Shown piece after piece: positions 1-64,000 of a DNA stretch of 64,000 nt. A program made the translations under genes and the position numbers. Source of the stretch: Bacteroidota bacterium (GTDB lineage Bacteria > Bacteroidota > Bacteroidia > UBA4408); the NCBI GenBank assembly GCA_963169745.1, contig CAUJCU010000010.1, forward strand, positions 257,487 to 321,486, written 5' to 3'. The notes under the pieces were generated by a model. It was not told the DNA's origin. It did not search any database and saw only the letters and a program-made list of their open reading frames with translations. Within the stretch, counting starts at the first letter, position 1. The number at the start of each line of letters is the position of its first letter.

Positions 1-360
1 AACCCTTCTGAACAAATTCCGGCTTTGTATAATAACTCCGGTAGTTCAAACCCGGCTAGTAGCTATGTGGCTATAAATAGCAGCCGTTGGCTGTATGATG
101 CTTCCTATATTCGCCTTCGAAGCTTAATGCTTTCCTATTCTTTTAATGAATCGTGGTGCCAAAAAATAAAACTCAACAACCTCCGGATATTTGTAAATGG
201 AGGAAACTTGCTAACTTTTACTAAGTTTCCGGGTATGGACCCAGAAGTGTTACGCAATGTGGATCCCGATTCTGAAAGAGGTAATATTGCCTTTGGAGGA
301 CCTTATTTAGGAACTCCGCAAGCAAAAACTATTACAGGGGGTATTCAAATAAAATTTTAA
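1..360 (+). CDS. SusC/RagA-family TonB-linked outer membrane protein, C-terminal fragment (5' end outside window)
   Basis: Open from base 1; C-terminal 'LRSLMLSYSF...LRIFVNGGNLLTFTKFPGMDPE' typical of SusC; followed immediately by SusD-like gene. Confidence 0.85.
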   Translation, partial: NPSEQIPALYNNSGSSNPASSYVAINSSRWLYDASYIRLRSLMLSYSFNESWCQKIKLNNLRIFVNGGNLLTFTKFPGMDPEVLRNVDPDSERGNIAFGGPYLGTPQAKTITGGIQIKF

Positions 361-363
361 GCC

Positions 364-1842
364 ATGAAAAACATAGTTTTATCAACTCTTATTTTAATAG
401 CCATTACGAGTCTTTTTTCGTGTAAAAAGTTTTTGGATATAAAACCCCAACAACAGTTGCTAAACGATAGTGCTATGGCTACCGAAAAAGACCTAAAAGC
501 AGTGTTAGATGGGGCTTATGATGGACTTCAAAGCACTAGTGTGGCTGGGGGCGACCTGACTGCTTTCAGCGACTTAATGGCCGATGACTTTGACGTTTTA
601 CCAAACCGTCTAAGCAACTTTGGAACTTCCGAAATTTATAATGGTCAAACTTCTGTTCAAATAGGTACACTAAGCGAAATGTGGAAACAACACTACAGTG
701 TTATAAACCGTGTAAACAATGTAATTTATGCCATTGATAGTGGCCGAATAACTGGGAGCGATTTTCAATATAATAAAAATGCATACAAAGGCGAAGCGTT
801 GTTTATTAGAGCCTATTGTAATTTCAACTTATTACAAATGTTTGCATTGCCCTATAATGTTCAAACTATTGGAACAAATACGCAATTAGGTATTGTTTTG
901 CGAACAAGGCCTTCGTTGAAGGGGCCAGAGGGCTTGGATAAAGCTCGCAGCACTGTTGAGGAATGTTATACTGCTGTTATTCATGATTTGAAAGAAGCCT
1001 ATGATTTATTAATCACTTCAGGTAAAATAACATCCATCGACAGAGTATCTGCAATGGCTGCTAAGGCTTTACTGGCACGAGTTTATTTTACATGTGGACG
1101 CTACAATGAGGCAGCAGAAACTTCATCTTTCGTGATTAATAGTGCTCACTATAATTTGGTTAATGCCGATGGCCGTGACTCAACCAAGTTAGTTTCTTTA
1201 TTTTTTGTAAATGGAAATTCAACATATACCGATTATGGTAAACCTGAAACCATTTGGCAATTGGTAAACACCAAGGATGATAATAGCGGTAGCCTATTTG
1301 GATATTATTTTTCTCCTTATTTTATGAAGGTAAAAGCAGATGTTGTGACCACTATTGACTCTTTAGACGACCACATAGTTCGTAATGGGAACAGCACTGT
1401 TACCGGAAAATCTACTTTCATTAAGTTATTTACTACGGGCGATTGGTATATTGATAAATACCGTAAAAAACAAGGTGCTAATTATGTAAACAATATTATT
1501 TTATTGCGATTGTCTGAAATGTATTTAATAAAGTCTGAAGCTTTGTCCTTAGCTACGTCAAACGTAAGCACCGAAGCCTTAGATGCATTCAATAAATTAA
1601 AGTTGAGAAATTATGGGATTGCCTCATTTACTCCGGAAAATACCAGCGATTTAAACGAATTTTTGGAAAAAGTAAGACATGCCCGAAGGATCGAATTAAT
1701 GAGCGAAAATGGAGATCGTTATACACAACTCAAAAGGTTGGGTTTACCTTTGCGTGACGGAACAACAAATTACGACAAATACGTATTTAAAATCCCGCAG
1801 GAAGAAATGTCGAGTAATAATTTAATAATTCAGAATCCATAA
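364..1842 (+). CDS. RagB/SusD-family nutrient-uptake outer membrane lipoprotein
   Basis: Lipoprotein signal 'ITSLFSCKKFLDIKP'; SusD-like 'LLRLSEMYLIKSEAL' and 'VRHARRIELMSENGDRYTQLKRLG'. Confidence 0.9.
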   Translation: MKNIVLSTLILIAITSLFSCKKFLDIKPQQQLLNDSAMATEKDLKAVLDGAYDGLQSTSVAGGDLTAFSDLMADDFDVLPNRLSNFGTSEIYNGQTSVQIGTLSEMWKQHYSVINRVNNVIYAIDSGRITGSDFQYNKNAYKGEALFIRAYCNFNLLQMFALPYNVQTIGTNTQLGIVLRTRPSLKGPEGLDKARSTVEECYTAVIHDLKEAYDLLITSGKITSIDRVSAMAAKALLARVYFTCGRYNEAAETSSFVINSAHYNLVNADGRDSTKLVSLFFVNGNSTYTDYGKPETIWQLVNTKDDNSGSLFGYYFSPYFMKVKADVVTTIDSLDDHIVRNGNSTVTGKSTFIKLFTTGDWYIDKYRKKQGANYVNNIILLRLSEMYLIKSEALSLATSNVSTEALDAFNKLKLRNYGIASFTPENTSDLNEFLEKVRHARRIELMSENGDRYTQLKRLGLPLRDGTTNYDKYVFKIPQEEMSSNNLIIQNP

Positions 1843-1883
1843 TTATTAAATGATATACCCCATTCATTCATGTGATATTAAAA

Positions 1884-2636
1884 TTACAAAGCTCTTTGAC
1901 GAATCACTTCGTATAAAATAACACCGCAGGCAACCGATACGTTTAATGAGCCTATACTTCCCAATAAGGGCAGTTTTGCTTTATGGTGTGCCAATTTTAA
2001 ATATTCTTCAGAAATACCTTCTTCTTCATTACCCATAATAATACAGCACGGTTCTGTATATGAAAGCGAAGTATATATTTGTTGTGTTTTCTCAGTGCAG
2101 GATATGATAGTAATACCGGCCTCTTTTAAAAATTTGATAGTTTCTTTTAAGTTCAAGCTTCGGCAAACAGGTATTTTATTTAGTGCTCCTGCCGATGTCT
2201 TCATAGCATCAGCATTTATAGGAGCCGATCCACGAACCGGAATAATAATAGCATCAACCCCACAACATTCGGAAGTTCGGGCAATAGCTCCAAAATTTCG
2301 GACATCGGTAATTTTATCAAGCAATAATAAAAGCGGAGTTTTTCCTTTTTCAAAGAGCCCCGGTAACAGTTGCTCAATATTTGAAAATCCTATTTCAGAG
2401 GTAAAAGCTACAACCCCCTGATGGTTTTGTCGGGTTAGCCGATTTAGTTTTTCTACAGGTACATACTGGTAAAAAACATGGTGCAGCTTAGCTTTTAAAA
2501 TTAATTGTTTAATAGTTTCTCCCTTAAGCCCATCTTGAATCAAAATTTTTTGAATTTCCTTTTCAGAGTTGATGGCTTCTATAACCGGATGAATACCGTA
2601 AATAAGGTTATCGTAATCTTTATGTGGTAAGTTCAA
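1884..2636 (-). CDS. rlmB: 23S rRNA (guanosine-2'-O-)-methyltransferase, TrmH/SpoU family
   Basis: 'IYGIHPVIEAI', 'LLDKITDVRNFGAIARTSECCGVDAII', 'GNEEEGIS', 'LNVSVACGVILYE' SpoU motifs. Confidence 0.9.
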   Translation of the reverse strand: MNLPHKDYDNLIYGIHPVIEAINSEKEIQKILIQDGLKGETIKQLILKAKLHHVFYQYVPVEKLNRLTRQNHQGVVAFTSEIGFSNIEQLLPGLFEKGKTPLLLLLDKITDVRNFGAIARTSECCGVDAIIIPVRGSAPINADAMKTSAGALNKIPVCRSLNLKETIKFLKEAGITIISCTEKTQQIYTSLSYTEPCCIIMGNEEEGISEEYLKLAHHKAKLPLLGSIGSLNVSVACGVILYEVIRQRAL

Positions 2637-2647
2637 AATTGTTCATA

Positions 2648-3946
2648 TTAATGCTCGTTATAGGCTTTACCTTGCCGCCAGGTTTCAACTGAACGGTACC
2701 ATTCATCTTTAAACATATCGGAGCGGTTTAACTGGTAATCATTTTCAGAAAAAGGATTTATAACTTTTATAAATACAAAAGATAATGACTTATAACTGCT
2801 TTCTTCGCCATATACCCAAGTTTCTGAATTTTGTTGCTTATATAAGGTATTGGGTTGTCCAAATATGGTGTAAATTAAACCCCTGTCGGTTTTCCACCCT
2901 TCACAGTATGAGGTAAAGAATAAGTTTGATTCTTGAACACGGGTGTAATAAGATTTTAAGACTGTACGTGCTCGTTCATTATTTCCTCCAGCATTTTTTA
3001 TCCAAAAATCGTCAATAGCCTTTTTCTTGTTTTGTTGATTTACCAAGTCATCGTATTCCTGTCGGGTAGTAATATAGCGCAACATAGGAACCATATCATC
3101 AGGCTGGGTTAAATAGGGGAATTCATCATTAAAACGATATACCGTAAAGCCTTCTTTGCTGTTTGTATCTGTTTGTAAATGATAAAAACCTTGTTTAGGA
3201 AAAAGTAAAGTACAAGTCATTTGAGAATCAAGAGCTAAGGTAAAAATACTATCGGCTCGGTAGTCAAAAGGTTTCTGATTATAGGAACTAAAGGCCGGGG
3301 CTGGTGAAGGAAAATTTCGGTAATAATAGCGCACAAAAAGTTTAGATTGTTGCAGATTGCTACCGGTGTAGGATAAAAATAGTTTTTCGTTGGCTCGTAT
3401 TACATTACGAAAAACAGGCTGTCGAAAGGCACTATCACAAAGTAAAAAATTTTGTGCTGATTGGGTTGAATTTTTATACACATCAAGCACTGATTTAGAG
3501 CTAATGTTACGGTTTAAATCTTGCAAGCTTACTTCCAAAACATAATTATTAGGATACTCGGCATTTAAGGTAGTTTTACCCAATAATAGCGTAGGTTTGT
3601 CAGAAAAATCTTTATCCACCAGCAATACCGAGCCGGTATCAAGTGGATGTTTAGCGTCATACGATTTTAATAAACGATAAGTAAGAGCTACACGAGCTGT
3701 AAAATTTGTGCTTTCGCCCGATTTTACATATAGGAGTTCGGCCGTGTTAATTGAAAAGTGCAACACAGAAGCAGTAGGACTAATATGTTGGATAAGAAAC
3801 TGAGGATGTAGAATATTTTCGCTTTTACGATAGGAGTAGGAGAGGTTTTGATTTGAAATATTTTTTGGAGCCTGACAGGCACTAATAATGCTTAATATAA
3901 AGCTTATGCAAACGATACAAATAAAAAAGATACTCTTTTTTCTCAT
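2648..3946 (-). CDS. GWxTD domain-containing lipoprotein
   Basis: 'EGWKTDRGLIYTIFGQPNTLYKQQNSETWVYG'; start moved from 3982 to ATG at 3946 (lipoprotein signal 'MRKKSIFF...SACQ'), just downstream of a TATCTTTG -7 box. Confidence 0.75.
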   Translation of the reverse strand: MRKKSIFFICIVCISFILSIISACQAPKNISNQNLSYSYRKSENILHPQFLIQHISPTASVLHFSINTAELLYVKSGESTNFTARVALTYRLLKSYDAKHPLDTGSVLLVDKDFSDKPTLLLGKTTLNAEYPNNYVLEVSLQDLNRNISSKSVLDVYKNSTQSAQNFLLCDSAFRQPVFRNVIRANEKLFLSYTGSNLQQSKLFVRYYYRNFPSPAPAFSSYNQKPFDYRADSIFTLALDSQMTCTLLFPKQGFYHLQTDTNSKEGFTVYRFNDEFPYLTQPDDMVPMLRYITTRQEYDDLVNQQNKKKAIDDFWIKNAGGNNERARTVLKSYYTRVQESNLFFTSYCEGWKTDRGLIYTIFGQPNTLYKQQNSETWVYGEESSYKSLSFVFIKVINPFSENDYQLNRSDMFKDEWYRSVETWRQGKAYNEH

Positions 3947-4171
3947 AGTTTTGCAAAGATAATACTTTAAATTTCTGACCAAGATTTTAAATGTATTGTT
4001 TAAAATAAGGTTTCAATAAGTATTGTATTAAAAAGTATAAAAGTTTCCTTTTTATAATGAACTTTGGGGCTATACAGCGATATTAATTAGGACTTGTTTT
4101 AACAATTAAAAATAGTCTTAATCTTTATGCTTATATTTGTCTTATATCTTTAATTTTAAATCAATATAAAC

Positions 4172-4534
4172 ATGAAAACAAGCATAATAATTACCGTATT
4201 CTTTTCTTTTTTTACCCTTTTCTCTTATGCCCAAGTAGCTCGAAAATCGGCTGATAAGCCCGATGCTAATAAGAAATTATTGGTATTGGAGGCCTCTTGT
4301 GGCGAATGTAATTTTGGTCTCGATGGTGATGCTTGCGATTTGGCTGTAAAAATTGATGGAAAAGCCTATTTTGTTGATGGTGCTGCCGACATTCAGAGTT
4401 TTGGTCACCCACATAATAAAAATGGTTTTTGTGTTGCTGTTCGTAAGGCCGAAGTACAAGGCGAGGTAGTTGATGGTCGTTTTAAAGCATCATATTTCAA
4501 TTTGCTAAAATCCGATGAGGAAATAAAAAAATAG
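4172..4534 (+). CDS. Small exported DUF6370-like protein
   Basis: Signal peptide; 'ASCGECNFGLDGDACDLAVKIDGKAYFVDG...GFCVAVRKAEVQGEVV'; family name is from memory. Confidence 0.6.
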   Translation: MKTSIIITVFFSFFTLFSYAQVARKSADKPDANKKLLVLEASCGECNFGLDGDACDLAVKIDGKAYFVDGAADIQSFGHPHNKNGFCVAVRKAEVQGEVVDGRFKASYFNLLKSDEEIKK

Positions 4535-4584
4535 CAATCTTTTCGTTTAATTTTAGTGCCATTGTTTATTTGTTGTTCTCATTG

Positions 4585-4917
4585 ATGATTCCACAAAATT
4601 GGCTGCTCCTCATCATTGCCGGATTGTTTGAGACGCTCTTTGCTTTTTGCTTGGGAAAGGCCAAGCAAGTATCAGGGATAGAAATGTATAGTTGGTATGG
4701 AGCTTTTTTATTGTCATTAACCATAAGCATGCTGTTGTTGATAAAGGCGGTGCAAACCATTCCTGTAGGAACAGCTTATGCTGTGTGGACTGGTATTGGT
4801 GCGGCCGGTACGACAATTTTAGGTATTTGGGTATTTAAAGAACCCGCAACTCCGCTTCGTTTGTTTTTCTTGATTACGCTTATTGGCTCGGTTGTAGGAT
4901 TAAAATCTGTTTCATAA
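4585..4917 (+). CDS. SMR-family multidrug efflux transporter (SugE/EmrE-like)
   Basis: Four TM helices; 'IPVGTAYAVWTGIGAAGTTILGIWVFKEPATPLRLFFLITLIGSVVGLK'; ATG at 4585 preferred over TTG at 4570. Confidence 0.88.
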   Translation: MIPQNWLLLIIAGLFETLFAFCLGKAKQVSGIEMYSWYGAFLLSLTISMLLLIKAVQTIPVGTAYAVWTGIGAAGTTILGIWVFKEPATPLRLFFLITLIGSVVGLKSVS

Positions 4918-4938
4918 CTTTTAAAAATACAGATTTTA

Positions 4939-5631
4939 TCATTGCAATAGTTGAAAAAAGTCTGCAACATTTTCATCCTCATCACTCCACTTGTAGTTTG
5001 CTTTTAATTTCTCTATATAGGCATTAAGCTCTTGTTTACTGGAGCAAGTTTCTAATTTTTTAATATGCTCTTCCATTTCCAAACCATTGTTACCAAACAA
5101 ATTCTTTATAAAACGAAATCGGTCGTTAAGTCCAATTTTAGATGCAATTTTTAAGGGGATAAATGATTCGGAGGCCGTTATTGTATTAATGATAGGTATT
5201 TCAAGAGTTTTTTCAATAGGTGAGTCGTGAGGTGTTTCAATGGGGCTATGTAGGTTCTGTTCCGAAGTAATAATTTCAGCAATGGTTTCTGTTTTTGAAG
5301 TAGGAGCATCAGGTATAATTGCTAAGGGTTCCTCATCGGGTGCGTTTGAATTTTGAGTATTATTTTGATCAGAAAGCGGCAAAGAGTCTTCTTTTTGTTG
5401 CTTTTTTTGCTCCATTCGGAAACGCTTTTGTTGATGTAGCTGTTCTTCTTCTAAGTAGTGAAGGTGATTGTAAATAATAGATTTTTCGTGTAATTTTCTA
5501 ATTTTTGATGTAATCAGTTCAAGTTCAATAGTAGGTATGCGGTATTCATTTTCAATATTGTCATAATGCACCTTAATGCTCCTAATGAGCACCTCAATTT
5601 CTTTTAGTATGGCTTTTTTATCCAAACTCAT
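4939..5631 (-). CDS. Conserved hypothetical, charged coiled-coil-like protein
   Basis: Long ORF upstream of tdk; 'DRFRFIKNLFGNNGLEMEEHIKKLE'. Confidence 0.55.
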   Translation of the reverse strand: MSLDKKAILKEIEVLIRSIKVHYDNIENEYRIPTIELELITSKIRKLHEKSIIYNHLHYLEEEQLHQQKRFRMEQKKQQKEDSLPLSDQNNTQNSNAPDEEPLAIIPDAPTSKTETIAEIITSEQNLHSPIETPHDSPIEKTLEIPIINTITASESFIPLKIASKIGLNDRFRFIKNLFGNNGLEMEEHIKKLETCSSKQELNAYIEKLKANYKWSDEDENVADFFQLLQ

Positions 5632-5741
5632 AATTTTACTTTTCTTAATTGCTTTTACTTACTTTTGGAACTTTAAAAGTGAGAGTAAAAATATAAATTT
5701 TATTTTAAATTAAAAAATTAAGAATTGATTAATATATTGAT

Positions 5742-6317
5742 ATGTTTCTTGAAAATATAGCCAATGTGCAGAGGCGTAAAGGCTGGATTGAAGTAGTTTG
5801 CGGTTCTATGTTTTCGGGCAAAACCGAAGAGTTAATACGTAGGTTAAAACGAGCCAAAATAGCCAAACAAAAAGTAGAAATTTACAAGCCTGCCCTCGAT
5901 AAAAGATATGATGAACAAAGTGTGGTTTCGCATGATGCTAATGCTATACTTTCTACTCCGGTAGAATCTGCTTCTTCAATATTGCTGCTTACCTCTGAGG
6001 TTGATGTTGTAGGCATTGATGAAGCACAGTTTATGGATATGGAAATTGTGAATGTGTGTACCCACTTAGCAAATAAAGGAGTTCGGGTTATAGTAGCCGG
6101 TTTAGATATGGATTACACAGGCAAACCATTTGGACCTATGCCTGCATTAATGGCTGTAGCCGAGTATATTACTAAGGTTCATGCTGTTTGTGTGTATTGT
6201 GGAAATTTGGCTAATCATTCGCACCGGCTTAGTTCAGAAACTAACTTGGTTATGTTGGGTGAAAAGGAGAGCTATGTTCCACTATGTAGGGATTGTTTTG
6301 TTGAACATTATCATTAA
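5742..6317 (+). CDS. tdk: Thymidine kinase
   Basis: '[25 protein letters not shown]', '[11 protein letters not shown]', '[23 protein letters not shown]', zinc Cys 'CVYCG'...'CRDC'. Confidence 0.95.
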
Positions 6318-6328
6318 GTGTTACTCCT

Positions 6329-8800
6329 ATGGAATACCGTATAGCAGCTATTGCTCAGCTTTGCGCAGCTCAGTTTCTGTCTTCTTTTGAACCGGAACAA
6401 ACAGTTGTTTCTGCGCTCTCAATTGATAGTCGCAATGTAGAAGATCCGGCTAATACCCTTTTTTTTGCCATTATTGGGGTTAGACATAATGGGCACCAGT
6501 TTATCTCTAAGCTGTATGAATCAGGGGTTAGAAATTTTGTAATTTCTGATCCTTCATTTTATCACCCTAATTTTATTAAAGCCAACTTTTTGCTTGTGCA
6601 TGATACACTATCTGCATTACAGATATTTGCTGCCAAGCATCGTCAAAAATTCCAAATTCCAATTATAGGTATCACCGGGAGTAATGGAAAAACTATTGTA
6701 AAAGAGTGGTTATACCTACTTTTGCGTCATGATTATAAAATTGTAAAAAGCCCTAAAAGTTATAATTCACAAGTAGGTGTACCGCTTAGTGTTTTTCAAA
6801 TGAATGAGGCCCACACTTTAGGCATATTTGAAGCCGGTATCTCACTCCCCGGAGAAATGTCACGTATAGCTGCTGTTATTCAACCTCAAATAGGAATAAT
6901 AACCAATATTGGTGCAGCCCATGACGAAAATTTTATTAACATAGACCATAAAACGGACGAAAAAATGAGGCTTTTTGAAAATGCAGAAACCCTTATTTAT
7001 TGTAAGGATGTTGAGAGCATTTCTAAAAGTTTAAAAAAATCAGCACTTTTAAATCGGCTCAAACTATTTACCTGGAGTAAACAAAGTGCAGCCGATTTAC
7101 TTATTGTAAAAATAGCACGCAACAAACAAGAGAGTATCATACAAGGTATTTTCAAGAATAATTTTATTCAAATTAAAATCTTTTTTACTGATGATGCTTC
7201 AATAGAAAATGCTATTAGTTGCTGGTGTGTTATGTTAAACATGGGTTATGAACATGATGAAATTGAAAAGCGCATGTGCTCGTTAAGTCCGGTGGCTATG
7301 AGATTAGAGTTAAAACAAGGTATTAATAACTGTACGATAATTAATGACAGTTATAACTCTGACATTAGCTCATTAGCTATAGCCCTCGATTTTTTAAATC
7401 AACAAAACCAGCATATTAACAAAACGCTTATTCTTTCCGATATATTGCAAAGCGGAAAAGAAGAAGAGAAGCTCTATGCAGATGTTGCTGATATGTGCCT
7501 TCATAAAGGAGTTTCCAAAATTATTGGAGTTGGAAGCGCTCTATTTAAAAATCAACATTTATTTCAAATTAAAAAATCTTTTTATAAGGATACTGACGAT
7601 TTTTTAAATCATTTTAGTGCATCAGCATTTAAAGATGAAACCATATTGATAAAAGGTGCACGTCCTTATAAGTTTGAACAAATAAGTAAATTGTTGCAAC
7701 AAAAAGCACATCAAACAGTATTGGAAATAAACTTAAATGCCCTAGTTCACAATATTAACCAATACAAAAGTTTGCTGCACAAAAAGACAAAAATAATGGC
7801 TATGGTCAAAGCTTTTTCGTATGGTAGCGGAAGTTTTGAAATTGCTAATACTTTGCAATACAATAACGTTGATTACCTTGCGGTAGCTTATACTGATGAA
7901 GGAGTAGAACTTCGTAAAGCCGGAGTTAAATTACCCATTATGGTGATGAACCCCGATCGTCAAAATATTGATCAGATAATACAATTTGATTTAGAACCGG
8001 AGGTGTACAGCTTTAAAATTTTGAAAGAGCTGGCAGAGGCATTTTCCCATCAGGGGAAAGCTCATTTTCCGGTACATCTAAAGTTAGATACCGGAATGCA
8101 CCGTCTGGGTTTTGAAGAAGCAGATATTGAGGAATTATGTTTGCAGCTTAAGAGATACCCTTTTTTGCAAGTTAAATCTGTTTTCTCTCATTTGGTTGCA
8201 AGCGATGAATTAGAACATGATGATTATACTCGACAGCAAATTGCCAGTTATATGACCATGTGTACGATTATTCAAAAATATTTGGGCTATACTTTTTTGA
8301 AGCATATTTTAAACAGTGCCGGTGCGCTGCGTTTTCCCGAATTTCAATTTGATATGGTACGTCTTGGTATTGGCATACATGGTTTGGTTCCTGTACAGAG
8401 TAACTTATTTATTCCTACCATTCAATTAAAAACAATTATTAGCCAAATTAAAAACCTTAATGCCGGTCAAACAGTTGGTTACAGCCGTAAAGGAGTTTTA
8501 GCTAAAAACAGCCGTATAGCTACAGTGCCCATTGGTTATGCTGATGGTTATGTGCGTAAATTAGGGCATGGCAAAGGGCTTATGTGTATTAATGGAAAGT
8601 TGGCTCCCACCGTGGGAAATATTTGTATGGATATGACTATGTTGGATATTACCGGCATTGAAGCCGAAGAAGGAGATGAGGTTGTTGTATTTGGCGAAGG
8701 ATATCCGGTTACAGAACTGGCAAAGGTTGCTGAAACTATTCCTTATGAAATTCTTACCAGCATGTCAGGCAGGATTAAGCGGGTATATTATCAAGAATAA
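6329..8800 (+). CDS. Bifunctional MurF (UDP-MurNAc-tripeptide:D-Ala-D-Ala ligase) / alanine racemase fusion
   Basis: MurF P-loop 'GITGSNGKTIVKEW' then Alr 'VLEINLNALVHNINQYKSLL..MAMVKAFSYGSG', 'VGYSRKG', 'GNICMDMTMLD'. Confidence 0.92.
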   Translation: MEYRIAAIAQLCAAQFLSSFEPEQTVVSALSIDSRNVEDPANTLFFAIIGVRHNGHQFISKLYESGVRNFVISDPSFYHPNFIKANFLLVHDTLSALQIFAAKHRQKFQIPIIGITGSNGKTIVKEWLYLLLRHDYKIVKSPKSYNSQVGVPLSVFQMNEAHTLGIFEAGISLPGEMSRIAAVIQPQIGIITNIGAAHDENFINIDHKTDEKMRLFENAETLIYCKDVESISKSLKKSALLNRLKLFTWSKQSAADLLIVKIARNKQESIIQGIFKNNFIQIKIFFTDDASIENAISCWCVMLNMGYEHDEIEKRMCSLSPVAMRLELKQGINNCTIINDSYNSDISSLAIALDFLNQQNQHINKTLILSDILQSGKEEEKLYADVADMCLHKGVSKIIGVGSALFKNQHLFQIKKSFYKDTDDFLNHFSASAFKDETILIKGARPYKFEQISKLLQQKAHQTVLEINLNALVHNINQYKSLLHKKTKIMAMVKAFSYGSGSFEIANTLQYNNVDYLAVAYTDEGVELRKAGVKLPIMVMNPDRQNIDQIIQFDLEPEVYSFKILKELAEAFSHQGKAHFPVHLKLDTGMHRLGFEEADIEELCLQLKRYPFLQVKSVFSHLVASDELEHDDYTRQQIASYMTMCTIIQKYLGYTFLKHILNSAGALRFPEFQFDMVRLGIGIHGLVPVQSNLFIPTIQLKTIISQIKNLNAGQTVGYSRKGVLAKNSRIATVPIGYADGYVRKLGHGKGLMCINGKLAPTVGNICMDMTMLDITGIEAEEGDEVVVFGEGYPVTELAKVAETIPYEILTSMSGRIKRVYYQE

Positions 8801-8803
8801 TAA

Positions 8804-9157
8804 ATGGCAAAAGTTAAACTTAAAAAGCAAAATGATTTTTTTGATCAGGTTTATCAGGTTGTGCGCCTTATACCTTATGGGCGTGTAAGTACCTATGGAG
8901 CTATTGCAAAGTATTTAGGTAGTTCACAGTCATCGCGAATGGTTGGGTATGCGCTTCACGACTCGTTTAATAAAGTACCACCTGTGCCGGCACATCGCGT
9001 GGTTAACCGAAATGGAATGCTAACCGGTAAGCATTTTTTTGAGAATGAAAACGAAATGCAAAAGCTCTTAGAGGCCGAAGGTATTTTGGTTGTTCAAGAT
9101 CAGGTTAAGCATTTTGAAAAAGTACTTTGGATACCCTTAAATGAATTAGAGCTATGA
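8804..9157 (+). CDS. Alkyltransferase-like protein (MGMT family, active-site Cys replaced by Ala)
   Basis: 'VRLIPYGRVSTYGAIAKYLG..SSRMVGYALH..PVPAHRVVNRNGMLTG': PAHR instead of PCHR. Confidence 0.88.
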   Translation: MAKVKLKKQNDFFDQVYQVVRLIPYGRVSTYGAIAKYLGSSQSSRMVGYALHDSFNKVPPVPAHRVVNRNGMLTGKHFFENENEMQKLLEAEGILVVQDQVKHFEKVLWIPLNELEL

Positions 9158-9275
9158 AAAAATTTTCCCAATTTAAAACCTTGTGCTTTTATATTACTTA
9201 GCTATTCGTATAACCAATAAAAATATTTTTTAGCCTGCCATAATTTTATGTAGATTTACCTGCAATATAAAATAC

Positions 9276-9494
9276 TTGACATTGCAAGAATTGGATTTTG
9301 AACTTAAAGAAGATTATATTGAGCTCATTCGGCTGTTAAAATATCTCGGAATAGCTGAAAGTGGTTTAGCTGCAAAGCAGCTTGTGAGTGATGGTCGTGT
9401 TTTTTTGAACGCTACAAAGGAATCACGTTTTAGAGCAAAACTTCGGAAGCATGATGTTGTAAAAGTAAATAATTGTATAATCAAAATTCGGTAA
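9276..9494 (+). CDS. Small S4-domain RNA-binding protein
   Basis: 'IELIRLLKYLGIAESGLAAKQLVSDGRVFLNA..RAKLRKHDVVKVNN'; TTG start. Confidence 0.75.
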   Translation: MTLQELDFELKEDYIELIRLLKYLGIAESGLAAKQLVSDGRVFLNATKESRFRAKLRKHDVVKVNNCIIKIR

Positions 9495-9495
9495 A

Positions 9496-11613
9496 TTGTT
9501 AGGATTGGGGCAACATATAATTTTAAAAGGTGTAATTTTTTTTACGGCTATTTTATTTTTATGTAACACCATAAGTGCTCAAGAAGAAAAACGTGATTTG
9601 CTGCGAAACACGGAGATTGAGCAAAGGGTAGAGCAAATTTCTGAAAATTCGGACAATGCCGATTTGGATTACTCTAACCTTTTAGAAGATTTACGTTATT
9701 ACCAGCGCAATCCAATAAACTTGAACAATGCCAAGTTTGAAGACCTACAAGCATTAAACTTACTCAGCGATGTACAAATTATGAGTTTACTGCGCCATAT
9801 TGAGAAAACAGGAAAACTTATTTCCATTTATGAATTACAGGCAGTAGATAATTTTACTTTAGATGATATTTTTAAGATTTTGCCCTTTGTATTTGTTTCA
9901 GATAATTTTAATACCCCGGTTTTAAGCTTAAAAAATATTTTAAAGAACGGGAGTGGTTATGTGGTTACACGAATTGCATTTACTGCCGAAAATCAAAAAG
10001 GCTTTTTGCCTGTTTCTGATTCTCTATTGACAGCTAATCCTAACGCCCAATATTTAGGAAGTAAGTACGCTTCATTTTCGCGTTTCAGATATACGTACGG
10101 TAACTATTTAAGCCTTGGCATTACAGGTGATAAAGACCCTGGTGAACAGTTTTTAAAAGGCAGCCAGAAATATGGTTATGACTTTTACACAGCTCACTTT
10201 TTTATTCGAAATTATAAATTTGTAAAGGCTTTTGCTTTAGGTGATTATCAGGCCCAGTTTGGGCAGGGCTTAACTTATTGGATGGGCTTAGGCTACGGCA
10301 AAACTTCTGATCCCTTAATGGTAAAACGAAGCGCTCGGGGCATAACGCCTAGCAATTCCATTAACGAAAACTTGTTTTTGAGAGGTACTGCCGGCACTAT
10401 TCAGTATAAAAATTTGTTTTTTACTGCTTTTTACAGCGAAAATAAAGTTGATGCAACAACCAATATGAGTGACACTTTGGATAACACCATTGAAAGTATT
10501 TCATCTTTACAACTTTCAGGACTTCACCGAACACCACGTGAAATATCCGGTCGTAATGTACTTACACAATATACTCGTGGTGGAAATATTCAATATAAAT
10601 CACGCTCTCTTTCTTTGGGAGTGACTGCCGTTCAAACCAGTTTCGATACGGAACTTAAACGTAGATTAGTTATTTATAACCAATATGATTTTTCGGGTCA
10701 AAAACTTTTAAACTATGGAGCCGATTACAATTGGATTTGGCGTAATATTAATGTATATGGTGAAGTGTCGGGATCTGATAATGGCGGAATGGCTCAGGTA
10801 CATGGAGCTATAGTTGCTCTTGACCCTAAATTGTTTCTTTCTTTACATTACCGAAATTTTGGGTTAAAATATCAAAATCTGAGCAGCAATGCGGTTGGTG
10901 AAAACACAGTAAACAGTAATGAAAAAGGTTTTCTCTCGGGTTTTGTTTTTAAACCCTATCGTTATCTTTCTTTTGCCGGATATTTTGATCGTTATGTATT
11001 TCCCTACATACGTTATATGGTTAATGCGCCTAGCTTTGGTAATGATTTCTTATTTCAAATTAATTATACGCCTTCAAAAAAAACAGATATGTATGCTCGA
11101 GTTAGAAAAAGATTTAAATCGCGCAACAATGCGGCTTCATTAGAAGCCATTCAAGAACCTATTCCTTATGTTCAAACAAATTATCGTTTTAATATTTCTT
11201 ACAAGGTAAACAGTGCCCTGCGCTTACGAAGTAGGATAGATGCTACAAGCTATGAGTTTGCAGGAAAACAATCTAATGGCTTTATGCTTTATCAGGATGT
11301 GAATTATAACCCTAGTATGGGTAAGTTTTCGTGTAATTTCAGGTACGGAATTTTTAATGCTGATGATTATTACAGCCGCTTGTATGCATTTGAAAATGAT
11401 GTGCCCTATTCGTATTACATCCCATCTTTTTATTATAAAGGAACCCGTGCTTATTTAACATTAAACTATTCATTTACACGCCATTTTGAAATGTGGTTTC
11501 GCATAGCTCAAACGTGGTACAGCAATATTGCTGTTATTTCTGAGGGGAGTTTAAATCAGATAGATGCCAACCACCGTACAGATGTTAAAATACAAGCACG
11601 TTATAAATTTTAA
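9496..11613 (+). CDS. Helix-hairpin-helix domain outer-membrane/periplasmic protein
   Basis: N-terminal ComEA-like HhH 'NPINLNNAKFEDLQALNLLSDVQIMSLLRHIEKTGKL' then beta-rich C-terminal domain; TTG start. Confidence 0.75.
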   Translation: MLGLGQHIILKGVIFFTAILFLCNTISAQEEKRDLLRNTEIEQRVEQISENSDNADLDYSNLLEDLRYYQRNPINLNNAKFEDLQALNLLSDVQIMSLLRHIEKTGKLISIYELQAVDNFTLDDIFKILPFVFVSDNFNTPVLSLKNILKNGSGYVVTRIAFTAENQKGFLPVSDSLLTANPNAQYLGSKYASFSRFRYTYGNYLSLGITGDKDPGEQFLKGSQKYGYDFYTAHFFIRNYKFVKAFALGDYQAQFGQGLTYWMGLGYGKTSDPLMVKRSARGITPSNSINENLFLRGTAGTIQYKNLFFTAFYSENKVDATTNMSDTLDNTIESISSLQLSGLHRTPREISGRNVLTQYTRGGNIQYKSRSLSLGVTAVQTSFDTELKRRLVIYNQYDFSGQKLLNYGADYNWIWRNINVYGEVSGSDNGGMAQVHGAIVALDPKLFLSLHYRNFGLKYQNLSSNAVGENTVNSNEKGFLSGFVFKPYRYLSFAGYFDRYVFPYIRYMVNAPSFGNDFLFQINYTPSKKTDMYARVRKRFKSRNNAASLEAIQEPIPYVQTNYRFNISYKVNSALRLRSRIDATSYEFAGKQSNGFMLYQDVNYNPSMGKFSCNFRYGIFNADDYYSRLYAFENDVPYSYYIPSFYYKGTRAYLTLNYSFTRHFEMWFRIAQTWYSNIAVISEGSLNQIDANHRTDVKIQARYKF

Positions 11614-12483
11614 TTATTGTCCAAATATTTTGCTTGCCAATTGATAAGCTTCATGTAAGGCTTGAACATTTAATCCGTTATCAATTTTTTGTTTTTCAAG
11701 AAAATCTAACAAGCTCTCAGTAGCAATGTTCCCGGTTAACTCATCAGCGGCCATAGGGCAACCTCCAATGCCGTGTATAGCTGCGTCAAATCTTCGGCAC
11801 CCGGACATATAGGCGGCAGCAATTTTCTCGTTACGTGTCTCTGGTGTTGAGTGTAAATGAGCTCCAACCTCAGCATCTTTAAAAACAGGTATTACTTGGG
11901 TAAATAAGTCGTTTATGCTTGCTCTATTTGATGAACCAACAGTATCACTCATAGCAAATATTCTAATTCCTTTTTGATATAGCTTGTCGGTCCATTCTAC
12001 TGCAATATTTCCATTCCAAGGGTCGCCATAAGGGTTTCCGAAAGCCATTGAGATATAAACAACAAGTTGTTTTTTGTGTTTTAAACAAAGATTTTGAATT
12101 TCTTCTACTCGGTGCAAAGCTTCCATAATGCTTGAGTTCGTATTGCGTTGCTGAAAAGTTTCAGATATGGAAAAGGGAAAACCTAAATAAGCTATTTCTT
12201 CAAATTGACAAGCATCTTCAGCGCCTCGGGTATTAGCTATAATAGCTAAAAGTTTTGAACGTGTTGTTGAAAGGTCTAAAAGACTCAAAACCGCTGCAGT
12301 ATCTTTGAGTTGTGGGATGGCTTTTGGAGAAACAAAACTTCCAAAATCAATGGTATCAAAACCAACTTTTAACAAGGTATTAATATACTCAGCCTTTAAT
12401 TGTGTTGGAATAAAATTATGCAAACCCTGCATTGCATCACGCGGACATTCAATTAGCTTAACATTTGTATTTTTCGATTCCAT
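11614..12483 (-). CDS. Hydroxymethylglutaryl-CoA lyase
   Basis: 'IECPRDAMQGL', 'DTIDFGSFVSPKAIPQLKDT', 'FDAAIHGIGGCPMAADELTGNIATE'. Confidence 0.92.
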   Translation of the reverse strand: MESKNTNVKLIECPRDAMQGLHNFIPTQLKAEYINTLLKVGFDTIDFGSFVSPKAIPQLKDTAAVLSLLDLSTTRSKLLAIIANTRGAEDACQFEEIAYLGFPFSISETFQQRNTNSSIMEALHRVEEIQNLCLKHKKQLVVYISMAFGNPYGDPWNGNIAVEWTDKLYQKGIRIFAMSDTVGSSNRASINDLFTQVIPVFKDAEVGAHLHSTPETRNEKIAAAYMSGCRRFDAAIHGIGGCPMAADELTGNIATESLLDFLEKQKIDNGLNVQALHEAYQLASKIFGQ

Positions 12484-13520
12484 TAATTATAATTTTGAGA
12501 TAATAACTTTTTGTTTATTTGTTTTATTAATCCCGGACCTTCATAAATAAATCCGGTATAGAGTTGAATCAAGGCAGCACCTGCATTCAATTTTTCAAGT
12601 GCATCATCGGCACAATGAATACCGCCAACTCCAATTATGGGGAATGCCCCATTTGAATGGGTATGTAAATATTTAATTACTTCTGTTGCTTTTTGGGTTA
12701 AGGCTTTCCCGCTAATACCACCAGCCCCGAGGTTTTTTACCTTTTCTTTTTCATAATGCAGTACCTCACGATCAATTGTGGTATTAGTGGCAATTACACC
12801 ATGTATTTTTGTTTGCGACACAATATCTATAATATCATCAAGTTGATGAGTTGACAAATCGGGAGCAATTTTTAATAATAATGGTTTCACTTTGGGCTGT
12901 TTATTGTTTAAGTCCATAAGTTCATTTAGCAAAGCTTTTAACGGTTCTTTTTCCTGCAAGTCGCGTAAGTTTGGTGTGTTGGGTGAGCTTACATTAACCA
13001 CAAAATAATCTACAACGTCATATAATGCTATAAAGCATTTTAAATAATCGGCATTTGCATGACTATTATCTGTATTTTTATTTTTACCAATATTGCCTCC
13101 AATAATTAATCCGGGTTTTCGATTTTTTAAATTTTCTGCAGCAAGCTGGGCACCCTGATTATTAAAGCCCATTCGGTTTAATAATGAATTATCTTGTAAA
13201 AGCCTAAACATACGAGGTTTTTCATTACCGGGTTGAGGAAGCGGAGTAACTGTTCCTATTTCAATAAAACCAAACCCAAAATGACTTAATTCATTATAAT
13301 AAAGTGCATCTTTATCAAACCCGGCAGCTAATCCTACACGATTTTTAAACTCTAAGCCCCATATATTTACAGCTAATTTGGGATTTTCAATTACAAATAT
13401 TTTTTTACACAAAGCTGCGGCACCCGGAATTTTAAATAAAATTTTTAGGCAAGTAATTGTAAAATGATGTGCTTTTTCCGGGCTTATCTGAAATAAAAAC
13501 CATCTAATTATTTTGTACAT
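12483..13520 (-). CDS. pyrD: Quinone-dependent dihydroorotate dehydrogenase
   Basis: '[13 protein letters not shown]', '[25 protein letters not shown]', 'NRMGFNNQG', '[14 protein letters not shown]', '[14 protein letters not shown]'. Confidence 0.95.
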
Positions 13521-13547
13521 ATAAGGAAACTCAGACGATTTACTGCA

Positions 13548-15341
13548 TTATTTTTTTATACATAGTTTGCGGGTGTACTTATGGTCAGTAGTTTCATACA
13601 CCACATTGTATATACCGGCATCAAATTGAGCACTATTTATAAAAAAATTATTTTTTCCTTCAAACATTTCTCCTTCATAAATTAAATGAACGAATCTGCC
13701 GGTTACATCATACATTGCAATTCGAATATTTCCAGTACCGGAATGATCAATAGGTACACAAGTAATTGCGTTGGCCGGATTAGGATATATATCTTGCAAA
13801 ATTGTTCTATTGGCAACATACTTACTATTTGTGAGTGGAGTTATTTGGAATTTCCAAAATCCTTGAGGAGCAGCAATGGGACGAACCTGGTGTTTGCCGC
13901 TAAAGGCAGTGGCCTCAATATAATAAAATACTGTTGTGCCTGCTTGTTGAGCCGGTATAAAACCCGTCCATGTGTTTGTAGATGCATTGCTTAAACTCAT
14001 AGCTACTTGTTGATAGCCTAAAGCCGTATCGGTACTATAATACAGGTAGGCATTAGCAATGCCGCTTCGGTGCTGAATTAAGGCATTAACTTGATAATCG
14101 GTGCTGGTATTAGCTGTGTTGGGTAAAGCCTGATGGCTAATAAGTAATGGATTATATACCCCTATAGAGTTTGTTATACAATGAATGGCTCCGCTTTGGG
14201 CTATAATATTGGATCCAGAGTTATCACAATCAATACCAATTATTTTATAGCCTGGCAGTGCATTTGTATATATTCGCATGGCTGTTGTGTCATACTCCTG
14301 TCGGTAGAACGGAACCAATACCGTTTTATTTATAAATACACTGTTTGTGTAGGTGCGATACGAACCGCTCCCAAACGGTGAACCCGGATTAGCACCTGAA
14401 GTGCTTGGTGGCATTGGGATTCTAATTACTTTATAGGGAGTACCAAAAACCGAATTAAAGTTACTTAATACATATTGCAAATTGGCTTCAATTTGTGGGC
14501 CGTCTGATATACCTTGAGGATACTCGCCAACCAATAGTGTTTCTTCATCTATTAGTTTCATGTGCATGTCAATATGATGAATAGCATCATAAGGCAAAGT
14601 TTCCATTTTTATGTAACGGTTTATCCCTTGAAACCGTTTAACAATAGTATCAATATCGGCTTCAGATTTTGGGGTAACACCGTATTGATTGCCCACAATA
14701 TTTTCGTCTAAAACAAGTTTAGAGGCAAAAGCTGTTCCGAAGCCATCAACCATCCAATTACCACCTGTATTTACCAAATCATTGGGAGCTTCGGTAAGAC
14801 TGTATAAGGGCACTCCTTTATAGTTCATTTGGGCTACCGGCATAATATCATCCATAGGGCGTGGACGATTATAAATCCATTCTACCATTACCAAGGAATC
14901 TACATCATTTAAGTAGGCCGTATGAGCACTGTAATCACGCTGCCATATACTGTTTAAACCGGTAACTAAAAATTTTATATTATTTAATGGAATACCTTGA
15001 CCTAAAAGATAATTTCTTACTTGATTAGAGTCAGAGCAAGTAATAAGCACCTCACATTCTTCTTGTGCAGCATCGGCAATTTGTGCAAGTATAGATGGAA
15101 ACCCTGTCCAGGTCATTAATAAAGTTTGTACTTCTTCCCATTCAGCAGCCGTTCTAACGGGTAGTGTAGGAGGGGTAAGAAGAATATTGCGGGCTTCAGA
15201 ATTATTTCTCTTTGGCAGGGGGAGCATTTTTAGTTCCTCTTGTGTCATGTTATGAGGAAGTATTTCTTGTGCTTTAATGAGGTTGCTTGAAAAGCTAAAA
15301 ATGACTACAAAGACAAGTGATTTCAGTAAAGTTAATTTCAT
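13548..15341 (-). CDS. Secreted agmatine/peptidylarginine-type deiminase with T9SS C-terminal sorting domain
   Basis: 'WQRDYSAHTAYL', 'GGNWMVDGFG', 'HIDMHMKLID', catalytic-type Cys 'SGAIHCIT'; C-terminal 'DIYPNPANAI...GIYNVVYETTDHKYTRKLCIKK'. Confidence 0.85.
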   Translation of the reverse strand: MKLTLLKSLVFVVIFSFSSNLIKAQEILPHNMTQEELKMLPLPKRNNSEARNILLTPPTLPVRTAAEWEEVQTLLMTWTGFPSILAQIADAAQEECEVLITCSDSNQVRNYLLGQGIPLNNIKFLVTGLNSIWQRDYSAHTAYLNDVDSLVMVEWIYNRPRPMDDIMPVAQMNYKGVPLYSLTEAPNDLVNTGGNWMVDGFGTAFASKLVLDENIVGNQYGVTPKSEADIDTIVKRFQGINRYIKMETLPYDAIHHIDMHMKLIDEETLLVGEYPQGISDGPQIEANLQYVLSNFNSVFGTPYKVIRIPMPPSTSGANPGSPFGSGSYRTYTNSVFINKTVLVPFYRQEYDTTAMRIYTNALPGYKIIGIDCDNSGSNIIAQSGAIHCITNSIGVYNPLLISHQALPNTANTSTDYQVNALIQHRSGIANAYLYYSTDTALGYQQVAMSLSNASTNTWTGFIPAQQAGTTVFYYIEATAFSGKHQVRPIAAPQGFWKFQITPLTNSKYVANRTILQDIYPNPANAITCVPIDHSGTGNIRIAMYDVTGRFVHLIYEGEMFEGKNNFFINSAQFDAGIYNVVYETTDHKYTRKLCIKK

Positions 15342-15511
15342 GGTTTATGATGTGAAAGTATAAAAGTAAGAAAAAAACAATATCCTTTCTTATTTTCTTC
15401 TTATCTTAAATAAGTTCATAAAAAATCAAAAGTATGAAATGAATGTGCTCGAATATAAGCCCTTACATTTAATAAGAGACTGATGAGTTTTTCAAAACCA
15501 AGAATCATTTA

Positions 15512-16135
15512 TCAATCCACTCGATTTATTTCTATACTTTTAAGCCAATATACATGACGTGGCCCGGTTTTTATATCATTAGTGCAAATTAATATCATAT
15601 CGCCCTGTTGTTTTATAGGTTTACCGTTCTCTTCAAAAATTACATACACATGGTCACCGGTAGGGTTATTATAAATTTCAGCCCACGAAAAAGTAGCCTT
15701 GTAATTATCAGTAGCTCGTGCTACAATATAAAAATTTCGGTCTTTATGACCTTCTTGCTTGATTTTTGCCTTATCTAAAATGTTGCGTAGTAAGACACCT
15801 TTACAGGTTTTATTCTCTTTCATATTGGCACCACTTTGACAAACAACAACAAAATTCTCAATAGTTGCAACCTCCATTTTCTTTAATGAATCAACCGTTA
15901 GTGTCAAATGATTTTCTATTTCACCCTGCACACTTACTTGTTTACTGTTGAACTTAGCGCTGTCTTCATCCGAAATAGCAACACAAGCATCATTACTCGT
16001 TTTTGTTTTTTCGGACATGTTAGTGTCAATTTGTTGCTTTGAATTTTCTATAACATTTTTCTTTTTGGAATGATTGGTACAACCGCACCATAAAAGGGTA
16101 TAAATGCTAATTAAAAGAAGACATATTTTTTTCAT
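15512..16135 (-). CDS. Lipoprotein with sulfite-oxidase-like molybdopterin-binding domain
   Basis: Lipobox 'LLWCGC'; 'LTVDSLKKMEVATIENFVVVCQSGANMKENKTCKGVLLRNILDKA' resembles oxidoreductase molybdopterin-binding fold. Confidence 0.7.
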   Translation of the reverse strand: MKKICLLLISIYTLLWCGCTNHSKKKNVIENSKQQIDTNMSEKTKTSNDACVAISDEDSAKFNSKQVSVQGEIENHLTLTVDSLKKMEVATIENFVVVCQSGANMKENKTCKGVLLRNILDKAKIKQEGHKDRNFYIVARATDNYKATFSWAEIYNNPTGDHVYVIFEENGKPIKQQGDMILICTNDIKTGPRHVYWLKSIEINRVD

Positions 16136-16169
16136 TTTTTATATTTTTTGAGAGGTTATTGCAATGCAT

Positions 16170-18179
16170 TTAATTATGATTATAAAAACGGAGCGTGATA
16201 AAGTAATTTCTTCCTTCTTCCGGATAGCCTTCAGTGAGCATATAATTTTGATCAAAAATATTGTTTACTCCGGCTACTAAACTTAAATAGTTCCAAACAT
16301 TAAAGGTAACCAAACCATTTATTAGTGTAAACTCAGGTGCTTTTGTCCCATAGCTGGTACTGTAACGAACAGAATTGTATTCTGTGCTTGCCATTAAATC
16401 AAGAATTGGTACCGGTTTATAGCTGATGTAAGTGTAAATTTTAGTATAAGGTACGCCCGTGAACAATACCGATGGATTGGTTAAATTGTGCATTTCGGTA
16501 TAGGTGTAATTTGAACGAATCAACAGGTTTTTACAAATCGCATAACCTAAAGATAGTTCAATCCCTTTAAACTCTGCTGCACCTGTATTTTGCATTTGCG
16601 ACTTACCGGGTTGCACATTGCTGACATTAAGTATAGCATCGCTTATATGGTTATAAAACAATGAGGTACTTAAGTTTAAATTTTTAATAAATATTCCAGA
16701 ATAACTTAAATCTAAATTTTGAGCCAATTCAGGTTTTAAATTAGGATTTGGTATGGCTGTTCCCATACGATATGAATAACGATCTTTGATAGTGGCAAAC
16801 CTTGATTTTACCGATGTTGTGAGGCCGATACCATGATTTTGGTTAAAGGAATAAAACATTCCGAGTTGACCGTTTTTAACTTTACTTGGGTTTGCTTTTG
16901 AATAATCCATGATAAGGTCTTTCTTACTGTTATAATCTTGCGCCTGAATGTTTGTACGCTCATTATAGCTGATACCGGGGATTAATACTAAATTTTTTGT
17001 TATTCTTGCTTTGTCTTCAATAGCAAAATAAAGCGTATTGTCTTCGAAACGTCTAATAGGCTCTCCTATATTATTTTCACGATGTACATCTTCTTTGAAT
17101 TGTGCTGAAATTTTAAGCTCATTATTGGGGATAATTGTTGTACCGTATTCTAAGTTTAAGCCATAAGTATAGTCGTTATAGTTGCTTTGAAACGCATAAG
17201 GTTTTTTTTGTGTGGAGTAGGTTGAGTCATCATAACTATTTATGGTATTTTTAAATATATCATAATAAATTCTGCTTTTGAGGTAATGATTTTCATGTAT
17301 CTTGTTGTTTGAAAGAAAATAATAAGTTTCTTTATCCCAAGCAGGCCATTGCCAGTAACGTGGGCTTTTTGAAAGTGTGTTTAATTTATCATCACCGGCA
17401 TATAATGGTGTGCCTTTGCTTCCATGTTGGTTTATATATCCTACTACATATTCTTGTTTTATTGTTGGTGTCCATCCTAATTTAAAATTTACTTTTTGTT
17501 CGGTTCTATAAGAGTTTTTTCGTTCACCTCCGCTTTCATGAGCATGAGCTAAATATTTTTTTGATAAGGTGTATGAGTCTCTATGCAAATAGGAAAAGCC
17601 TCCCTGTGCGTATAACTTCCCTAAATTAGTGCCTAGGTTTATGTTTCCGTTGTATCCGTTGGTATTAATAAGTCCTATAGCACCATCATACTCCAGCTTA
17701 GAGATTGGCTTTCTGGATATTAAATTGATAGTTCCTCCCATTGAGTTTGGACCAAACAACATGGACGAAAAGCCTTTCGATACATCAATAGCCGATAAAT
17801 CAAATGTTGTAAATCTGGCTAAATCAACATACCCATCGTAAGGCACATAAACCGGAATACCATCCATATAAACAGGAACTGCTCGTAAATCAAAACCTCT
17901 AATAGATATTGTAGATTCATTTCTTTGTCCAAAAGAAGTTAATGTAATTCCGGAAAGCATGTTGAGTGCTTTAGAAACTTCTAGCTTATTTTGCCCCCCT
18001 ATATCGGCTCGAGTTAATCTCGTTATATTGTTTTCTCGAGTTGTTGTTATAGTTACTTCACCCAATGAAAAAATTTTACTTGAAAGAGAATCATTTTTTT
18101 GAACTTTTAATGAATCTTTCGTTTGTGATGATACCCAAAAAGGAAAAAAACAGATTAGTGTTAAAACGATACTTTTCAT
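16170..18179 (-). CDS. TonB-dependent outer membrane receptor
   Basis: Signal peptide; plug 'LGEVTITTTREN..SKALNMLSGITLTSFGQRNESTISIRGFDLRAVPVYMDGIPVYVPYDG'; C-terminal 'NIFDQNYMLTEGYPEEGRNYFITLRF'. Confidence 0.93.
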   Translation of the reverse strand: MKSIVLTLICFFPFWVSSQTKDSLKVQKNDSLSSKIFSLGEVTITTTRENNITRLTRADIGGQNKLEVSKALNMLSGITLTSFGQRNESTISIRGFDLRAVPVYMDGIPVYVPYDGYVDLARFTTFDLSAIDVSKGFSSMLFGPNSMGGTINLISRKPISKLEYDGAIGLINTNGYNGNINLGTNLGKLYAQGGFSYLHRDSYTLSKKYLAHAHESGGERKNSYRTEQKVNFKLGWTPTIKQEYVVGYINQHGSKGTPLYAGDDKLNTLSKSPRYWQWPAWDKETYYFLSNNKIHENHYLKSRIYYDIFKNTINSYDDSTYSTQKKPYAFQSNYNDYTYGLNLEYGTTIIPNNELKISAQFKEDVHRENNIGEPIRRFEDNTLYFAIEDKARITKNLVLIPGISYNERTNIQAQDYNSKKDLIMDYSKANPSKVKNGQLGMFYSFNQNHGIGLTTSVKSRFATIKDRYSYRMGTAIPNPNLKPELAQNLDLSYSGIFIKNLNLSTSLFYNHISDAILNVSNVQPGKSQMQNTGAAEFKGIELSLGYAICKNLLIRSNYTYTEMHNLTNPSVLFTGVPYTKIYTYISYKPVPILDLMASTEYNSVRYSTSYGTKAPEFTLINGLVTFNVWNYLSLVAGVNNIFDQNYMLTEGYPEEGRNYFITLRFYNHN

Positions 18180-18205
18180 AACTATTATTTATTAGTAAGT
18201 GAACT

Positions 18206-18229
18206 CACTATGTTTATATAGGAATAGTG
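18206..18229. promoter_or_regulatory. Candidate ModE-like operator upstream of TonB receptor gene (CACTATGT-N8-GAATAGTG)
   Basis: Inverted repeat (6 of 8 arm positions) with same 8-8-8 spacing as the repeat at 18592-18615. Confidence 0.5.
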
Positions 18230-18243
18230 ATGCTTAAAAAAAA

Positions 18244-18594
18244 TTAAAACTTTATTTTTAGGGCTGTTTTTTTAGTAAAATTTTGTACTTGTTTTTCTAA
18301 AGAATAGAACTTTTTAATAGCTTCTTCTCCTGCTTTGGTTATTTTGGTGCCGCTGCCATTACGCCCACCAAGAACTTTTTCAACCAAAGGTATTTTTGAC
18401 CTTTTATTCATATCTTCAACAAGCTGCCATGCTTGCCTGTACGACATCTTAATAGATTTTGCAGCATTGGTTATGGAGCCTGTTTCTTTTATTTTTTCAA
18501 GTAAAACAACACGACCAATTCCTAAAAATGGACCGTCATCTTCGTCAATCCAAACTCTAACTCTAACCGTATATTTCTTCTTTTTGGCTATCAC
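18244..18594 (-). CDS. Short ModE-like winged-HTH transcriptional regulator lacking the molybdate-binding domain
   Basis: 'VWIDEDDGPFLGIGRVVLLEKIKETGSITNAAKSIKMSYRQAWQLVEDMN' as in ModE N-terminal domain; protein ends there. TTG start at 18618 overlaps a -7 box, so GTG at 18594 is proposed. Confidence 0.82.
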   Translation of the reverse strand: MIAKKKKYTVRVRVWIDEDDGPFLGIGRVVLLEKIKETGSITNAAKSIKMSYRQAWQLVEDMNKRSKIPLVEKVLGGRNGSGTKITKAGEEAIKKFYSLEKQVQNFTKKTALKIKF

Positions 18595-18615
18595 TATGTA
18601 AATACAAACATAGTG
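18592..18615. promoter_or_regulatory. Candidate ModE-like operator: perfect 8-bp inverted repeat CACTATGT-N8-ACATAGTG
   Basis: Read directly; sits just downstream of the -7 box and over the proposed start codon. Confidence 0.6.
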
Positions 18616-18623
18616 CAAATATA
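18616..18623 (-). promoter_or_regulatory. Bacteroidota -7 promoter element TATATTTG for the ModE-like gene
   Basis: Exact TAnnTTTG on the minus strand, about 20 nt upstream of proposed GTG start. Confidence 0.55.
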
Positions 18624-18644
18624 AAACAGGTTTTAAAATAAAAA

Positions 18645-18660
18645 TGTGATTGTTATCACA
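18645..18660. promoter_or_regulatory. CRP/FNR-type palindrome TGTGATTGTTATCACA (alternatively a weak terminator of moaCB)
   Basis: Perfect 6-bp arms with N4 spacer; centre about 40 bp upstream of inferred TSS of ModE-like gene; on minus strand it is followed by TTTTTATTTT. Confidence 0.45.
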
Positions 18661-18689
18661 GTTTTATAGAAAAATTTACAGCCAATAAT

Positions 18690-19601
18690 TTACTCATGTC
18701 GGGCTCCTTTCATGACTTTGAAAATATGCAACACTGCAGGGAATAATGCATCCATACTTTCAGTTGCCCCGCGTGTTGAGCCCGGAAGACCTAATACTAA
18801 AGTGTTGCCAATTAAACCTGATATACAACGGGAAAGCATGGAGTAAGGTGTTCGTTGTTGTCCGTATGCCCGAATAGCTTCATCTATTCCGGGAATTCTT
18901 TTTTCTATAATACTTTCAAGTGCTTCGGTTGTAGTATCACGAGGAGATAGACCTGTGCCACCCGTTAATATGACCATGTTTGCATTTGAGATGCATAAAT
19001 TCTTTATTTTCTCTATAATTACTTCTTTTTCATCAGGAATAACAATATAATCACTTACATTAATAGGGTATTTTTGAAGCTTTTCAATGATGGCCTTTCC
19101 TGCTTTATCTTGCTTGTTTCCTTTTGAAATACTATCTGAACACACAATTACAGCGGCTTTTAATCCATTTATTTCCATATTTGCAAAATCACTTTTACCA
19201 CCTGATTTTTCAATTAGTTTAATATGTTCAATGCTGATGTTTTTATCTAATGGTTTCAACATGTCGTATATAGTAAGTGCCACTACTGAAGCGGCATGCA
19301 TTGCTTCTACTTCAACACCTGTTTTATAAATAGTTTGTATTTCAACACGAATTAATATTTCTAATCCATCAATTTCATGAAAAATGCTTGTAAATTCAAT
19401 AGGCAAAGGATGACAGTCAGGGATCATATCGCTGGTACGTTTTGCCGCAAAGAGACCTGCTGCCTTGGACATGGTAAAAATATCACCTTTGGGAACGCGT
19501 TTTTCTAAAATAGCCTTTATGGTTTGTTCTGAACTGACCTTAACTACTGCCTGGGCCACAGCTGTACGATGTGTTGTGCTTTTATGGGTAATATTAATCA
19601 T
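18690..19601 (-). CDS. Bifunctional MoaC/MoaB molybdopterin biosynthesis fusion
   Basis: MoaC 'SKAAGLFAAKRTSDMIPDCHPLPIEF', 'TGVEVEAMHAASVVALTIYDMLK' then MoaB/MogA 'LTGGTGLSPRDTTTEAL', 'LPGSTRGATESMDALFPAVLHI'. Confidence 0.93.
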   Translation of the reverse strand: MINITHKSTTHRTAVAQAVVKVSSEQTIKAILEKRVPKGDIFTMSKAAGLFAAKRTSDMIPDCHPLPIEFTSIFHEIDGLEILIRVEIQTIYKTGVEVEAMHAASVVALTIYDMLKPLDKNISIEHIKLIEKSGGKSDFANMEINGLKAAVIVCSDSISKGNKQDKAGKAIIEKLQKYPINVSDYIVIPDEKEVIIEKIKNLCISNANMVILTGGTGLSPRDTTTEALESIIEKRIPGIDEAIRAYGQQRTPYSMLSRCISGLIGNTLVLGLPGSTRGATESMDALFPAVLHIFKVMKGARHE

Positions 19602-19604
19602 GAC

Positions 19605-20045
19605 TTATTTATTTTCTTTCCATACAGATTCATTATTACTAATAATTTCTTTACCCCAAACAGGTAACTCTTTTTTTATACGCTCAACTATTTCTTCGCA
19701 GGCATCAATTGCAGCCTTACGATGTTTAGATGAGGTAAATACAAATAAACTGATTTCTCCGGCATTTACTCGGCCTATGCTGTGGTAAATATGCATACAG
19801 ATTAAATCGTACTTTGTAAAAATTTCTTCACGAATTAAGTGTGCTTTTTCCAATGCCATTTCTTTATAAGCAGCATATTCTATGGCTTGTACAAGGCCTC
19901 CATGTATTTCATCGGCCCTTACTTGCCCCAGAAAAATACTGTGTCCGCCAATATTTGTTTTTACTTGATGATGACTAATGGAATCAGAAATCATTGCTGG
20001 TGTTATGGCTCCTTCAATAAATATATCTTTTATTTTAACTGACAT
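19605..20045 (-). CDS. moaE: Molybdopterin synthase catalytic subunit
   Basis: 'GGHSIFLGQVRADEIHGGLVQAIEYAAYKEMA', 'HSIGRVNAGEISLFVFTSSKHRKAAIDACEEIVERIKKELPVWGKE'. Confidence 0.93.
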   Translation of the reverse strand: MSVKIKDIFIEGAITPAMISDSISHHQVKTNIGGHSIFLGQVRADEIHGGLVQAIEYAAYKEMALEKAHLIREEIFTKYDLICMHIYHSIGRVNAGEISLFVFTSSKHRKAAIDACEEIVERIKKELPVWGKEIISNNESVWKENK

Positions 20046-21159
20046 ATTCTTTCATTTTTTCAATAGTAAATAACTGAATTATACCTCCCTCAATGGAACA
20101 AATATTTTTATCGGGGAAACGTTTTTGCAGTGTTGCAGCAGCATAACGACTTCTTACACCAGTTTGACAAAAAAGATAAATAAATTTAAAATTGGGTAGC
20201 ACTCTTTCGTTATCCATGAGTTCTGACAAGGGCTGTTGTATATGCTCCAAACGAGTTAATTTTGGGTTTTCATGAAGCTCTCTGATGTCAATTAAAACAA
20301 CATCATGAGGATTATTTTCTTTCTTAGAAATAGCTTTTTGCCATGTTATATCTGCCAATGAAGAGTTACCTGTGGATCCACAAAGAACTTTGTAATCGGT
20401 TTTACGGAATGCTTCAATAGTTTTTGGAGCATGGCAGTTTAAAGTATTGGGATGAATTTTTAATTCATAAAAAGAGTAATCAAGCATACCATAAATCATC
20501 ATTTTGTTGCATAGCGTTTTACCATAACCGCTTAGCCATTTGATTGCTTCGGTTGCCATCATTATTCCAATCATTCCGGGTAAAACACCTAGCACGCCTG
20601 TTTCACTGCAATTAGGGATTTCGCTTGAAGTAGGAGGGATAGGAAATACATCACGATAATTTATTTTTATTCCATTTTCATCAGGGGTATTGAAAAGGGC
20701 TACCTGTCCTTCATTTTTATAAATAGCACCAAACACAAGGGGTTTATCAAGCAATATGCAGGAATCGTTTACCATGTATCGTGTTTCAAAATTATCGGTA
20801 CCGTCAATAATTAAATCGTATTGCTTCATAGTCTCAATACTATTTTCAGTATTTAAATAATAAGGGAGCGCAATTACCTGAATATCTTTGTGTTTTCTTT
20901 TTAGATAATGAACTGCTGTCTCTGCTTTTGATTTATTAATGTCATTTTCTTCAAAAATGACTTGACGATTTAAATTGGATAAGGCGACCTTATCGCCATC
21001 AACAACAGCTATAGTACCAACACCTGCTGCAGCTAAATACAGCAGTATGGGGCAGCCTAAACCACCAGCACCTACAACCAATACTTTAGCGTTGAGTAGT
21101 TTTTGCTGAGCTGCCTCGCCAAAGCCAGTTAATAATATTTGCCGTTCAAATCTGCTCAT
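20035..21159 (-). CDS. moeB: MoeB/ThiF/HesA-family adenylyltransferase with C-terminal rhodanese domain
   Basis: 'LLNAKVLVVGAGGLGCPILLYLAAAGVGTIAVVDGDKVALSNLNRQVIF'; C-terminal 'FIYLFCQTGVRSRYAAATL'. Confidence 0.9.
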   Translation of the reverse strand: MSRFERQILLTGFGEAAQQKLLNAKVLVVGAGGLGCPILLYLAAAGVGTIAVVDGDKVALSNLNRQVIFEENDINKSKAETAVHYLKRKHKDIQVIALPYYLNTENSIETMKQYDLIIDGTDNFETRYMVNDSCILLDKPLVFGAIYKNEGQVALFNTPDENGIKINYRDVFPIPPTSSEIPNCSETGVLGVLPGMIGIMMATEAIKWLSGYGKTLCNKMMIYGMLDYSFYELKIHPNTLNCHAPKTIEAFRKTDYKVLCGSTGNSSLADITWQKAISKKENNPHDVVLIDIRELHENPKLTRLEHIQQPLSELMDNERVLPNFKFIYLFCQTGVRSRYAAATLQKRFPDKNICSIEGGIIQLFTIEKMKEYVS

Positions 21160-21163
21160 GGGT

Positions 21164-21403
21164 TTAACCTCCTGAGAAAGGTGGTAGCAATGCTATTTCG
21201 TCACCGCTTTTAATTGATAAATTTTGAGTAATGATATTTTTATTTACTGCTATACTCATTTTAATGTCATTCAAAACGGGGTAGGTTTGCTTTATGTAGT
21301 GCATTAAAGCATCTGTGTCAGAAATATTTTCTACCATTAATTCTTTAGTCTGCATCTTTTCAGCTAAAATTCCAAAAACTATTATTTTTATGTTAGCGGT
21401 CAT
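21164..21403 (-). CDS. moaD: MoaD/ThiS-family sulfur carrier
   Basis: 79 aa; C-terminus 'GDEIALLPPFSGG' with terminal Gly-Gly. Confidence 0.9.
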   Translation of the reverse strand: MTANIKIIVFGILAEKMQTKELMVENISDTDALMHYIKQTYPVLNDIKMSIAVNKNIITQNLSIKSGDEIALLPPFSGG

Positions 21404-21590
21404 TGTGAATGTTTTCTACGTAAAATAGCTGTTTAAATTAACCGGATTAAAAGTGAATATGACATTGCTTGTGTATAAATGCGGCAACTATCATACCCTA
21501 TAATCTAATTTACTACTGTACTATTTTCTAAAAAAAAATTAATTTCAGGAACTTACAAGTCTTAAATTTTTCATTTAAAAGCTATCTTTT

Positions 21591-22169
21591 TCAATTTTCA
21601 AAATTAACTAAATCTTTTGGTTTATTTATATTTACAAACGCATCCGAATGTTCTTTTTCAAAAATATCCATATTCACAATTTTGCTTTGAACGCCCAAAA
21701 TAAGATCTAACATTTTTAATTGACCATGAGCAATTCTTTTTTCAATCTCAAATTTTAGTGTTAGCTTATAAATTGCACATAAAGGATGTAACTGTTCCTT
21801 TGATTGGGCCACGCATATTTGCTCTTGATCGCTCTTAGAAATTAAATGATGGATAATTTTAGAAGTCATAAAGGGCATATCACAGCTTAATATTAACACT
21901 TCATCTGCTTGCGAATGGTTCATTGCTGTTAAAATACCACCTAAAGGACCTTTTTCCTGAACAATATCTTTCAAAACGGGGAATCCAAATGTTTTATAGG
22001 CATTATTATTTGCAACAATATTTATGGGTAATTTCATATTTTTCACCTCATCTAAAATATGCTGTATCATAGGTTTGTTTTGGAATAAAATCATACCTTT
22101 ATCCTGTCCCATACGGCTGCTTTTTCCTCCGGCCAATACATAAACTTCTATACTTTTTGAACTGTTCAA
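21591..22169 (-). CDS. mobA: Molybdenum cofactor guanylyltransferase
   Basis: 'VYVLAGGKSSRMGQDKGMILFQNKPMIQHIL', 'GPLGGILTAM', 'LILSCDMPFM'. Confidence 0.92.
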   Translation of the reverse strand: MNSSKSIEVYVLAGGKSSRMGQDKGMILFQNKPMIQHILDEVKNMKLPINIVANNNAYKTFGFPVLKDIVQEKGPLGGILTAMNHSQADEVLILSCDMPFMTSKIIHHLISKSDQEQICVAQSKEQLHPLCAIYKLTLKFEIEKRIAHGQLKMLDLILGVQSKIVNMDIFEKEHSDAFVNINKPKDLVNFEN

Positions 22170-22903
22170 GCCAACAAAAACTTAGTAGAGGCAATAAGTA
22201 AAACCACAGCTAACAATCGTTTTAGTAGTTGATTGTTAAAATGATGGGCACCAAAGTATGCCCCTGCAATACCGGCAGCAACAGTTACCGGCATCAGAAC
22301 CTGCAACTGCGAATTAATTTGCAAATGAAAAGAACCTGCACCAATTAACCCGGCAATAGAATTGAGAAAAATAAATAGAGCGCTTACTGCTGATGTTTCT
22401 TTTACGTTGGTCCAACCCATTAGCAAAAGCAAGGGTGAAAGAATAATACCACCACCAATACCAATTAGCCCTGAAAGAAAGCCTATGGCACTACCCATAA
22501 TGGCAGCTAACCACCAGCTTTTTTTAATAATGATTTTATCATTAGCCGGAAATAAATTAAATAACCGAAAAGCAGGAAATAACAACACAATACCTAAGAT
22601 AAATTTATAGTATTCGGTTTGAATGGTGATACTTCCTCCTAAAAAAGCTGCTGGTATAGAAAACAAAGACAGCCAGAGAAATAAACGAGAAGGGAAAATG
22701 CAAACTTTACGAAAGGAAATAAAAGCCACGCCCGAAACAAATATATTTAGTACAAGAGCTGTAGGACGAATTTGTTCCGGTACAAAATGAAACAGAGTTA
22801 AACACATTAGGTAACTGCTGGCACCTCCATGGCCAACGGATGCATACAAAAATGCAAACATGGGCATTAGCAGCAACAAAATCCAAAAAGCATATTCCAT
22901 CAT
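22166..22903 (-). CDS. TauE/SafE-family sulfite-exporter-like permease
   Basis: Multi-TM; 'FAFLYASVGHGGASSYL', 'GFLSGLIGIGGGIILSPLLLLMGW'; 4-nt overlap with mobA. Confidence 0.9.
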   Translation of the reverse strand: MMEYAFWILLLLMPMFAFLYASVGHGGASSYLMCLTLFHFVPEQIRPTALVLNIFVSGVAFISFRKVCIFPSRLFLWLSLFSIPAAFLGGSITIQTEYYKFILGIVLLFPAFRLFNLFPANDKIIIKKSWWLAAIMGSAIGFLSGLIGIGGGIILSPLLLLMGWTNVKETSAVSALFIFLNSIAGLIGAGSFHLQINSQLQVLMPVTVAAGIAGAYFGAHHFNNQLLKRLLAVVLLIASTKFLLA

Positions 22904-22907
22904 AGGG

Positions 22908-24083
22908 CTATAAATTATAAACTTCTACTAATGTATTTGCCGGAACATATTCTATGCTTTCCTCAATAGCAAACAAACAATCTGCTTCTGCAAAAGGAAG
23001 CAGGTTGAATGAATCTTGTCCGGGCAAAATTACCAATTGGTTATTTAATTTACGTGCTTTCATAAAGTAAGTAAGCCCTTTTTTTACATACAAATCATTA
23101 GCTATAGGCATTACAGCATGGGGTAAAAAAGTATTCTCATAGCCCATCATTGATAATAGTGATGGTTTTACATAAAGATAAAAACAAGTGATAACTGCAG
23201 CAGGGTTGCCGGGTAAGGCAAAAATAAGCTTATTGTCTTTTTTACCTACAAATAAGGGTTTCCCGGGTTTCTGCTTCACTTTGTAGAATAGTTCTTTAAC
23301 ACCAGCACTTAGCAAAGTTTCACGAACAATATCATAGTCTCCAGCAGAAATTCCTCCAGATAAAATTAAAACATCATGTTGTTCTAAATACTCATTTATT
23401 TTTTTTTGAAGCAACTCTTTCTCATCTCGAACCCAACAACTAGCGTATTTTTTTATTCCCAAATTTTCTAACAAGGCTAATAAAGCCGGCTCATTTGAAT
23501 TATAAATATGACCCGGTTGCAAAGTGGTTCCATTTTGCTGCAATTCATTTCCGGTTACAATAATTCCAACTGAAGGAATATCATATACAGAAACAGAGGT
23601 AACACCAACAGAAGCCAATAAACCAATATTTCCGGGGCGAATGATGTTACCGGTTTTTGCAATAATATCGTTATTTTTATTTTGTGAGCCTTGCAAACGA
23701 ATGTTTTGACCCTTTTTAATTTGTGAATTATCGAATGAAACTATACCGTTACTAACCGTGCACAGTTCTTGTTGAATAACGGTGTCGCAGCCTTTTGGTA
23801 TGGCAGCTCCTGTAAAAATACGTGCTGCATTTTCGGGTAAAATTGTTTTGACTGAATAATCGCCAGCTTGTATGTTTTGAGAAATTTGAAATGAATTTTT
23901 ATCAGGTTGAAATAAAAAAGCATAACCATCCATGGCGGAGTTGTCAAATGGTGGAACATCAATTTTTGATTTTACATCAGCCGATAGAACATGATTTAAT
24001 GAACGTGATAGCAACACGTCAACGTTTGGCATTTTTATTACCTGTTGTGCTAATATTTGTAAAGCTTCGTTAACAGATACCAT
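22908..24083 (-). CDS. moeA: Molybdopterin molybdenumtransferase
   Basis: 'IDVPPFDNSAMDGYAF', 'AARIFTGAAIPKGCDTVIQQE', 'ILSGGISAGDYD', 'KPGKPLFVGKKDNKLIFALPGNPAAVITCF'. Confidence 0.95.
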   Translation of the reverse strand: MVSVNEALQILAQQVIKMPNVDVLLSRSLNHVLSADVKSKIDVPPFDNSAMDGYAFLFQPDKNSFQISQNIQAGDYSVKTILPENAARIFTGAAIPKGCDTVIQQELCTVSNGIVSFDNSQIKKGQNIRLQGSQNKNNDIIAKTGNIIRPGNIGLLASVGVTSVSVYDIPSVGIIVTGNELQQNGTTLQPGHIYNSNEPALLALLENLGIKKYASCWVRDEKELLQKKINEYLEQHDVLILSGGISAGDYDIVRETLLSAGVKELFYKVKQKPGKPLFVGKKDNKLIFALPGNPAAVITCFYLYVKPSLLSMMGYENTFLPHAVMPIANDLYVKKGLTYFMKARKLNNQLVILPGQDSFNLLPFAEADCLFAIEESIEYVPANTLVEVYNL

Positions 24084-24094
24084 AAGTTCGTTAA

Positions 24095-25078
24095 TTATCC
24101 TCCAATATCAATCATACTGCGGTTTTTAATTGCAGAAGCATCGATGTTTTGGACTGAGGGTTTGAACTGTCCACCTAGCATTTCTTCCTTTTTCAAAACA
24201 CATTGTTGAATAAGTGTCAAAATATCTTTGCCGCTTCGCAGGGCACCAAGAATATCTGTTTCATGTTTGGAGAAAAGGCAGTTTTTCATTTTTCCATCAG
24301 TGGTTAAACGGAGGCGGTTACAACCGTTACAAAATGGTTGAGTCATGGAACTAATAACAGCAAATGTGCCTATATGGTCTTTTACTGTAAACTTTTTTGC
24401 TGTGTCATGAACGTTGTCTTGTAATTTTTCGAAATCAAATTTTGAAGCAATCAAATCCATAATTTCAGCGTATGAAAATATCTTATTGCTCGACCACGAA
24501 TTCCCGGCAAAGGGCATAAACTCAATAAAACGTATATGTACGGGATTGGTTTTTGTCCATCTGATAAAGTCTATAATTTCATTTTCATTTTCGCCTTTAA
24601 TAACTACCATATTTATTTTAACATAAAAATCATGGTTTAAAAGCAGATCAATATTTTTTTTAACCCTCTCAAACTCATCTCTTCCTGTAATTTTAAAAAA
24701 GCTTTTACTGTTTAACGAGTCTAAACTTACATTCACAGATTTTAAGCCTATTGATTTAAAAGTATCTATAAACTCATGAACAAAAACTCCGTTAGTGGTC
24801 ATTGCCAATTCAACAGGGAACTTTGCAAGTCGTTCTAAAATGTTTCGTATATCTTTTCTTACCAAAGGCTCGCCCCCTGTAATGCGGATTTTATTGATAC
24901 CCTGCGACACAAAAATGGAAGCAATTTTTTCAATTTCTTCGGCAGTCATTCGAGTGCGACCCGAAAAATATCCCTTAGGTAAATCAACAGGATTACAGTA
25001 GGAGCAACGGAGATTGCATTTGTCAGTTATTGAAATTCTGAGATAGTCGTGTATGCGTTCAAATTTGTCTTTTAGCAT
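24095..25078 (-). CDS. moaA: GTP 3',8-cyclase (radical SAM)
   Basis: 'DYLRISITDKCNLRCSYCNP', 'RITGGEPLVRKDI', 'CNGCNRLRLTTDGKMKNCLF'; internal ATG at 25078 is the likely start. Confidence 0.94.
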   Translation of the reverse strand: MLKDKFERIHDYLRISITDKCNLRCSYCNPVDLPKGYFSGRTRMTAEEIEKIASIFVSQGINKIRITGGEPLVRKDIRNILERLAKFPVELAMTTNGVFVHEFIDTFKSIGLKSVNVSLDSLNSKSFFKITGRDEFERVKKNIDLLLNHDFYVKINMVVIKGENENEIIDFIRWTKTNPVHIRFIEFMPFAGNSWSSNKIFSYAEIMDLIASKFDFEKLQDNVHDTAKKFTVKDHIGTFAVISSMTQPFCNGCNRLRLTTDGKMKNCLFSKHETDILGALRSGKDILTLIQQCVLKKEEMLGGQFKPSVQNIDASAIKNRSMIDIGG

Positions 25079-25169
25079 AATAAAACTGTTACTCTTAATT
25101 TTGGGATTAATCCGTTGAACAAAGTTACGAAGAAATAATGAGCTAAGTATTTGTATAGGGTATAAAAAT

Positions 25170-25853
25170 TCAACGCAATGAAATACTAAAATATTTTTTA
25201 AGTAAAAGCTCGGTTTTTGCTTTTTCTTCTGCACTAAAGTATTTTTGAGCTAAAGCAAAAATAACATTCTCTTCTCGAAACAAATGCAGTTTTAACAACT
25301 CCACCAATGAAGTACCTTGTTCAACCGCAATGTCGGTCACAATAGCCCGTGAAGCGGCATCTGTAAGGCGTGAGGCTATACCCATTAAACTGAAAGACAA
25401 AGCAGCCAATTGCATGGTTTTAATATGGTCGTCTTCCATCATGTCAACAGCCGTTTCAGGAATGTCGGCTGAAGAATGTTCTCCTTTGTTTAACAAGCAA
25501 TCGTGAAGTATTGGGAATAAAATACGTTCTTCTTTTAAATGATGTAAAACAATTTTATCGTCTAAAAATTGAAAGAAAGAGCTCAGTTCCTGATTAAGTT
25601 TTTTATTTATACCCTCTTTTCTGATATTTAGTAAAGCGGTTTCAAATTTTTCGATTTCACCCGATATAACTTTGTGTTCATCGCTAAGGTGTTTCAAAAA
25701 CGGAGAAAGCTCATCATAAGCAATTGGGCTCACACTTGGAGGTCTGTATGCATCAGGCGGATCCATTGGAGAGTACTCAGCTTTACCGTTAGTATCTTTT
25801 TCTACGTTTCTTTTTAAGTAATCTGATTCAGAAAAAATGTTGTTGTTTTTCAT
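25170..25853 (-). CDS. Hemerythrin HHE-domain protein
   Basis: 'HLSDEHKVISGEIEKFE', 'HHLKEERILFPIL', 'MMEDDHIKTMQL', 'LLKLHLFREENVIFALA'. Confidence 0.8.
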   Translation of the reverse strand: MKNNNIFSESDYLKRNVEKDTNGKAEYSPMDPPDAYRPPSVSPIAYDELSPFLKHLSDEHKVISGEIEKFETALLNIRKEGINKKLNQELSSFFQFLDDKIVLHHLKEERILFPILHDCLLNKGEHSSADIPETAVDMMEDDHIKTMQLAALSFSLMGIASRLTDAASRAIVTDIAVEQGTSLVELLKLHLFREENVIFALAQKYFSAEEKAKTELLLKKYFSISLR

Positions 25854-25871
25854 AATAATGGTCTTTAGAAA

Positions 25872-26963
25872 TTAATTGATCAAGTTTGTTTGGGGCGAAA
25901 ATATTTGCTTAAAAAGATGTTTAACAAATCCTATAAATGTAGCTGCCCAAGCTAATAAGGCAATAAAGATAAAATATTTTGGAATGGGTAAAAGAAAATT
26001 AAGGTCCATTGCTTGAGCCATTTCAAAAGTGCAGGCAGTGTACATGCCTAGAGGAAAAACAGCACCCCAATAAAGCGGGTCGTAGGTAATATGAAATCTT
26101 TTATAAACATGTCTCCAAAGGGCCAGAATAACAAGCATTGGAATCCACCAACTACCAGTTGCCCAGTAGAAAATAGTAAACCCTTTTAAAAAAGGGAGAG
26201 TAGAGTGTAGAAATGGAGCATTAGGGGTATTGATGATAAGCAGTGAGCCTGCTAAAACAGAGATTGCCATAGCTCCCATATTAATCCAATATGGAGGGGT
26301 TAAATCATCGGGAGAAAGTTTAAAAAATGTATAACGATAAAAAATTAATGAGATCATCCAAATGTATAACATGCCACCCCACAACCACATACTGAAAGCA
26401 AAAAAATTCATCATAAGTTTGTATTCTGGATAGTGCATAGATAGTCTTGAACTTAAAACAGCAAGGCTTTGTGTAGAGACTACAGCCAGCAACCATCCTC
26501 CATTTATTCCATTAGAAAAAGAGGGTTTCCCGGTTTTAATGGTAAGGTTAGTAAAGATGGTGTAGGTAATAATCAGCCAAAGCACAATTCCCAAAATCCA
26601 AAGTATAAAAGCTATTTGGTAATTTGAGTCTAGTTGAACAAATTGTGCTCCTAATATACAAGTTGCAGCAATAATTGTAAAAAATCCCATGCCACGTAAA
26701 TGGTCGAATAAATCACTTAAAAATTTCTCTTTAAACCAATAAATCCGTAAAATAGTACAGCAACATAAAGCAAGATACATCACTATATTCAGCCCAAAAA
26801 GGGGATATGCAATAAAGTTCATTTCGAGAAAAGACGAAGCCCCCGAAACAATTCCAGTAGCCATAACCATTGCAAAATATGCAGGAGAAAGGTTTCCAAT
26901 CATTTCCTTTATCCTTAAAAAGTATTTATTAGGTAAAGGGGCAATATTTTCTAAATGACTCAT
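25872..26963 (-). CDS. TDT-family (TehA / C4-dicarboxylate) transporter
   Basis: About ten TM helices; 'LSPAYFAMVMATGIVSGASSFL', 'PLYWGAVFPLGMYTACTFEMAQAM'. Confidence 0.82.
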   Translation of the reverse strand: MSHLENIAPLPNKYFLRIKEMIGNLSPAYFAMVMATGIVSGASSFLEMNFIAYPLFGLNIVMYLALCCCTILRIYWFKEKFLSDLFDHLRGMGFFTIIAATCILGAQFVQLDSNYQIAFILWILGIVLWLIITYTIFTNLTIKTGKPSFSNGINGGWLLAVVSTQSLAVLSSRLSMHYPEYKLMMNFFAFSMWLWGGMLYIWMISLIFYRYTFFKLSPDDLTPPYWINMGAMAISVLAGSLLIINTPNAPFLHSTLPFLKGFTIFYWATGSWWIPMLVILALWRHVYKRFHITYDPLYWGAVFPLGMYTACTFEMAQAMDLNFLLPIPKYFIFIALLAWAATFIGFVKHLFKQIFSPQTNLIN

Positions 26964-26970
26964 AAGGTGT

Positions 26971-27303
26971 TTAATAGAACGTATAGCTATTATTAATTAG
27001 CATTAGTTTTATTATCTTTTTACGTTTAGCAGCTACCCAAAGGGCGTAACATTTTAAACAAAACGCAATCTGAAAAACTAATGTTTCATTTACCACAAAA
27101 CTTTCTTTGGAATACGAAAACCAGCCTTTTGGGTACGCACTAATATAAGCTGCCAATTCTTTTATACTCAACATTTCAGTCAGATTTCGTTTTTTGTCTA
27201 TGCGTTGGAATGCACTCACTTTTGATTTTTTTTGCGTTGATTGAGCGATTGAAAAAAGCAAATGTGAGTGCAATAGGGTTGTCTTATTTATTGATTTTGT
27301 CAT
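26971..27303 (-). CDS. Small hypothetical protein, possibly translationally coupled
   Basis: ATG overlaps the TGA of the upstream T9SS gene (ATGA); no recognisable family. Confidence 0.4.
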   Translation of the reverse strand: MTKSINKTTLLHSHLLFSIAQSTQKKSKVSAFQRIDKKRNLTEMLSIKELAAYISAYPKGWFSYSKESFVVNETLVFQIAFCLKCYALWVAAKRKKIIKLMLINNSYTFY

Positions 27304-29096
27304 TTTATTAATAATTTGCCCCGGTAAATATTTTCTTTTCCGTTGTCAGAATAAATTAGTTCTACAAAATAGATTGCATGGGCTACAATCGGAACAAAGT
27401 TATTTTGATAGTTTGAATAGATATAAATTAATTGTCCTAAAGCGTTGTATATTTTAAGATTACTATTTGGTGGCAAATTGCTTATTACAAAAGCTTGTCC
27501 GGGAAAAAGAATGCTAGGTATAATTAAAGAAAGTTCTTTAATGGAAACACGGATAGTGTCATACACTACACAGCCATTAAGGTCTATTGCTTTTAAATAA
27601 TAAATTCCTTCCTGGTTTATATCAATACTTTCTGATGTGCTGCCATTGCTCCATTCAAAATTGCTGAACCCGCTGTTGGCTGTTATTGAAACAGGGAGTT
27701 GTGATGCAAAAACTGTTGTGTCCGGTGGTAGAATGTCGGCAGATTCTTGTTCAAAATTAATGGATATGCTTTCTGTTTTTACACAGTTAAATGTATTAGT
27801 TACTGTTACAGAATACAAACCGTTGTTAGACACCGTAATGTTTCTTGTGCTATCTCCTGTATTCCAAAAATAGTTGGTGTTTTCTCCGGCATCAAGTATT
27901 AAACTTTGTCCAATGCAAAGGGTGGTGTCGTTGCCAAAATTGATTTGTGGAGTTGGTGATAGACTAACTGTAATAGTATCATTAACACTACCGCACAAAT
28001 AACTTGCATTGATGTAATACACTCCTTCATTTTGTATTAAGGTGTTTACACTATCGCTGCCTGTGCTCCAGATAAAATTAGATAACGAGTTTTGGTATTG
28101 AGGCAATATACTTAAAGTACTCGGAAATTGTTCGGGACATAAACCCAGATTTGCTCCTAAGGGATTTTGAACGGCAAGGGTATCAAATATACTTACGGTG
28201 ATGGTATCGGTAACCGTGCCACACCAATTGCTTGCCGTAACCCAATATGTGCCGGGTTGGGTGATGGTAATATCTTTAGTGGTATCTCCGGTGTTCCATA
28301 AATAATTATCATAATCGGAATATGCTTTTAATACCTGCGAAAAATTAGACTGTGGACACACTACTGTATCTCTGCTGTGCAAGGCTTTAAGTTCATATAA
28401 TGAAACATCGTCAAGGTAATATGTGCTTTCATGTTGGAAATGAGTATAAAAGTTTAAATCAATGGTATCGGATTGTGCTGCAAATTTAAAATTTCCGATG
28501 GTGACAAATTGTTCATTTCCGCTGGCAATAAAGCTGCCTTTTATTTGCATCCAGTTAATTTTATCGGTTAATGGATTAGTTGCAGGATTGTTGGCAATTT
28601 GAGGAACAATATTGCTGAGTGTTTGACCAAATGTGCCAGTTGGAATTGAATTAGTAAAGGCCATACCCATATCATTGCAAGCTACCCTGTCCGTATCTAC
28701 TAAGCTAACGTATATAGAACCACAATATGTTTTTCCCTGTTTTAAGGGACTTAGAATTTGGCCTGATACATAAGCTTTAAAATCATTGCAAACAGGTATT
28801 CGCATACAATATGTTTGAATAGCAGCATAATTGTTTCCGCTAATCGGATATTGAAACCCAAGATGGTTATAGGGGACAAAGTAACTTGATAAAATACAAT
28901 CAGTATATAAGACTGCACCCGAAAATGAATACCACCCAAAATATTGTATATCTGTTAAAATCTGAGGGCCGCCCCAGCAAGTATCTAACTGTTCAAAGCT
29001 TGGATTAAAAATTAAATTTGGTTGGCAGAATGTTTCATTTCTGCAACACATAAAGTAGGAGAGCACAATATATAAAACCAGCTTTTTCATTAGCAT
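27300..29096 (-). CDS. Secreted T9SS cargo protein with four Ig-like repeats
   Basis: Signal peptide; repeats 'YLWNTGDTTKDITITQPGTYWVTASNWCGTVTDTITVSI' and similar; C-terminal sorting-like domain. Confidence 0.75.
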   Translation of the reverse strand: MLMKKLVLYIVLSYFMCCRNETFCQPNLIFNPSFEQLDTCWGGPQILTDIQYFGWYSFSGAVLYTDCILSSYFVPYNHLGFQYPISGNNYAAIQTYCMRIPVCNDFKAYVSGQILSPLKQGKTYCGSIYVSLVDTDRVACNDMGMAFTNSIPTGTFGQTLSNIVPQIANNPATNPLTDKINWMQIKGSFIASGNEQFVTIGNFKFAAQSDTIDLNFYTHFQHESTYYLDDVSLYELKALHSRDTVVCPQSNFSQVLKAYSDYDNYLWNTGDTTKDITITQPGTYWVTASNWCGTVTDTITVSIFDTLAVQNPLGANLGLCPEQFPSTLSILPQYQNSLSNFIWSTGSDSVNTLIQNEGVYYINASYLCGSVNDTITVSLSPTPQINFGNDTTLCIGQSLILDAGENTNYFWNTGDSTRNITVSNNGLYSVTVTNTFNCVKTESISINFEQESADILPPDTTVFASQLPVSITANSGFSNFEWSNGSTSESIDINQEGIYYLKAIDLNGCVVYDTIRVSIKELSLIIPSILFPGQAFVISNLPPNSNLKIYNALGQLIYIYSNYQNNFVPIVAHAIYFVELIYSDNGKENIYRGKLLIK

Positions 29097-29097
29097 T

Positions 29098-29140
29098 TAT
29101 AAAAAGCCTACCGGAATGTAGATAATTCCGATAGGCTTTA
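29098..29140 (-). terminator. Intrinsic terminator between two T9SS genes
   Basis: AAAGCCTA-c-CGGAAT-gtagata-ATTCCG-a-TAGGCTTT hairpin; T-run on the minus-strand 3' side. Confidence 0.8.
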
Positions 29141-29149
29141 TTAATTTAA

Positions 29150-32100
29150 TTAATGGTTAATGCTCAGTTTTTTTGTTGTAAAAGAATTTTTCTGGTCAAA
29201 TACTTTTAATAAGTAAATGCCCTTGGCAAAATCTTTCACCGGAATGTTCATCAATTGATTTCCATTTCCTTGAACGGTGTAAATGGTTTTACCCATTACA
29301 TCGCAAATTTCAATTCTATGAATGGCTTTGTCACTTTCTATATAAAGAATTTCATTGGCCGGGTTGGGATACACTTGAAATGCTAATAACATTGTTATTG
29401 AATTATTTATTGATCCTTTTTTTCTAAAGGGTGTTGAATTAGTATTATTGTTATTTACACTATTGTTTGAATTGTTAGAAGTTCTTGTGTTAGAATATTC
29501 GTCATAAGGCTCAATCCATTCTGAATATTCGCGACCATCAAGTTTCAGAAGATAGTCTTCTGCTGCTGCCCTCTCGCCTGAAGTAGGGTCATTGGCAATC
29601 GAGTGCAACAATGCAACTTTAGCAGAGTCGGTGAATACAGTGGAATCATTCAGATGGTTTTGTTTTACATTAATAACAAGTTCCATAAAATCGCAAAATG
29701 ATTCAAAACCACCTGTTTGTCTGAGTGCATCTATTTCAATCATAGCCATTGCATAATCTTCTCTGCTCAGGTATATTTTTGCCGATTCAGTTTTTTCGGT
29801 CTCAAAAGGAAAATTATACTCTGTTAGAAATGACAAAACACTATCTAAGGATTCTTCATTTACTTCAATGTTAAATTCATACCTTTTTAATGCATCAATT
29901 TCCAGATTACGTTGACCTAAATGATAACTATATTCAAGCAATAAACTACTTAGAGCAATCGAATCGTGCGTACCTGATGTAGAATCAATAATTGCCAAGA
30001 GTGAATCTGCTATAGATTTATACAAACTGATACTTTCCCTTATCGCGCTTCTTGATCTGTTATATTTAGAGGGACAAGATTGAGCTGTTAAATTGCAATC
30101 AATAGGAAAAAGTCCATTTGGCGCAGGTGTATATGAAATAGGTCTGCGTGGATTTGCTGTACCTATTGTGCCAAAATTATAATCAGCATAGTAAATTTGT
30201 GTTGGGTTAGTTGGGTAGGAATAAGCCGCTGATATTTTGCAATCATTTTCATTATTAGAAAAGCTATGACTAAACAAATTGTTAGCCGGGGCATTCGTTT
30301 GTCCATTGCAAATACCTTGTAATAATGCAATGTTACCCTTAATAGAATTTGAATTGGTTACATGAATGTCAAAAAGGCCTATTGAGTTTTCAATATAATT
30401 GTTGCATTTCAGCACTAAACCCTCATCATTCTGAACAGAGTTAGGGCAGGCAGGACTGGCCGCTTCGCTATTGTTACCTTGAGTTTGGCTTCCAACCCTA
30501 ATTTTTTCAAATACATTTCTGTATATCTCGTCTGATTGGTCGCAAAGCCTTTTGGCATTGGTTTGATTGGCAATAATCCCATAACAATTAGCTGTTTCAT
30601 CTAACCCAATTGTTGTAAAGTAATTGTTTTCTACTGAGAAACCATGACTATAATCAAGGTACAAACCATAAGCTGCATTTTGAGAGTTGTTGTTTAATGT
30701 GTAAGGATATAAATCAAAACGGTTAGCATTTACTGAGGCGTTGTAAACATAATTTAAGAGTGCTCCCCGCCAGTTGTTTCTAAATAAACTGTTGGTTACA
30801 ACAACTGGGTAATAATAAGGAGAGTTTTTTACATAAATACCATACCTGAGATTTTCAAAAATACATCCGCCTAAACCAGTCATATTTGTATTTTGAAATA
30901 CCGGAGCACAGCTAAATGAAGATTTTATTCCATAGATTCCTGTATTACCATAGCTGTCAATTGGAGAATATGGGCTGGTGGTCATGTCATTAATAAATTT
31001 GCATGTCGAAAACCTTGCACCTTTGTTTTCAAAGAGGTAAACGTGCATATTTGGAAAATAGCACTTATCGGAAAGCACATCATTGGTAATAAACTGAGAG
31101 TACATAAAACGGCTGGTATTGTTTACAGCGGGTGAATTATAAGGGAAATACACATCAATCATATTATTTACAAACCGGGTAATATTACTTGGTTGTAATA
31201 AACTTCCGGAAGTTATAACACCACCATTATTGGGTGCAGTTGACGAATTGTTTGGATAGTTATTCAGTTTTTTGCCGGCCGTTACTCCATAAAAAGCATT
31301 GTTGATTTGTGCATTGTTTGTTAATAGTAATCTGCCCTGTTGATTGCTTGTAGAAGCAGCACCGGTAACACCCCAAACTTCAACCCCTTCCCACAATCCA
31401 TCCGAACATGCTTTATAAGTGGTTAAGGTGGTATTGTTTAAAGTGAGCCTGCCACCAGCAAGGGAACCATTCCCATTTTTTATCTGCAAACCAGCTCCAA
31501 AGCTAATAGTTGAAGGATGATCAAATGGCGCACCTGAACAGGATGAAACCCTTGGTAAAAACTCAAAGGTCATATCACGCATGGTAATGTTGTAACCTGC
31601 GGGTATAACTAAATTACCTCTTACTTTTACTACTGCTAAAGGATTTAGTGTAGTGCCACCAAATGGGTTATTATCAGGCTTCCAGATTTGAACTGTGCTG
31701 CCGTTAAAAGCAAGGTTGGCTGCAAAGTCATTTGCCTCTACTATGGTATTTGCCATGCAACATTCAGGTGAAGGGCTTAAGCTTTGTTCATAATCCTCTC
31801 CATCGCGTTGGTCTGCCAATAGCCTAATAGATTGGTTGGCATAGTTGGTACCTGTAAAATTATGCGAAATAGGTACTATAAGATTATTGTTCTGATAATT
31901 CGGTAACCAATTTGAACTTGATGGCGAATTGGGGAATCGCAAAGCAGATATAAAATTAGGCCCCGCAAAAAGCAAGGCATCGTCTGTGCCATAAGCACGT
32001 TCTATTTGTGATAGTTTATAATTATTAAGGTTGTCGAAGGTTGGATTTACAGATAGATTGTTAACTAAATTATTTGACAAATCAATATATTGAATGGAAT

Positions 32101-33040
32101 TATTAATAACCGTGTGAGTAAAATATAAATATTGCCCGTTAGGCGAAAATTCAAGGCCTTTTGGTATATCAGCACTTGTGTCATAAGCAGAACCTTGCAT
32201 AGCAAAATCAACCTCATTAATCAAGTTATCACCGGTATTGTCAAAGTGCATTACCTTAATATGGTATTTAGAAAAATTGTACAGATATGGAAATGCAAGT
32301 TTATAAGTTTCATCGGATAGTTTTATCAATTCCATTTCTGAGCGTAACTGCGTAAGAAAAGATTCTGTTTGAACAGGGAAGTAGGCTAAAGTTGATTGGT
32401 TTATTGTAGATCCATCAATAAGATATTTATAAACTAAACCACCGAAATGAACAAACAATAAGCGGCTGTTATCACTTCTTATTTCAGATAATGCCAAATG
32501 AACAGCATTATAGGAGCCAAGGCTACCAATAGGAGGTAAATTAAGCTGAATAGGATTGCCTGATGTATTGTAAGTTTGGTTGGCATATTCAATAATCTTG
32601 TAATATACTGTTGCATTGATAGTTGTAATAGCATCTTCAACTACTGATGAGATTAGCATCCATTTATTACACTCGTTTGGTACAGGTAATATTAAACACT
32701 CTGTCGAACCAGTCATTGTATTACCAGTTAGATCTGTTACCTCATCAATATAATTACCATTATAATCATAAATCATTCCATCAACTATAAAAAACAACAA
32801 ACTGCCATCTGCAGAATGGGCTGCATTATGGCTATGCATTGCGGATTGGCCTGTATAGTGAAATGTATTAGTACCTTGTGGAAGGTCAACTTTAACCAGG
32901 TTAGGGTTTAATTTTAAATAATAGGGCGGTGCTGAAAGTACTAACGATTGTGGTTGCTGTGCAAATAAATTCTCACACATTAATAAAGCAAGGAGCATTG
33001 CTATACTTGCATTTCTTATTGAAATAGAAGTTTTTCCCAT
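29150..33040 (-). CDS. Large T9SS cargo protein with parallel beta-helix-like region
   Basis: 1296 aa; 'VTNSLFRNNWRGALLNYVYNASVNANRFDLYP', 'HGFSVENNYFTTI' beta-helix-like; C-terminal 'FQVYPNPANEILYIES...GIYLLKVFDQKNSFTTKKLSINH'. Confidence 0.8.
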   Translation of the reverse strand: MGKTSISIRNASIAMLLALLMCENLFAQQPQSLVLSAPPYYLKLNPNLVKVDLPQGTNTFHYTGQSAMHSHNAAHSADGSLLFFIVDGMIYDYNGNYIDEVTDLTGNTMTGSTECLILPVPNECNKWMLISSVVEDAITTINATVYYKIIEYANQTYNTSGNPIQLNLPPIGSLGSYNAVHLALSEIRSDNSRLLFVHFGGLVYKYLIDGSTINQSTLAYFPVQTESFLTQLRSEMELIKLSDETYKLAFPYLYNFSKYHIKVMHFDNTGDNLINEVDFAMQGSAYDTSADIPKGLEFSPNGQYLYFTHTVINNSIQYIDLSNNLVNNLSVNPTFDNLNNYKLSQIERAYGTDDALLFAGPNFISALRFPNSPSSSNWLPNYQNNNLIVPISHNFTGTNYANQSIRLLADQRDGEDYEQSLSPSPECCMANTIVEANDFAANLAFNGSTVQIWKPDNNPFGGTTLNPLAVVKVRGNLVIPAGYNITMRDMTFEFLPRVSSCSGAPFDHPSTISFGAGLQIKNGNGSLAGGRLTLNNTTLTTYKACSDGLWEGVEVWGVTGAASTSNQQGRLLLTNNAQINNAFYGVTAGKKLNNYPNNSSTAPNNGGVITSGSLLQPSNITRFVNNMIDVYFPYNSPAVNNTSRFMYSQFITNDVLSDKCYFPNMHVYLFENKGARFSTCKFINDMTTSPYSPIDSYGNTGIYGIKSSFSCAPVFQNTNMTGLGGCIFENLRYGIYVKNSPYYYPVVVTNSLFRNNWRGALLNYVYNASVNANRFDLYPYTLNNNSQNAAYGLYLDYSHGFSVENNYFTTIGLDETANCYGIIANQTNAKRLCDQSDEIYRNVFEKIRVGSQTQGNNSEAASPACPNSVQNDEGLVLKCNNYIENSIGLFDIHVTNSNSIKGNIALLQGICNGQTNAPANNLFSHSFSNNENDCKISAAYSYPTNPTQIYYADYNFGTIGTANPRRPISYTPAPNGLFPIDCNLTAQSCPSKYNRSRSAIRESISLYKSIADSLLAIIDSTSGTHDSIALSSLLLEYSYHLGQRNLEIDALKRYEFNIEVNEESLDSVLSFLTEYNFPFETEKTESAKIYLSREDYAMAMIEIDALRQTGGFESFCDFMELVINVKQNHLNDSTVFTDSAKVALLHSIANDPTSGERAAAEDYLLKLDGREYSEWIEPYDEYSNTRTSNNSNNSVNNNNTNSTPFRKKGSINNSITMLLAFQVYPNPANEILYIESDKAIHRIEICDVMGKTIYTVQGNGNQLMNIPVKDFAKGIYLLKVFDQKNSFTTKKLSINH

Positions 33041-33052
33041 GTTTTAATAGTT

Positions 33053-34549
33053 TTATTGAATAATAAATTTAATAGACAAAGGATTTGAAAAATGTTTTGA
33101 CTGAAACACACCATAATAAATACCGGGAGCAAGTTTTTCTTTATTAATATAAAATAAAGCCTCTGATACTTCATATACTTTTACCACTGAGCCTATGCTA
33201 TTAATAATGGAAAAGGTACCTTGACGCGCTTCTCCGCTTTTAATAATTACTTTTGCATATTCAGTAAAAGGATTGGGGTAAATTTCGATTAATGAATTAG
33301 ATCCAACTATATTACTTTTAACACCATTGATGTAAGATTGTGCATTTCCCAAGCTATCTGTTTTTATCAGATATATACCACCACCATCTCCCCAGCTTGT
33401 TTCCATACCACAAATTATTACCCCTCCGTCTATAATTAACCTTGCATAATTTGCCACATCCAAATTTACTCCTCCAAAAACTTTTACCCACAAAATATTT
33501 CCATTAGTGTCAGTTTTGATTAGAATAATATCGTTTTCAGTCGAATCAGATATAAAACCACCAACAAAATAATAATTCCCATCTGTTGCTTCAAAACCAT
33601 TACTTGCACCAATCGGGGTTTCTAAAAAAGGTTCTAATATTCGAGTCCAGATTGTATCTCCTAAATTATTTAACTTTATTATTAATGCTTTTGAATCTTG
33701 AATATTCGAGTTGTTAATTATAGTACCAGCAATAATATAACCACCATCAGTAGTTGGATTAATGCAATTACTTCTGGTCAAATTATAAGTGAACCCTAAG
33801 GGATGAGCAATAGTTTTAGTCCATAATGTATCCCCTATTGAATTGGTTTTAATTAAATAAATGTCATTGTCGTTAATGGACGGATTTGTATAAGTGGCTA
33901 TAATATAACCGCTGTCTTGTGTTGCTAAAAAAGAACCGGGAGAACTTCCCTGTTCTTTTTTGTATTGTTTTGTCCATAGTTCATTTCCGTTTGTATCTGT
34001 CCGGGTTAAAAATGCAGTCCATTTATAATCAGCACTATCTACCACATCCGAAAGTAAGGTATAACCTTCATCAGCATTTTGTATAACCTTTACTCCCCAA
34101 ACAGCATTTTGGTTAGTATAAATAAATTTTTTGAGCCATAAAGAATCCCCAAAATTGTTTAATTTTAAAAGACCAACATAGTTTAAACCATTAGTTTCCA
34201 TCAATCCACCTGTAACGATGAAGCCTGAGTCCGATGTTTGAAATATTGATTGAGCAAGATTGAAAGTACCATCATACCCATAGGTTTTATGCCATTGGTA
34301 AATACCCATTGAGTCAACCTTTGCAATTAAAAATTTGGTACTTCCTCCTTGTCCTTTTCGGCCAGCCATAATATAACCGCCATCAAAAGTTTGTTGCACG
34401 CAATAAGCTTGTTCCACATCTCCAACCCCCAAGTCATAATATCTTTCAAAAGTAATGGATTGAGATACTGCAATTTTTGTTATTGAAAAAAGTAAAATAG
34501 TTGTAAAAAACTTTAGTATTGTTTTCATGAAATTTCTAATTGTTTTCAT
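33053..34549 (-). CDS. T9SS cargo protein with 'DGGYI.aG..LIKtDs.Gd.lWtk' repeats
   Basis: Successive copies of 'TFDGGYIMAGRKG..FLIAKVDSMGIYQWHKTYG'; C-terminal 'IEIYPNPFTEYAKVII...SIKFIIQ'. Confidence 0.82.
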   Translation of the reverse strand: MKTIRNFMKTILKFFTTILLFSITKIAVSQSITFERYYDLGVGDVEQAYCVQQTFDGGYIMAGRKGQGGSTKFLIAKVDSMGIYQWHKTYGYDGTFNLAQSIFQTSDSGFIVTGGLMETNGLNYVGLLKLNNFGDSLWLKKFIYTNQNAVWGVKVIQNADEGYTLLSDVVDSADYKWTAFLTRTDTNGNELWTKQYKKEQGSSPGSFLATQDSGYIIATYTNPSINDNDIYLIKTNSIGDTLWTKTIAHPLGFTYNLTRSNCINPTTDGGYIIAGTIINNSNIQDSKALIIKLNNLGDTIWTRILEPFLETPIGASNGFEATDGNYYFVGGFISDSTENDIILIKTDTNGNILWVKVFGGVNLDVANYARLIIDGGVIICGMETSWGDGGGIYLIKTDSLGNAQSYINGVKSNIVGSNSLIEIYPNPFTEYAKVIIKSGEARQGTFSIINSIGSVVKVYEVSEALFYINKEKLAPGIYYGVFQSKHFSNPLSIKFIIQ

Positions 34550-34846
34550 GTTTTACTTTTTAGTTAAAAATTAAATTGATGTTGTTTCTTTAAATTAATA
34601 AAGAAACAAAAAAGCTGTTTAAGAAGCAAAATATTTTGTCCTTTTGTATAATCTAATAAGGCCTATATTCATCTTTTAACTTGCTTTTTAGATGTGATAA
34701 ATATGAGGGAAATTTGGGATCTTTTTTGTTTTTTCTTGCGTTGGTGGATTGCGTCTGCAAAAATGGGATGTGTCAAGATAAGCAATGCCTAACGTTGGGT
34801 TTGTTTGTCTTATGTTGCTGTGTCTCTTCATTGTTGCAGCGTTCTA

Positions 34847-36331
34847 TTAGTTGCTTTTTAACTTTTTAATTGACGAAACAGCTAAGCGTTGTAACACTAA
34901 ACAAATAATTGACACAATTGCTAAAAACAACCAACAAGTAGTCCATACTCCGGTAGAGTTCAGCATATATCCAAAAATGATGGGGTTAAAAAAGCCACCA
35001 AGCCCCCCAATTACTCCAACAATGCCACCTACGGTGCCTATACTTGATGGATAGTAATCGGCAATATATTTAAACACGGCTGCTGTTCCGAGTCCCATCA
35101 TAATAGCTATTAAGAAAACAATAATGAAAAATACCCATTTATTTGCCTGAAAGTAAATATGTGTTACGCCTTTTGCAAGCAATTGCCCTTTGTTTATAAC
35201 ATCGCCTTCTTTTACTACGGTTTCTTGCCATGAAGTTGCATTAGGGAAAAATAGGAATCCTTCTTCATTATTATGAATTCCAAATCGTATCATAGTATGA
35301 GGCTCTCCGGAATGTTTTGATTGTACAGGATAATTCATGTCACCTACAACAACCAAACTATCGGTAGCCAGGGTTACTTTTCCCGATTTGGCTGCCATGA
35401 TGCCTTGCCCTGGTGCTTCAATTTCCATTCGGGGTATCAACAGAAAAATGAGGAGTACAATACAGTCGCCAAAAACCCAAAGCAAAACCATGCGAGCTCC
35501 AAATTTGTCAGAAAGCCAACCGCCAAGAATGCGAATAATACCTGCAGGGAAATTAAATGCTGTAACCATAAATCCAGCAGAAACAATGGATAAAGAATAT
35601 ACATTGACATAATAAGGAATTAACCATTGGGCTAAAGCAACAATACTTCCGAAAACAAAATAATAATATAATCCGAAGCGCCATACTCTTGTTTCTTTAA
35701 TAGGAGCCAAGCGCTGTGACATAGTTTTTACATCATCTGGTTTTTTATTGGATGTTCCTAAAAAGAACACTATAGCCATAACCACTAATAGGAGTGCATA
35801 CCATTGGGGCAAATAACGCCATGCATCAAGATTGTCGCCTCCTTGTGTGAGATTTTTTAGTAATGAGGGGGCAAATAAGGTAGTAAGAGATGCCCCAACA
35901 TTTCCCGCTCCAAAAATACCTAATACAGTACCTTGTTTTTCTTTGGGATACCATAAAGCTGTGAAGGCCACGCCTGATGCAAAACTACTACCTGCAATTC
36001 CAAAACCAAAGCTGTATATCAGAAATTCAGTATAACTGTTCGCATGTGATATCAAATACATAGGTATAGATGAAATTAGAAGAATGGCAGTCATTACCCA
36101 TCGCCCTCCAATTTTATCAGTCAACATACCAACCGGAAGGCGTAAAACAGAACCAACCAAAACAGGAACTCCAAGTAAAAAACCAACTTGAACGGAGTTC
36201 CAATTGAATATTCCATTATTTAATAAAAAAGTAACCAAAACACCATTCATCATCCATGCTGCAAAGCACACCGTAAAAGTGAGTGTGGCTAAAAAAAGCA
36301 TTCTGTGCGATTTTCCGGTTGTTGCTTCCAT
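34847..36331 (-). CDS. narK: NarK-type nitrate/nitrite MFS transporter with inserted soluble domain
   Basis: 'GAGNVGASLTTLFAPSL' and 'GIVGVIGGLGGFFNPIIFGYML' nitrate-signature motifs; about 98 aa insertion (residues about 301-398). Confidence 0.9.
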   Translation of the reverse strand: MEATTGKSHRMLFLATLTFTVCFAAWMMNGVLVTFLLNNGIFNWNSVQVGFLLGVPVLVGSVLRLPVGMLTDKIGGRWVMTAILLISSIPMYLISHANSYTEFLIYSFGFGIAGSSFASGVAFTALWYPKEKQGTVLGIFGAGNVGASLTTLFAPSLLKNLTQGGDNLDAWRYLPQWYALLLVVMAIVFFLGTSNKKPDDVKTMSQRLAPIKETRVWRFGLYYYFVFGSIVALAQWLIPYYVNVYSLSIVSAGFMVTAFNFPAGIIRILGGWLSDKFGARMVLLWVFGDCIVLLIFLLIPRMEIEAPGQGIMAAKSGKVTLATDSLVVVGDMNYPVQSKHSGEPHTMIRFGIHNNEEGFLFFPNATSWQETVVKEGDVINKGQLLAKGVTHIYFQANKWVFFIIVFLIAIMMGLGTAAVFKYIADYYPSSIGTVGGIVGVIGGLGGFFNPIIFGYMLNSTGVWTTCWLFLAIVSIICLVLQRLAVSSIKKLKSN

Positions 36332-36362
36332 ATTTATTTTTTAGTTTGATGTTACCATTCTT

Positions 36363-36998
36363 TTATTCTATTTCATATCTAAAAATCGGCTCTACATCAT
36401 CTATACAAGTTACCTTGTTGTCAAGTTCTGTCATAATACCGGTGCAGCAATCAAATACCCAAGAGTGAATGAAAAGTGGTCGTTTTTTCCATGCTCTTTG
36501 TACTGTTCGTGTTTTTCCAAGATTTTTTGCTTGCTCTATAGTATGAAGTTCAACAAGGCGTCTTTCTTTTTTTTCAATACTTTCAATGGCATCCAATTCT
36601 TGCTTATGATGCTCATAAATTTCTTTAATGCTTCGCAACCAATTAGTAACAATTCCCATATCTTTATGCTGGATTGCAGCAGTAACACCGCCACATTCAT
36701 AATGACCACAAACAATGATGTGTTTAACTTGTAGAATTTCTACGGCAAAATATAACACACTCATGAGGTTCATATCTGTTTGAATAACGACATTAGCAAT
36801 ATTACGATGGACAAAAATTTCTCCGGGCTGCGTTAAGGTAACTTCGTTAGCAGGAACACGACTATCTGAACAGCCAATCCATAAATACTCCGGTGATTGG
36901 CCCTGTGAAAGCTTTTTGAAATAGTCAGCATCTTCTTTTTGCTTTGAGGCAGCCCATTGTTTGTTGTTTCTCAATAATTTCTGATAGCTTTCTTCCAT
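36363..36998 (-). CDS. Beta-class carbonic anhydrase
   Basis: 'EYLWIGCSDSRVPANEVTLTQPGEIFVHRNIANVV', 'VKHIIVCGHYECGGVTAAI'. Confidence 0.95.
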   Translation of the reverse strand: MEESYQKLLRNNKQWAASKQKEDADYFKKLSQGQSPEYLWIGCSDSRVPANEVTLTQPGEIFVHRNIANVVIQTDMNLMSVLYFAVEILQVKHIIVCGHYECGGVTAAIQHKDMGIVTNWLRSIKEIYEHHKQELDAIESIEKKERRLVELHTIEQAKNLGKTRTVQRAWKKRPLFIHSWVFDCCTGIMTELDNKVTCIDDVEPIFRYEIE

Positions 36999-37004
36999 AA
37001 TAAG

Positions 37005-37463
37005 TTATTTTGCACCCGATACGGGCTTTTTAAAATCCATTCTTCCATCAGTAATATCATTTTCAGAATACCTTACTATGTATTTTCCGTTGGGAACGTT
37101 AATACTGTCTTTAAAAAGTGGATAATAGGTATTACAGTTGCGTATTTTTTTTCCATTTACTTCGTATTCAAACTCGATACCCTCACCAAGTCCGGTTACA
37201 CTACAGTAACCCAAAGTAGTGCCGGTAACATATTTTGGATTATGTAATAACGAACGCTCCATAAAGTATTCATTTAAGATGTAATAAGTAGCGAAGCACA
37301 ATCCTAAAAGAGTAAGAAAAATTACAACCCTTCTTTGGGTTTCTTTAATACGAATTAATTTAATTAAATTAACTAGGATGCCTCCACATGTAATACAGAG
37401 TAAAACGATTTTTACAATCTGACTCGTTAATAATTTTTCATCTGTTACGATGTTTAGCAGCAT
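37005..37463 (-). CDS. Hypothetical membrane protein in nar operon
   Basis: Two predicted TM helices; beta-rich tail 'GLGEGIEFEYEVNGKKIRNCNTYYPLFKDSINVPNGKYIVRYSENDITDGRMDF'; tight spacing with neighbours. Confidence 0.65.
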   Translation of the reverse strand: MLLNIVTDEKLLTSQIVKIVLLCITCGGILVNLIKLIRIKETQRRVVIFLTLLGLCFATYYILNEYFMERSLLHNPKYVTGTTLGYCSVTGLGEGIEFEYEVNGKKIRNCNTYYPLFKDSINVPNGKYIVRYSENDITDGRMDFKKPVSGAK

Positions 37464-37466
37464 TGA

Positions 37467-38195
37467 TTAATTGTTTTTTGGGCGGTGCAACGACCACGGT
37501 GTTCTTGGTGCCCGAACACTGGTTTTGCCCCAATTCCAGCGCACCTGCTGGTATGGCCGCCATAAATAATTCAAAGGGTAAACTAAGAAGTGTATCATAC
37601 GCGAAAAGGGAATTAAAGCAATGATAGTAAAAGCTCCTATGATGTGAATTTTTACAGCCCAAGGTAATAAAGCTACCGCACTAATATCTGGTTCAAGTTT
37701 AAAAATAGAGTAGAGGTAGGGTGTCAATAAAGTTGAGAACCATGATGATCCCCAACGGAAGTTATATGCAATCCACAAGCCAAAGAAAGTTTGTGTGATG
37801 AGTACGATATAAATCACAAAATCCATTTTGTTGGTAACAGACCGTAAACGGGGTGTGGTATATCTTCTAACAAAGTGGTTTATTAAACCGATTAACATAC
37901 TTATACCAAAAATGAAGGCGGTAATTTCAAGTATCATTAACCGGAGTGGAATACTGTTCCATGCGAGTACACTTTTTGGAAAAAGAAAGGCAAATAAATG
38001 TCCAAAGAATAGAAAAAACACGCCCCAATGAAAGGGAACGGAGCCAAAGAACAATCTACGACCTTCGAGAAACTGTGACGAAAGCGATGATACTTGAAAT
38101 CCTTTATAGGTATAACGGTATATAGAACCGACCAAAAAAAGTGCCAATGCTATATAAGGCAGGGCAATCAGGAAGAAGTTATTTAATGCATCCAT
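37467..38195 (-). CDS. narI: Respiratory nitrate reductase gamma subunit (cytochrome b)
   Basis: 'FFGSVPFHWGVFFLFFGHLFAFL', 'HIIGAFTIIALIPFSRMIHFLVYPLNYLWRPYQQV'. Confidence 0.93.
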   Translation of the reverse strand: MDALNNFFLIALPYIALALFLVGSIYRYTYKGFQVSSLSSQFLEGRRLFFGSVPFHWGVFFLFFGHLFAFLFPKSVLAWNSIPLRLMILEITAFIFGISMLIGLINHFVRRYTTPRLRSVTNKMDFVIYIVLITQTFFGLWIAYNFRWGSSWFSTLLTPYLYSIFKLEPDISAVALLPWAVKIHIIGAFTIIALIPFSRMIHFLVYPLNYLWRPYQQVRWNWGKTSVRAPRTPWSLHRPKNN

Positions 38196-38213
38196 TTTTA
38201 TCAGTATTAATTT

Positions 38214-38984
38214 TTATTGTTCAATTGTTAATTCATTATCCACGTTTCCTCCAAAATCTTTTGGCGTATTGCTGTGTGAACAACTCCCACAGGCCATACC
38301 GGCTATTGCAGCATCGTCAGGCTTTGTTTCTATGGTAAGCTCATCAACAGGTGTATAACCAAAATCTTTTTTAAGGATAAGGAATAGTGCTTGTAGCAAG
38401 GTTTGAAAAACCGTTCGATAATTCTGCGAAAATTCAATGACTGTTTTTAAATGCTTTTTATACACTTCATCTTTCTTTTCAATTTTTTTACCTTCAAACT
38501 CTCCAATCATTTTCTCAATGGCGGGAATAATGATTTTCAAAGCCAGTTCATCACGTAATGCAGTATTATTCATCTTCGGTAATAAACGCAATACATTGGG
38601 AAGATGGTCGGATAATTCGGTTTCACAAACATTTCCAGATTCACGATGTTCACGGTTCAGATGAACAAGTAGTTGGCCTCGTTTATAGTCCTCGCCAAAA
38701 AGAATAAAACCAATGTCGAGCGTGGTAATGGCTTGTACATCAAACGAGCGTAAAAAGAGTTCTTGAATATCAGTAAGAGATGATTGGTTAACAAATTCCA
38801 CAAATTTATTCACGGCATCTGCTGCTTGTGGAAATGTGGATAAGAGGTGCAGATATATGGCATTGATTCTTTCTTTATAGGCAATGGTGTGTGGGTACTC
38901 AAACCCTACCGAAAGCAATTTGTAATCGCTTAGCGGTAACCCGGTAAGGGTGCTGTTATTCATATTGTCTAATGCTACTTCCAT
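38214..38984 (-). CDS. narJ: Nitrate reductase molybdenum cofactor assembly chaperone
   Basis: 'KLLSVGFEYPH', 'YVLFGEDYKRG'-like 'FILFGEDYKRGQLLVHLNREHRESG', 'ELSDHLPNVLRLL'; position between narH and narI. Confidence 0.9.
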   Translation of the reverse strand: MEVALDNMNNSTLTGLPLSDYKLLSVGFEYPHTIAYKERINAIYLHLLSTFPQAADAVNKFVEFVNQSSLTDIQELFLRSFDVQAITTLDIGFILFGEDYKRGQLLVHLNREHRESGNVCETELSDHLPNVLRLLPKMNNTALRDELALKIIIPAIEKMIGEFEGKKIEKKDEVYKKHLKTVIEFSQNYRTVFQTLLQALFLILKKDFGYTPVDELTIETKPDDAAIAGMACGSCSHSNTPKDFGGNVDNELTIEQ

Positions 38985-38994
38985 AATCGAATTT

Positions 38995-40545
38995 TTAAAT
39001 TCCTCTTTTTAGTTTACTCTTTATTCCGAAGCCTGTTGAACCTTTTACATCTCCTGTAAAATCAAGCATTTCAATGGCCTGCTCTCGATGTGCCGGAGGT
39101 ATTACAAAACGATCTTCAAACTTGGCAAGTGCAGTAAGATAAAATATCCCATCTGCCTGATCGGCTGTTAATCCCGCATCGCGTAATACACTATCTGCTT
39201 TTTCTTGACTTACATCGCCAACGGTAACTCTCCTGCGGTGAATGCGTACCGCCATTAGTTTTTTCCACTTGTCTTTAATTTTTTCTTCATCGCCAATACT
39301 CAGCATATTAGCCAGGTATTTCATTGGAAAGCGCACTTGATCCAATGAACCCCATAGTTCTTCGGTACTTGTGTCGTACAACCAGTTGTCGTCCCAGTAT
39401 TTCGCTATAGGATTCATCTTCTTGCTGTCCTCGGTATTATCTACTTGTTTTAACGAAGCCATTACGGGAAGGAGAGGGGGCACATAAAACAACATAGGAA
39501 GCGTGCGATATTCTGCGTGTAGTGGTAAGGCCAATTTCCATTCTTTTACATATTTATAAACGGGTGAAAATTGTGCGGCATGAATAGTTGAATCGGCAAT
39601 TCCATTCATTTTTGCCGCACGAATCACTTCTTCATCAAATGGGTCAAGTATCATATCACGATGTGCATCAATCAGTTGATTGTCGTCCAAATGAACCGTT
39701 TCTTTAATTTTATCGGCATCATATAAAAGCACACCAAGGTAACGTATCCGTCCTACGCATGAGTGCATACAGGCTGGTGCAAGACCAGCTTCTAAACGAG
39801 GGAAACAGAGAATACATTTTTCTGATTTTCCGGTATGCCAATTATAGTATGATTTTTTGTAAGGACACGCAGTAACACACATCCTCCATGCACGACAAAC
39901 TTCCTGATTGATCAATACCACACCATCTTCGCCTCTTTTGTATATAGCTCCCGAAGGGCAAGAAGCCACACAGGCAGGATTTAAGCAGTGGTTACAAATA
40001 CGCGGCAAATAAAAGAAAGCCATTTTCTCCAACTGAAACATTACTTCCTGTTCGGCAGCACTCAGGTTTTGAAGATTGGGGTCATTTCTTCCATAGTCGG
40101 GAGTTCCACTCAAATCGTCATCCCAGTTAGGTCCCATTTTTATATCTATGGGTTCACCAGTTATCAATGATACCGGGCGTGCTGTTGGTTGTACTTCTCC
40201 TTCCGGTGACTCAATTAGGTCTAAATATTTATATGTAAAGGGTTCATAATAGTCGTCAATTACTGGCAAATTAGGATTGTAGAAAATATTCGTTAATCCC
40301 CTGCGTTTACCGGCACCTCTTAATGACACTTCACCATTTTTCTTTTGCCAACCTCCTTTGTATATTTCTTGATCTTCCCATTTAGTGGGGTAACCCGTTC
40401 CGGGTTTGGTTTCAACATTGTTCCACCACATATATTCTGCACCTTTACGATCAGTCCAGATATTTTTACAAGCGACAGAACAGGTATGACAACCTATACA
40501 TTTGTCGAGGTGAAAAACCATTGATATTTGCGAACGAACATCCAT
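38995..40545 (-). CDS. narH: Respiratory nitrate reductase beta subunit
   Basis: 'VFHLDKCIGCHTCSVACKNIWT', 'CRAWRMCVTACPYKKSYYNW' with Trp in a Cys position as in NarH, 'RICNHCLNPACVASCPSGAIYKR'. Confidence 0.97.
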   Translation of the reverse strand: MDVRSQISMVFHLDKCIGCHTCSVACKNIWTDRKGAEYMWWNNVETKPGTGYPTKWEDQEIYKGGWQKKNGEVSLRGAGKRRGLTNIFYNPNLPVIDDYYEPFTYKYLDLIESPEGEVQPTARPVSLITGEPIDIKMGPNWDDDLSGTPDYGRNDPNLQNLSAAEQEVMFQLEKMAFFYLPRICNHCLNPACVASCPSGAIYKRGEDGVVLINQEVCRAWRMCVTACPYKKSYYNWHTGKSEKCILCFPRLEAGLAPACMHSCVGRIRYLGVLLYDADKIKETVHLDDNQLIDAHRDMILDPFDEEVIRAAKMNGIADSTIHAAQFSPVYKYVKEWKLALPLHAEYRTLPMLFYVPPLLPVMASLKQVDNTEDSKKMNPIAKYWDDNWLYDTSTEELWGSLDQVRFPMKYLANMLSIGDEEKIKDKWKKLMAVRIHRRRVTVGDVSQEKADSVLRDAGLTADQADGIFYLTALAKFEDRFVIPPAHREQAIEMLDFTGDVKGSTGFGIKSKLKRGI

Positions 40546-40570
40546 ACTTTAATTGTTTTTAGATTTTATA

Positions 40571-43500
40571 TTACCATTCCAATTTTTCCATTTTTTTAAC
40601 TACTACGTGTGTATCACGTTGTGGTGCAATAGGCCCCCAATAGTTGAAGTGATAAGAGAACTGTCCATAACCACCACTCAAATAATTAGGCTTAAGATGT
40701 GTGCGGGTTACACTATTATGTCCACCACCTCGTTTCCCACCTCTTAACTGTGATTTTGGAATACCTATCGTCCGTTCAGGAATGTGATAAACAATACAAC
40801 TTCCCGGGGCAATACGTGAACTAACCACAGCTCTTGTTACATACACACCATGGTCATTATGCACTTCAACCCAGTCATTATCCTTTATACCTAAAGTTTC
40901 AGCATCTTTTTCACTAAGCCAGCATGGTTCAATACCACGCGAAAGCGTAAGCATACGCAGATTGTCCATGTACGTAGAGTGAATATGCCATTTACCATGC
41001 GGAGTAAGATAGTTGAGTGCAAGTGCTTTTCCTTTTTTCCAAGTTTCTCTTAAATCGCCATAAACTTCAGGGCGTGGAGCTGGTTTATATGTTGGTAAAT
41101 GCTCGCCATGTGAAATATATAATTCGTGGTCAAGATAAAAATGCTGCCTTCCTGTTAATGTTCGCCAAGGAACTAATCGTTCTATGTTATAAGTGTATGC
41201 TGAATAGGCACGACCATCATTCATTAATCCTGACCAAAGGGGAGATGTATTGTATCTTCTTGGTTGTGCTGCTAAATCAGCATAACGTAGTTTTACATCT
41301 TTGCTTCCTTCTCCTAAATCAGCTAATGTTAATCCGGTTTTCTTTTCCATGTTTTTATAGGCTTGTACATTCAACTTTCCGTTGGTTAAGGTGGAAAGGT
41401 TAAGTACAGCATTGGCAGCCCATTCATCTTCCTGAATTGAGGGGAGTTTTTTACCTTGATATTCTCGTTGATGGAAATGATTGGAAACACACATATCATC
41501 ATATTCTTCTTTGCAGAAATAATGATTGCCATGTGCGCCCAATCCTTTTTCACGAATGCCTTCTCCTAGCGTAATGAACTTTTCATACAACTGGGTATAG
41601 TCACGTTCAACAATAGCGAATTTTGGCATTGTTTTACCCGGAATTGCTTCACACTCTCCCTTAAACCAATCTTTAATGGTTGGTTGTGTTATTTCATCAA
41701 CAGAGTCGTGTTGTAATGGGGTCATCACAATATCTTTTTGCACTTCGTTAAAATAAATTTTAGCCATTTCGCTGGTTGCTTTAGCCAGATGCTTGAAAAT
41801 ATCCCAATCTGTTTTTGATTCCCAAACGGGTGCAATAGCTTGCCCTAATGGATGAATGAAAGAGTGCATATCAGTACTGTTCATATCAGTTTTTTCGTAC
41901 CAAGAGGCAGCCGGGAGAACAATATCAGAATACAATGCTGATGAATCCATTCGGAAATTCAGATCAACTACCAAATCCAATTTGCCAACAGGTGCAATGT
42001 CATGCCATTTTACTTCTTTTGTTTTATCTTCAGAATCGGTAGCAATTATGTTGGAATGTGTACCTAAGTAATGATGCAGTGCATATTCTGTTCCTTTCAT
42101 GCTTCCATGAATAGCATTACCACGCCAGATGTACCATACTCTTGGGAAATTTACTTCTGATTCTGGATCATTAATAGCAAATTCCATTTTACGTGATTTT
42201 AATTGCTCAACAGTGAAATTCACAATTTCTTCATTTGTTTTTGCCCCGTTTGCAGCTGCTTCTTTAGTCAGTTCCAAAGGGTTTTTATTGAACTGTGGAT
42301 AATAAGGCATCCACCCGTTTCTAACGGAAGTAAAAATGGTATCCGCAACATGTTTTTTACTCCAATCATTCTCAGGTACAGGATTGTAATGATAATGGAA
42401 ACCATCGTAACGGTATTGGCAGGTATTAATATAATGCCAAAGAGGTGCCTGTTGCAAACGCGGTGCTGCTACCCAATCTTTAGCAAAGGTAATTCCTCCC
42501 CATGAATCAACAGGGGCTAATTTCTCCTGACCAACATAGTGATTTAACCCACCACCGTTTTTGCCAATACAGCCGCATAAAGCCAAAGCCATTGCTGCCG
42601 AACGGTAAATTAAATTAGCGTGGTACCAATGGTTTATACCAGCACCAATTATTACCATACATTTCCCTTTCGTTGTATCGGCAGTTTTTGCCCATTCATT
42701 GGCAAACTGAATAACAGTTTTAGCATCAATACCAGTAAAAATTTCTTGCCAGGCCGGAGTATATGAGGCTTCCTTGTCGGTGTAATCTTTTGGGTATTGT
42801 CCTTGCAAGCCACGATCTACACCGTATTGCCCCATCAGTATATCATAAATAGTAGCAACCGGAACTTTTCCGGTTACCGTGTCCATATATTTTACCGGAA
42901 TACCTCTTAAAAATTTATTGTTTAATCCATATTCAATAAATTCTGTTTGAAGCACACCATCATTTTTTTGAAGTAAGGTAAGTACCGGGTCGAATTTTCT
43001 ATCGGTTTCGCTACACTCTAATTTCATATTCCATTTTCCTCCCGCCTTTTCCCAACGATGCCCCATAGCTCCTTTAGGCACAACAAATTCTCCGGATGTT
43101 TCATCAATATTCAGAAATTTCCAGTCGCCATTTTCAATGTCTTTCCATTTTGTTATTTCATTGGCTCGAACCAGGCGCCCCGGCTTGTAGTGGTCACCTT
43201 CTTTTTCAAGATGAATTAAGAATGGACTATCCGTATATTGCTTGGTATAATCAATGAAATAAGGTGTTTGTTTTTGGTGATGGTATTCTTTTAATATAAT
43301 GTGTGTTACGGCCATCCAAAAAGCATTATCTGTACCCGGATGAACGGGAACCCATTGATCAGCATATTTGCACACTTGACTGAAATCGGGTGAGAATACT
43401 ACTGCTTTTGTTCCATTGTGGCGAGATTCTGCAAAGAAATGACAGTCTGGTGTTCGGGTCATGTTCAGGCATGCACCCATATCGGCAATAAATTTTGAAT

Positions 43501-44188
43501 TATACCAGTCAGCACTTTCGCATACATCGGTTTGCTCTCCCCACATTTCAGGAAAATGAGTCGGAAGGTCACAATACCAATCGTAGAAACTTAAATTAAA
43601 TCCACCAAAAAGCTGTAAAAATCGTGCTCCGGCAGCATAACTCAACATCGACATGGCTGGAATAGGAGAGAACCCCGCTACACGATCGGGGCCATGTTTT
43701 TTTGCGGTATAAATATTTGCAGCAGCCATAATTTCAAGTGCTTCATCCCAGGTTGCTCTGCGAAAACCACCTTTACCTCTTGACCACTGATAGCGTTTTC
43801 TTTTTTCCTTATCTTTCTGAATATTTTCCCAAGCTTTTAGAGGGTTTCCACCAGATTTTTCCTTTTCTTCTCTGAAAATATCGAGTAGTGAACCCCGAAT
43901 TAAAGGGTATTTAATCCTTAATGGACTGTATAAATACCAAGAGTATGAAATTCCTCTCTGGCATCCTCGTGGTTCATAGGGAGGAAGTGAGTCTTCTAGT
44001 AAGGGATAATCAAGCTGCTGTGTTTCCCATACGACAATACCGTCTTTCACATGAATTTGCCATGAGCAACCTCCGGTACAGTTTACACCGTGCGTACTTC
44101 TAACGATACGATCATGCTGAAAGCGATTGCGGTAAAATTCTTCCCATTGGCGGGTTTTAGGCGAGATAATGTCTTCTATCCAACTCAT
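40571..44188 (-). CDS. narG: Respiratory nitrate reductase alpha subunit
   Basis: '[23 protein letters not shown]', '[31 protein letters not shown]', 1205 aa, no obvious Tat signal. Confidence 0.97.
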
Positions 44189-44231
44189 AATATCAATGTT
44201 TATTTTTAAATATTTCTGTTAATTATAAATT

Positions 44232-44777
44232 TTAACTCGATTTTATCTGTCTTTCGAAAATGGAATAATTCACTGTTCGTTGTTTACGCTTCATCCAGAA
44301 GAATGAAAACAAAATCAAAAGTGTAATAACACCGGCAACACCTCCCATAATCATTCGAGAAGCCACAGGTGATGAGGGTGGATTTGTTTTAGCAGCATTA
44401 TCTGCATATTTTAAAAAAGCTATAACTTCATTTACTTCCTGCTCAGTAAGGGGTTTTCCAGAATAGGACTGCTGCATTTGTGGCATGGGCATAGGGTTGC
44501 TTGCAAAAAAGGGCTTGGCTCCATCAGCAGTAAGCCTAGATATTGCCTGTGTTAAATCTTTTGCAAGTGTACCGCCACTTACAAACCCATTGATACTAAC
44601 ATTATGACATGAGTTGCATGCCGGACCTCCATTTATAAATCGAATTTTCCCAACAAAGAGGTCTTCTCCTTTCTTCCAGTCTTGACTACTGGGTTTTTCA
44701 GATGCTGCATGGCTATTAAAAACAAATAATAACATCAAGGTAACAAAGGGTATATTTTGGAAAATCGCTATTCTCAT
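44232..44777 (-). CDS. Monohaem c-type cytochrome with C-terminal TM anchor
   Basis: Signal peptide; 'CNSCH' haem motif; C-terminal 'MIMGGVAGVITLLILFSFFWMKRKQR'. Confidence 0.88.
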   Translation of the reverse strand: MRIAIFQNIPFVTLMLLFVFNSHAASEKPSSQDWKKGEDLFVGKIRFINGGPACNSCHNVSINGFVSGGTLAKDLTQAISRLTADGAKPFFASNPMPMPQMQQSYSGKPLTEQEVNEVIAFLKYADNAAKTNPPSSPVASRMIMGGVAGVITLLILFSFFWMKRKQRTVNYSIFERQIKSS

Positions 44778-44816
44778 GGTATGTAGATTTAATATGAGTA
44801 TCTGACGTTTATAGTT

Positions 44817-45431
44817 TTATTTTTTAAAAAATGTTCTGTTCATATTGTATAAATCGGCCAGCTCTTCAGCCAACTTTCGGTTCATTTTAGCTAATGTGAG
44901 TATAATAGCCAACAGTGCTATTACAGCTATCATCAGTATAATATTGGTATTTGTTAAAAAAATTTCATCTGCTTCGTTTTGCACTGTCGGGGCTGTAGAT
45001 GGAGCAGCATTTTGAGAAACCGCTGCTGGGGCACTACTACTACTTTCAATGTACGCTAAAATACTCTTAATACTATTGTCATCTAATGGTTGATCGGGCA
45101 TTATTGCTTTGTTGAATGCCTGATACAAAGAGTCTGCTGTTTTGTCGCCACTTTTAATAAGACTTTGCGATGATTTTATAAACTTATGCAACCACTCTAC
45201 ATCTCTGCGTGTGTGAACATGAGCTAAATCAGGCCCTACTAATTTCCCTTTGCCTATTGTGTGACAGGCAGAACAGGTCTGTTTAAAAATCGCTTCTCCA
45301 TCTTGCCCAAAGGCAATTTTACATGGACTATAAAAAAGGAGTAAAAACAAACTTAATCCCGTAATAAATTTTATACCGAATTTTGGCTTGTCATAAAGCA
45401 ATTGTGAGCAGTTTAGATTTGTCATATACAT
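44817..45431 (-). CDS. Monohaem c-type cytochrome with Ala/Pro-rich linker and C-terminal TM anchor
   Basis: 'CSACHTIGKGKLVGPDL' haem motif; 'SAPAAVSQNAAPSTAPT' linker; C-terminal TM 'IILMIAVIALLAIILTLA'. Confidence 0.88.
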   Translation of the reverse strand: MYMTNLNCSQLLYDKPKFGIKFITGLSLFLLLFYSPCKIAFGQDGEAIFKQTCSACHTIGKGKLVGPDLAHVHTRRDVEWLHKFIKSSQSLIKSGDKTADSLYQAFNKAIMPDQPLDDNSIKSILAYIESSSSAPAAVSQNAAPSTAPTVQNEADEIFLTNTNIILMIAVIALLAIILTLAKMNRKLAEELADLYNMNRTFFKK

Positions 45432-45457
45432 GAACTTTATATTTGTTTATGTGTTGA

Positions 45458-45465
45458 CAAACCTA
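45458..45465 (-). promoter_or_regulatory. -7 promoter element TAGGTTTG for the cytochrome/nar operon
   Basis: Exact TAnnTTTG on minus strand 27 nt upstream of the 45431 start. Confidence 0.5.
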
Positions 45466-45590
45466 TTCTATATAGTCTCGAAAAAAAATGGTTTTTCTTA
45501 CATTAAAATGTGATTTTTAATACATATTCGTTTGCTCTGTTTTTTAAATTATAAGGCTGTAGAATTATTTTAAAAATGAAAATTTAGAGG

Positions 45591-45635
45591 AGTAAAAAAT
45601 AGGCTATTTAAAATATAAGTAATTAAATAGCTTCA
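45591..45635 (-). terminator. Candidate intrinsic terminator of the Crp/Fnr gene
   Basis: GCTATTTAA-N11-TTAAATAGC perfect 9-bp stem followed on minus strand by ATTTTTT. Confidence 0.6.
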
Positions 45636-45677
45636 ATATTTGGGATAGAAAAATAGGTAAGCAAATGAAAAGATATC

Positions 45678-46382
45678 TTAGAAAGCAGTGTTGGCAGTCT
45701 TTTGGAGCATTTCTAAGTCAAGAATTTTTATTTTTTTTCCATTTAATTCAATGAGCTTGGCGTCTTTAAACTCATAGAGAAACCGTGTGGCAGTTTCGCG
45801 AATGGTACCTGCAATTCCAGCCAATTCATCACGCTTTAAAACAACGTCAATGGTGCAACCATCAGCTTCAGTACCATATATTTCAGATAATAAAAGTAAA
45901 GATTCGGCCACCCTTTCTCTAACGTTTTTTTGCGATAAGTGAAGTAATTTAGAATCTGAGTCTTTCAAATCATCTGCTAAAACGCGTAAAAACTGGAAAA
46001 CCAAATCCGGATTTTTCTTAAATAAATGTTGCACCACTTCATTCTTTATAAAGCACAAATGCAAATCAGTTATAGCGGTAGCAGTACAGGTATAAGCATC
46101 GTTACTAATTCGATAACCAACAATGTTGCCTTCTTTAGCAAAGCGTAAAATTTGTTCTCTGCCTTCTATACCTGTTTTTGAAATTTTTATTTTGCCTTTT
46201 GTTACAATATAAAACCCCGAAGGGTATTGGCCTTCATGAAAAAGAGTCTCACCACTTTTTAATAATATATGTGTTCTTTGGCTCTGAAGATATGAAGTTT
46301 CATCAATATTCAGCACATGAAAAATCGAAAACACTCTTGTGGTGCAGTGATGGCAATCTGTACATTGATGGTTAGAAAGCAT
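45678..46382 (-). CDS. Crp/Fnr-family transcriptional regulator with FNR-like cysteines
   Basis: cNMP-like beta-roll; HTH 'KRDELAGIAGTIRETATRFLYEFKDAKLIEL'; N-terminal C-x2-C-x2-C plus Cys110. Confidence 0.92.
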   Translation of the reverse strand: MLSNHQCTDCHHCTTRVFSIFHVLNIDETSYLQSQRTHILLKSGETLFHEGQYPSGFYIVTKGKIKISKTGIEGREQILRFAKEGNIVGYRISNDAYTCTATAITDLHLCFIKNEVVQHLFKKNPDLVFQFLRVLADDLKDSDSKLLHLSQKNVRERVAESLLLLSEIYGTEADGCTIDVVLKRDELAGIAGTIRETATRFLYEFKDAKLIELNGKKIKILDLEMLQKTANTAF

Positions 46383-46417
46383 ATAATTAAAATTTACTCA
46401 GATAATACTTTCAGCAA

Positions 46418-46425
46418 CAAAAATA
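46418..46425 (-). promoter_or_regulatory. -7 promoter element TATTTTTG for the Crp/Fnr gene
   Basis: Exact TAnnTTTG on minus strand 36 nt upstream of start. Confidence 0.4.
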
Positions 46426-46549
46426 TGAAATTAAGAGTATGATAAAAAATGATTTATCTCAGGCTTCAGGAATAATTTCTCTTATTAACATTATTGAAAG
46501 TGAAGTTTGCTTTTAATTCCAAGCATTCTTAACATGAAACACCTGTTTG

Positions 46550-48154
46550 TTATTTTTCATCTTTTGAAACAACAACACGTTTTGTAAAATTACCTTGTTC
46601 ACAGTTTCCTTGAATTAAATATACCCCGGGCGTTAACCCAGAAAGTGAGATTGAATAGACCTGATTTCCATTAATTTTTTGATAATTTTTATTTCCTATT
46701 TCTTTGCCTGAATTATCTTTAAGCGAGAGGCTTAAGTATTTTGAATCAAATCCGGTTTTAATATACAACTGTTGTTGTGCAGGAATAGGATAAATCATAA
46801 CCGTAGAAGAGAGTTCATTTTTAGGTAAAGAAAAAGGAACATCCTTAATTAACTGCCAGCTTCCATAACTATCACTACCGGCTGAAAGAGGCTGTGCCAA
46901 TTCGGCTGCAACGGCAGTAATAGCTTTTATATTACGTGTTAAAAATGGAATGTTAAGCGTGCTGAGGCTGTCTCCAGGAGTATGGTAATTAGCATTACGA
47001 AAATCTGCCCCGTCTGTTAGCATTAAAGCTTTATAACCGGCATCCCAAAATACAGCATGATCACTTCTTCTAAGATCCTGAGCTATTTGTCCGTTTCCGG
47101 GAACACTTAATATCAAGGTTTTTACTTGATCAACATATAATCGTGCTATTGAGTCAAAATTTTGTGCTAAAGTGGCACTGTTGGTATTTCCAACAGTAAA
47201 AAGCCATATTCCTCGATTGCCGCTACTATTTATAGAATCAACAGCTGCAGGAAACAGCGTAGAAAAGCCATTTGGAATAGTTTGAGAATTAACACTGTCA
47301 TTATAATACCCAATCATTTCTCCGTTTAGTACTGCGTCAATATTTTCATAGTACGGAATAGAATTATTAACATAAAACAAGGAGCCTTTTAATCCACTTT
47401 CTTCTTTGTCAAATCCAATAAATTTTAAAGTCTTTTTAAAATTATATGAAGATAAAATTTGTGAAGAAATAAGCATAGCAGCTAAAGAAGATGCGTTGTC
47501 ATCGGCACCTTGTGTGTTGGCTACAGCATCAAAGTGGGCATCTACTATGATGGTGTTTTTTTCTTTGATGAATCCAGGTTTGCGACCAACAATATTCTCT
47601 GAAGCAACATTGCCAAAATTAAAAGGAAGGCGTTGTGTTTGTAATCCATTTCGTATAAAATTACTTTCAATACTGTCTTTTACAGCGCTTAAACCACCCG
47701 GTGCCGAAATATGATGTCTTTTTTGAGCTAGGTATTGCATATAATTTAAAACTAATGCACTGTCAATACTTTGAAGTAAAGATTCAATTGCTATAGGCTT
47801 CCGATCGCTGGCTATTATTTTGATTCGAAACCACTTTTGAATATCATATTGAGCTGCCTGGTGTAAACTATCGGTGTTATATTGTAATACTAAGTTTTTA
47901 TTATTTCCTGAAAATACTGGAAACCCGAAATCACCACTCACATTTTGGATAGGTGCAATATAACTGATGCCACTGTCAGCACTTAAAAACACCCTAATTT
48001 CAAGACTATCGTTATCCCCATCATTTACCTGATAATTAACACTTATTGTTTTAGCCAATGTATCAACAACAGCATTTGTTACCTGCACTGTGGGACTAGA
48101 GTTTTGACTGTACCCTACAAAAGGGAGCAAAACGAACATCAATATTTTTTTCAT
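46550..48154 (-). CDS. M28-family Zn peptidase with T9SS C-terminal domain
   Basis: 'TIIVDAHFDAVANTQGADDNASSLAAML', 'FIGFDKEESGLKGSLFYV', 'RSDHAVFWDAGYKALMLTDGADFRNANYHTPGDSL'; C-terminal 'MIYPIPAQQQLYIKT'. Confidence 0.9.
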   Translation of the reverse strand: MKKILMFVLLPFVGYSQNSSPTVQVTNAVVDTLAKTISVNYQVNDGDNDSLEIRVFLSADSGISYIAPIQNVSGDFGFPVFSGNNKNLVLQYNTDSLHQAAQYDIQKWFRIKIIASDRKPIAIESLLQSIDSALVLNYMQYLAQKRHHISAPGGLSAVKDSIESNFIRNGLQTQRLPFNFGNVASENIVGRKPGFIKEKNTIIVDAHFDAVANTQGADDNASSLAAMLISSQILSSYNFKKTLKFIGFDKEESGLKGSLFYVNNSIPYYENIDAVLNGEMIGYYNDSVNSQTIPNGFSTLFPAAVDSINSSGNRGIWLFTVGNTNSATLAQNFDSIARLYVDQVKTLILSVPGNGQIAQDLRRSDHAVFWDAGYKALMLTDGADFRNANYHTPGDSLSTLNIPFLTRNIKAITAVAAELAQPLSAGSDSYGSWQLIKDVPFSLPKNELSSTVMIYPIPAQQQLYIKTGFDSKYLSLSLKDNSGKEIGNKNYQKINGNQVYSISLSGLTPGVYLIQGNCEQGNFTKRVVVSKDEK

Positions 48155-48256
48155 TTATTCCTTTTTTTTATCAAAAATAATAAAATTAAACTCAATAGGT
48201 TGTTTAAGTGTATATATGATTATTCTCGTTGCGCTTCATTCAAAACTTAGATTATG

Positions 48257-48288
48257 TTGTAGTTTAGACAAAAAACGCAATATATTTG
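48257..48288 (+). promoter_or_regulatory. Bacteroidota promoter TTG-N21-TATATTTG
   Basis: TTG at 48257-48259 and TATATTTG at 48281-48288, 17 nt before the 48306 ATG. Confidence 0.6.
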
Positions 48289-48305
48289 TATAAAAATGAT
48301 CCTAA

Positions 48306-49694
48306 ATGCAATTTACAAAATACATTATTTCATTAAAAGCATTAGCGGGAATGTTATGCTTGTTTTTTTCTATTTCAATTACGCAAGCACAAAATAATGT
48401 AGGAATAGGAACAAACGCACCTGATGCCTCTGCTTTACTTGACTTACAAAGTATCGATAAAGGTTTCTTAGCTCCACGTCTTACAACAGCGCAAAGATTA
48501 GCAATTCCGGCACCGGCTAATGGATTATTAGTGTATGATATTAATTTGGAATGTTACTTTTTTTATAACGCAGTATCCATGACTTGGGGGTCATTATGTA
48601 ATGGCTTTCCGGGGCCTCCAGGGCCTCAGGGGCCACCAGGGCCATCTACAGCTAACGCATGGGATTTGCTTGGAAACGGAGGAACCAATAGCAGCTTAAA
48701 CTTTTTAGGCACTTTGGATAATAAATCACTTGTATTTAGAGTAAATAACATTCCACGACTAACTCTAAACGTCAATAGTCAGGCATTGGCGGTAGATGGA
48801 ACTTCTGCGTTACCTTTTTACAGTTTCTCTAATAATACCGGTTTAGGAATGTTCAGAGCCGGTACAAACATTTTAGGATTTTCTACTAATGGCATTGAAA
48901 GAATGCGTATAATGCCTAATGGGAGAGCTACAATAAACAATGCTGTAACAGATGGTCAATTGGATGTTCGAGGTAATATGTTTACAGCCTTTGGGGGCTT
49001 AGGAACAGTATATGGACATAATTATCACTGGGGAGGAAATGGGGTCATTGGTATAGGTCAAAATGCTTCACAAAACGCTATTCAAAATGGCGCAGGCGGA
49101 TGCTTTGTAGGCAATACTTTGGGAGTAGCCGTAATTATTAACCATACCGTAAATTCATCAGGTATTTATATACAAAACAGTGGCTTAGGAATTCCATTTG
49201 TTTGGAGTATTGGATCTATTGTTGGAAGTACAACGGTTAGAAAAATTATTGGTGCCGGAGTTGTATCAACAGTAGTAGATGACTTAGAGGGAAATAGAGT
49301 TATGTTAAACAGCCCTGAAAGCCCTGAATGTTTATATGTTGATTATGGTGTGGGGCAATTGAAAGATGGCTATGCTCTAATAACTATTGATCCTATTTTA
49401 AGTAAAAACATAATAGTAGATGAAGAACATCCGTTAAAAGTATTTATTCAACCCGAAGGTGATTGTAACGGTGTTTATGTGAAAAGTAAATCAATTAAAA
49501 ATTTTGAAGTTCAAGAGTTAAATCAAGGAAAATCTAATATATCGTTTTCCTATCAAATTGTAGCTACTATGGGCGATCAGGTATATAAAGATAAAAACGG
49601 TAAAGAACATCATTTCAAATTTACAAACAGGTGGGACAAGGCTCCTGAAAACCATAAATTACTTTCTGATATAGATAATGAATCAAAGAAATAA
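48306..49694 (+). CDS. Secreted protein with short collagen-like Gly-X-Y stretch
   Basis: Signal peptide; 'NNVGIGTNAPDASALLDLQSIDKGFLAPRLTTAQR', 'GFPGPPGPQGPPGPS', 'AWDLLGNGGT'. Confidence 0.82.
   Translation: MQFTKYIISLKALAGMLCLFFSISITQAQNNVGIGTNAPDASALLDLQSIDKGFLAPRLTTAQRLAIPAPANGLLVYDINLECYFFYNAVSMTWGSLCNGFPGPPGPQGPPGPSTANAWDLLGNGGTNSSLNFLGTLDNKSLVFRVNNIPRLTLNVNSQALAVDGTSALPFYSFSNNTGLGMFRAGTNILGFSTNGIERMRIMPNGRATINNAVTDGQLDVRGNMFTAFGGLGTVYGHNYHWGGNGVIGIGQNASQNAIQNGAGGCFVGNTLGVAVIINHTVNSSGIYIQNSGLGIPFVWSIGSIVGSTTVRKIIGAGVVSTVVDDLEGNRVMLNSPESPECLYVDYGVGQLKDGYALITIDPILSKNIIVDEEHPLKVFIQPEGDCNGVYVKSKSIKNFEVQELNQGKSNISFSYQIVATMGDQVYKDKNGKEHHFKFTNRWDKAPENHKLLSDIDNESKK
48603..48644 (+). repeat. 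Collagen-like GPP-type coding repeat
   Basis: GGC/GGG CCT CCA... codes GFP-GPP-GPQ-GPP-GP. Confidence 0.85.
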
Positions 49695-49703
49695 TACTGA
49701 AAT

Positions 49704-50975
49704 GTGAAATTTATATTTATTAAATATAGAATAGTTTTACTTTTTGTTTGTGTTTTTGTTTCTCACACAAATGCTCAGGTTTTTTTTAACAATGGAGCTC
49801 CTATTAGTATTCAAAGCGGTGCCGTTGTTATGCTTAAAACAACCACTTTAAACAACTATTCTGGTTCTTTTCAAAACGCAGGAATAACAACAATTGAAGG
49901 AAATTTTATAAATGAGGCTACTGCTAATGGTGGTGGTTCTAACGGACAATATTATATTCAAGGTGATTGGATAAATAATGGCACTTTTATATCCGATTAC
50001 ACACAAGTAACTTTATACGGAGGGAATCAGTTAATTTCTGGAAGCAGTAATACTGATTTTTATCATTTAACACTAAGTGGTACAGGAATTAAAACACAAA
50101 CCATAAATACCTCCGTAAATTTTCAACTTGATTTGAATGATTGCGAATTGGCTACTGATGTTAATATACTAAATATAACAAACACAAACCCCAATGCTAT
50201 AACTCGTACCAGTGGCTTTGTAAGCAGTTTAGGAATTGGACGTTTATCGCGTATAATGAACACGCCATCATCTTATCTATTTCCAGTTGGTTCTTCAGTT
50301 GGCCTAACACGATACCGCCCTATTGCTATAACCCCTTCCGATAATTCAACACAGCAGTATAATGTGCGTATGGCAAACACCGATGCAACTAGCGAAGGCT
50401 TTGACCGATCAATAAAAGCAGCTACCATTTGTTTAGTTAATCCCAACTATTTTCACTATATCGATCAAATCAATGGAAGCTCTCCGGTTACACTCCAATT
50501 TTACTACGATCCTCTTGTTGATGGAAATTGGGGTACAGTAGGTCATTGGCAAAACACTCCTGAATGGCAAAATACAGGACCTGCAACATCTGCCATTATT
50601 TCGCCATTTACAGAGTTAACATTAAGCGGATGGAACGATTTTTCTTACCCACCATTTGCACTTATTAATATTGGGCCATGGGCTAACATCAGTGGCAATG
50701 CTTCCTTTTGCCAAGGAGCTTCAACTTTGATTACATTTACAGGTACTCCGGGAGCAACAATAACCTATACGGTCAATGGCGGAAGTCCACAAACTCTTAT
50801 TTTAGATGCCTCAGGAAATGCTGTGATAAACACAGGAATGTTAAATGCCACACAGGTATATCAATTACTAAATGCTTATATGGCTGCTACTCCTTTGTGT
50901 GTAAGCAACTATTCCATACAAGCTACAATTACGGTAACTGCTGTACCTTCAACCACCCCTGTTCTTCACGATTAA
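49704..50975 (+). CDS. Secreted surface protein, hypothetical
   Basis: Signal peptide; beta-rich; ends 'ASFCQGASTLITFTGTPGATITYTVNGG...TVTAVPSTTPVLHD' without T9SS C-terminal domain; GTG start. Confidence 0.7.
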   Translation: MKFIFIKYRIVLLFVCVFVSHTNAQVFFNNGAPISIQSGAVVMLKTTTLNNYSGSFQNAGITTIEGNFINEATANGGGSNGQYYIQGDWINNGTFISDYTQVTLYGGNQLISGSSNTDFYHLTLSGTGIKTQTINTSVNFQLDLNDCELATDVNILNITNTNPNAITRTSGFVSSLGIGRLSRIMNTPSSYLFPVGSSVGLTRYRPIAITPSDNSTQQYNVRMANTDATSEGFDRSIKAATICLVNPNYFHYIDQINGSSPVTLQFYYDPLVDGNWGTVGHWQNTPEWQNTGPATSAIISPFTELTLSGWNDFSYPPFALINIGPWANISGNASFCQGASTLITFTGTPGATITYTVNGGSPQTLILDASGNAVINTGMLNATQVYQLLNAYMAATPLCVSNYSIQATITVTAVPSTTPVLHD

Positions 50976-50976
50976 T

Positions 50977-51528
50977 TTAGGTTCTTGACCAGAAAGGGTT
51001 CAATTTTAATACTTGTTTAAATATGGGACAATTAAGATCATGAGCTCCAGGTAAATATCCGATGCTCATTAAGAACTCATTCACAATTTCATTACCTGTG
51101 AATTTAAAATTCTTCTTAAATAAATTTGTCCATTCGTTTAGGCTTTTGGGGTGGTGATGTTGCAACCAATGTGCAAATGAACCGTATTCTTTTTGTAAAT
51201 TTAAAATTACTTGAGCATTATAAATTACAGCTTTTATTTTAAGCCTATTACGAATAATGCCACTGTTTTGAAGCAGTTCATTTATTTTTTCATCACCAAA
51301 ATGGGCCACCTTTTTAATTGCGAAGTTTTGATATGCTTTTCGGAATGCTTTTTCTTTTTTTAGCATTAATTCCCAACTTAATCCGGCTTGATTTATTTCT
51401 AAAACAAAACGTCCAAAAAGCTCGTTATCATTCGTTAATGGAAACCCGTACAAATGATTGTGATAAAATAGATGGAGTTGCTTTTTCTCTGATTCGGGCA
51501 TATTTAATATAGCTTGACAATACGACAT
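50977..51528 (-). CDS. DNA-3-methyladenine glycosylase I family
   Basis: 'DNELFGRFVLEINQAGLSWELMLKKEKAFRKAYQNF', 'GIIRNRLKIKAVIYNA', 'IGYLPGAHDLNC'. Confidence 0.88.
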   Translation of the reverse strand: MSYCQAILNMPESEKKQLHLFYHNHLYGFPLTNDNELFGRFVLEINQAGLSWELMLKKEKAFRKAYQNFAIKKVAHFGDEKINELLQNSGIIRNRLKIKAVIYNAQVILNLQKEYGSFAHWLQHHHPKSLNEWTNLFKKNFKFTGNEIVNEFLMSIGYLPGAHDLNCPIFKQVLKLNPFWSRT

Positions 51529-51748
51529 AATGTTTATTTTTTATTTTCTAAATAATTAGAGCTAAAATTATTTTAATTTGATAAGTCCTACAACTTTGTT
51601 TTTCTAATCGTATAAAATACGATATTGGTCAGCAAATAAAACAGAAAGATACATTTCTAATTTATTATTAAAATAAATTCATTAAAGTTGCAACGTTTAT
51701 AAAAAAAATACGTTTTAAAACTTAATTATTTTTTTGCAGAAGCAATTC

Positions 51749-53002
51749 ATGAATAAGACTCAAGAATTCATAGAGCAATCGAAGACCAAAGAATCAAGCT
51801 TTAAAAAGCGCATTGCAAATATAAAGCTCAATTCTTTGCTTGAAATTACTAAGGCTATTAATAACAATATACCTACTGATGGCTTATTTGCTATTTATGA
51901 AAGTATTCTTATTCATCAACTGAATATTCCTAAAATTGCTCTTTATACCTATACTAATAGTTGGAGGTGTGTGTTAAAACATGGAATTAACACAGACGTA
52001 GAAGATATTAAGGTTGAAGTTGAGTTATTGAAATATAAAGAAATTACCGAAATTGATTTAGTAGCCTCAGATTCAAATATTGAGGCCTTTGACATTATCA
52101 TTCCAGTACACCATAAGAATCAGCCTTTAGCCTATTTGCTTATTGGTGATATTGATGAACAAAAAATTGAAATAAGTCCGGCAATTAAACATTTGCCATT
52201 TGTTCAAACACTAACCAACGTAATGATGGTTGCTATTGAAAATAAAAGGCTATTTCGTGAAAATCTATTACAAGTTGCTTCTCGCAAAGAGTTGGAACTG
52301 GCAAGTGAAATGCAGGCCATGTTGTTTCCTGATAAATTGCCTAATGATTCTACTTTAAATGTAAATGCCTATTATCAGCCGCATCATCAAGTTGGAGGCG
52401 ATTATTATGATTTTATCAGATTGAATGAGAATGAAGTGGCATTTTGCGTAGCTGATGTATCTGGTAAAGGAGTAAGTGCTGCCCTACTTATGGCAAACTT
52501 TCAAGCTAATTTAAGAGCCTTGTTTAAGCATAATAGTTCCCTCTCCGAAATTGCACACGATTTGAATACTATAGTTTTTGGAAATGCTAAAGGAGAAAAA
52601 TTTATTACTATTTTCTTAGCAAAATATAATATCTTAACCCGAATGCTTACCTATATCAATGCTGGACATAATCCCCCTTTGGTTCTTTCTGCCGACACTA
52701 TTTTTAACTTAACCACAGGAAGCATTGGTGTTGGAATGTTACAAGAAGTGCCACGAATTAGAGAAGGAATCATGCACATGTCGCCCAATACTGTTCTAGT
52801 ATGCTATACCGATGGGCTGGTGGAACAAAATGATGAAAATGGAGATGAATTTGGCATGGATAAACTCAAACAAATTATCTTGAAAAAGAAAGATGCTGAT
52901 GTAAAGAAAATAAACACAAGTATTATTCTTGCTTTAGATAAATTTAAACAAGATGTTTCTTATGCTGATGATATTGCCCTGTTTAGCTGTAAGTTTTTAT
53001 GA
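51749..53002 (+). CDS. PP2C/SpoIIE-family serine phosphatase with GAF-like N-terminus
   Basis: 'ASEMQAMLFPDKLP', 'HHQVGGDYYDFIRL', 'CVADVSGKGVSAALLMANFQANLRAL', 'YINAGHNPPLVL', 'LVCYTDGLVEQ'. Confidence 0.92.
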   Translation: MNKTQEFIEQSKTKESSFKKRIANIKLNSLLEITKAINNNIPTDGLFAIYESILIHQLNIPKIALYTYTNSWRCVLKHGINTDVEDIKVEVELLKYKEITEIDLVASDSNIEAFDIIIPVHHKNQPLAYLLIGDIDEQKIEISPAIKHLPFVQTLTNVMMVAIENKRLFRENLLQVASRKELELASEMQAMLFPDKLPNDSTLNVNAYYQPHHQVGGDYYDFIRLNENEVAFCVADVSGKGVSAALLMANFQANLRALFKHNSSLSEIAHDLNTIVFGNAKGEKFITIFLAKYNILTRMLTYINAGHNPPLVLSADTIFNLTTGSIGVGMLQEVPRIREGIMHMSPNTVLVCYTDGLVEQNDENGDEFGMDKLKQIILKKKDADVKKINTSIILALDKFKQDVSYADDIALFSCKFL

Positions 53003-53006
53003 AAAA

Positions 53007-53768
53007 TTATTTTAAAAATTCAAAATCATCTTTACTCATTTGCAGGTATTTCTCCTGGTCAAATTCAAAAAGCTGAGCACGTTTGTGCGGAACATTTCTT
53101 TGTTTTTCTTGTAAGGCTTTCAGCAAGCCTTTTTTAATCATTTGCCTTCTGAAATTTCTTTTATCTAAGGTATGTCCTAAAATAGTTTCATATAATTTCT
53201 GAAGTTGGCTTAAAGTAAACTTTTGAGGTAATAGTTCAAAACCCACAGGATGCGTTTGAATTTTCTTTTTTAATGTTTTAAGCGCATACGCAACTATTTC
53301 ATTATGGTCAAAAGCAAGTTCGGGCAAGTCTTTTAAAGAATACCATTCCGTTTCTTGTGCAAATGAAGAAGCACTTGGGTTAAAGTCATCTGGTTTTACG
53401 AGCGAAAAATAAGCAATGGTAATTACTCGTGCCTCGGGTTCAGTCCGTATTGATTCTAACCATAATTTATCTGTTTTTTTTCGAACACGTTCCGGATTTC
53501 CGAATGCATAAAACTGTTCTAAATAAATATTTTCTAAGTTGGTTAATTCTTTTAAAATGCGTTTTGCCGAAGTATCTAAATCTTCATTATCAAAAACCAA
53601 ATCTCCGGGTAACAACCAATCTTTTTTTACCTGTGTATTCAAGCCATTTTGTTTATTATTTCGCTCAATAAGTAATACCTTTAAATCATTTTCTTGAAAC
53701 CCAAAAACAACACAGTCCACCGAAACATGCGGATTGTGTATTACTTCCTTTATTTTTTTGCTGTACAT
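53007..53768 (-). CDS. NUDIX-domain protein with C-terminal winged helix (NrtR-like)
   Basis: 'VSVDCVVFGFQENDLKVLLIERN', 'KDWLLPGDLVFDNEDLDTSAKRILKELTNL', C-terminal 'LQKLYETILGHTLDKRNFRRQMIKKGLL'; ATG at 53768 preferred. Confidence 0.87.
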   Translation of the reverse strand: MYSKKIKEVIHNPHVSVDCVVFGFQENDLKVLLIERNNKQNGLNTQVKKDWLLPGDLVFDNEDLDTSAKRILKELTNLENIYLEQFYAFGNPERVRKKTDKLWLESIRTEPEARVITIAYFSLVKPDDFNPSASSFAQETEWYSLKDLPELAFDHNEIVAYALKTLKKKIQTHPVGFELLPQKFTLSQLQKLYETILGHTLDKRNFRRQMIKKGLLKALQEKQRNVPHKRAQLFEFDQEKYLQMSKDDFEFLK

Positions 53769-53970
53769 ATTTAATGGGGTAGCCTGTAAAAAACACAAAG
53801 TAATAGAAATACTTTTAAATATTTTACGGCTGTGTCTTTTATTTTAAAAGGCTTTATTTTATGCTCAATTTGGTTTAGCCGAATTCTAACACAACTGGAT
53901 ATAAGTGTTTTGGGGTTTATTTTCTACATAAAAATATACAAGTATTGTGGAATACATTTGATTTTTCATG

Positions 53971-53978
53971 TACTTTTG
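53971..53978 (+). promoter_or_regulatory. -7 promoter element TACTTTTG
   Basis: Exact TAnnTTTG 7 nt before the 53985 ATG. Confidence 0.45.
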
Positions 53979-53984
53979 TAAAGT

Positions 53985-54653
53985 ATGAAGAAATATTGCG
54001 TTATTTTATGGATGGTATTGTATAGTGTGCTGACTGCTTTTAAACCAGCAGGAACTGCCTTTCAGTTGGCATTAGTTAAGTATAACGGGGGAGGAGATTG
54101 GTATGCTAATTTAGAAACCTCACTACCCAACTTAATTAAATTTTGTAATGAAAATCTTAAAATGAATATGAACCCCGAACAAGCAGTAGTAGATATTGGG
54201 AGTGCCGAGATTTTTAATTACCCTTTTTTGCATTTAACCGGACATGGCAATATTATTATCAATTCGCAGGAGGCTGAGAATCTAAGAAAATATTTACTCT
54301 CGGGCGGATTCTTACATATTTCAGATAACTATGGTTTGGATAAATTCATTAGGCCTCAAATGAAAGCTGTTTTTCCCGAATTAGATTTTGTAGAGATTCC
54401 TTTTAATCATCCTGTATTTCATCAAAAATTTGATTTCCCAAACGGATTGCCTAAAATTCATGAACATGATGGAAAGGCACCGCAAGCATTTGCCTTGTTT
54501 TATGAAGGACGTATGGTTTGCTTTTACGATTATGAAACTGATTTAGGTGATGGATGGGAATCCTATGAGGTGCATAAAGACAGTCCCGAAACCCATCAGA
54601 AGGCATTAAAAATGGGGGCTAATTTAATTCAGTATGTATTTACATCACCCTAA
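53985..54653 (+). CDS. DUF4159-domain exported protein
   Basis: 'FQLALVKYNGGGDWYANLETSLPNLIKFCNENL', 'LRKYLLSGGFLHISDNYGLDKFIRPQMKAVFPE'. Confidence 0.8.
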   Translation: MKKYCVILWMVLYSVLTAFKPAGTAFQLALVKYNGGGDWYANLETSLPNLIKFCNENLKMNMNPEQAVVDIGSAEIFNYPFLHLTGHGNIIINSQEAENLRKYLLSGGFLHISDNYGLDKFIRPQMKAVFPELDFVEIPFNHPVFHQKFDFPNGLPKIHEHDGKAPQAFALFYEGRMVCFYDYETDLGDGWESYEVHKDSPETHQKALKMGANLIQYVFTSP

Positions 54654-54656
54654 ATT

Positions 54657-55283
54657 ATGGCTCTGTTATTAGAAATTCATCCCGATAATCCACAGGAAAA
54701 ATTAATTCAAACTGTTGTTTCTTGTTTGCAAGATGGGGGGGTTATTATTTACCCTACTGATACTGTTTACGGAATTGGATGTGATATAAATAAAACCCGT
54801 GCCGTAGAGCGTGTTTGTAAAATTAAAGGAATTAAGCCCGAAAAGTCTAATTTCTCTTTAATTTGTTATGATTTGAGTCATTTGTCTGACTATACACGGT
54901 ATGTTTCAACGCCTGTATATAAAGTAATGCGTAAGGCTTTACCCGGTCCTTTTACCTTTATCCTTGAAGCCAGCAGCCAAGTTCCTAAGTTGTTTAAACA
55001 TAAAAAAAATACGGTAGGAATACGAATACCAGATAATAATATAGTGCGCCAAATTGTACACACCTTAGGAAACCCGATATTAAGCAGTTCGGTAAAAGAC
55101 GATGATGAGATTGTTGAATACACCACTGACCCGGAACTTATTTACGAAAAGTTTAATGAAAAAGTGGATATTGTTATTCATGGTGGCTATGGCCGTATCC
55201 AACCTTCAACTATTGTTGATTGCAGCGAAGGTAATTTTACTATTATCAGGCAGGGCTTAGGCGATTTAGATTTGTATTTGTAA
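54657..55283 (+). CDS. L-threonylcarbamoyladenylate synthase family (Sua5/YciO/YrdC)
   Basis: 'LQDGGVIIYPTDTVYGIGCDI', 'KIKGIKPEKSNFSLI', 'LPGPFTFILEAS', 'VGIRIPDNNIVRQIV'. Confidence 0.92.
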   Translation: MALLLEIHPDNPQEKLIQTVVSCLQDGGVIIYPTDTVYGIGCDINKTRAVERVCKIKGIKPEKSNFSLICYDLSHLSDYTRYVSTPVYKVMRKALPGPFTFILEASSQVPKLFKHKKNTVGIRIPDNNIVRQIVHTLGNPILSSSVKDDDEIVEYTTDPELIYEKFNEKVDIVIHGGYGRIQPSTIVDCSEGNFTIIRQGLGDLDLYL

Positions 55284-55292
55284 TTTTTTGAT

Positions 55293-56144
55293 CTAATTTT
55301 TCAACACTTGTATCTTATACAGCAGGGGTTTGTAAGCACTCACAATACCGGTTGAGCTACCTTGAGATCCAAAAGCTAAATTTGAGGGAATAATAAACTC
55401 ACCCTCACTGCCCTTATTCAAATGCTTTAGTGCAATTTCAAGGCCTCTGATAAGCTGACTTTGAATCCCTATTTTATATTCAAAATAGGGATTGTATAGG
55501 GTGTAATTGTCAAACACTTGCCCGTTTAAAAAATAACCTTTGTAAGCAATTTTTACCGTTTCGTTCAGTGCTAAAGCATTTCCATCACCGGGTTTTGTAA
55601 TGTGAAAAAATATGCCACTTTCAGTGGCCTGCCATTTTTTTTGACTAAAAGTAATGTAGCGTGCAATGGCATTTTGCTCCAGTAAATAGGCTGTTTTACT
55701 TTGTCCTTTATATATATTCTTTACTTTAATATAAAGGTTTATAGTGTCAGTTTCCTTAGTATTTACATACTTTTTATGGAGCCTATTCATGAAATCAGAA
55801 TGGGTATTGAATTGCACTAAACAACTATCATTTTCCTGTAAATTTTTAAATAGGCGAAACACATCAAGCTGTAAATTGTTTTGAAAGGTAAGGGTGTCAT
55901 TATAAATTTCGTTCAAAAAGGTACTATCGGGGTAAATAGTATCTTTTTTGTTGGTTAAATAAAGGCTTTTAAATTCTATTAAGTCACCTACATTTATGGC
56001 TTGAGATTGGTCATCAAAACTGAGTAATTTATATTGTGCATTTTCACTGATATCTTCATAGGCTTTCATTTTAGGGCTGTTACAAGAAGCCCCAATAAGA
56101 ATAGACAAAAGCAAACAAACTTTTCTAAAAGAACAGGGGTGCAT
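55293..56144 (-). CDS. FKBP-type peptidyl-prolyl isomerase, lipoprotein
   Basis: Lipobox 'IGASCN'; 'IAYKGYFLNGQVFDNYT', 'LIRGLEIALKHLNKGSEGEFIIPSNLAFGSQG'. Confidence 0.85.
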   Translation of the reverse strand: MHPCSFRKVCLLLSILIGASCNSPKMKAYEDISENAQYKLLSFDDQSQAINVGDLIEFKSLYLTNKKDTIYPDSTFLNEIYNDTLTFQNNLQLDVFRLFKNLQENDSCLVQFNTHSDFMNRLHKKYVNTKETDTINLYIKVKNIYKGQSKTAYLLEQNAIARYITFSQKKWQATESGIFFHITKPGDGNALALNETVKIAYKGYFLNGQVFDNYTLYNPYFEYKIGIQSQLIRGLEIALKHLNKGSEGEFIIPSNLAFGSQGSSTGIVSAYKPLLYKIQVLKN

Positions 56145-56146
56145 AC

Positions 56147-56680
56147 TTAGGGTGCATTCTTAATTTTTAGCAATTCTACCTCATAAAGAATTGTACTTAA
56201 TGGAGGAATTTTTTTATCGTCACCCAAAAGCCCGTGAGCTAAATGTGGAGGCAATATAAATAAAAACTTATCACCCACATGCATTTTCTGAATTCCTTCG
56301 TGAAGCCCGCTTTCAACTTGGTCTTGTTCTATCAAAAAAGTTTCAGGTCCCCCTTCTTTTGTGTCATAGCAAAAAGTGCCGTCTAACAAACTAACTTTAT
56401 AATCGATAGTTGCCCATTGACCGGGCTGGGCTAAATTTCCATGCCCTTCTTTAATTTTGAAATAGCGTAATCCGGTTCCAGTCTTTTCTGCTTTTATTTT
56501 ATGTCTGTTTAACCAATTGTCTATATCTTGACTTTCCTTGTTTAATAACTTTTTATTGATATTAATTGACGACTCGGTATATGTTTTTGAGGGAACTGTG
56601 ACAGTACGCTCTGCTTGCTTATTACCACATGCACTATAAAAGAGCGGCAAGAGTACAGCTATTTGCCATTCAACTTTCAT
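56147..56680 (-). CDS. FKBP-type peptidyl-prolyl isomerase, lipoprotein
   Basis: Lipobox 'FYSACG'; 'ATIDYKVSLLDGTFCYDT', 'VESGLHEGIQKMHVGDKFLFILPPHLAHGLLGDDKKIPPLSTILYEVELL'. Confidence 0.88.
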   Translation of the reverse strand: MKVEWQIAVLLPLFYSACGNKQAERTVTVPSKTYTESSININKKLLNKESQDIDNWLNRHKIKAEKTGTGLRYFKIKEGHGNLAQPGQWATIDYKVSLLDGTFCYDTKEGGPETFLIEQDQVESGLHEGIQKMHVGDKFLFILPPHLAHGLLGDDKKIPPLSTILYEVELLKIKNAP

Positions 56681-57692
56681 TATTCAAAGTATTTTTATAC
56701 TGTGGAAGTAACTCTACAAACTGCATTATAGTTTCATCTAAAGTGAGTAAGCTGCATCCACCGGCAGCATTTTTATGCCCTCCACCAGCAAAATGAGCAC
56801 GTGCAAAATTGTTTACATCAAATTGCCCTTTTGATCGAAAGGAAATTTTGATTTCTGATTCACGTTCAACAAATAATACAGAAAAACGAATACCCAAAAT
56901 AGAAAGGGCATAATTTACCAAACCTTCAGTGTCGCCTTTCTGATGATTAAAATGCACTAACTCTTGTGCACTTAAAGCTATAAATGCTGTTTGATATTCA
57001 TTTAATACCGTTAACTTTTCACTCAGGCAAAATCCTAAAAGTCGCATTCGATCTAAAGTATAGGTGTCAAAAACGTGTTGATGAATTTTTGAGTTTTCTA
57101 CACCTTTATCAATTAAAAAAGAAATAACTCTATGTGTTTGTGCTGTTGTTGAGGGAAACTTGAAAGAGCCTGTGTCAGTGGTAATTCCGGTATATAAGCA
57201 TGTGGCACAATCTGGATTTATTAAAAGGGTTTTATCCAGTAATTGAATAAAGTCAAATATCATTTCACAGGTTGAACTGGCCTTGGTGTTGCTTAAAGTG
57301 TATTGAGCAAAATTTTCGGGTTGAATATGATGATCTATTAAGATTTTGGTCCCCTTTGCTTGCTCCAAAGCTTTAGCAAGTATTTCTGTTCTGTGTAATG
57401 CATTATAATCCAAGCAAAATAGTATATCGGCTTTCTCAATGTGTTGTTCCGCCTTTTTTAGTTGCTCAGTGCCAGTTATACATAACTCAACTCCGGGCAT
57501 CCAGTTTAAAAATGAGGGCCATGAATTAGGTGTAATAACATGCACCTGATGTTTCAATAATTTTAAAAAATGATACAAACCTAAACTAGAACCCATGGCA
57601 TCGCCATCGGGGTTGTAGTGTGTTGTAATAACTATTTTCTTTTTCTTTGATAATAAGGTTTTTATTTCTTGAACTGCTTTATCTCCAATCAT
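56670..57692 (-). CDS. DHH-family phosphoesterase (NrnA-like oligoribonuclease/pAp phosphatase)
   Basis: 'IVITTHYNPDGDAMGSSLGLYHFL', 'DILFCLDYNALHR', 'ILIDHHIQPENFA', 'ARAHFAGGGHKNAAGG'. Confidence 0.92.
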   Translation of the reverse strand: MIGDKAVQEIKTLLSKKKKIVITTHYNPDGDAMGSSLGLYHFLKLLKHQVHVITPNSWPSFLNWMPGVELCITGTEQLKKAEQHIEKADILFCLDYNALHRTEILAKALEQAKGTKILIDHHIQPENFAQYTLSNTKASSTCEMIFDFIQLLDKTLLINPDCATCLYTGITTDTGSFKFPSTTAQTHRVISFLIDKGVENSKIHQHVFDTYTLDRMRLLGFCLSEKLTVLNEYQTAFIALSAQELVHFNHQKGDTEGLVNYALSILGIRFSVLFVERESEIKISFRSKGQFDVNNFARAHFAGGGHKNAAGGCSLLTLDETIMQFVELLPQYKNTLNNES

Positions 57693-57711
57693 ACCACATT
57701 TTTATTTTTCT

Positions 57712-57719
57712 CAAAGATA
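57712..57719 (-). promoter_or_regulatory. -7 promoter element TATCTTTG for DHH/FKBP/FKBP genes
   Basis: Exact TAnnTTTG on minus strand 20 nt upstream of the 57692 start. Confidence 0.5.
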
Positions 57720-57981
57720 TGCATTTTGTGTAACAGATAAAAGCTGGTGTTTTTGACTCCTGATAAGCCTATAATTGAATCTTAAGAAACACAATTATAT
57801 GACAGTAAACTCTCTATTCCAAAAGGATGCATAAACTATTTTATAGCTCAACATATTTTAATATAGAATCTACACATAGTAAAGGTAGAAAGAACCGCTA
57901 ATAGGGAGGGCGTTATCCCACACCTCACATTAAAACATAGGGTAAGGACAAAAATAAAATTGAAATAGTTGTTCCGTTTTC

Positions 57982-58374
57982 TTACTGAGCTTTGAGATGA
58001 TAAATTCGTTTTACCAGAGTAGAATCTTGGTAATTTACTTTAATCTCGTTACCATTGTTCGATACGATGTTATAAACTCTACGTGTTTTCGAGTTGTTGG
58101 GTAAAAAAGCAATATGTTTCATACCCGCATTAGTGGACCATTTACCATTTGTGGTAACTCCATGTTCGGTTATGGTAGCCGTGTAATCTTTATTTAATAA
58201 AATATGGTCGTTAACTTCATTGGCTTCTAATTGATTAACTGTGCCGAACATCTCATAGGCTACAATTTTCCAGTTTTTACACAAAGCATTTTCAATTTTA
58301 GCATCAGCAGTAACGCTTTGAGCGAATGAAAAAGTACTTGCGAAAATAGTAATTAAAAGGAGTTTAAATTTCAT
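57982..58374 (-). CDS. Small exported lipocalin-like hypothetical protein
   Basis: Signal peptide; 'CKNWKIVAYE...HILLNKDYTATITEHGVTTNGKWSTNAGMKHIAFLP'; TATATTTG box at 58403-58410 on minus strand. Confidence 0.65.
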   Translation of the reverse strand: MKFKLLLITIFASTFSFAQSVTADAKIENALCKNWKIVAYEMFGTVNQLEANEVNDHILLNKDYTATITEHGVTTNGKWSTNAGMKHIAFLPNNSKTRRVYNIVSNNGNEIKVNYQDSTLVKRIYHLKAQ

Positions 58375-58422
58375 GGCTTTCGGATTTTATTTATTTTAGC
58401 ATCAAATATAATAATTATTATT

Positions 58423-59010
58423 ATGAGATATAAAAGTTGTTTTATTTTTTATATTTTGATCAGCTTCATTTCATTTCCCGTAATGGCTCAAAAAATGTTT
58501 TACTCGGGCTATGTTGTAACAAACAATAACGATACATTATACGGAAAAATACCTTACGATATAGGTACGAATAACAACTATCACATAGTTGACTTAAAAG
58601 ATCCACATGGTTATGTGAAAAAATTTAATGTTTGGCAAATAAAAATGTACTGTATGAACAATGAATTTTATTTTACTAAAAAATGCGAACGTGGAGAAAT
58701 GCAACACCGCAAAGATCTTGTCTTTATGCACCTGATTCAGCAAGGCGAAGTAAAATTGTATGAGTATGAGTTTGCCCGAAAAATTGGAGCTTCACGAAGC
58801 TATGAGGAAGGTGGTTTAACTCCAGAAGGAGAGCGTGATTATTATGCTGAAAAAGCGGGAGGGGAGTTAATTTATTTTCCACGCCTGACCTATAAAAAAG
58901 TATTAAGAGAATTTATTAGAGAAAAACCGGAATGTGTAGCTTTGATAGATGCCAAGGACTTTGAGTACAAATCAATACCTGAGCTTATTAAATGTTATAA
59001 TTCCAAATAG
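58423..59010 (+). CDS. Exported hypothetical protein
   Basis: Signal peptide; 'FYSGYVVTNNNDTLYGKIPYDIG...YEEGGLTPEGERDYYAEKAGGELIYFPRLTYKKVLREF'. Confidence 0.65.
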   Translation: MRYKSCFIFYILISFISFPVMAQKMFYSGYVVTNNNDTLYGKIPYDIGTNNNYHIVDLKDPHGYVKKFNVWQIKMYCMNNEFYFTKKCERGEMQHRKDLVFMHLIQQGEVKLYEYEFARKIGASRSYEEGGLTPEGERDYYAEKAGGELIYFPRLTYKKVLREFIREKPECVALIDAKDFEYKSIPELIKCYNSK

Positions 59011-59265
59011 AGGGCTTGTTCGATTAATAACAAAACCCCTTTCTGGTCAATTAGGCAATTTTTTTTGATTGAATGCATACTTGTTTCACACAAAAAAGGG
59101 AATGTTTTGTGAGTAAACAACACAACAAATTTGTTCTATTTTTTTAAATTTTAAATTCATTTTAATTGTTCACATACTTTTAATTATAATGTTTGCTTAG
59201 TAGAGCTAATAACACGGAAAGTAGTAATAGAAGAAGTTTTTAAAATGAAAAATTAAGAGTTACAG

Positions 59266-60126
59266 CTAATTAAAATCGTCTGAATTAAATAGTATGTACA
59301 TTAATATCATGATAATGCCAAAATCTACAATTCCCATAACCCAGGCAATCATTAAATGAAAAAATACTCCAGCAAAAATCATAATTTTCTTGGTTTTTTT
59401 CAACCATACTAAAAATGGAAAAAGCAATTGAAAAAGTAAGGTAAACCACGATACTGCTTTTATTGCAAAAATATTATCAATGAATGCATTTGAAATAATA
59501 GGTTGTGCATACATATCATTATATAAAACATAATAAAAGGCAGTGCCATCAATCCAGGAGATTCCCTTAAGCTTATAGAAACTGGCAACGAGATAAAGAA
59601 AAATTACTTGTAACCGCATGGCTAAAAAAGCAAAATTTGAAAGGGTTATTTCAAAACTTCGCCAGTATTTGTTTTTTATGGAAACAGCATTTTCGTTAAC
59701 AAACAGCAGCATAAAAAATTCAATGGTTAAAAGGCTGAATCCACCATTTTGTAACGGAGCTGTTTTGTGATAAATATTCATAAGCAGTATATAAACCAGA
59801 ATCAACCACAATCGTTTAAAAGGGAGAAAAAAGTAGGCCAATATACAGCCTATAAAACCCCACAAAAACCATAGATAATAGTGCTGAAAGCGAGGGTTTT
59901 CAAGTAGATTTAAGGGCCTGAGTATTAAGTTTGAAGATTTATAATACGGGATCATAAAATTATCAGGTCCTAAAAAGGCATCGGCTACAGGCAGTAATTG
60001 TATGGCATATAATAACAGAAAAATCAAAATACTACCACGAAATAAGGATATCGTATGAGCGTACCTAAACTCCTCAGTAAAAGAAGTTATATAGGTGTTG
60101 CAAAAGGTGTTAAACTTTAACCTCAT
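59266..60126 (-). CDS. HTTM-like integral membrane protein
   Basis: Multi-TM; 'LFRGSILIFLLLYAIQLLP', 'NGGFSLLTIEFFMLLFV', 'SFYKLKGISWIDGTAFYYVL'. Confidence 0.6.
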   Translation of the reverse strand: MRLKFNTFCNTYITSFTEEFRYAHTISLFRGSILIFLLLYAIQLLPVADAFLGPDNFMIPYYKSSNLILRPLNLLENPRFQHYYLWFLWGFIGCILAYFFLPFKRLWLILVYILLMNIYHKTAPLQNGGFSLLTIEFFMLLFVNENAVSIKNKYWRSFEITLSNFAFLAMRLQVIFLYLVASFYKLKGISWIDGTAFYYVLYNDMYAQPIISNAFIDNIFAIKAVSWFTLLFQLLFPFLVWLKKTKKIMIFAGVFFHLMIAWVMGIVDFGIIMILMYILFNSDDFN

Positions 60127-60762
60127 TTATTTTGATTTAAGTACAGCAACGGTTGGGAAATTAATAACTAATTTTGTTGCTTTAATATTTTTAAACTTAT
60201 GTGCTTTAAATTTTTCAGGGTAAACATATTCAATCTTATAGTGCATAGAATCGTATGGTACTGCTGTTTCTGATTTTTGAACATACTTAGAGAAATAGTG
60301 CTGTGCCATATTAAAACCATCATAATGTTTCAAGTATTTAAGCTTAAGAGAGTCCGAATTAGGGAGCTGACTGCTTTCTATATAATATTCAGCGTAAATA
60401 TGTGCATCATATAACAACCGCAGTAAATAATCATATAGTTTTATGTGCATTCCAACCGGACTCAACCTGTTTTTTACATGGCGTTCAAGCATTTCCTTTT
60501 GTGGATTTAACCAAGGAGTCCATTTGCCTTGAGCGCTTTTATATTGAACCCAAAGTTCTTGTTTGCAAAAAGGAGGATCGGGAGCAAAAACCTTATTGTT
60601 TTGGTTGAACAAAGGAAACATATACATGAATACAGCTTTTCGTATTTGTGCATGCTCTGTTATCTTATCGAAGTTGTATATGAAAGTAAACAAAATATGA
60701 ACGGTGAAACCAATTCCAATGAAGCAGAAAATTATTTTTTTGTAAGTTTCTATTCGCTTCAT
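60127..60762 (-). CDS. DUF5819-like membrane-anchored protein paired with HTTM-like protein
   Basis: 'YMFPLFNQNNKVFAPDPPFCKQELWVQYKSAQGKWTPWLNP'; ATG at 60762 preferred over TTG at 60783; ends one base before the HTTM-like ORF. Confidence 0.6.
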   Translation of the reverse strand: MKRIETYKKIIFCFIGIGFTVHILFTFIYNFDKITEHAQIRKAVFMYMFPLFNQNNKVFAPDPPFCKQELWVQYKSAQGKWTPWLNPQKEMLERHVKNRLSPVGMHIKLYDYLLRLLYDAHIYAEYYIESSQLPNSDSLKLKYLKHYDGFNMAQHYFSKYVQKSETAVPYDSMHYKIEYVYPEKFKAHKFKNIKATKLVINFPTVAVLKSK

Positions 60763-60892
60763 GTTTTGTTTAATTGAGGGCAAGTGAACAGCCCTTTTTA
60801 CAAATATATTATAATTGATTAAATATTAGGTAATGAAAAGTTATTTCAATATATAATTGACAAATGAAAATGGGCAATAAAAAGACTAATAT

Positions 60893-63800
60893 TTATGACT
60901 GGACTTTCTTTTTAAAGAAGCGTGATATTAAATTCTCAAGCCCATCAAGCAGTTTCTTTAACGCATCAAAATATAATGTTATCGCCATCAAAATGCTCAT
61001 TCCCCAAATTACAAAACTATTCATCCAGTAGGTGTTGTAATAACTTCCTGCTAAAGGTTTTCTAGGGGCAAAAAAATGAGCTCTTAATATCCCATTTATA
61101 TCTGGGTCTAAAAACACCGGATCCATCTTTTGAATTAGTTTGCCGTCAATTTCTAAAAAAGGATCGGTTGTTCGTTTGTTTTTGAGCAAATCATTCAGGT
61201 TATCATTATCATTATTAATACGTAAATTTACAAGATAATTTTTTTCTACACTGTTTAATTTGGTTATTATCTTTTCACGTTTATCATTAGCCTGGTTAAA
61301 CATTTTTACATAATATTGTTTTAGATCTTTCAAATATTTTTTTGTTTTTGTTCCTACCTCTTTGTTGAATTTTTCGGGAGTTAATTTTTCCAAATCATCA
61401 AATTTTGGCTTTATACTTTTTTTCTTGATTGGAATAGCCAATTCTTTCGAAATTTCAGAACGAAGCAATGCCAAATCAGACCAATAAATATCTTTTTTAT
61501 TAGGGTCATTCATTGTATTTTCAGCACCATCAACTTTAGCCAGTAAGCGGTCCAAATAAAAATCTTTTTTATAATTGGCCTTACTCATGGTTTTATCATA
61601 CGAATAAAAGTTTTTCTCAAAACTATTATCCATAAATTGATTTACTGCTAAAGCTTCATAAGCCCAACGTGAGGCCATTATTTCGCCCCATACAGGCACT
61701 TTGGTTTGCGAAGTTACAGCGGGGTTTAACTTGTCAAATTTTACGATAACACCACTTAGTAGTAATTGAGGTATAATTAAAAAGGGAATTAAAATATAAA
61801 TGGTAACTGCCGAGTTAAAGCTGGCTGAAATATTAAGCCCAAGCAAGTTAGCAAAGCAACTGGTTGTAAACAAAATATACCAATAATCGGTAAACATATT
61901 TTCTATACCTAAAATATTGTTGCCAATGAGAACAAAAGTAAAAGTTTGTATAGCGCTAAGTACAAACATGATGGCTATTTTACTAAATAAGTAGCTGCCT
62001 CTGCTTAAGTTTAAAAACGATTCTCTTTTTAAAATTTTACGATCACGAATAATTTCTTCGGCACTAACCGTAAGACCAACAAATAACGCAATGATTACAG
62101 CCATTAGCAGGTAGGCTGGAATGTTTTCATTTTCGGAGAAACGATACCCATCTGAGCCTTCTCCGGTATTATAAAACCGAACTAAATAGCTGAGTATTAA
62201 TGCTAAAATAGGTGTCTCTAAAAAATTAATGATTAGATATTGTTTATTGGTTAATTTGCTCATTACATCACGAGTAATAAATACCCTAAACTGATTTAGC
62301 TTATTGGGAATTTTAAACGTGCTTTTGGGAATTTTACCGGTATAAACATCAGGTAGTTTAGTATTTAGTTCTTGTAGATATAAAGTATTCCATTCTTTAG
62401 GAGATACTTTACGTTTGGGAGTAGCGTTTCCGTATTCGTCAATAACTTTTGTTTCAATTATATTGAAAATTTGTTCCGGGTTAACATTCCCACAAGTGAG
62501 ACACTCACTTTCGTTAGCGTTGGCATGATTAATTTGTTTCTTGAAATAAATTACAGCTTCAACGGGATTTCCGTAATATATAGGATAGCCGCCTAAATCA
62601 AGAATTAACAGTTTGTCAAACATTTTAAATATGTCTGATGAAGGTTGATGAATAACTACAAAAACGAGTTTCCCTTTTAAAGCTAACTCTTTTAATAGAT
62701 CCATAATATTTTCACTATCACGTGACGATAAACCGGATGTAGGTTCATCTACATAAAGAACAGATGGTTCTCGAATTAATTCCAAACCTATATTGAGTCG
62801 CTTGCGTTGACCTCCACTAATTGTTTTTTCAAGCGGACTACCTACTTTTAAATGAGCTGTTTCACTCAAGCCTAAATCGGCCAGGAGGTCAAGTACCATT
62901 TGCTTAATCTTACTATCAGCATATTGTGCAAAGCACAACTTGGCATTATAAAATAAGTTTTGAAAAACAGTAAGCTCTTCAATAAGCAAATCGTCTTGCG
63001 AAATATGTCCTATAACACCTTCAATTTTTTTCTTGTCTTGATGAATGTTTATTCCGTTTATAAGTACTTCACCTTTATAAGGCTGCTCCAAGCCATTTAA
63101 AATATTAAGTACAGTTGATTTCCCGGCACCACTACCGCCCATAATGCCTATGAGTGTACCTGACTCTTCATTTAAGTTTAAAGGATGAAGGCCAACTTTA
63201 CCACTTTTAAATTTAAACTCTAATTCACGGGTTTGAAATTGTAACTTTGTTTTATGGGTACTAGCTAAATAGCTGCTTACAATATCGCTGTAAAAAATAG
63301 GTTGCAACTTAGTGCTTCGCAAACTTGAACCTTGTGTAAAAATATACACCCTTTCTGGTTTTACATCTTGCCCGTTTAAGTATATTTCACTTTGTCCAAA
63401 ATATCTGAAAATATACATAGAAACACTAGGGAAATGCAATACTTCTATTTGTCCCTGTATGCTTTCGCTTAAGTAAAAACGAGACTCTCGGATATTTTCA
63501 GGTTTGTGATTATCAATGACCAATATATACGGAGAGTCAAATTCATAAGCGTTCTTACTGTTTATGAGTTTTAAACACCTTTGGTATTCATTAGTGTCTA
63601 TATTAAAGGAAGAGGCTACCGTGTCAACAAATTCAAGTTCCTGGCTCCCTACTGTTTGACTGGCATTAATGTATTCTATAAGGCGAATAAGAACTACTAC
63701 CTTTTGAGGCTGCGTTAACTCTTTGTTAATTTCTGAACAAATTCGTAAAACCTTTACGGAGTTAAGCGATAATTTTTTGGTAGCATTTGTTCCTTTGCTT

Positions 63801-63979
63801 AGTTTGTGGATCGTTTCAATAAAATTGTCAAATACATCTAAATATTGATTAACCAACTCTTGGTTGAGCTGCTGCTTTAAAAACGATTGAACAATACTTC
63901 TGCCAATTACATTAGTGCCATCTACTTTAGCAATAATGGCAAATAATTGCATTAGTGCCCTGAGAATACTTTCGCTCAT
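60893..63979 (-). CDS. ABC transporter ATPase-permease fusion (ABCG-like half transporter) with extra N-terminal and extracytoplasmic domains
   Basis: Walker A 'GIMGGSGAGKSTVLNILNGL', signature 'ISGGQRKRLNIGLELIREPSVLYVDEPTSGLSSRDS', C-terminal ABC2-type TM region. Confidence 0.92.
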   Translation of the reverse strand: MSESILRALMQLFAIIAKVDGTNVIGRSIVQSFLKQQLNQELVNQYLDVFDNFIETIHKLSKGTNATKKLSLNSVKVLRICSEINKELTQPQKVVVLIRLIEYINASQTVGSQELEFVDTVASSFNIDTNEYQRCLKLINSKNAYEFDSPYILVIDNHKPENIRESRFYLSESIQGQIEVLHFPSVSMYIFRYFGQSEIYLNGQDVKPERVYIFTQGSSLRSTKLQPIFYSDIVSSYLASTHKTKLQFQTRELEFKFKSGKVGLHPLNLNEESGTLIGIMGGSGAGKSTVLNILNGLEQPYKGEVLINGINIHQDKKKIEGVIGHISQDDLLIEELTVFQNLFYNAKLCFAQYADSKIKQMVLDLLADLGLSETAHLKVGSPLEKTISGGQRKRLNIGLELIREPSVLYVDEPTSGLSSRDSENIMDLLKELALKGKLVFVVIHQPSSDIFKMFDKLLILDLGGYPIYYGNPVEAVIYFKKQINHANANESECLTCGNVNPEQIFNIIETKVIDEYGNATPKRKVSPKEWNTLYLQELNTKLPDVYTGKIPKSTFKIPNKLNQFRVFITRDVMSKLTNKQYLIINFLETPILALILSYLVRFYNTGEGSDGYRFSENENIPAYLLMAVIIALFVGLTVSAEEIIRDRKILKRESFLNLSRGSYLFSKIAIMFVLSAIQTFTFVLIGNNILGIENMFTDYWYILFTTSCFANLLGLNISASFNSAVTIYILIPFLIIPQLLLSGVIVKFDKLNPAVTSQTKVPVWGEIMASRWAYEALAVNQFMDNSFEKNFYSYDKTMSKANYKKDFYLDRLLAKVDGAENTMNDPNKKDIYWSDLALLRSEISKELAIPIKKKSIKPKFDDLEKLTPEKFNKEVGTKTKKYLKDLKQYYVKMFNQANDKREKIITKLNSVEKNYLVNLRINNDNDNLNDLLKNKRTTDPFLEIDGKLIQKMDPVFLDPDINGILRAHFFAPRKPLAGSYYNTYWMNSFVIWGMSILMAITLYFDALKKLLDGLENLISRFFKKKVQS

Positions 63980-64000
63980 ATTATTAGATTTTGCTCATTT

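What the first reader, a model, noticed from the sequence alone, without database searches (positions are those of the whole stretch)
18206..18615. Matched ModE-box-like inverted repeats at the short ModE-like gene and its adjacent TonB receptor
Seen: a perfect repeat CACTATGT-aaatacaa-ACATAGTG (18592-18615) lies at the start of the ModE-like regulator, directly after its -7 box. A second copy, CACTATGT-ttatatag-GAATAGTG (18206-18229), lies in the short gap before the TonB receptor. Identical left arm, identical 8-8-8 geometry, only two right-arm mismatches. Established: the Escherichia coli modA operator bound by ModE is, as I recall, also a 24-bp element with 8-bp arms of C-x-x-TAT type. Inference: the short ModE-like protein binds both sites, repressing itself and the receptor. 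I am not aware of a described ModE box in Bacteroidota.
Basis: partly seen in the sequence, partly recalled or inferred. Interest (0 to 1): 0.82.

Follow-up and report, generated by a model that had tools for sequence, protein, structure and literature searches.

The report
ModE-box operators in a Bacteroidota
Two matching 24-base DNA repeats next to a small regulator gene and an outer-membrane uptake receptor are conserved molybdenum-regulator (ModE) binding sites, which shows that this bacterial phylum has its own version of a known molybdenum control circuit, run by a regulator that lacks the usual molybdate-sensing part.

Summary
Footprinting in 80 related loci strongly supports the ModE-box reading. 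An unsupervised motif search recovers an 8-8-8 palindrome, C[G/A]NTATGT-N8-ACATAN[C/T]G, with the geometry of the published E. coli ModE box. It sits at two places: directly before the short modE gene, and after its stop codon, before a receptor or transport gene. 72 of 80 loci have a site, the arms co-vary, and the site moves with the target gene. Targets in relatives include ModA, MOT1, Moco genes and a TauE permease, which ties the circuit to molybdate. The receptor orthologue occurs only in genomes that also hold the short ModE (10 of 10). The surprise is sensing: the protein has no molbindin domain, and 43 of 48 genomes that carry it (this one included) have no TOBE domain anywhere. Binding, repression and the signal are inferred. 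Verdict: a real ModE-box regulon, a new variant of a known kind.

The parts
18592..18615 (-). ModE-type operator 1 (24 bp, 8-8-8, perfect inverted repeat) of the modE-like gene; overlaps the GTG start codon and follows the -7 element directly
18206..18229 (-). ModE-type operator 2, receptor class (CACTATTC-N8-ACATAGTG on the gene strand), between modE stop and receptor start
18616..18623 (-). -7 element TATATTTG (Bacteroidota TAnnTTTG type) of the modE promoter; TTTG directly before the box is conserved (last G in 32 of 39 loci)
18645..18660 (.). CRP/FNR-family-type palindrome TGTGATTGTTATCACA, centre 37.5 bp upstream of the box start; the same spacing is seen in 19 of 39 related modE boxes
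18244..18594 (-). short ModE-like regulator, 116 aa (GTG start), one winged-helix domain, no molbindin domain
16170..18179 (-). TonB-dependent outer-membrane receptor, predicted target of operator 2
15512..16135 (-). small lipoprotein-like protein with Oxidored_molyb (molybdopterin-binding) domain, 34 nt after the receptor; co-conserved with it
18690..25234 (-). Moco gene cluster upstream on the same strand: moaA, moeA, TauE/SafE permease, mobA, moeB, moaE, moaC-mogA fusion (annotated ORFs; the moaA 5' end is uncertain)

Best explanation
The two repeats are operators of the ModE type, bound by a dimer of the short (116 aa) ModE-like protein encoded between them. Operator 1 starts directly after the -7 element and ends at the start codon, so a bound dimer would cover the transcription start and block modE transcription (autorepression). 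Operator 2 lies in the gap before the TonB receptor gene and would block a separate promoter for the receptor and the following molybdopterin-fold lipoprotein. When molybdenum is scarce the protein would release and the uptake genes would switch on. A CRP/FNR-family activator at TGTGATTGTTATCACA probably switches the modE promoter on, for instance when oxygen is low and nitrate reductase is needed. Shown here: the sites, their conservation, co-variation of the arms, their positions, the linked genes, and the ModE fold. Inferred: binding by this protein, repression, and the molybdenum signal. Unknown: how a ModE without a molbindin domain senses anything.
For: De novo palindrome search on 158 regions: 8-bp arms with gap 8 win (log-likelihood 725, against 106 for shuffled sequence). 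Sites >=14 bits: 39 at the modE start, 65 just after the modE stop, 10 elsewhere, against 2.2 expected in all 698 kb; 72 of 80 loci have one, 26 have both. Arm pairs 2/23 and 3/22 co-vary beyond all 2000 shuffles. In L057 the receptor is not behind modE, and its site is found 103 nt upstream of the receptor. Downstream genes in relatives: TonB receptors, porin plus ModA plus TOBE protein and MOT1 molybdate transporter, Moco genes. The canonical box is found in 24 of 50 genomes with short ModE and 29 of 246 without (Fisher 4e-8). Receptor orthologue in 10 of 296 genomes, all 10 with short ModE. Fold: best PDB matches are E. coli ModE 1B9M and A. tumefaciens ModE 2IJL. The published E. coli consensus has the same geometry and scores 14.7 bits with the matrix trained without the window.
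Against: No binding or expression data. The protein scores below NCBI's cut-off for TIGR00637 (83.8 against 98.5 bits) and lacks the molybdate-binding domains that define full ModE. The window genome has no TOBE domain, ModA or MOT1, so a molybdate signal is not demonstrated. 8 of 80 loci have no site >=14 bits. The window's arms (CA..TG) differ from the majority CG..CG. No clear promoter was identified for the receptor itself.
Confidence: 0.88

Rival explanations
1. The repeats form RNA hairpins (5' UTR element at modE, terminator after modE) rather than DNA operators.
For: Both are inverted repeats on transcribed strands; the modE repeat folds to -8.5 kcal/mol.
Against: Receptor-class sites fold weakly (mean -2.2 kcal/mol, 38 of 65 above -2) and conserve non-pairing bases at pairs 7/18 and 8/17. 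The T-run lies before, not after, the repeat. The arms match the known ModE DNA consensus.
Confidence: 0.03
2. The sites are ModE-family operators but the signal is not free molybdate: the short ModE reads another signal (tungstate, molybdenum cofactor or a Moco intermediate, or redox), or is a constitutive damper of its operon with FNR/CRP-type control as the real switch.
For: No molbindin domain in the protein (116 aa) and no TOBE domain in 43 of 48 genomes with short ModE. Desulfovibrio single-domain ModE was likewise reported with sensing 'not clear' (PMC545781). CRP/FNR-type site at fixed distance in 19 of 39 modE promoters.
Against: Target genes include ModA and MOT1, which fits feedback by molybdate status. 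No alternative ligand pocket was identified.
Confidence: 0.4
3. The repeats are bound by some other regulator and ModE is only a neighbour.
For: Binding is not shown.
Against: Match to the ModE consensus, site at the gene's own promoter across many lineages, enrichment of the canonical box in genomes with short ModE.
Confidence: 0.05
4. Chance similarity of two AT-rich repeats.
For: 3 of 100 window shuffles also give two matches at <=3 mismatches.
Against: Conservation in 72 of 80 loci against 2.2 sites expected; window sites found by a matrix trained without the window.
Confidence: 0.01

Closest known systems
E. coli ModE and its operator (modA operator type, consensus ATCGNTATATA-N6-TATATANCGAT)
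   Same: 24-bp core with 8-8-8 geometry, C-x-x-TAT / ATA-x-x-G arms; winged-helix DNA-binding domain with SY[KR]xAW and GGKGGGG signatures
   Different: E. coli ModE carries two C-terminal molbindin (TOBE) domains, absent here; the Bacteroidota half-site prefers TATG[T/C] and, in the window, CA..TG outer bases; predicted target is a TonB receptor, not modABC
A. tumefaciens short ModE, PDB 2IJL
   Same: single-domain protein of similar length, best fold match by TM-score (0.72-0.77)
   Different: its operator and ligand were not looked up here; different phylum
Single-domain ModE of Desulfovibrio (Rodionov et al. 2004, PMC545781)
   Same: only the DNA-binding domain; sensing mechanism not known
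   Different: predicted motif CGGTCACG-N14-CGTGACCG is unrelated, and chimeric MOP proteins exist there
[quoted passage not shown]
   Same: same box type at molybdenum genes
   Different: Bacteroidota are not in that list by title; full-length ModE in Geobacter

Membership tests
ModE box (DNA element) | 24-bp inverted repeat, 8-bp arms, C-x-x-TAT...ATA-x-x-G | tested here: met
ModE box (DNA element) | placed at molybdate transport or Moco genes, conserved among relatives | tested here: met
ModE box (DNA element) | bound by ModE | not testable with these tools
   needs EMSA, DAP-seq or ChIP
ModE protein family | N-terminal winged-helix DNA-binding domain of ModE type | tested here: met
   TIGR00637 E=6.7e-24 though below curated cut-off; PDB hits 2IJL, 1B9M, 1O7L; AF2 pLDDT 91.6
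ModE protein family (full-length) | C-terminal tandem molbindin (TOBE) domains | tested here: not met
   116-aa protein; no TOBE domain in the genome
ModE protein family | molybdate-dependent DNA binding | not testable with these tools
   needs purified protein and ligand
CRP/FNR-family site (18645-18660) | TGTGA-N6-TCACA or TGATN4ATCA palindrome at class II activator position | tested here: met
   sequence and fixed spacing in 19 of 39 loci; the TSS is inferred from the -7 element, the cognate regulator was not identified

The most novel reading that the evidence does not exclude
Bacteroidota run a molybdenum regulon with a stand-alone ModE DNA-binding domain in cells that contain no molbindin domain at all, so the metal (or cofactor) status must be sensed in a way not described for ModE. 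The regulon controls a TonB-dependent receptor that would be an outer-membrane route for molybdate or a molybdenum complex, and in relatives a TauE/SafE permease that may replace ModABC.
Probability: 0.4. Interest if true: 0.8.

Novelty: new variant of a known kind. Interest (0 to 1): 0.62.

Why it matters
It extends the ModE box to Bacteroidota with a defined consensus, and names candidate molybdenum-uptake proteins for this phylum where most carriers of the short ModE lack ModA: a TonB receptor, a molybdopterin-fold lipoprotein and a TauE/SafE permease. It also makes a 20-year-old loose end testable: how a single-domain ModE senses molybdenum. In these genomes the partner cannot be a recognisable molbindin protein, because none is encoded.

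Tried and rejected
RNA hairpin or terminator reading: weak folding of receptor-class sites, conserved non-pairs, no downstream T-run. Start-codon overlap as the cause of the CA..TG outer bases: rejected, because receptor sites of the same genome show it too and in most relatives an ATG simply follows the box. A link between the CA..TG class and protein residues: Asn43 is the best column (p=4e-5), but phylogeny confounds it. Wider regulon in the own genome: a relaxed pattern gives 14 places, equal to its reversed control (14), so beyond the two sites nothing stands out. Literature searches for a Bacteroidota ModE box or molybdate TonB receptor gave nothing relevant; a search for TunR gave only unrelated papers. 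A first script with a wrong pattern missed most loci and was corrected.

Full report
OBSERVATION. The two elements are present exactly as described. The first, CACTATGT-N8-ACATAGTG, is a perfect 8-8-8 inverted repeat at 18592-18615; the second, with two mismatches, is at 18206-18229. In the full 3.0-Mb genome only these two places come within one mismatch of CACTATNT-N8-ANATAGTG. Window shuffles alone would leave room for chance (3 of 100 shuffles give two matches at <=3 mismatches), so the decision rests on conservation.

GENES. All genes here run on the minus strand. The regulator is a 116-aa protein (GTG start at 18594, inside the last bases of the repeat) with one ModE-type winged-helix domain (TIGR00637 E=6.7e-24, below the curated cut-off; Pfam HTH_1). 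A 36-member alignment finds ModE structures 2IJL, 1B9M and 1O7L in the PDB. The AlphaFold model (pLDDT 91.6) matches the same entries by fold. Upstream lies a Moco cluster (moaA, moeA, TauE/SafE permease, mobA, moeB, moaE, moaC-mogA), downstream a TonB receptor and a small lipoprotein-like protein with an Oxidored_molyb domain. A narGHJI nitrate reductase operon is in the same window, so molybdenum is needed.

FOOTPRINT. The short ModE was used to fetch 80 loci from named genomes, mostly Bacteroidota, some Thiotrichales-type gammaproteobacteria. An unsupervised palindrome search in the two flanking regions of modE, with gaps of 4 to 12, found gap 8 best and returned the half-site C-[G/A]-N-T-A-T-[G/T]-[T/C] (log-likelihood 725; shuffled 106). 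That is the published E. coli ModE consensus geometry (ATCGNTATATA-N6-TATATANCGAT, cited in PMC545781). Sites of 14 bits or more: 39 at the modE start, 65 within 260 nt after the modE stop, 10 elsewhere, against 2.2 expected in 698 kb; 72 of 80 loci (79 fetched, non-duplicate, plus the window) have at least one, 26 have both. A matrix trained without the window ranks the window's two sites first and second.

CO-VARIATION. Outer arm pairs 2/23 and 3/22 stay complementary more often than any of 2000 shuffles (73 against 55 on average, and 60 against 31), as expected for a site read by a symmetric dimer. Genomes with CA..TG in one site tend to have it in the other (rank correlation 0.49, p=0.01, 26 loci).

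THE SITE FOLLOWS THE TARGET. The gene behind the second site is a TonB receptor in about 30 loci. In others it is a TauE/SafE permease, a porin followed by a ModA-type binding protein and, in two, a TOBE protein, or a MOT1-family molybdate transporter. In L057 the receptor lies elsewhere, and its own site is 103 nt before it. The receptor orthologue occurs in 10 of 296 sampled Bacteroidia genomes, and all 10 carry the short ModE, which only 50 of 296 have (chance 8e-9, not corrected for kinship; the 10 come from 8 families). The strict canonical box CGTTAT-N12-ATAACG is found in 24 of 50 genomes with short ModE and 29 of 246 without (p=4e-8).

PROMOTER. The modE box is directly preceded by TTTG, the end of the Bacteroidota -7 element (TATATTTG in the window), and directly followed by or overlapping the start codon. 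A dimer on it would cover the transcription start. A second palindrome, TGTGATTGTTATCACA at 18645-18660, has the CRP/FNR-family pattern. TGATN4ATCA with at most one mismatch lies at the same spacing (-44 to -42 from the box) in 19 of 39 loci, where 3.2 hits are expected in the whole 100-nt region, and it is not enriched at receptor sites (4 against 5.2). With the transcription start inferred from the -7 element this is a class II activator position. So the modE promoter is probably switched on by a CRP/FNR-type regulator and limited by ModE itself.

SENSING. The short protein has no molbindin domain. The genome has no TOBE domain, no ModA and no MOT1. Of 48 genomes with short ModE, 43 have no TOBE domain and 38 no ModA. 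A separate molbindin partner, the easy explanation, is therefore excluded for most carriers at the sensitivity of these profiles. How molybdenum status reaches the regulator is open. Rodionov et al. noted the same gap for Desulfovibrio, where the motif is different.

COMPARISON. It works like a ModE operator pair and the DNA element meets the testable defining features of a ModE box. The protein is a member of the ModE DNA-binding domain family but not a full ModE. I found no description of a Bacteroidota ModE box or of a ModE-controlled TonB receptor in the open-access library, but the key paper on the box (Studholme & Pau 2003) is not held, so priority cannot be claimed.

LIMITS. Nothing here shows binding, repression or a response to molybdate. 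Many loci are from metagenome-assembled genomes, and related lineages are not independent. The receptor's substrate is inferred from context only.

Noticed in passing
18645-18660: CRP/FNR-type palindrome TGTGATTGTTATCACA upstream of modE, conserved at fixed spacing in about half of related modE promoters; absent at receptor sites.
   Followed up: partly
22166-22903: TauE/SafE (TSUP) permease inside the Moco operon; in about 12 related loci (e.g. L058, L061, L073, L116) it is the first gene after modE and its box, and the window genome lacks ModA and MOT1: candidate inner-membrane molybdate permease.
   Followed up: partly
15512-16135: Lipoprotein-like small protein with Oxidored_molyb domain follows the receptor in most loci with the receptor; in L049 and L053 it follows modE and its box directly. 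Possible periplasmic partner of the receptor.
   Followed up: partly
L016-L095, between modE stop and receptor box (window 18230-18243): In most relatives a run of 7-8 T lies between the modE stop codon and the receptor box; role unknown.
   Followed up: no
L100 and L152 (one genome of the same genus): This genome carries two short modE copies, and three other sampled congeners carry none: patchy distribution.
   Followed up: no
40571-44188 and neighbours: narGHJI operon with NarK-like MFS, carbonic anhydrase and cytochrome c genes in the same window; no ModE box found upstream of it.
   Followed up: no
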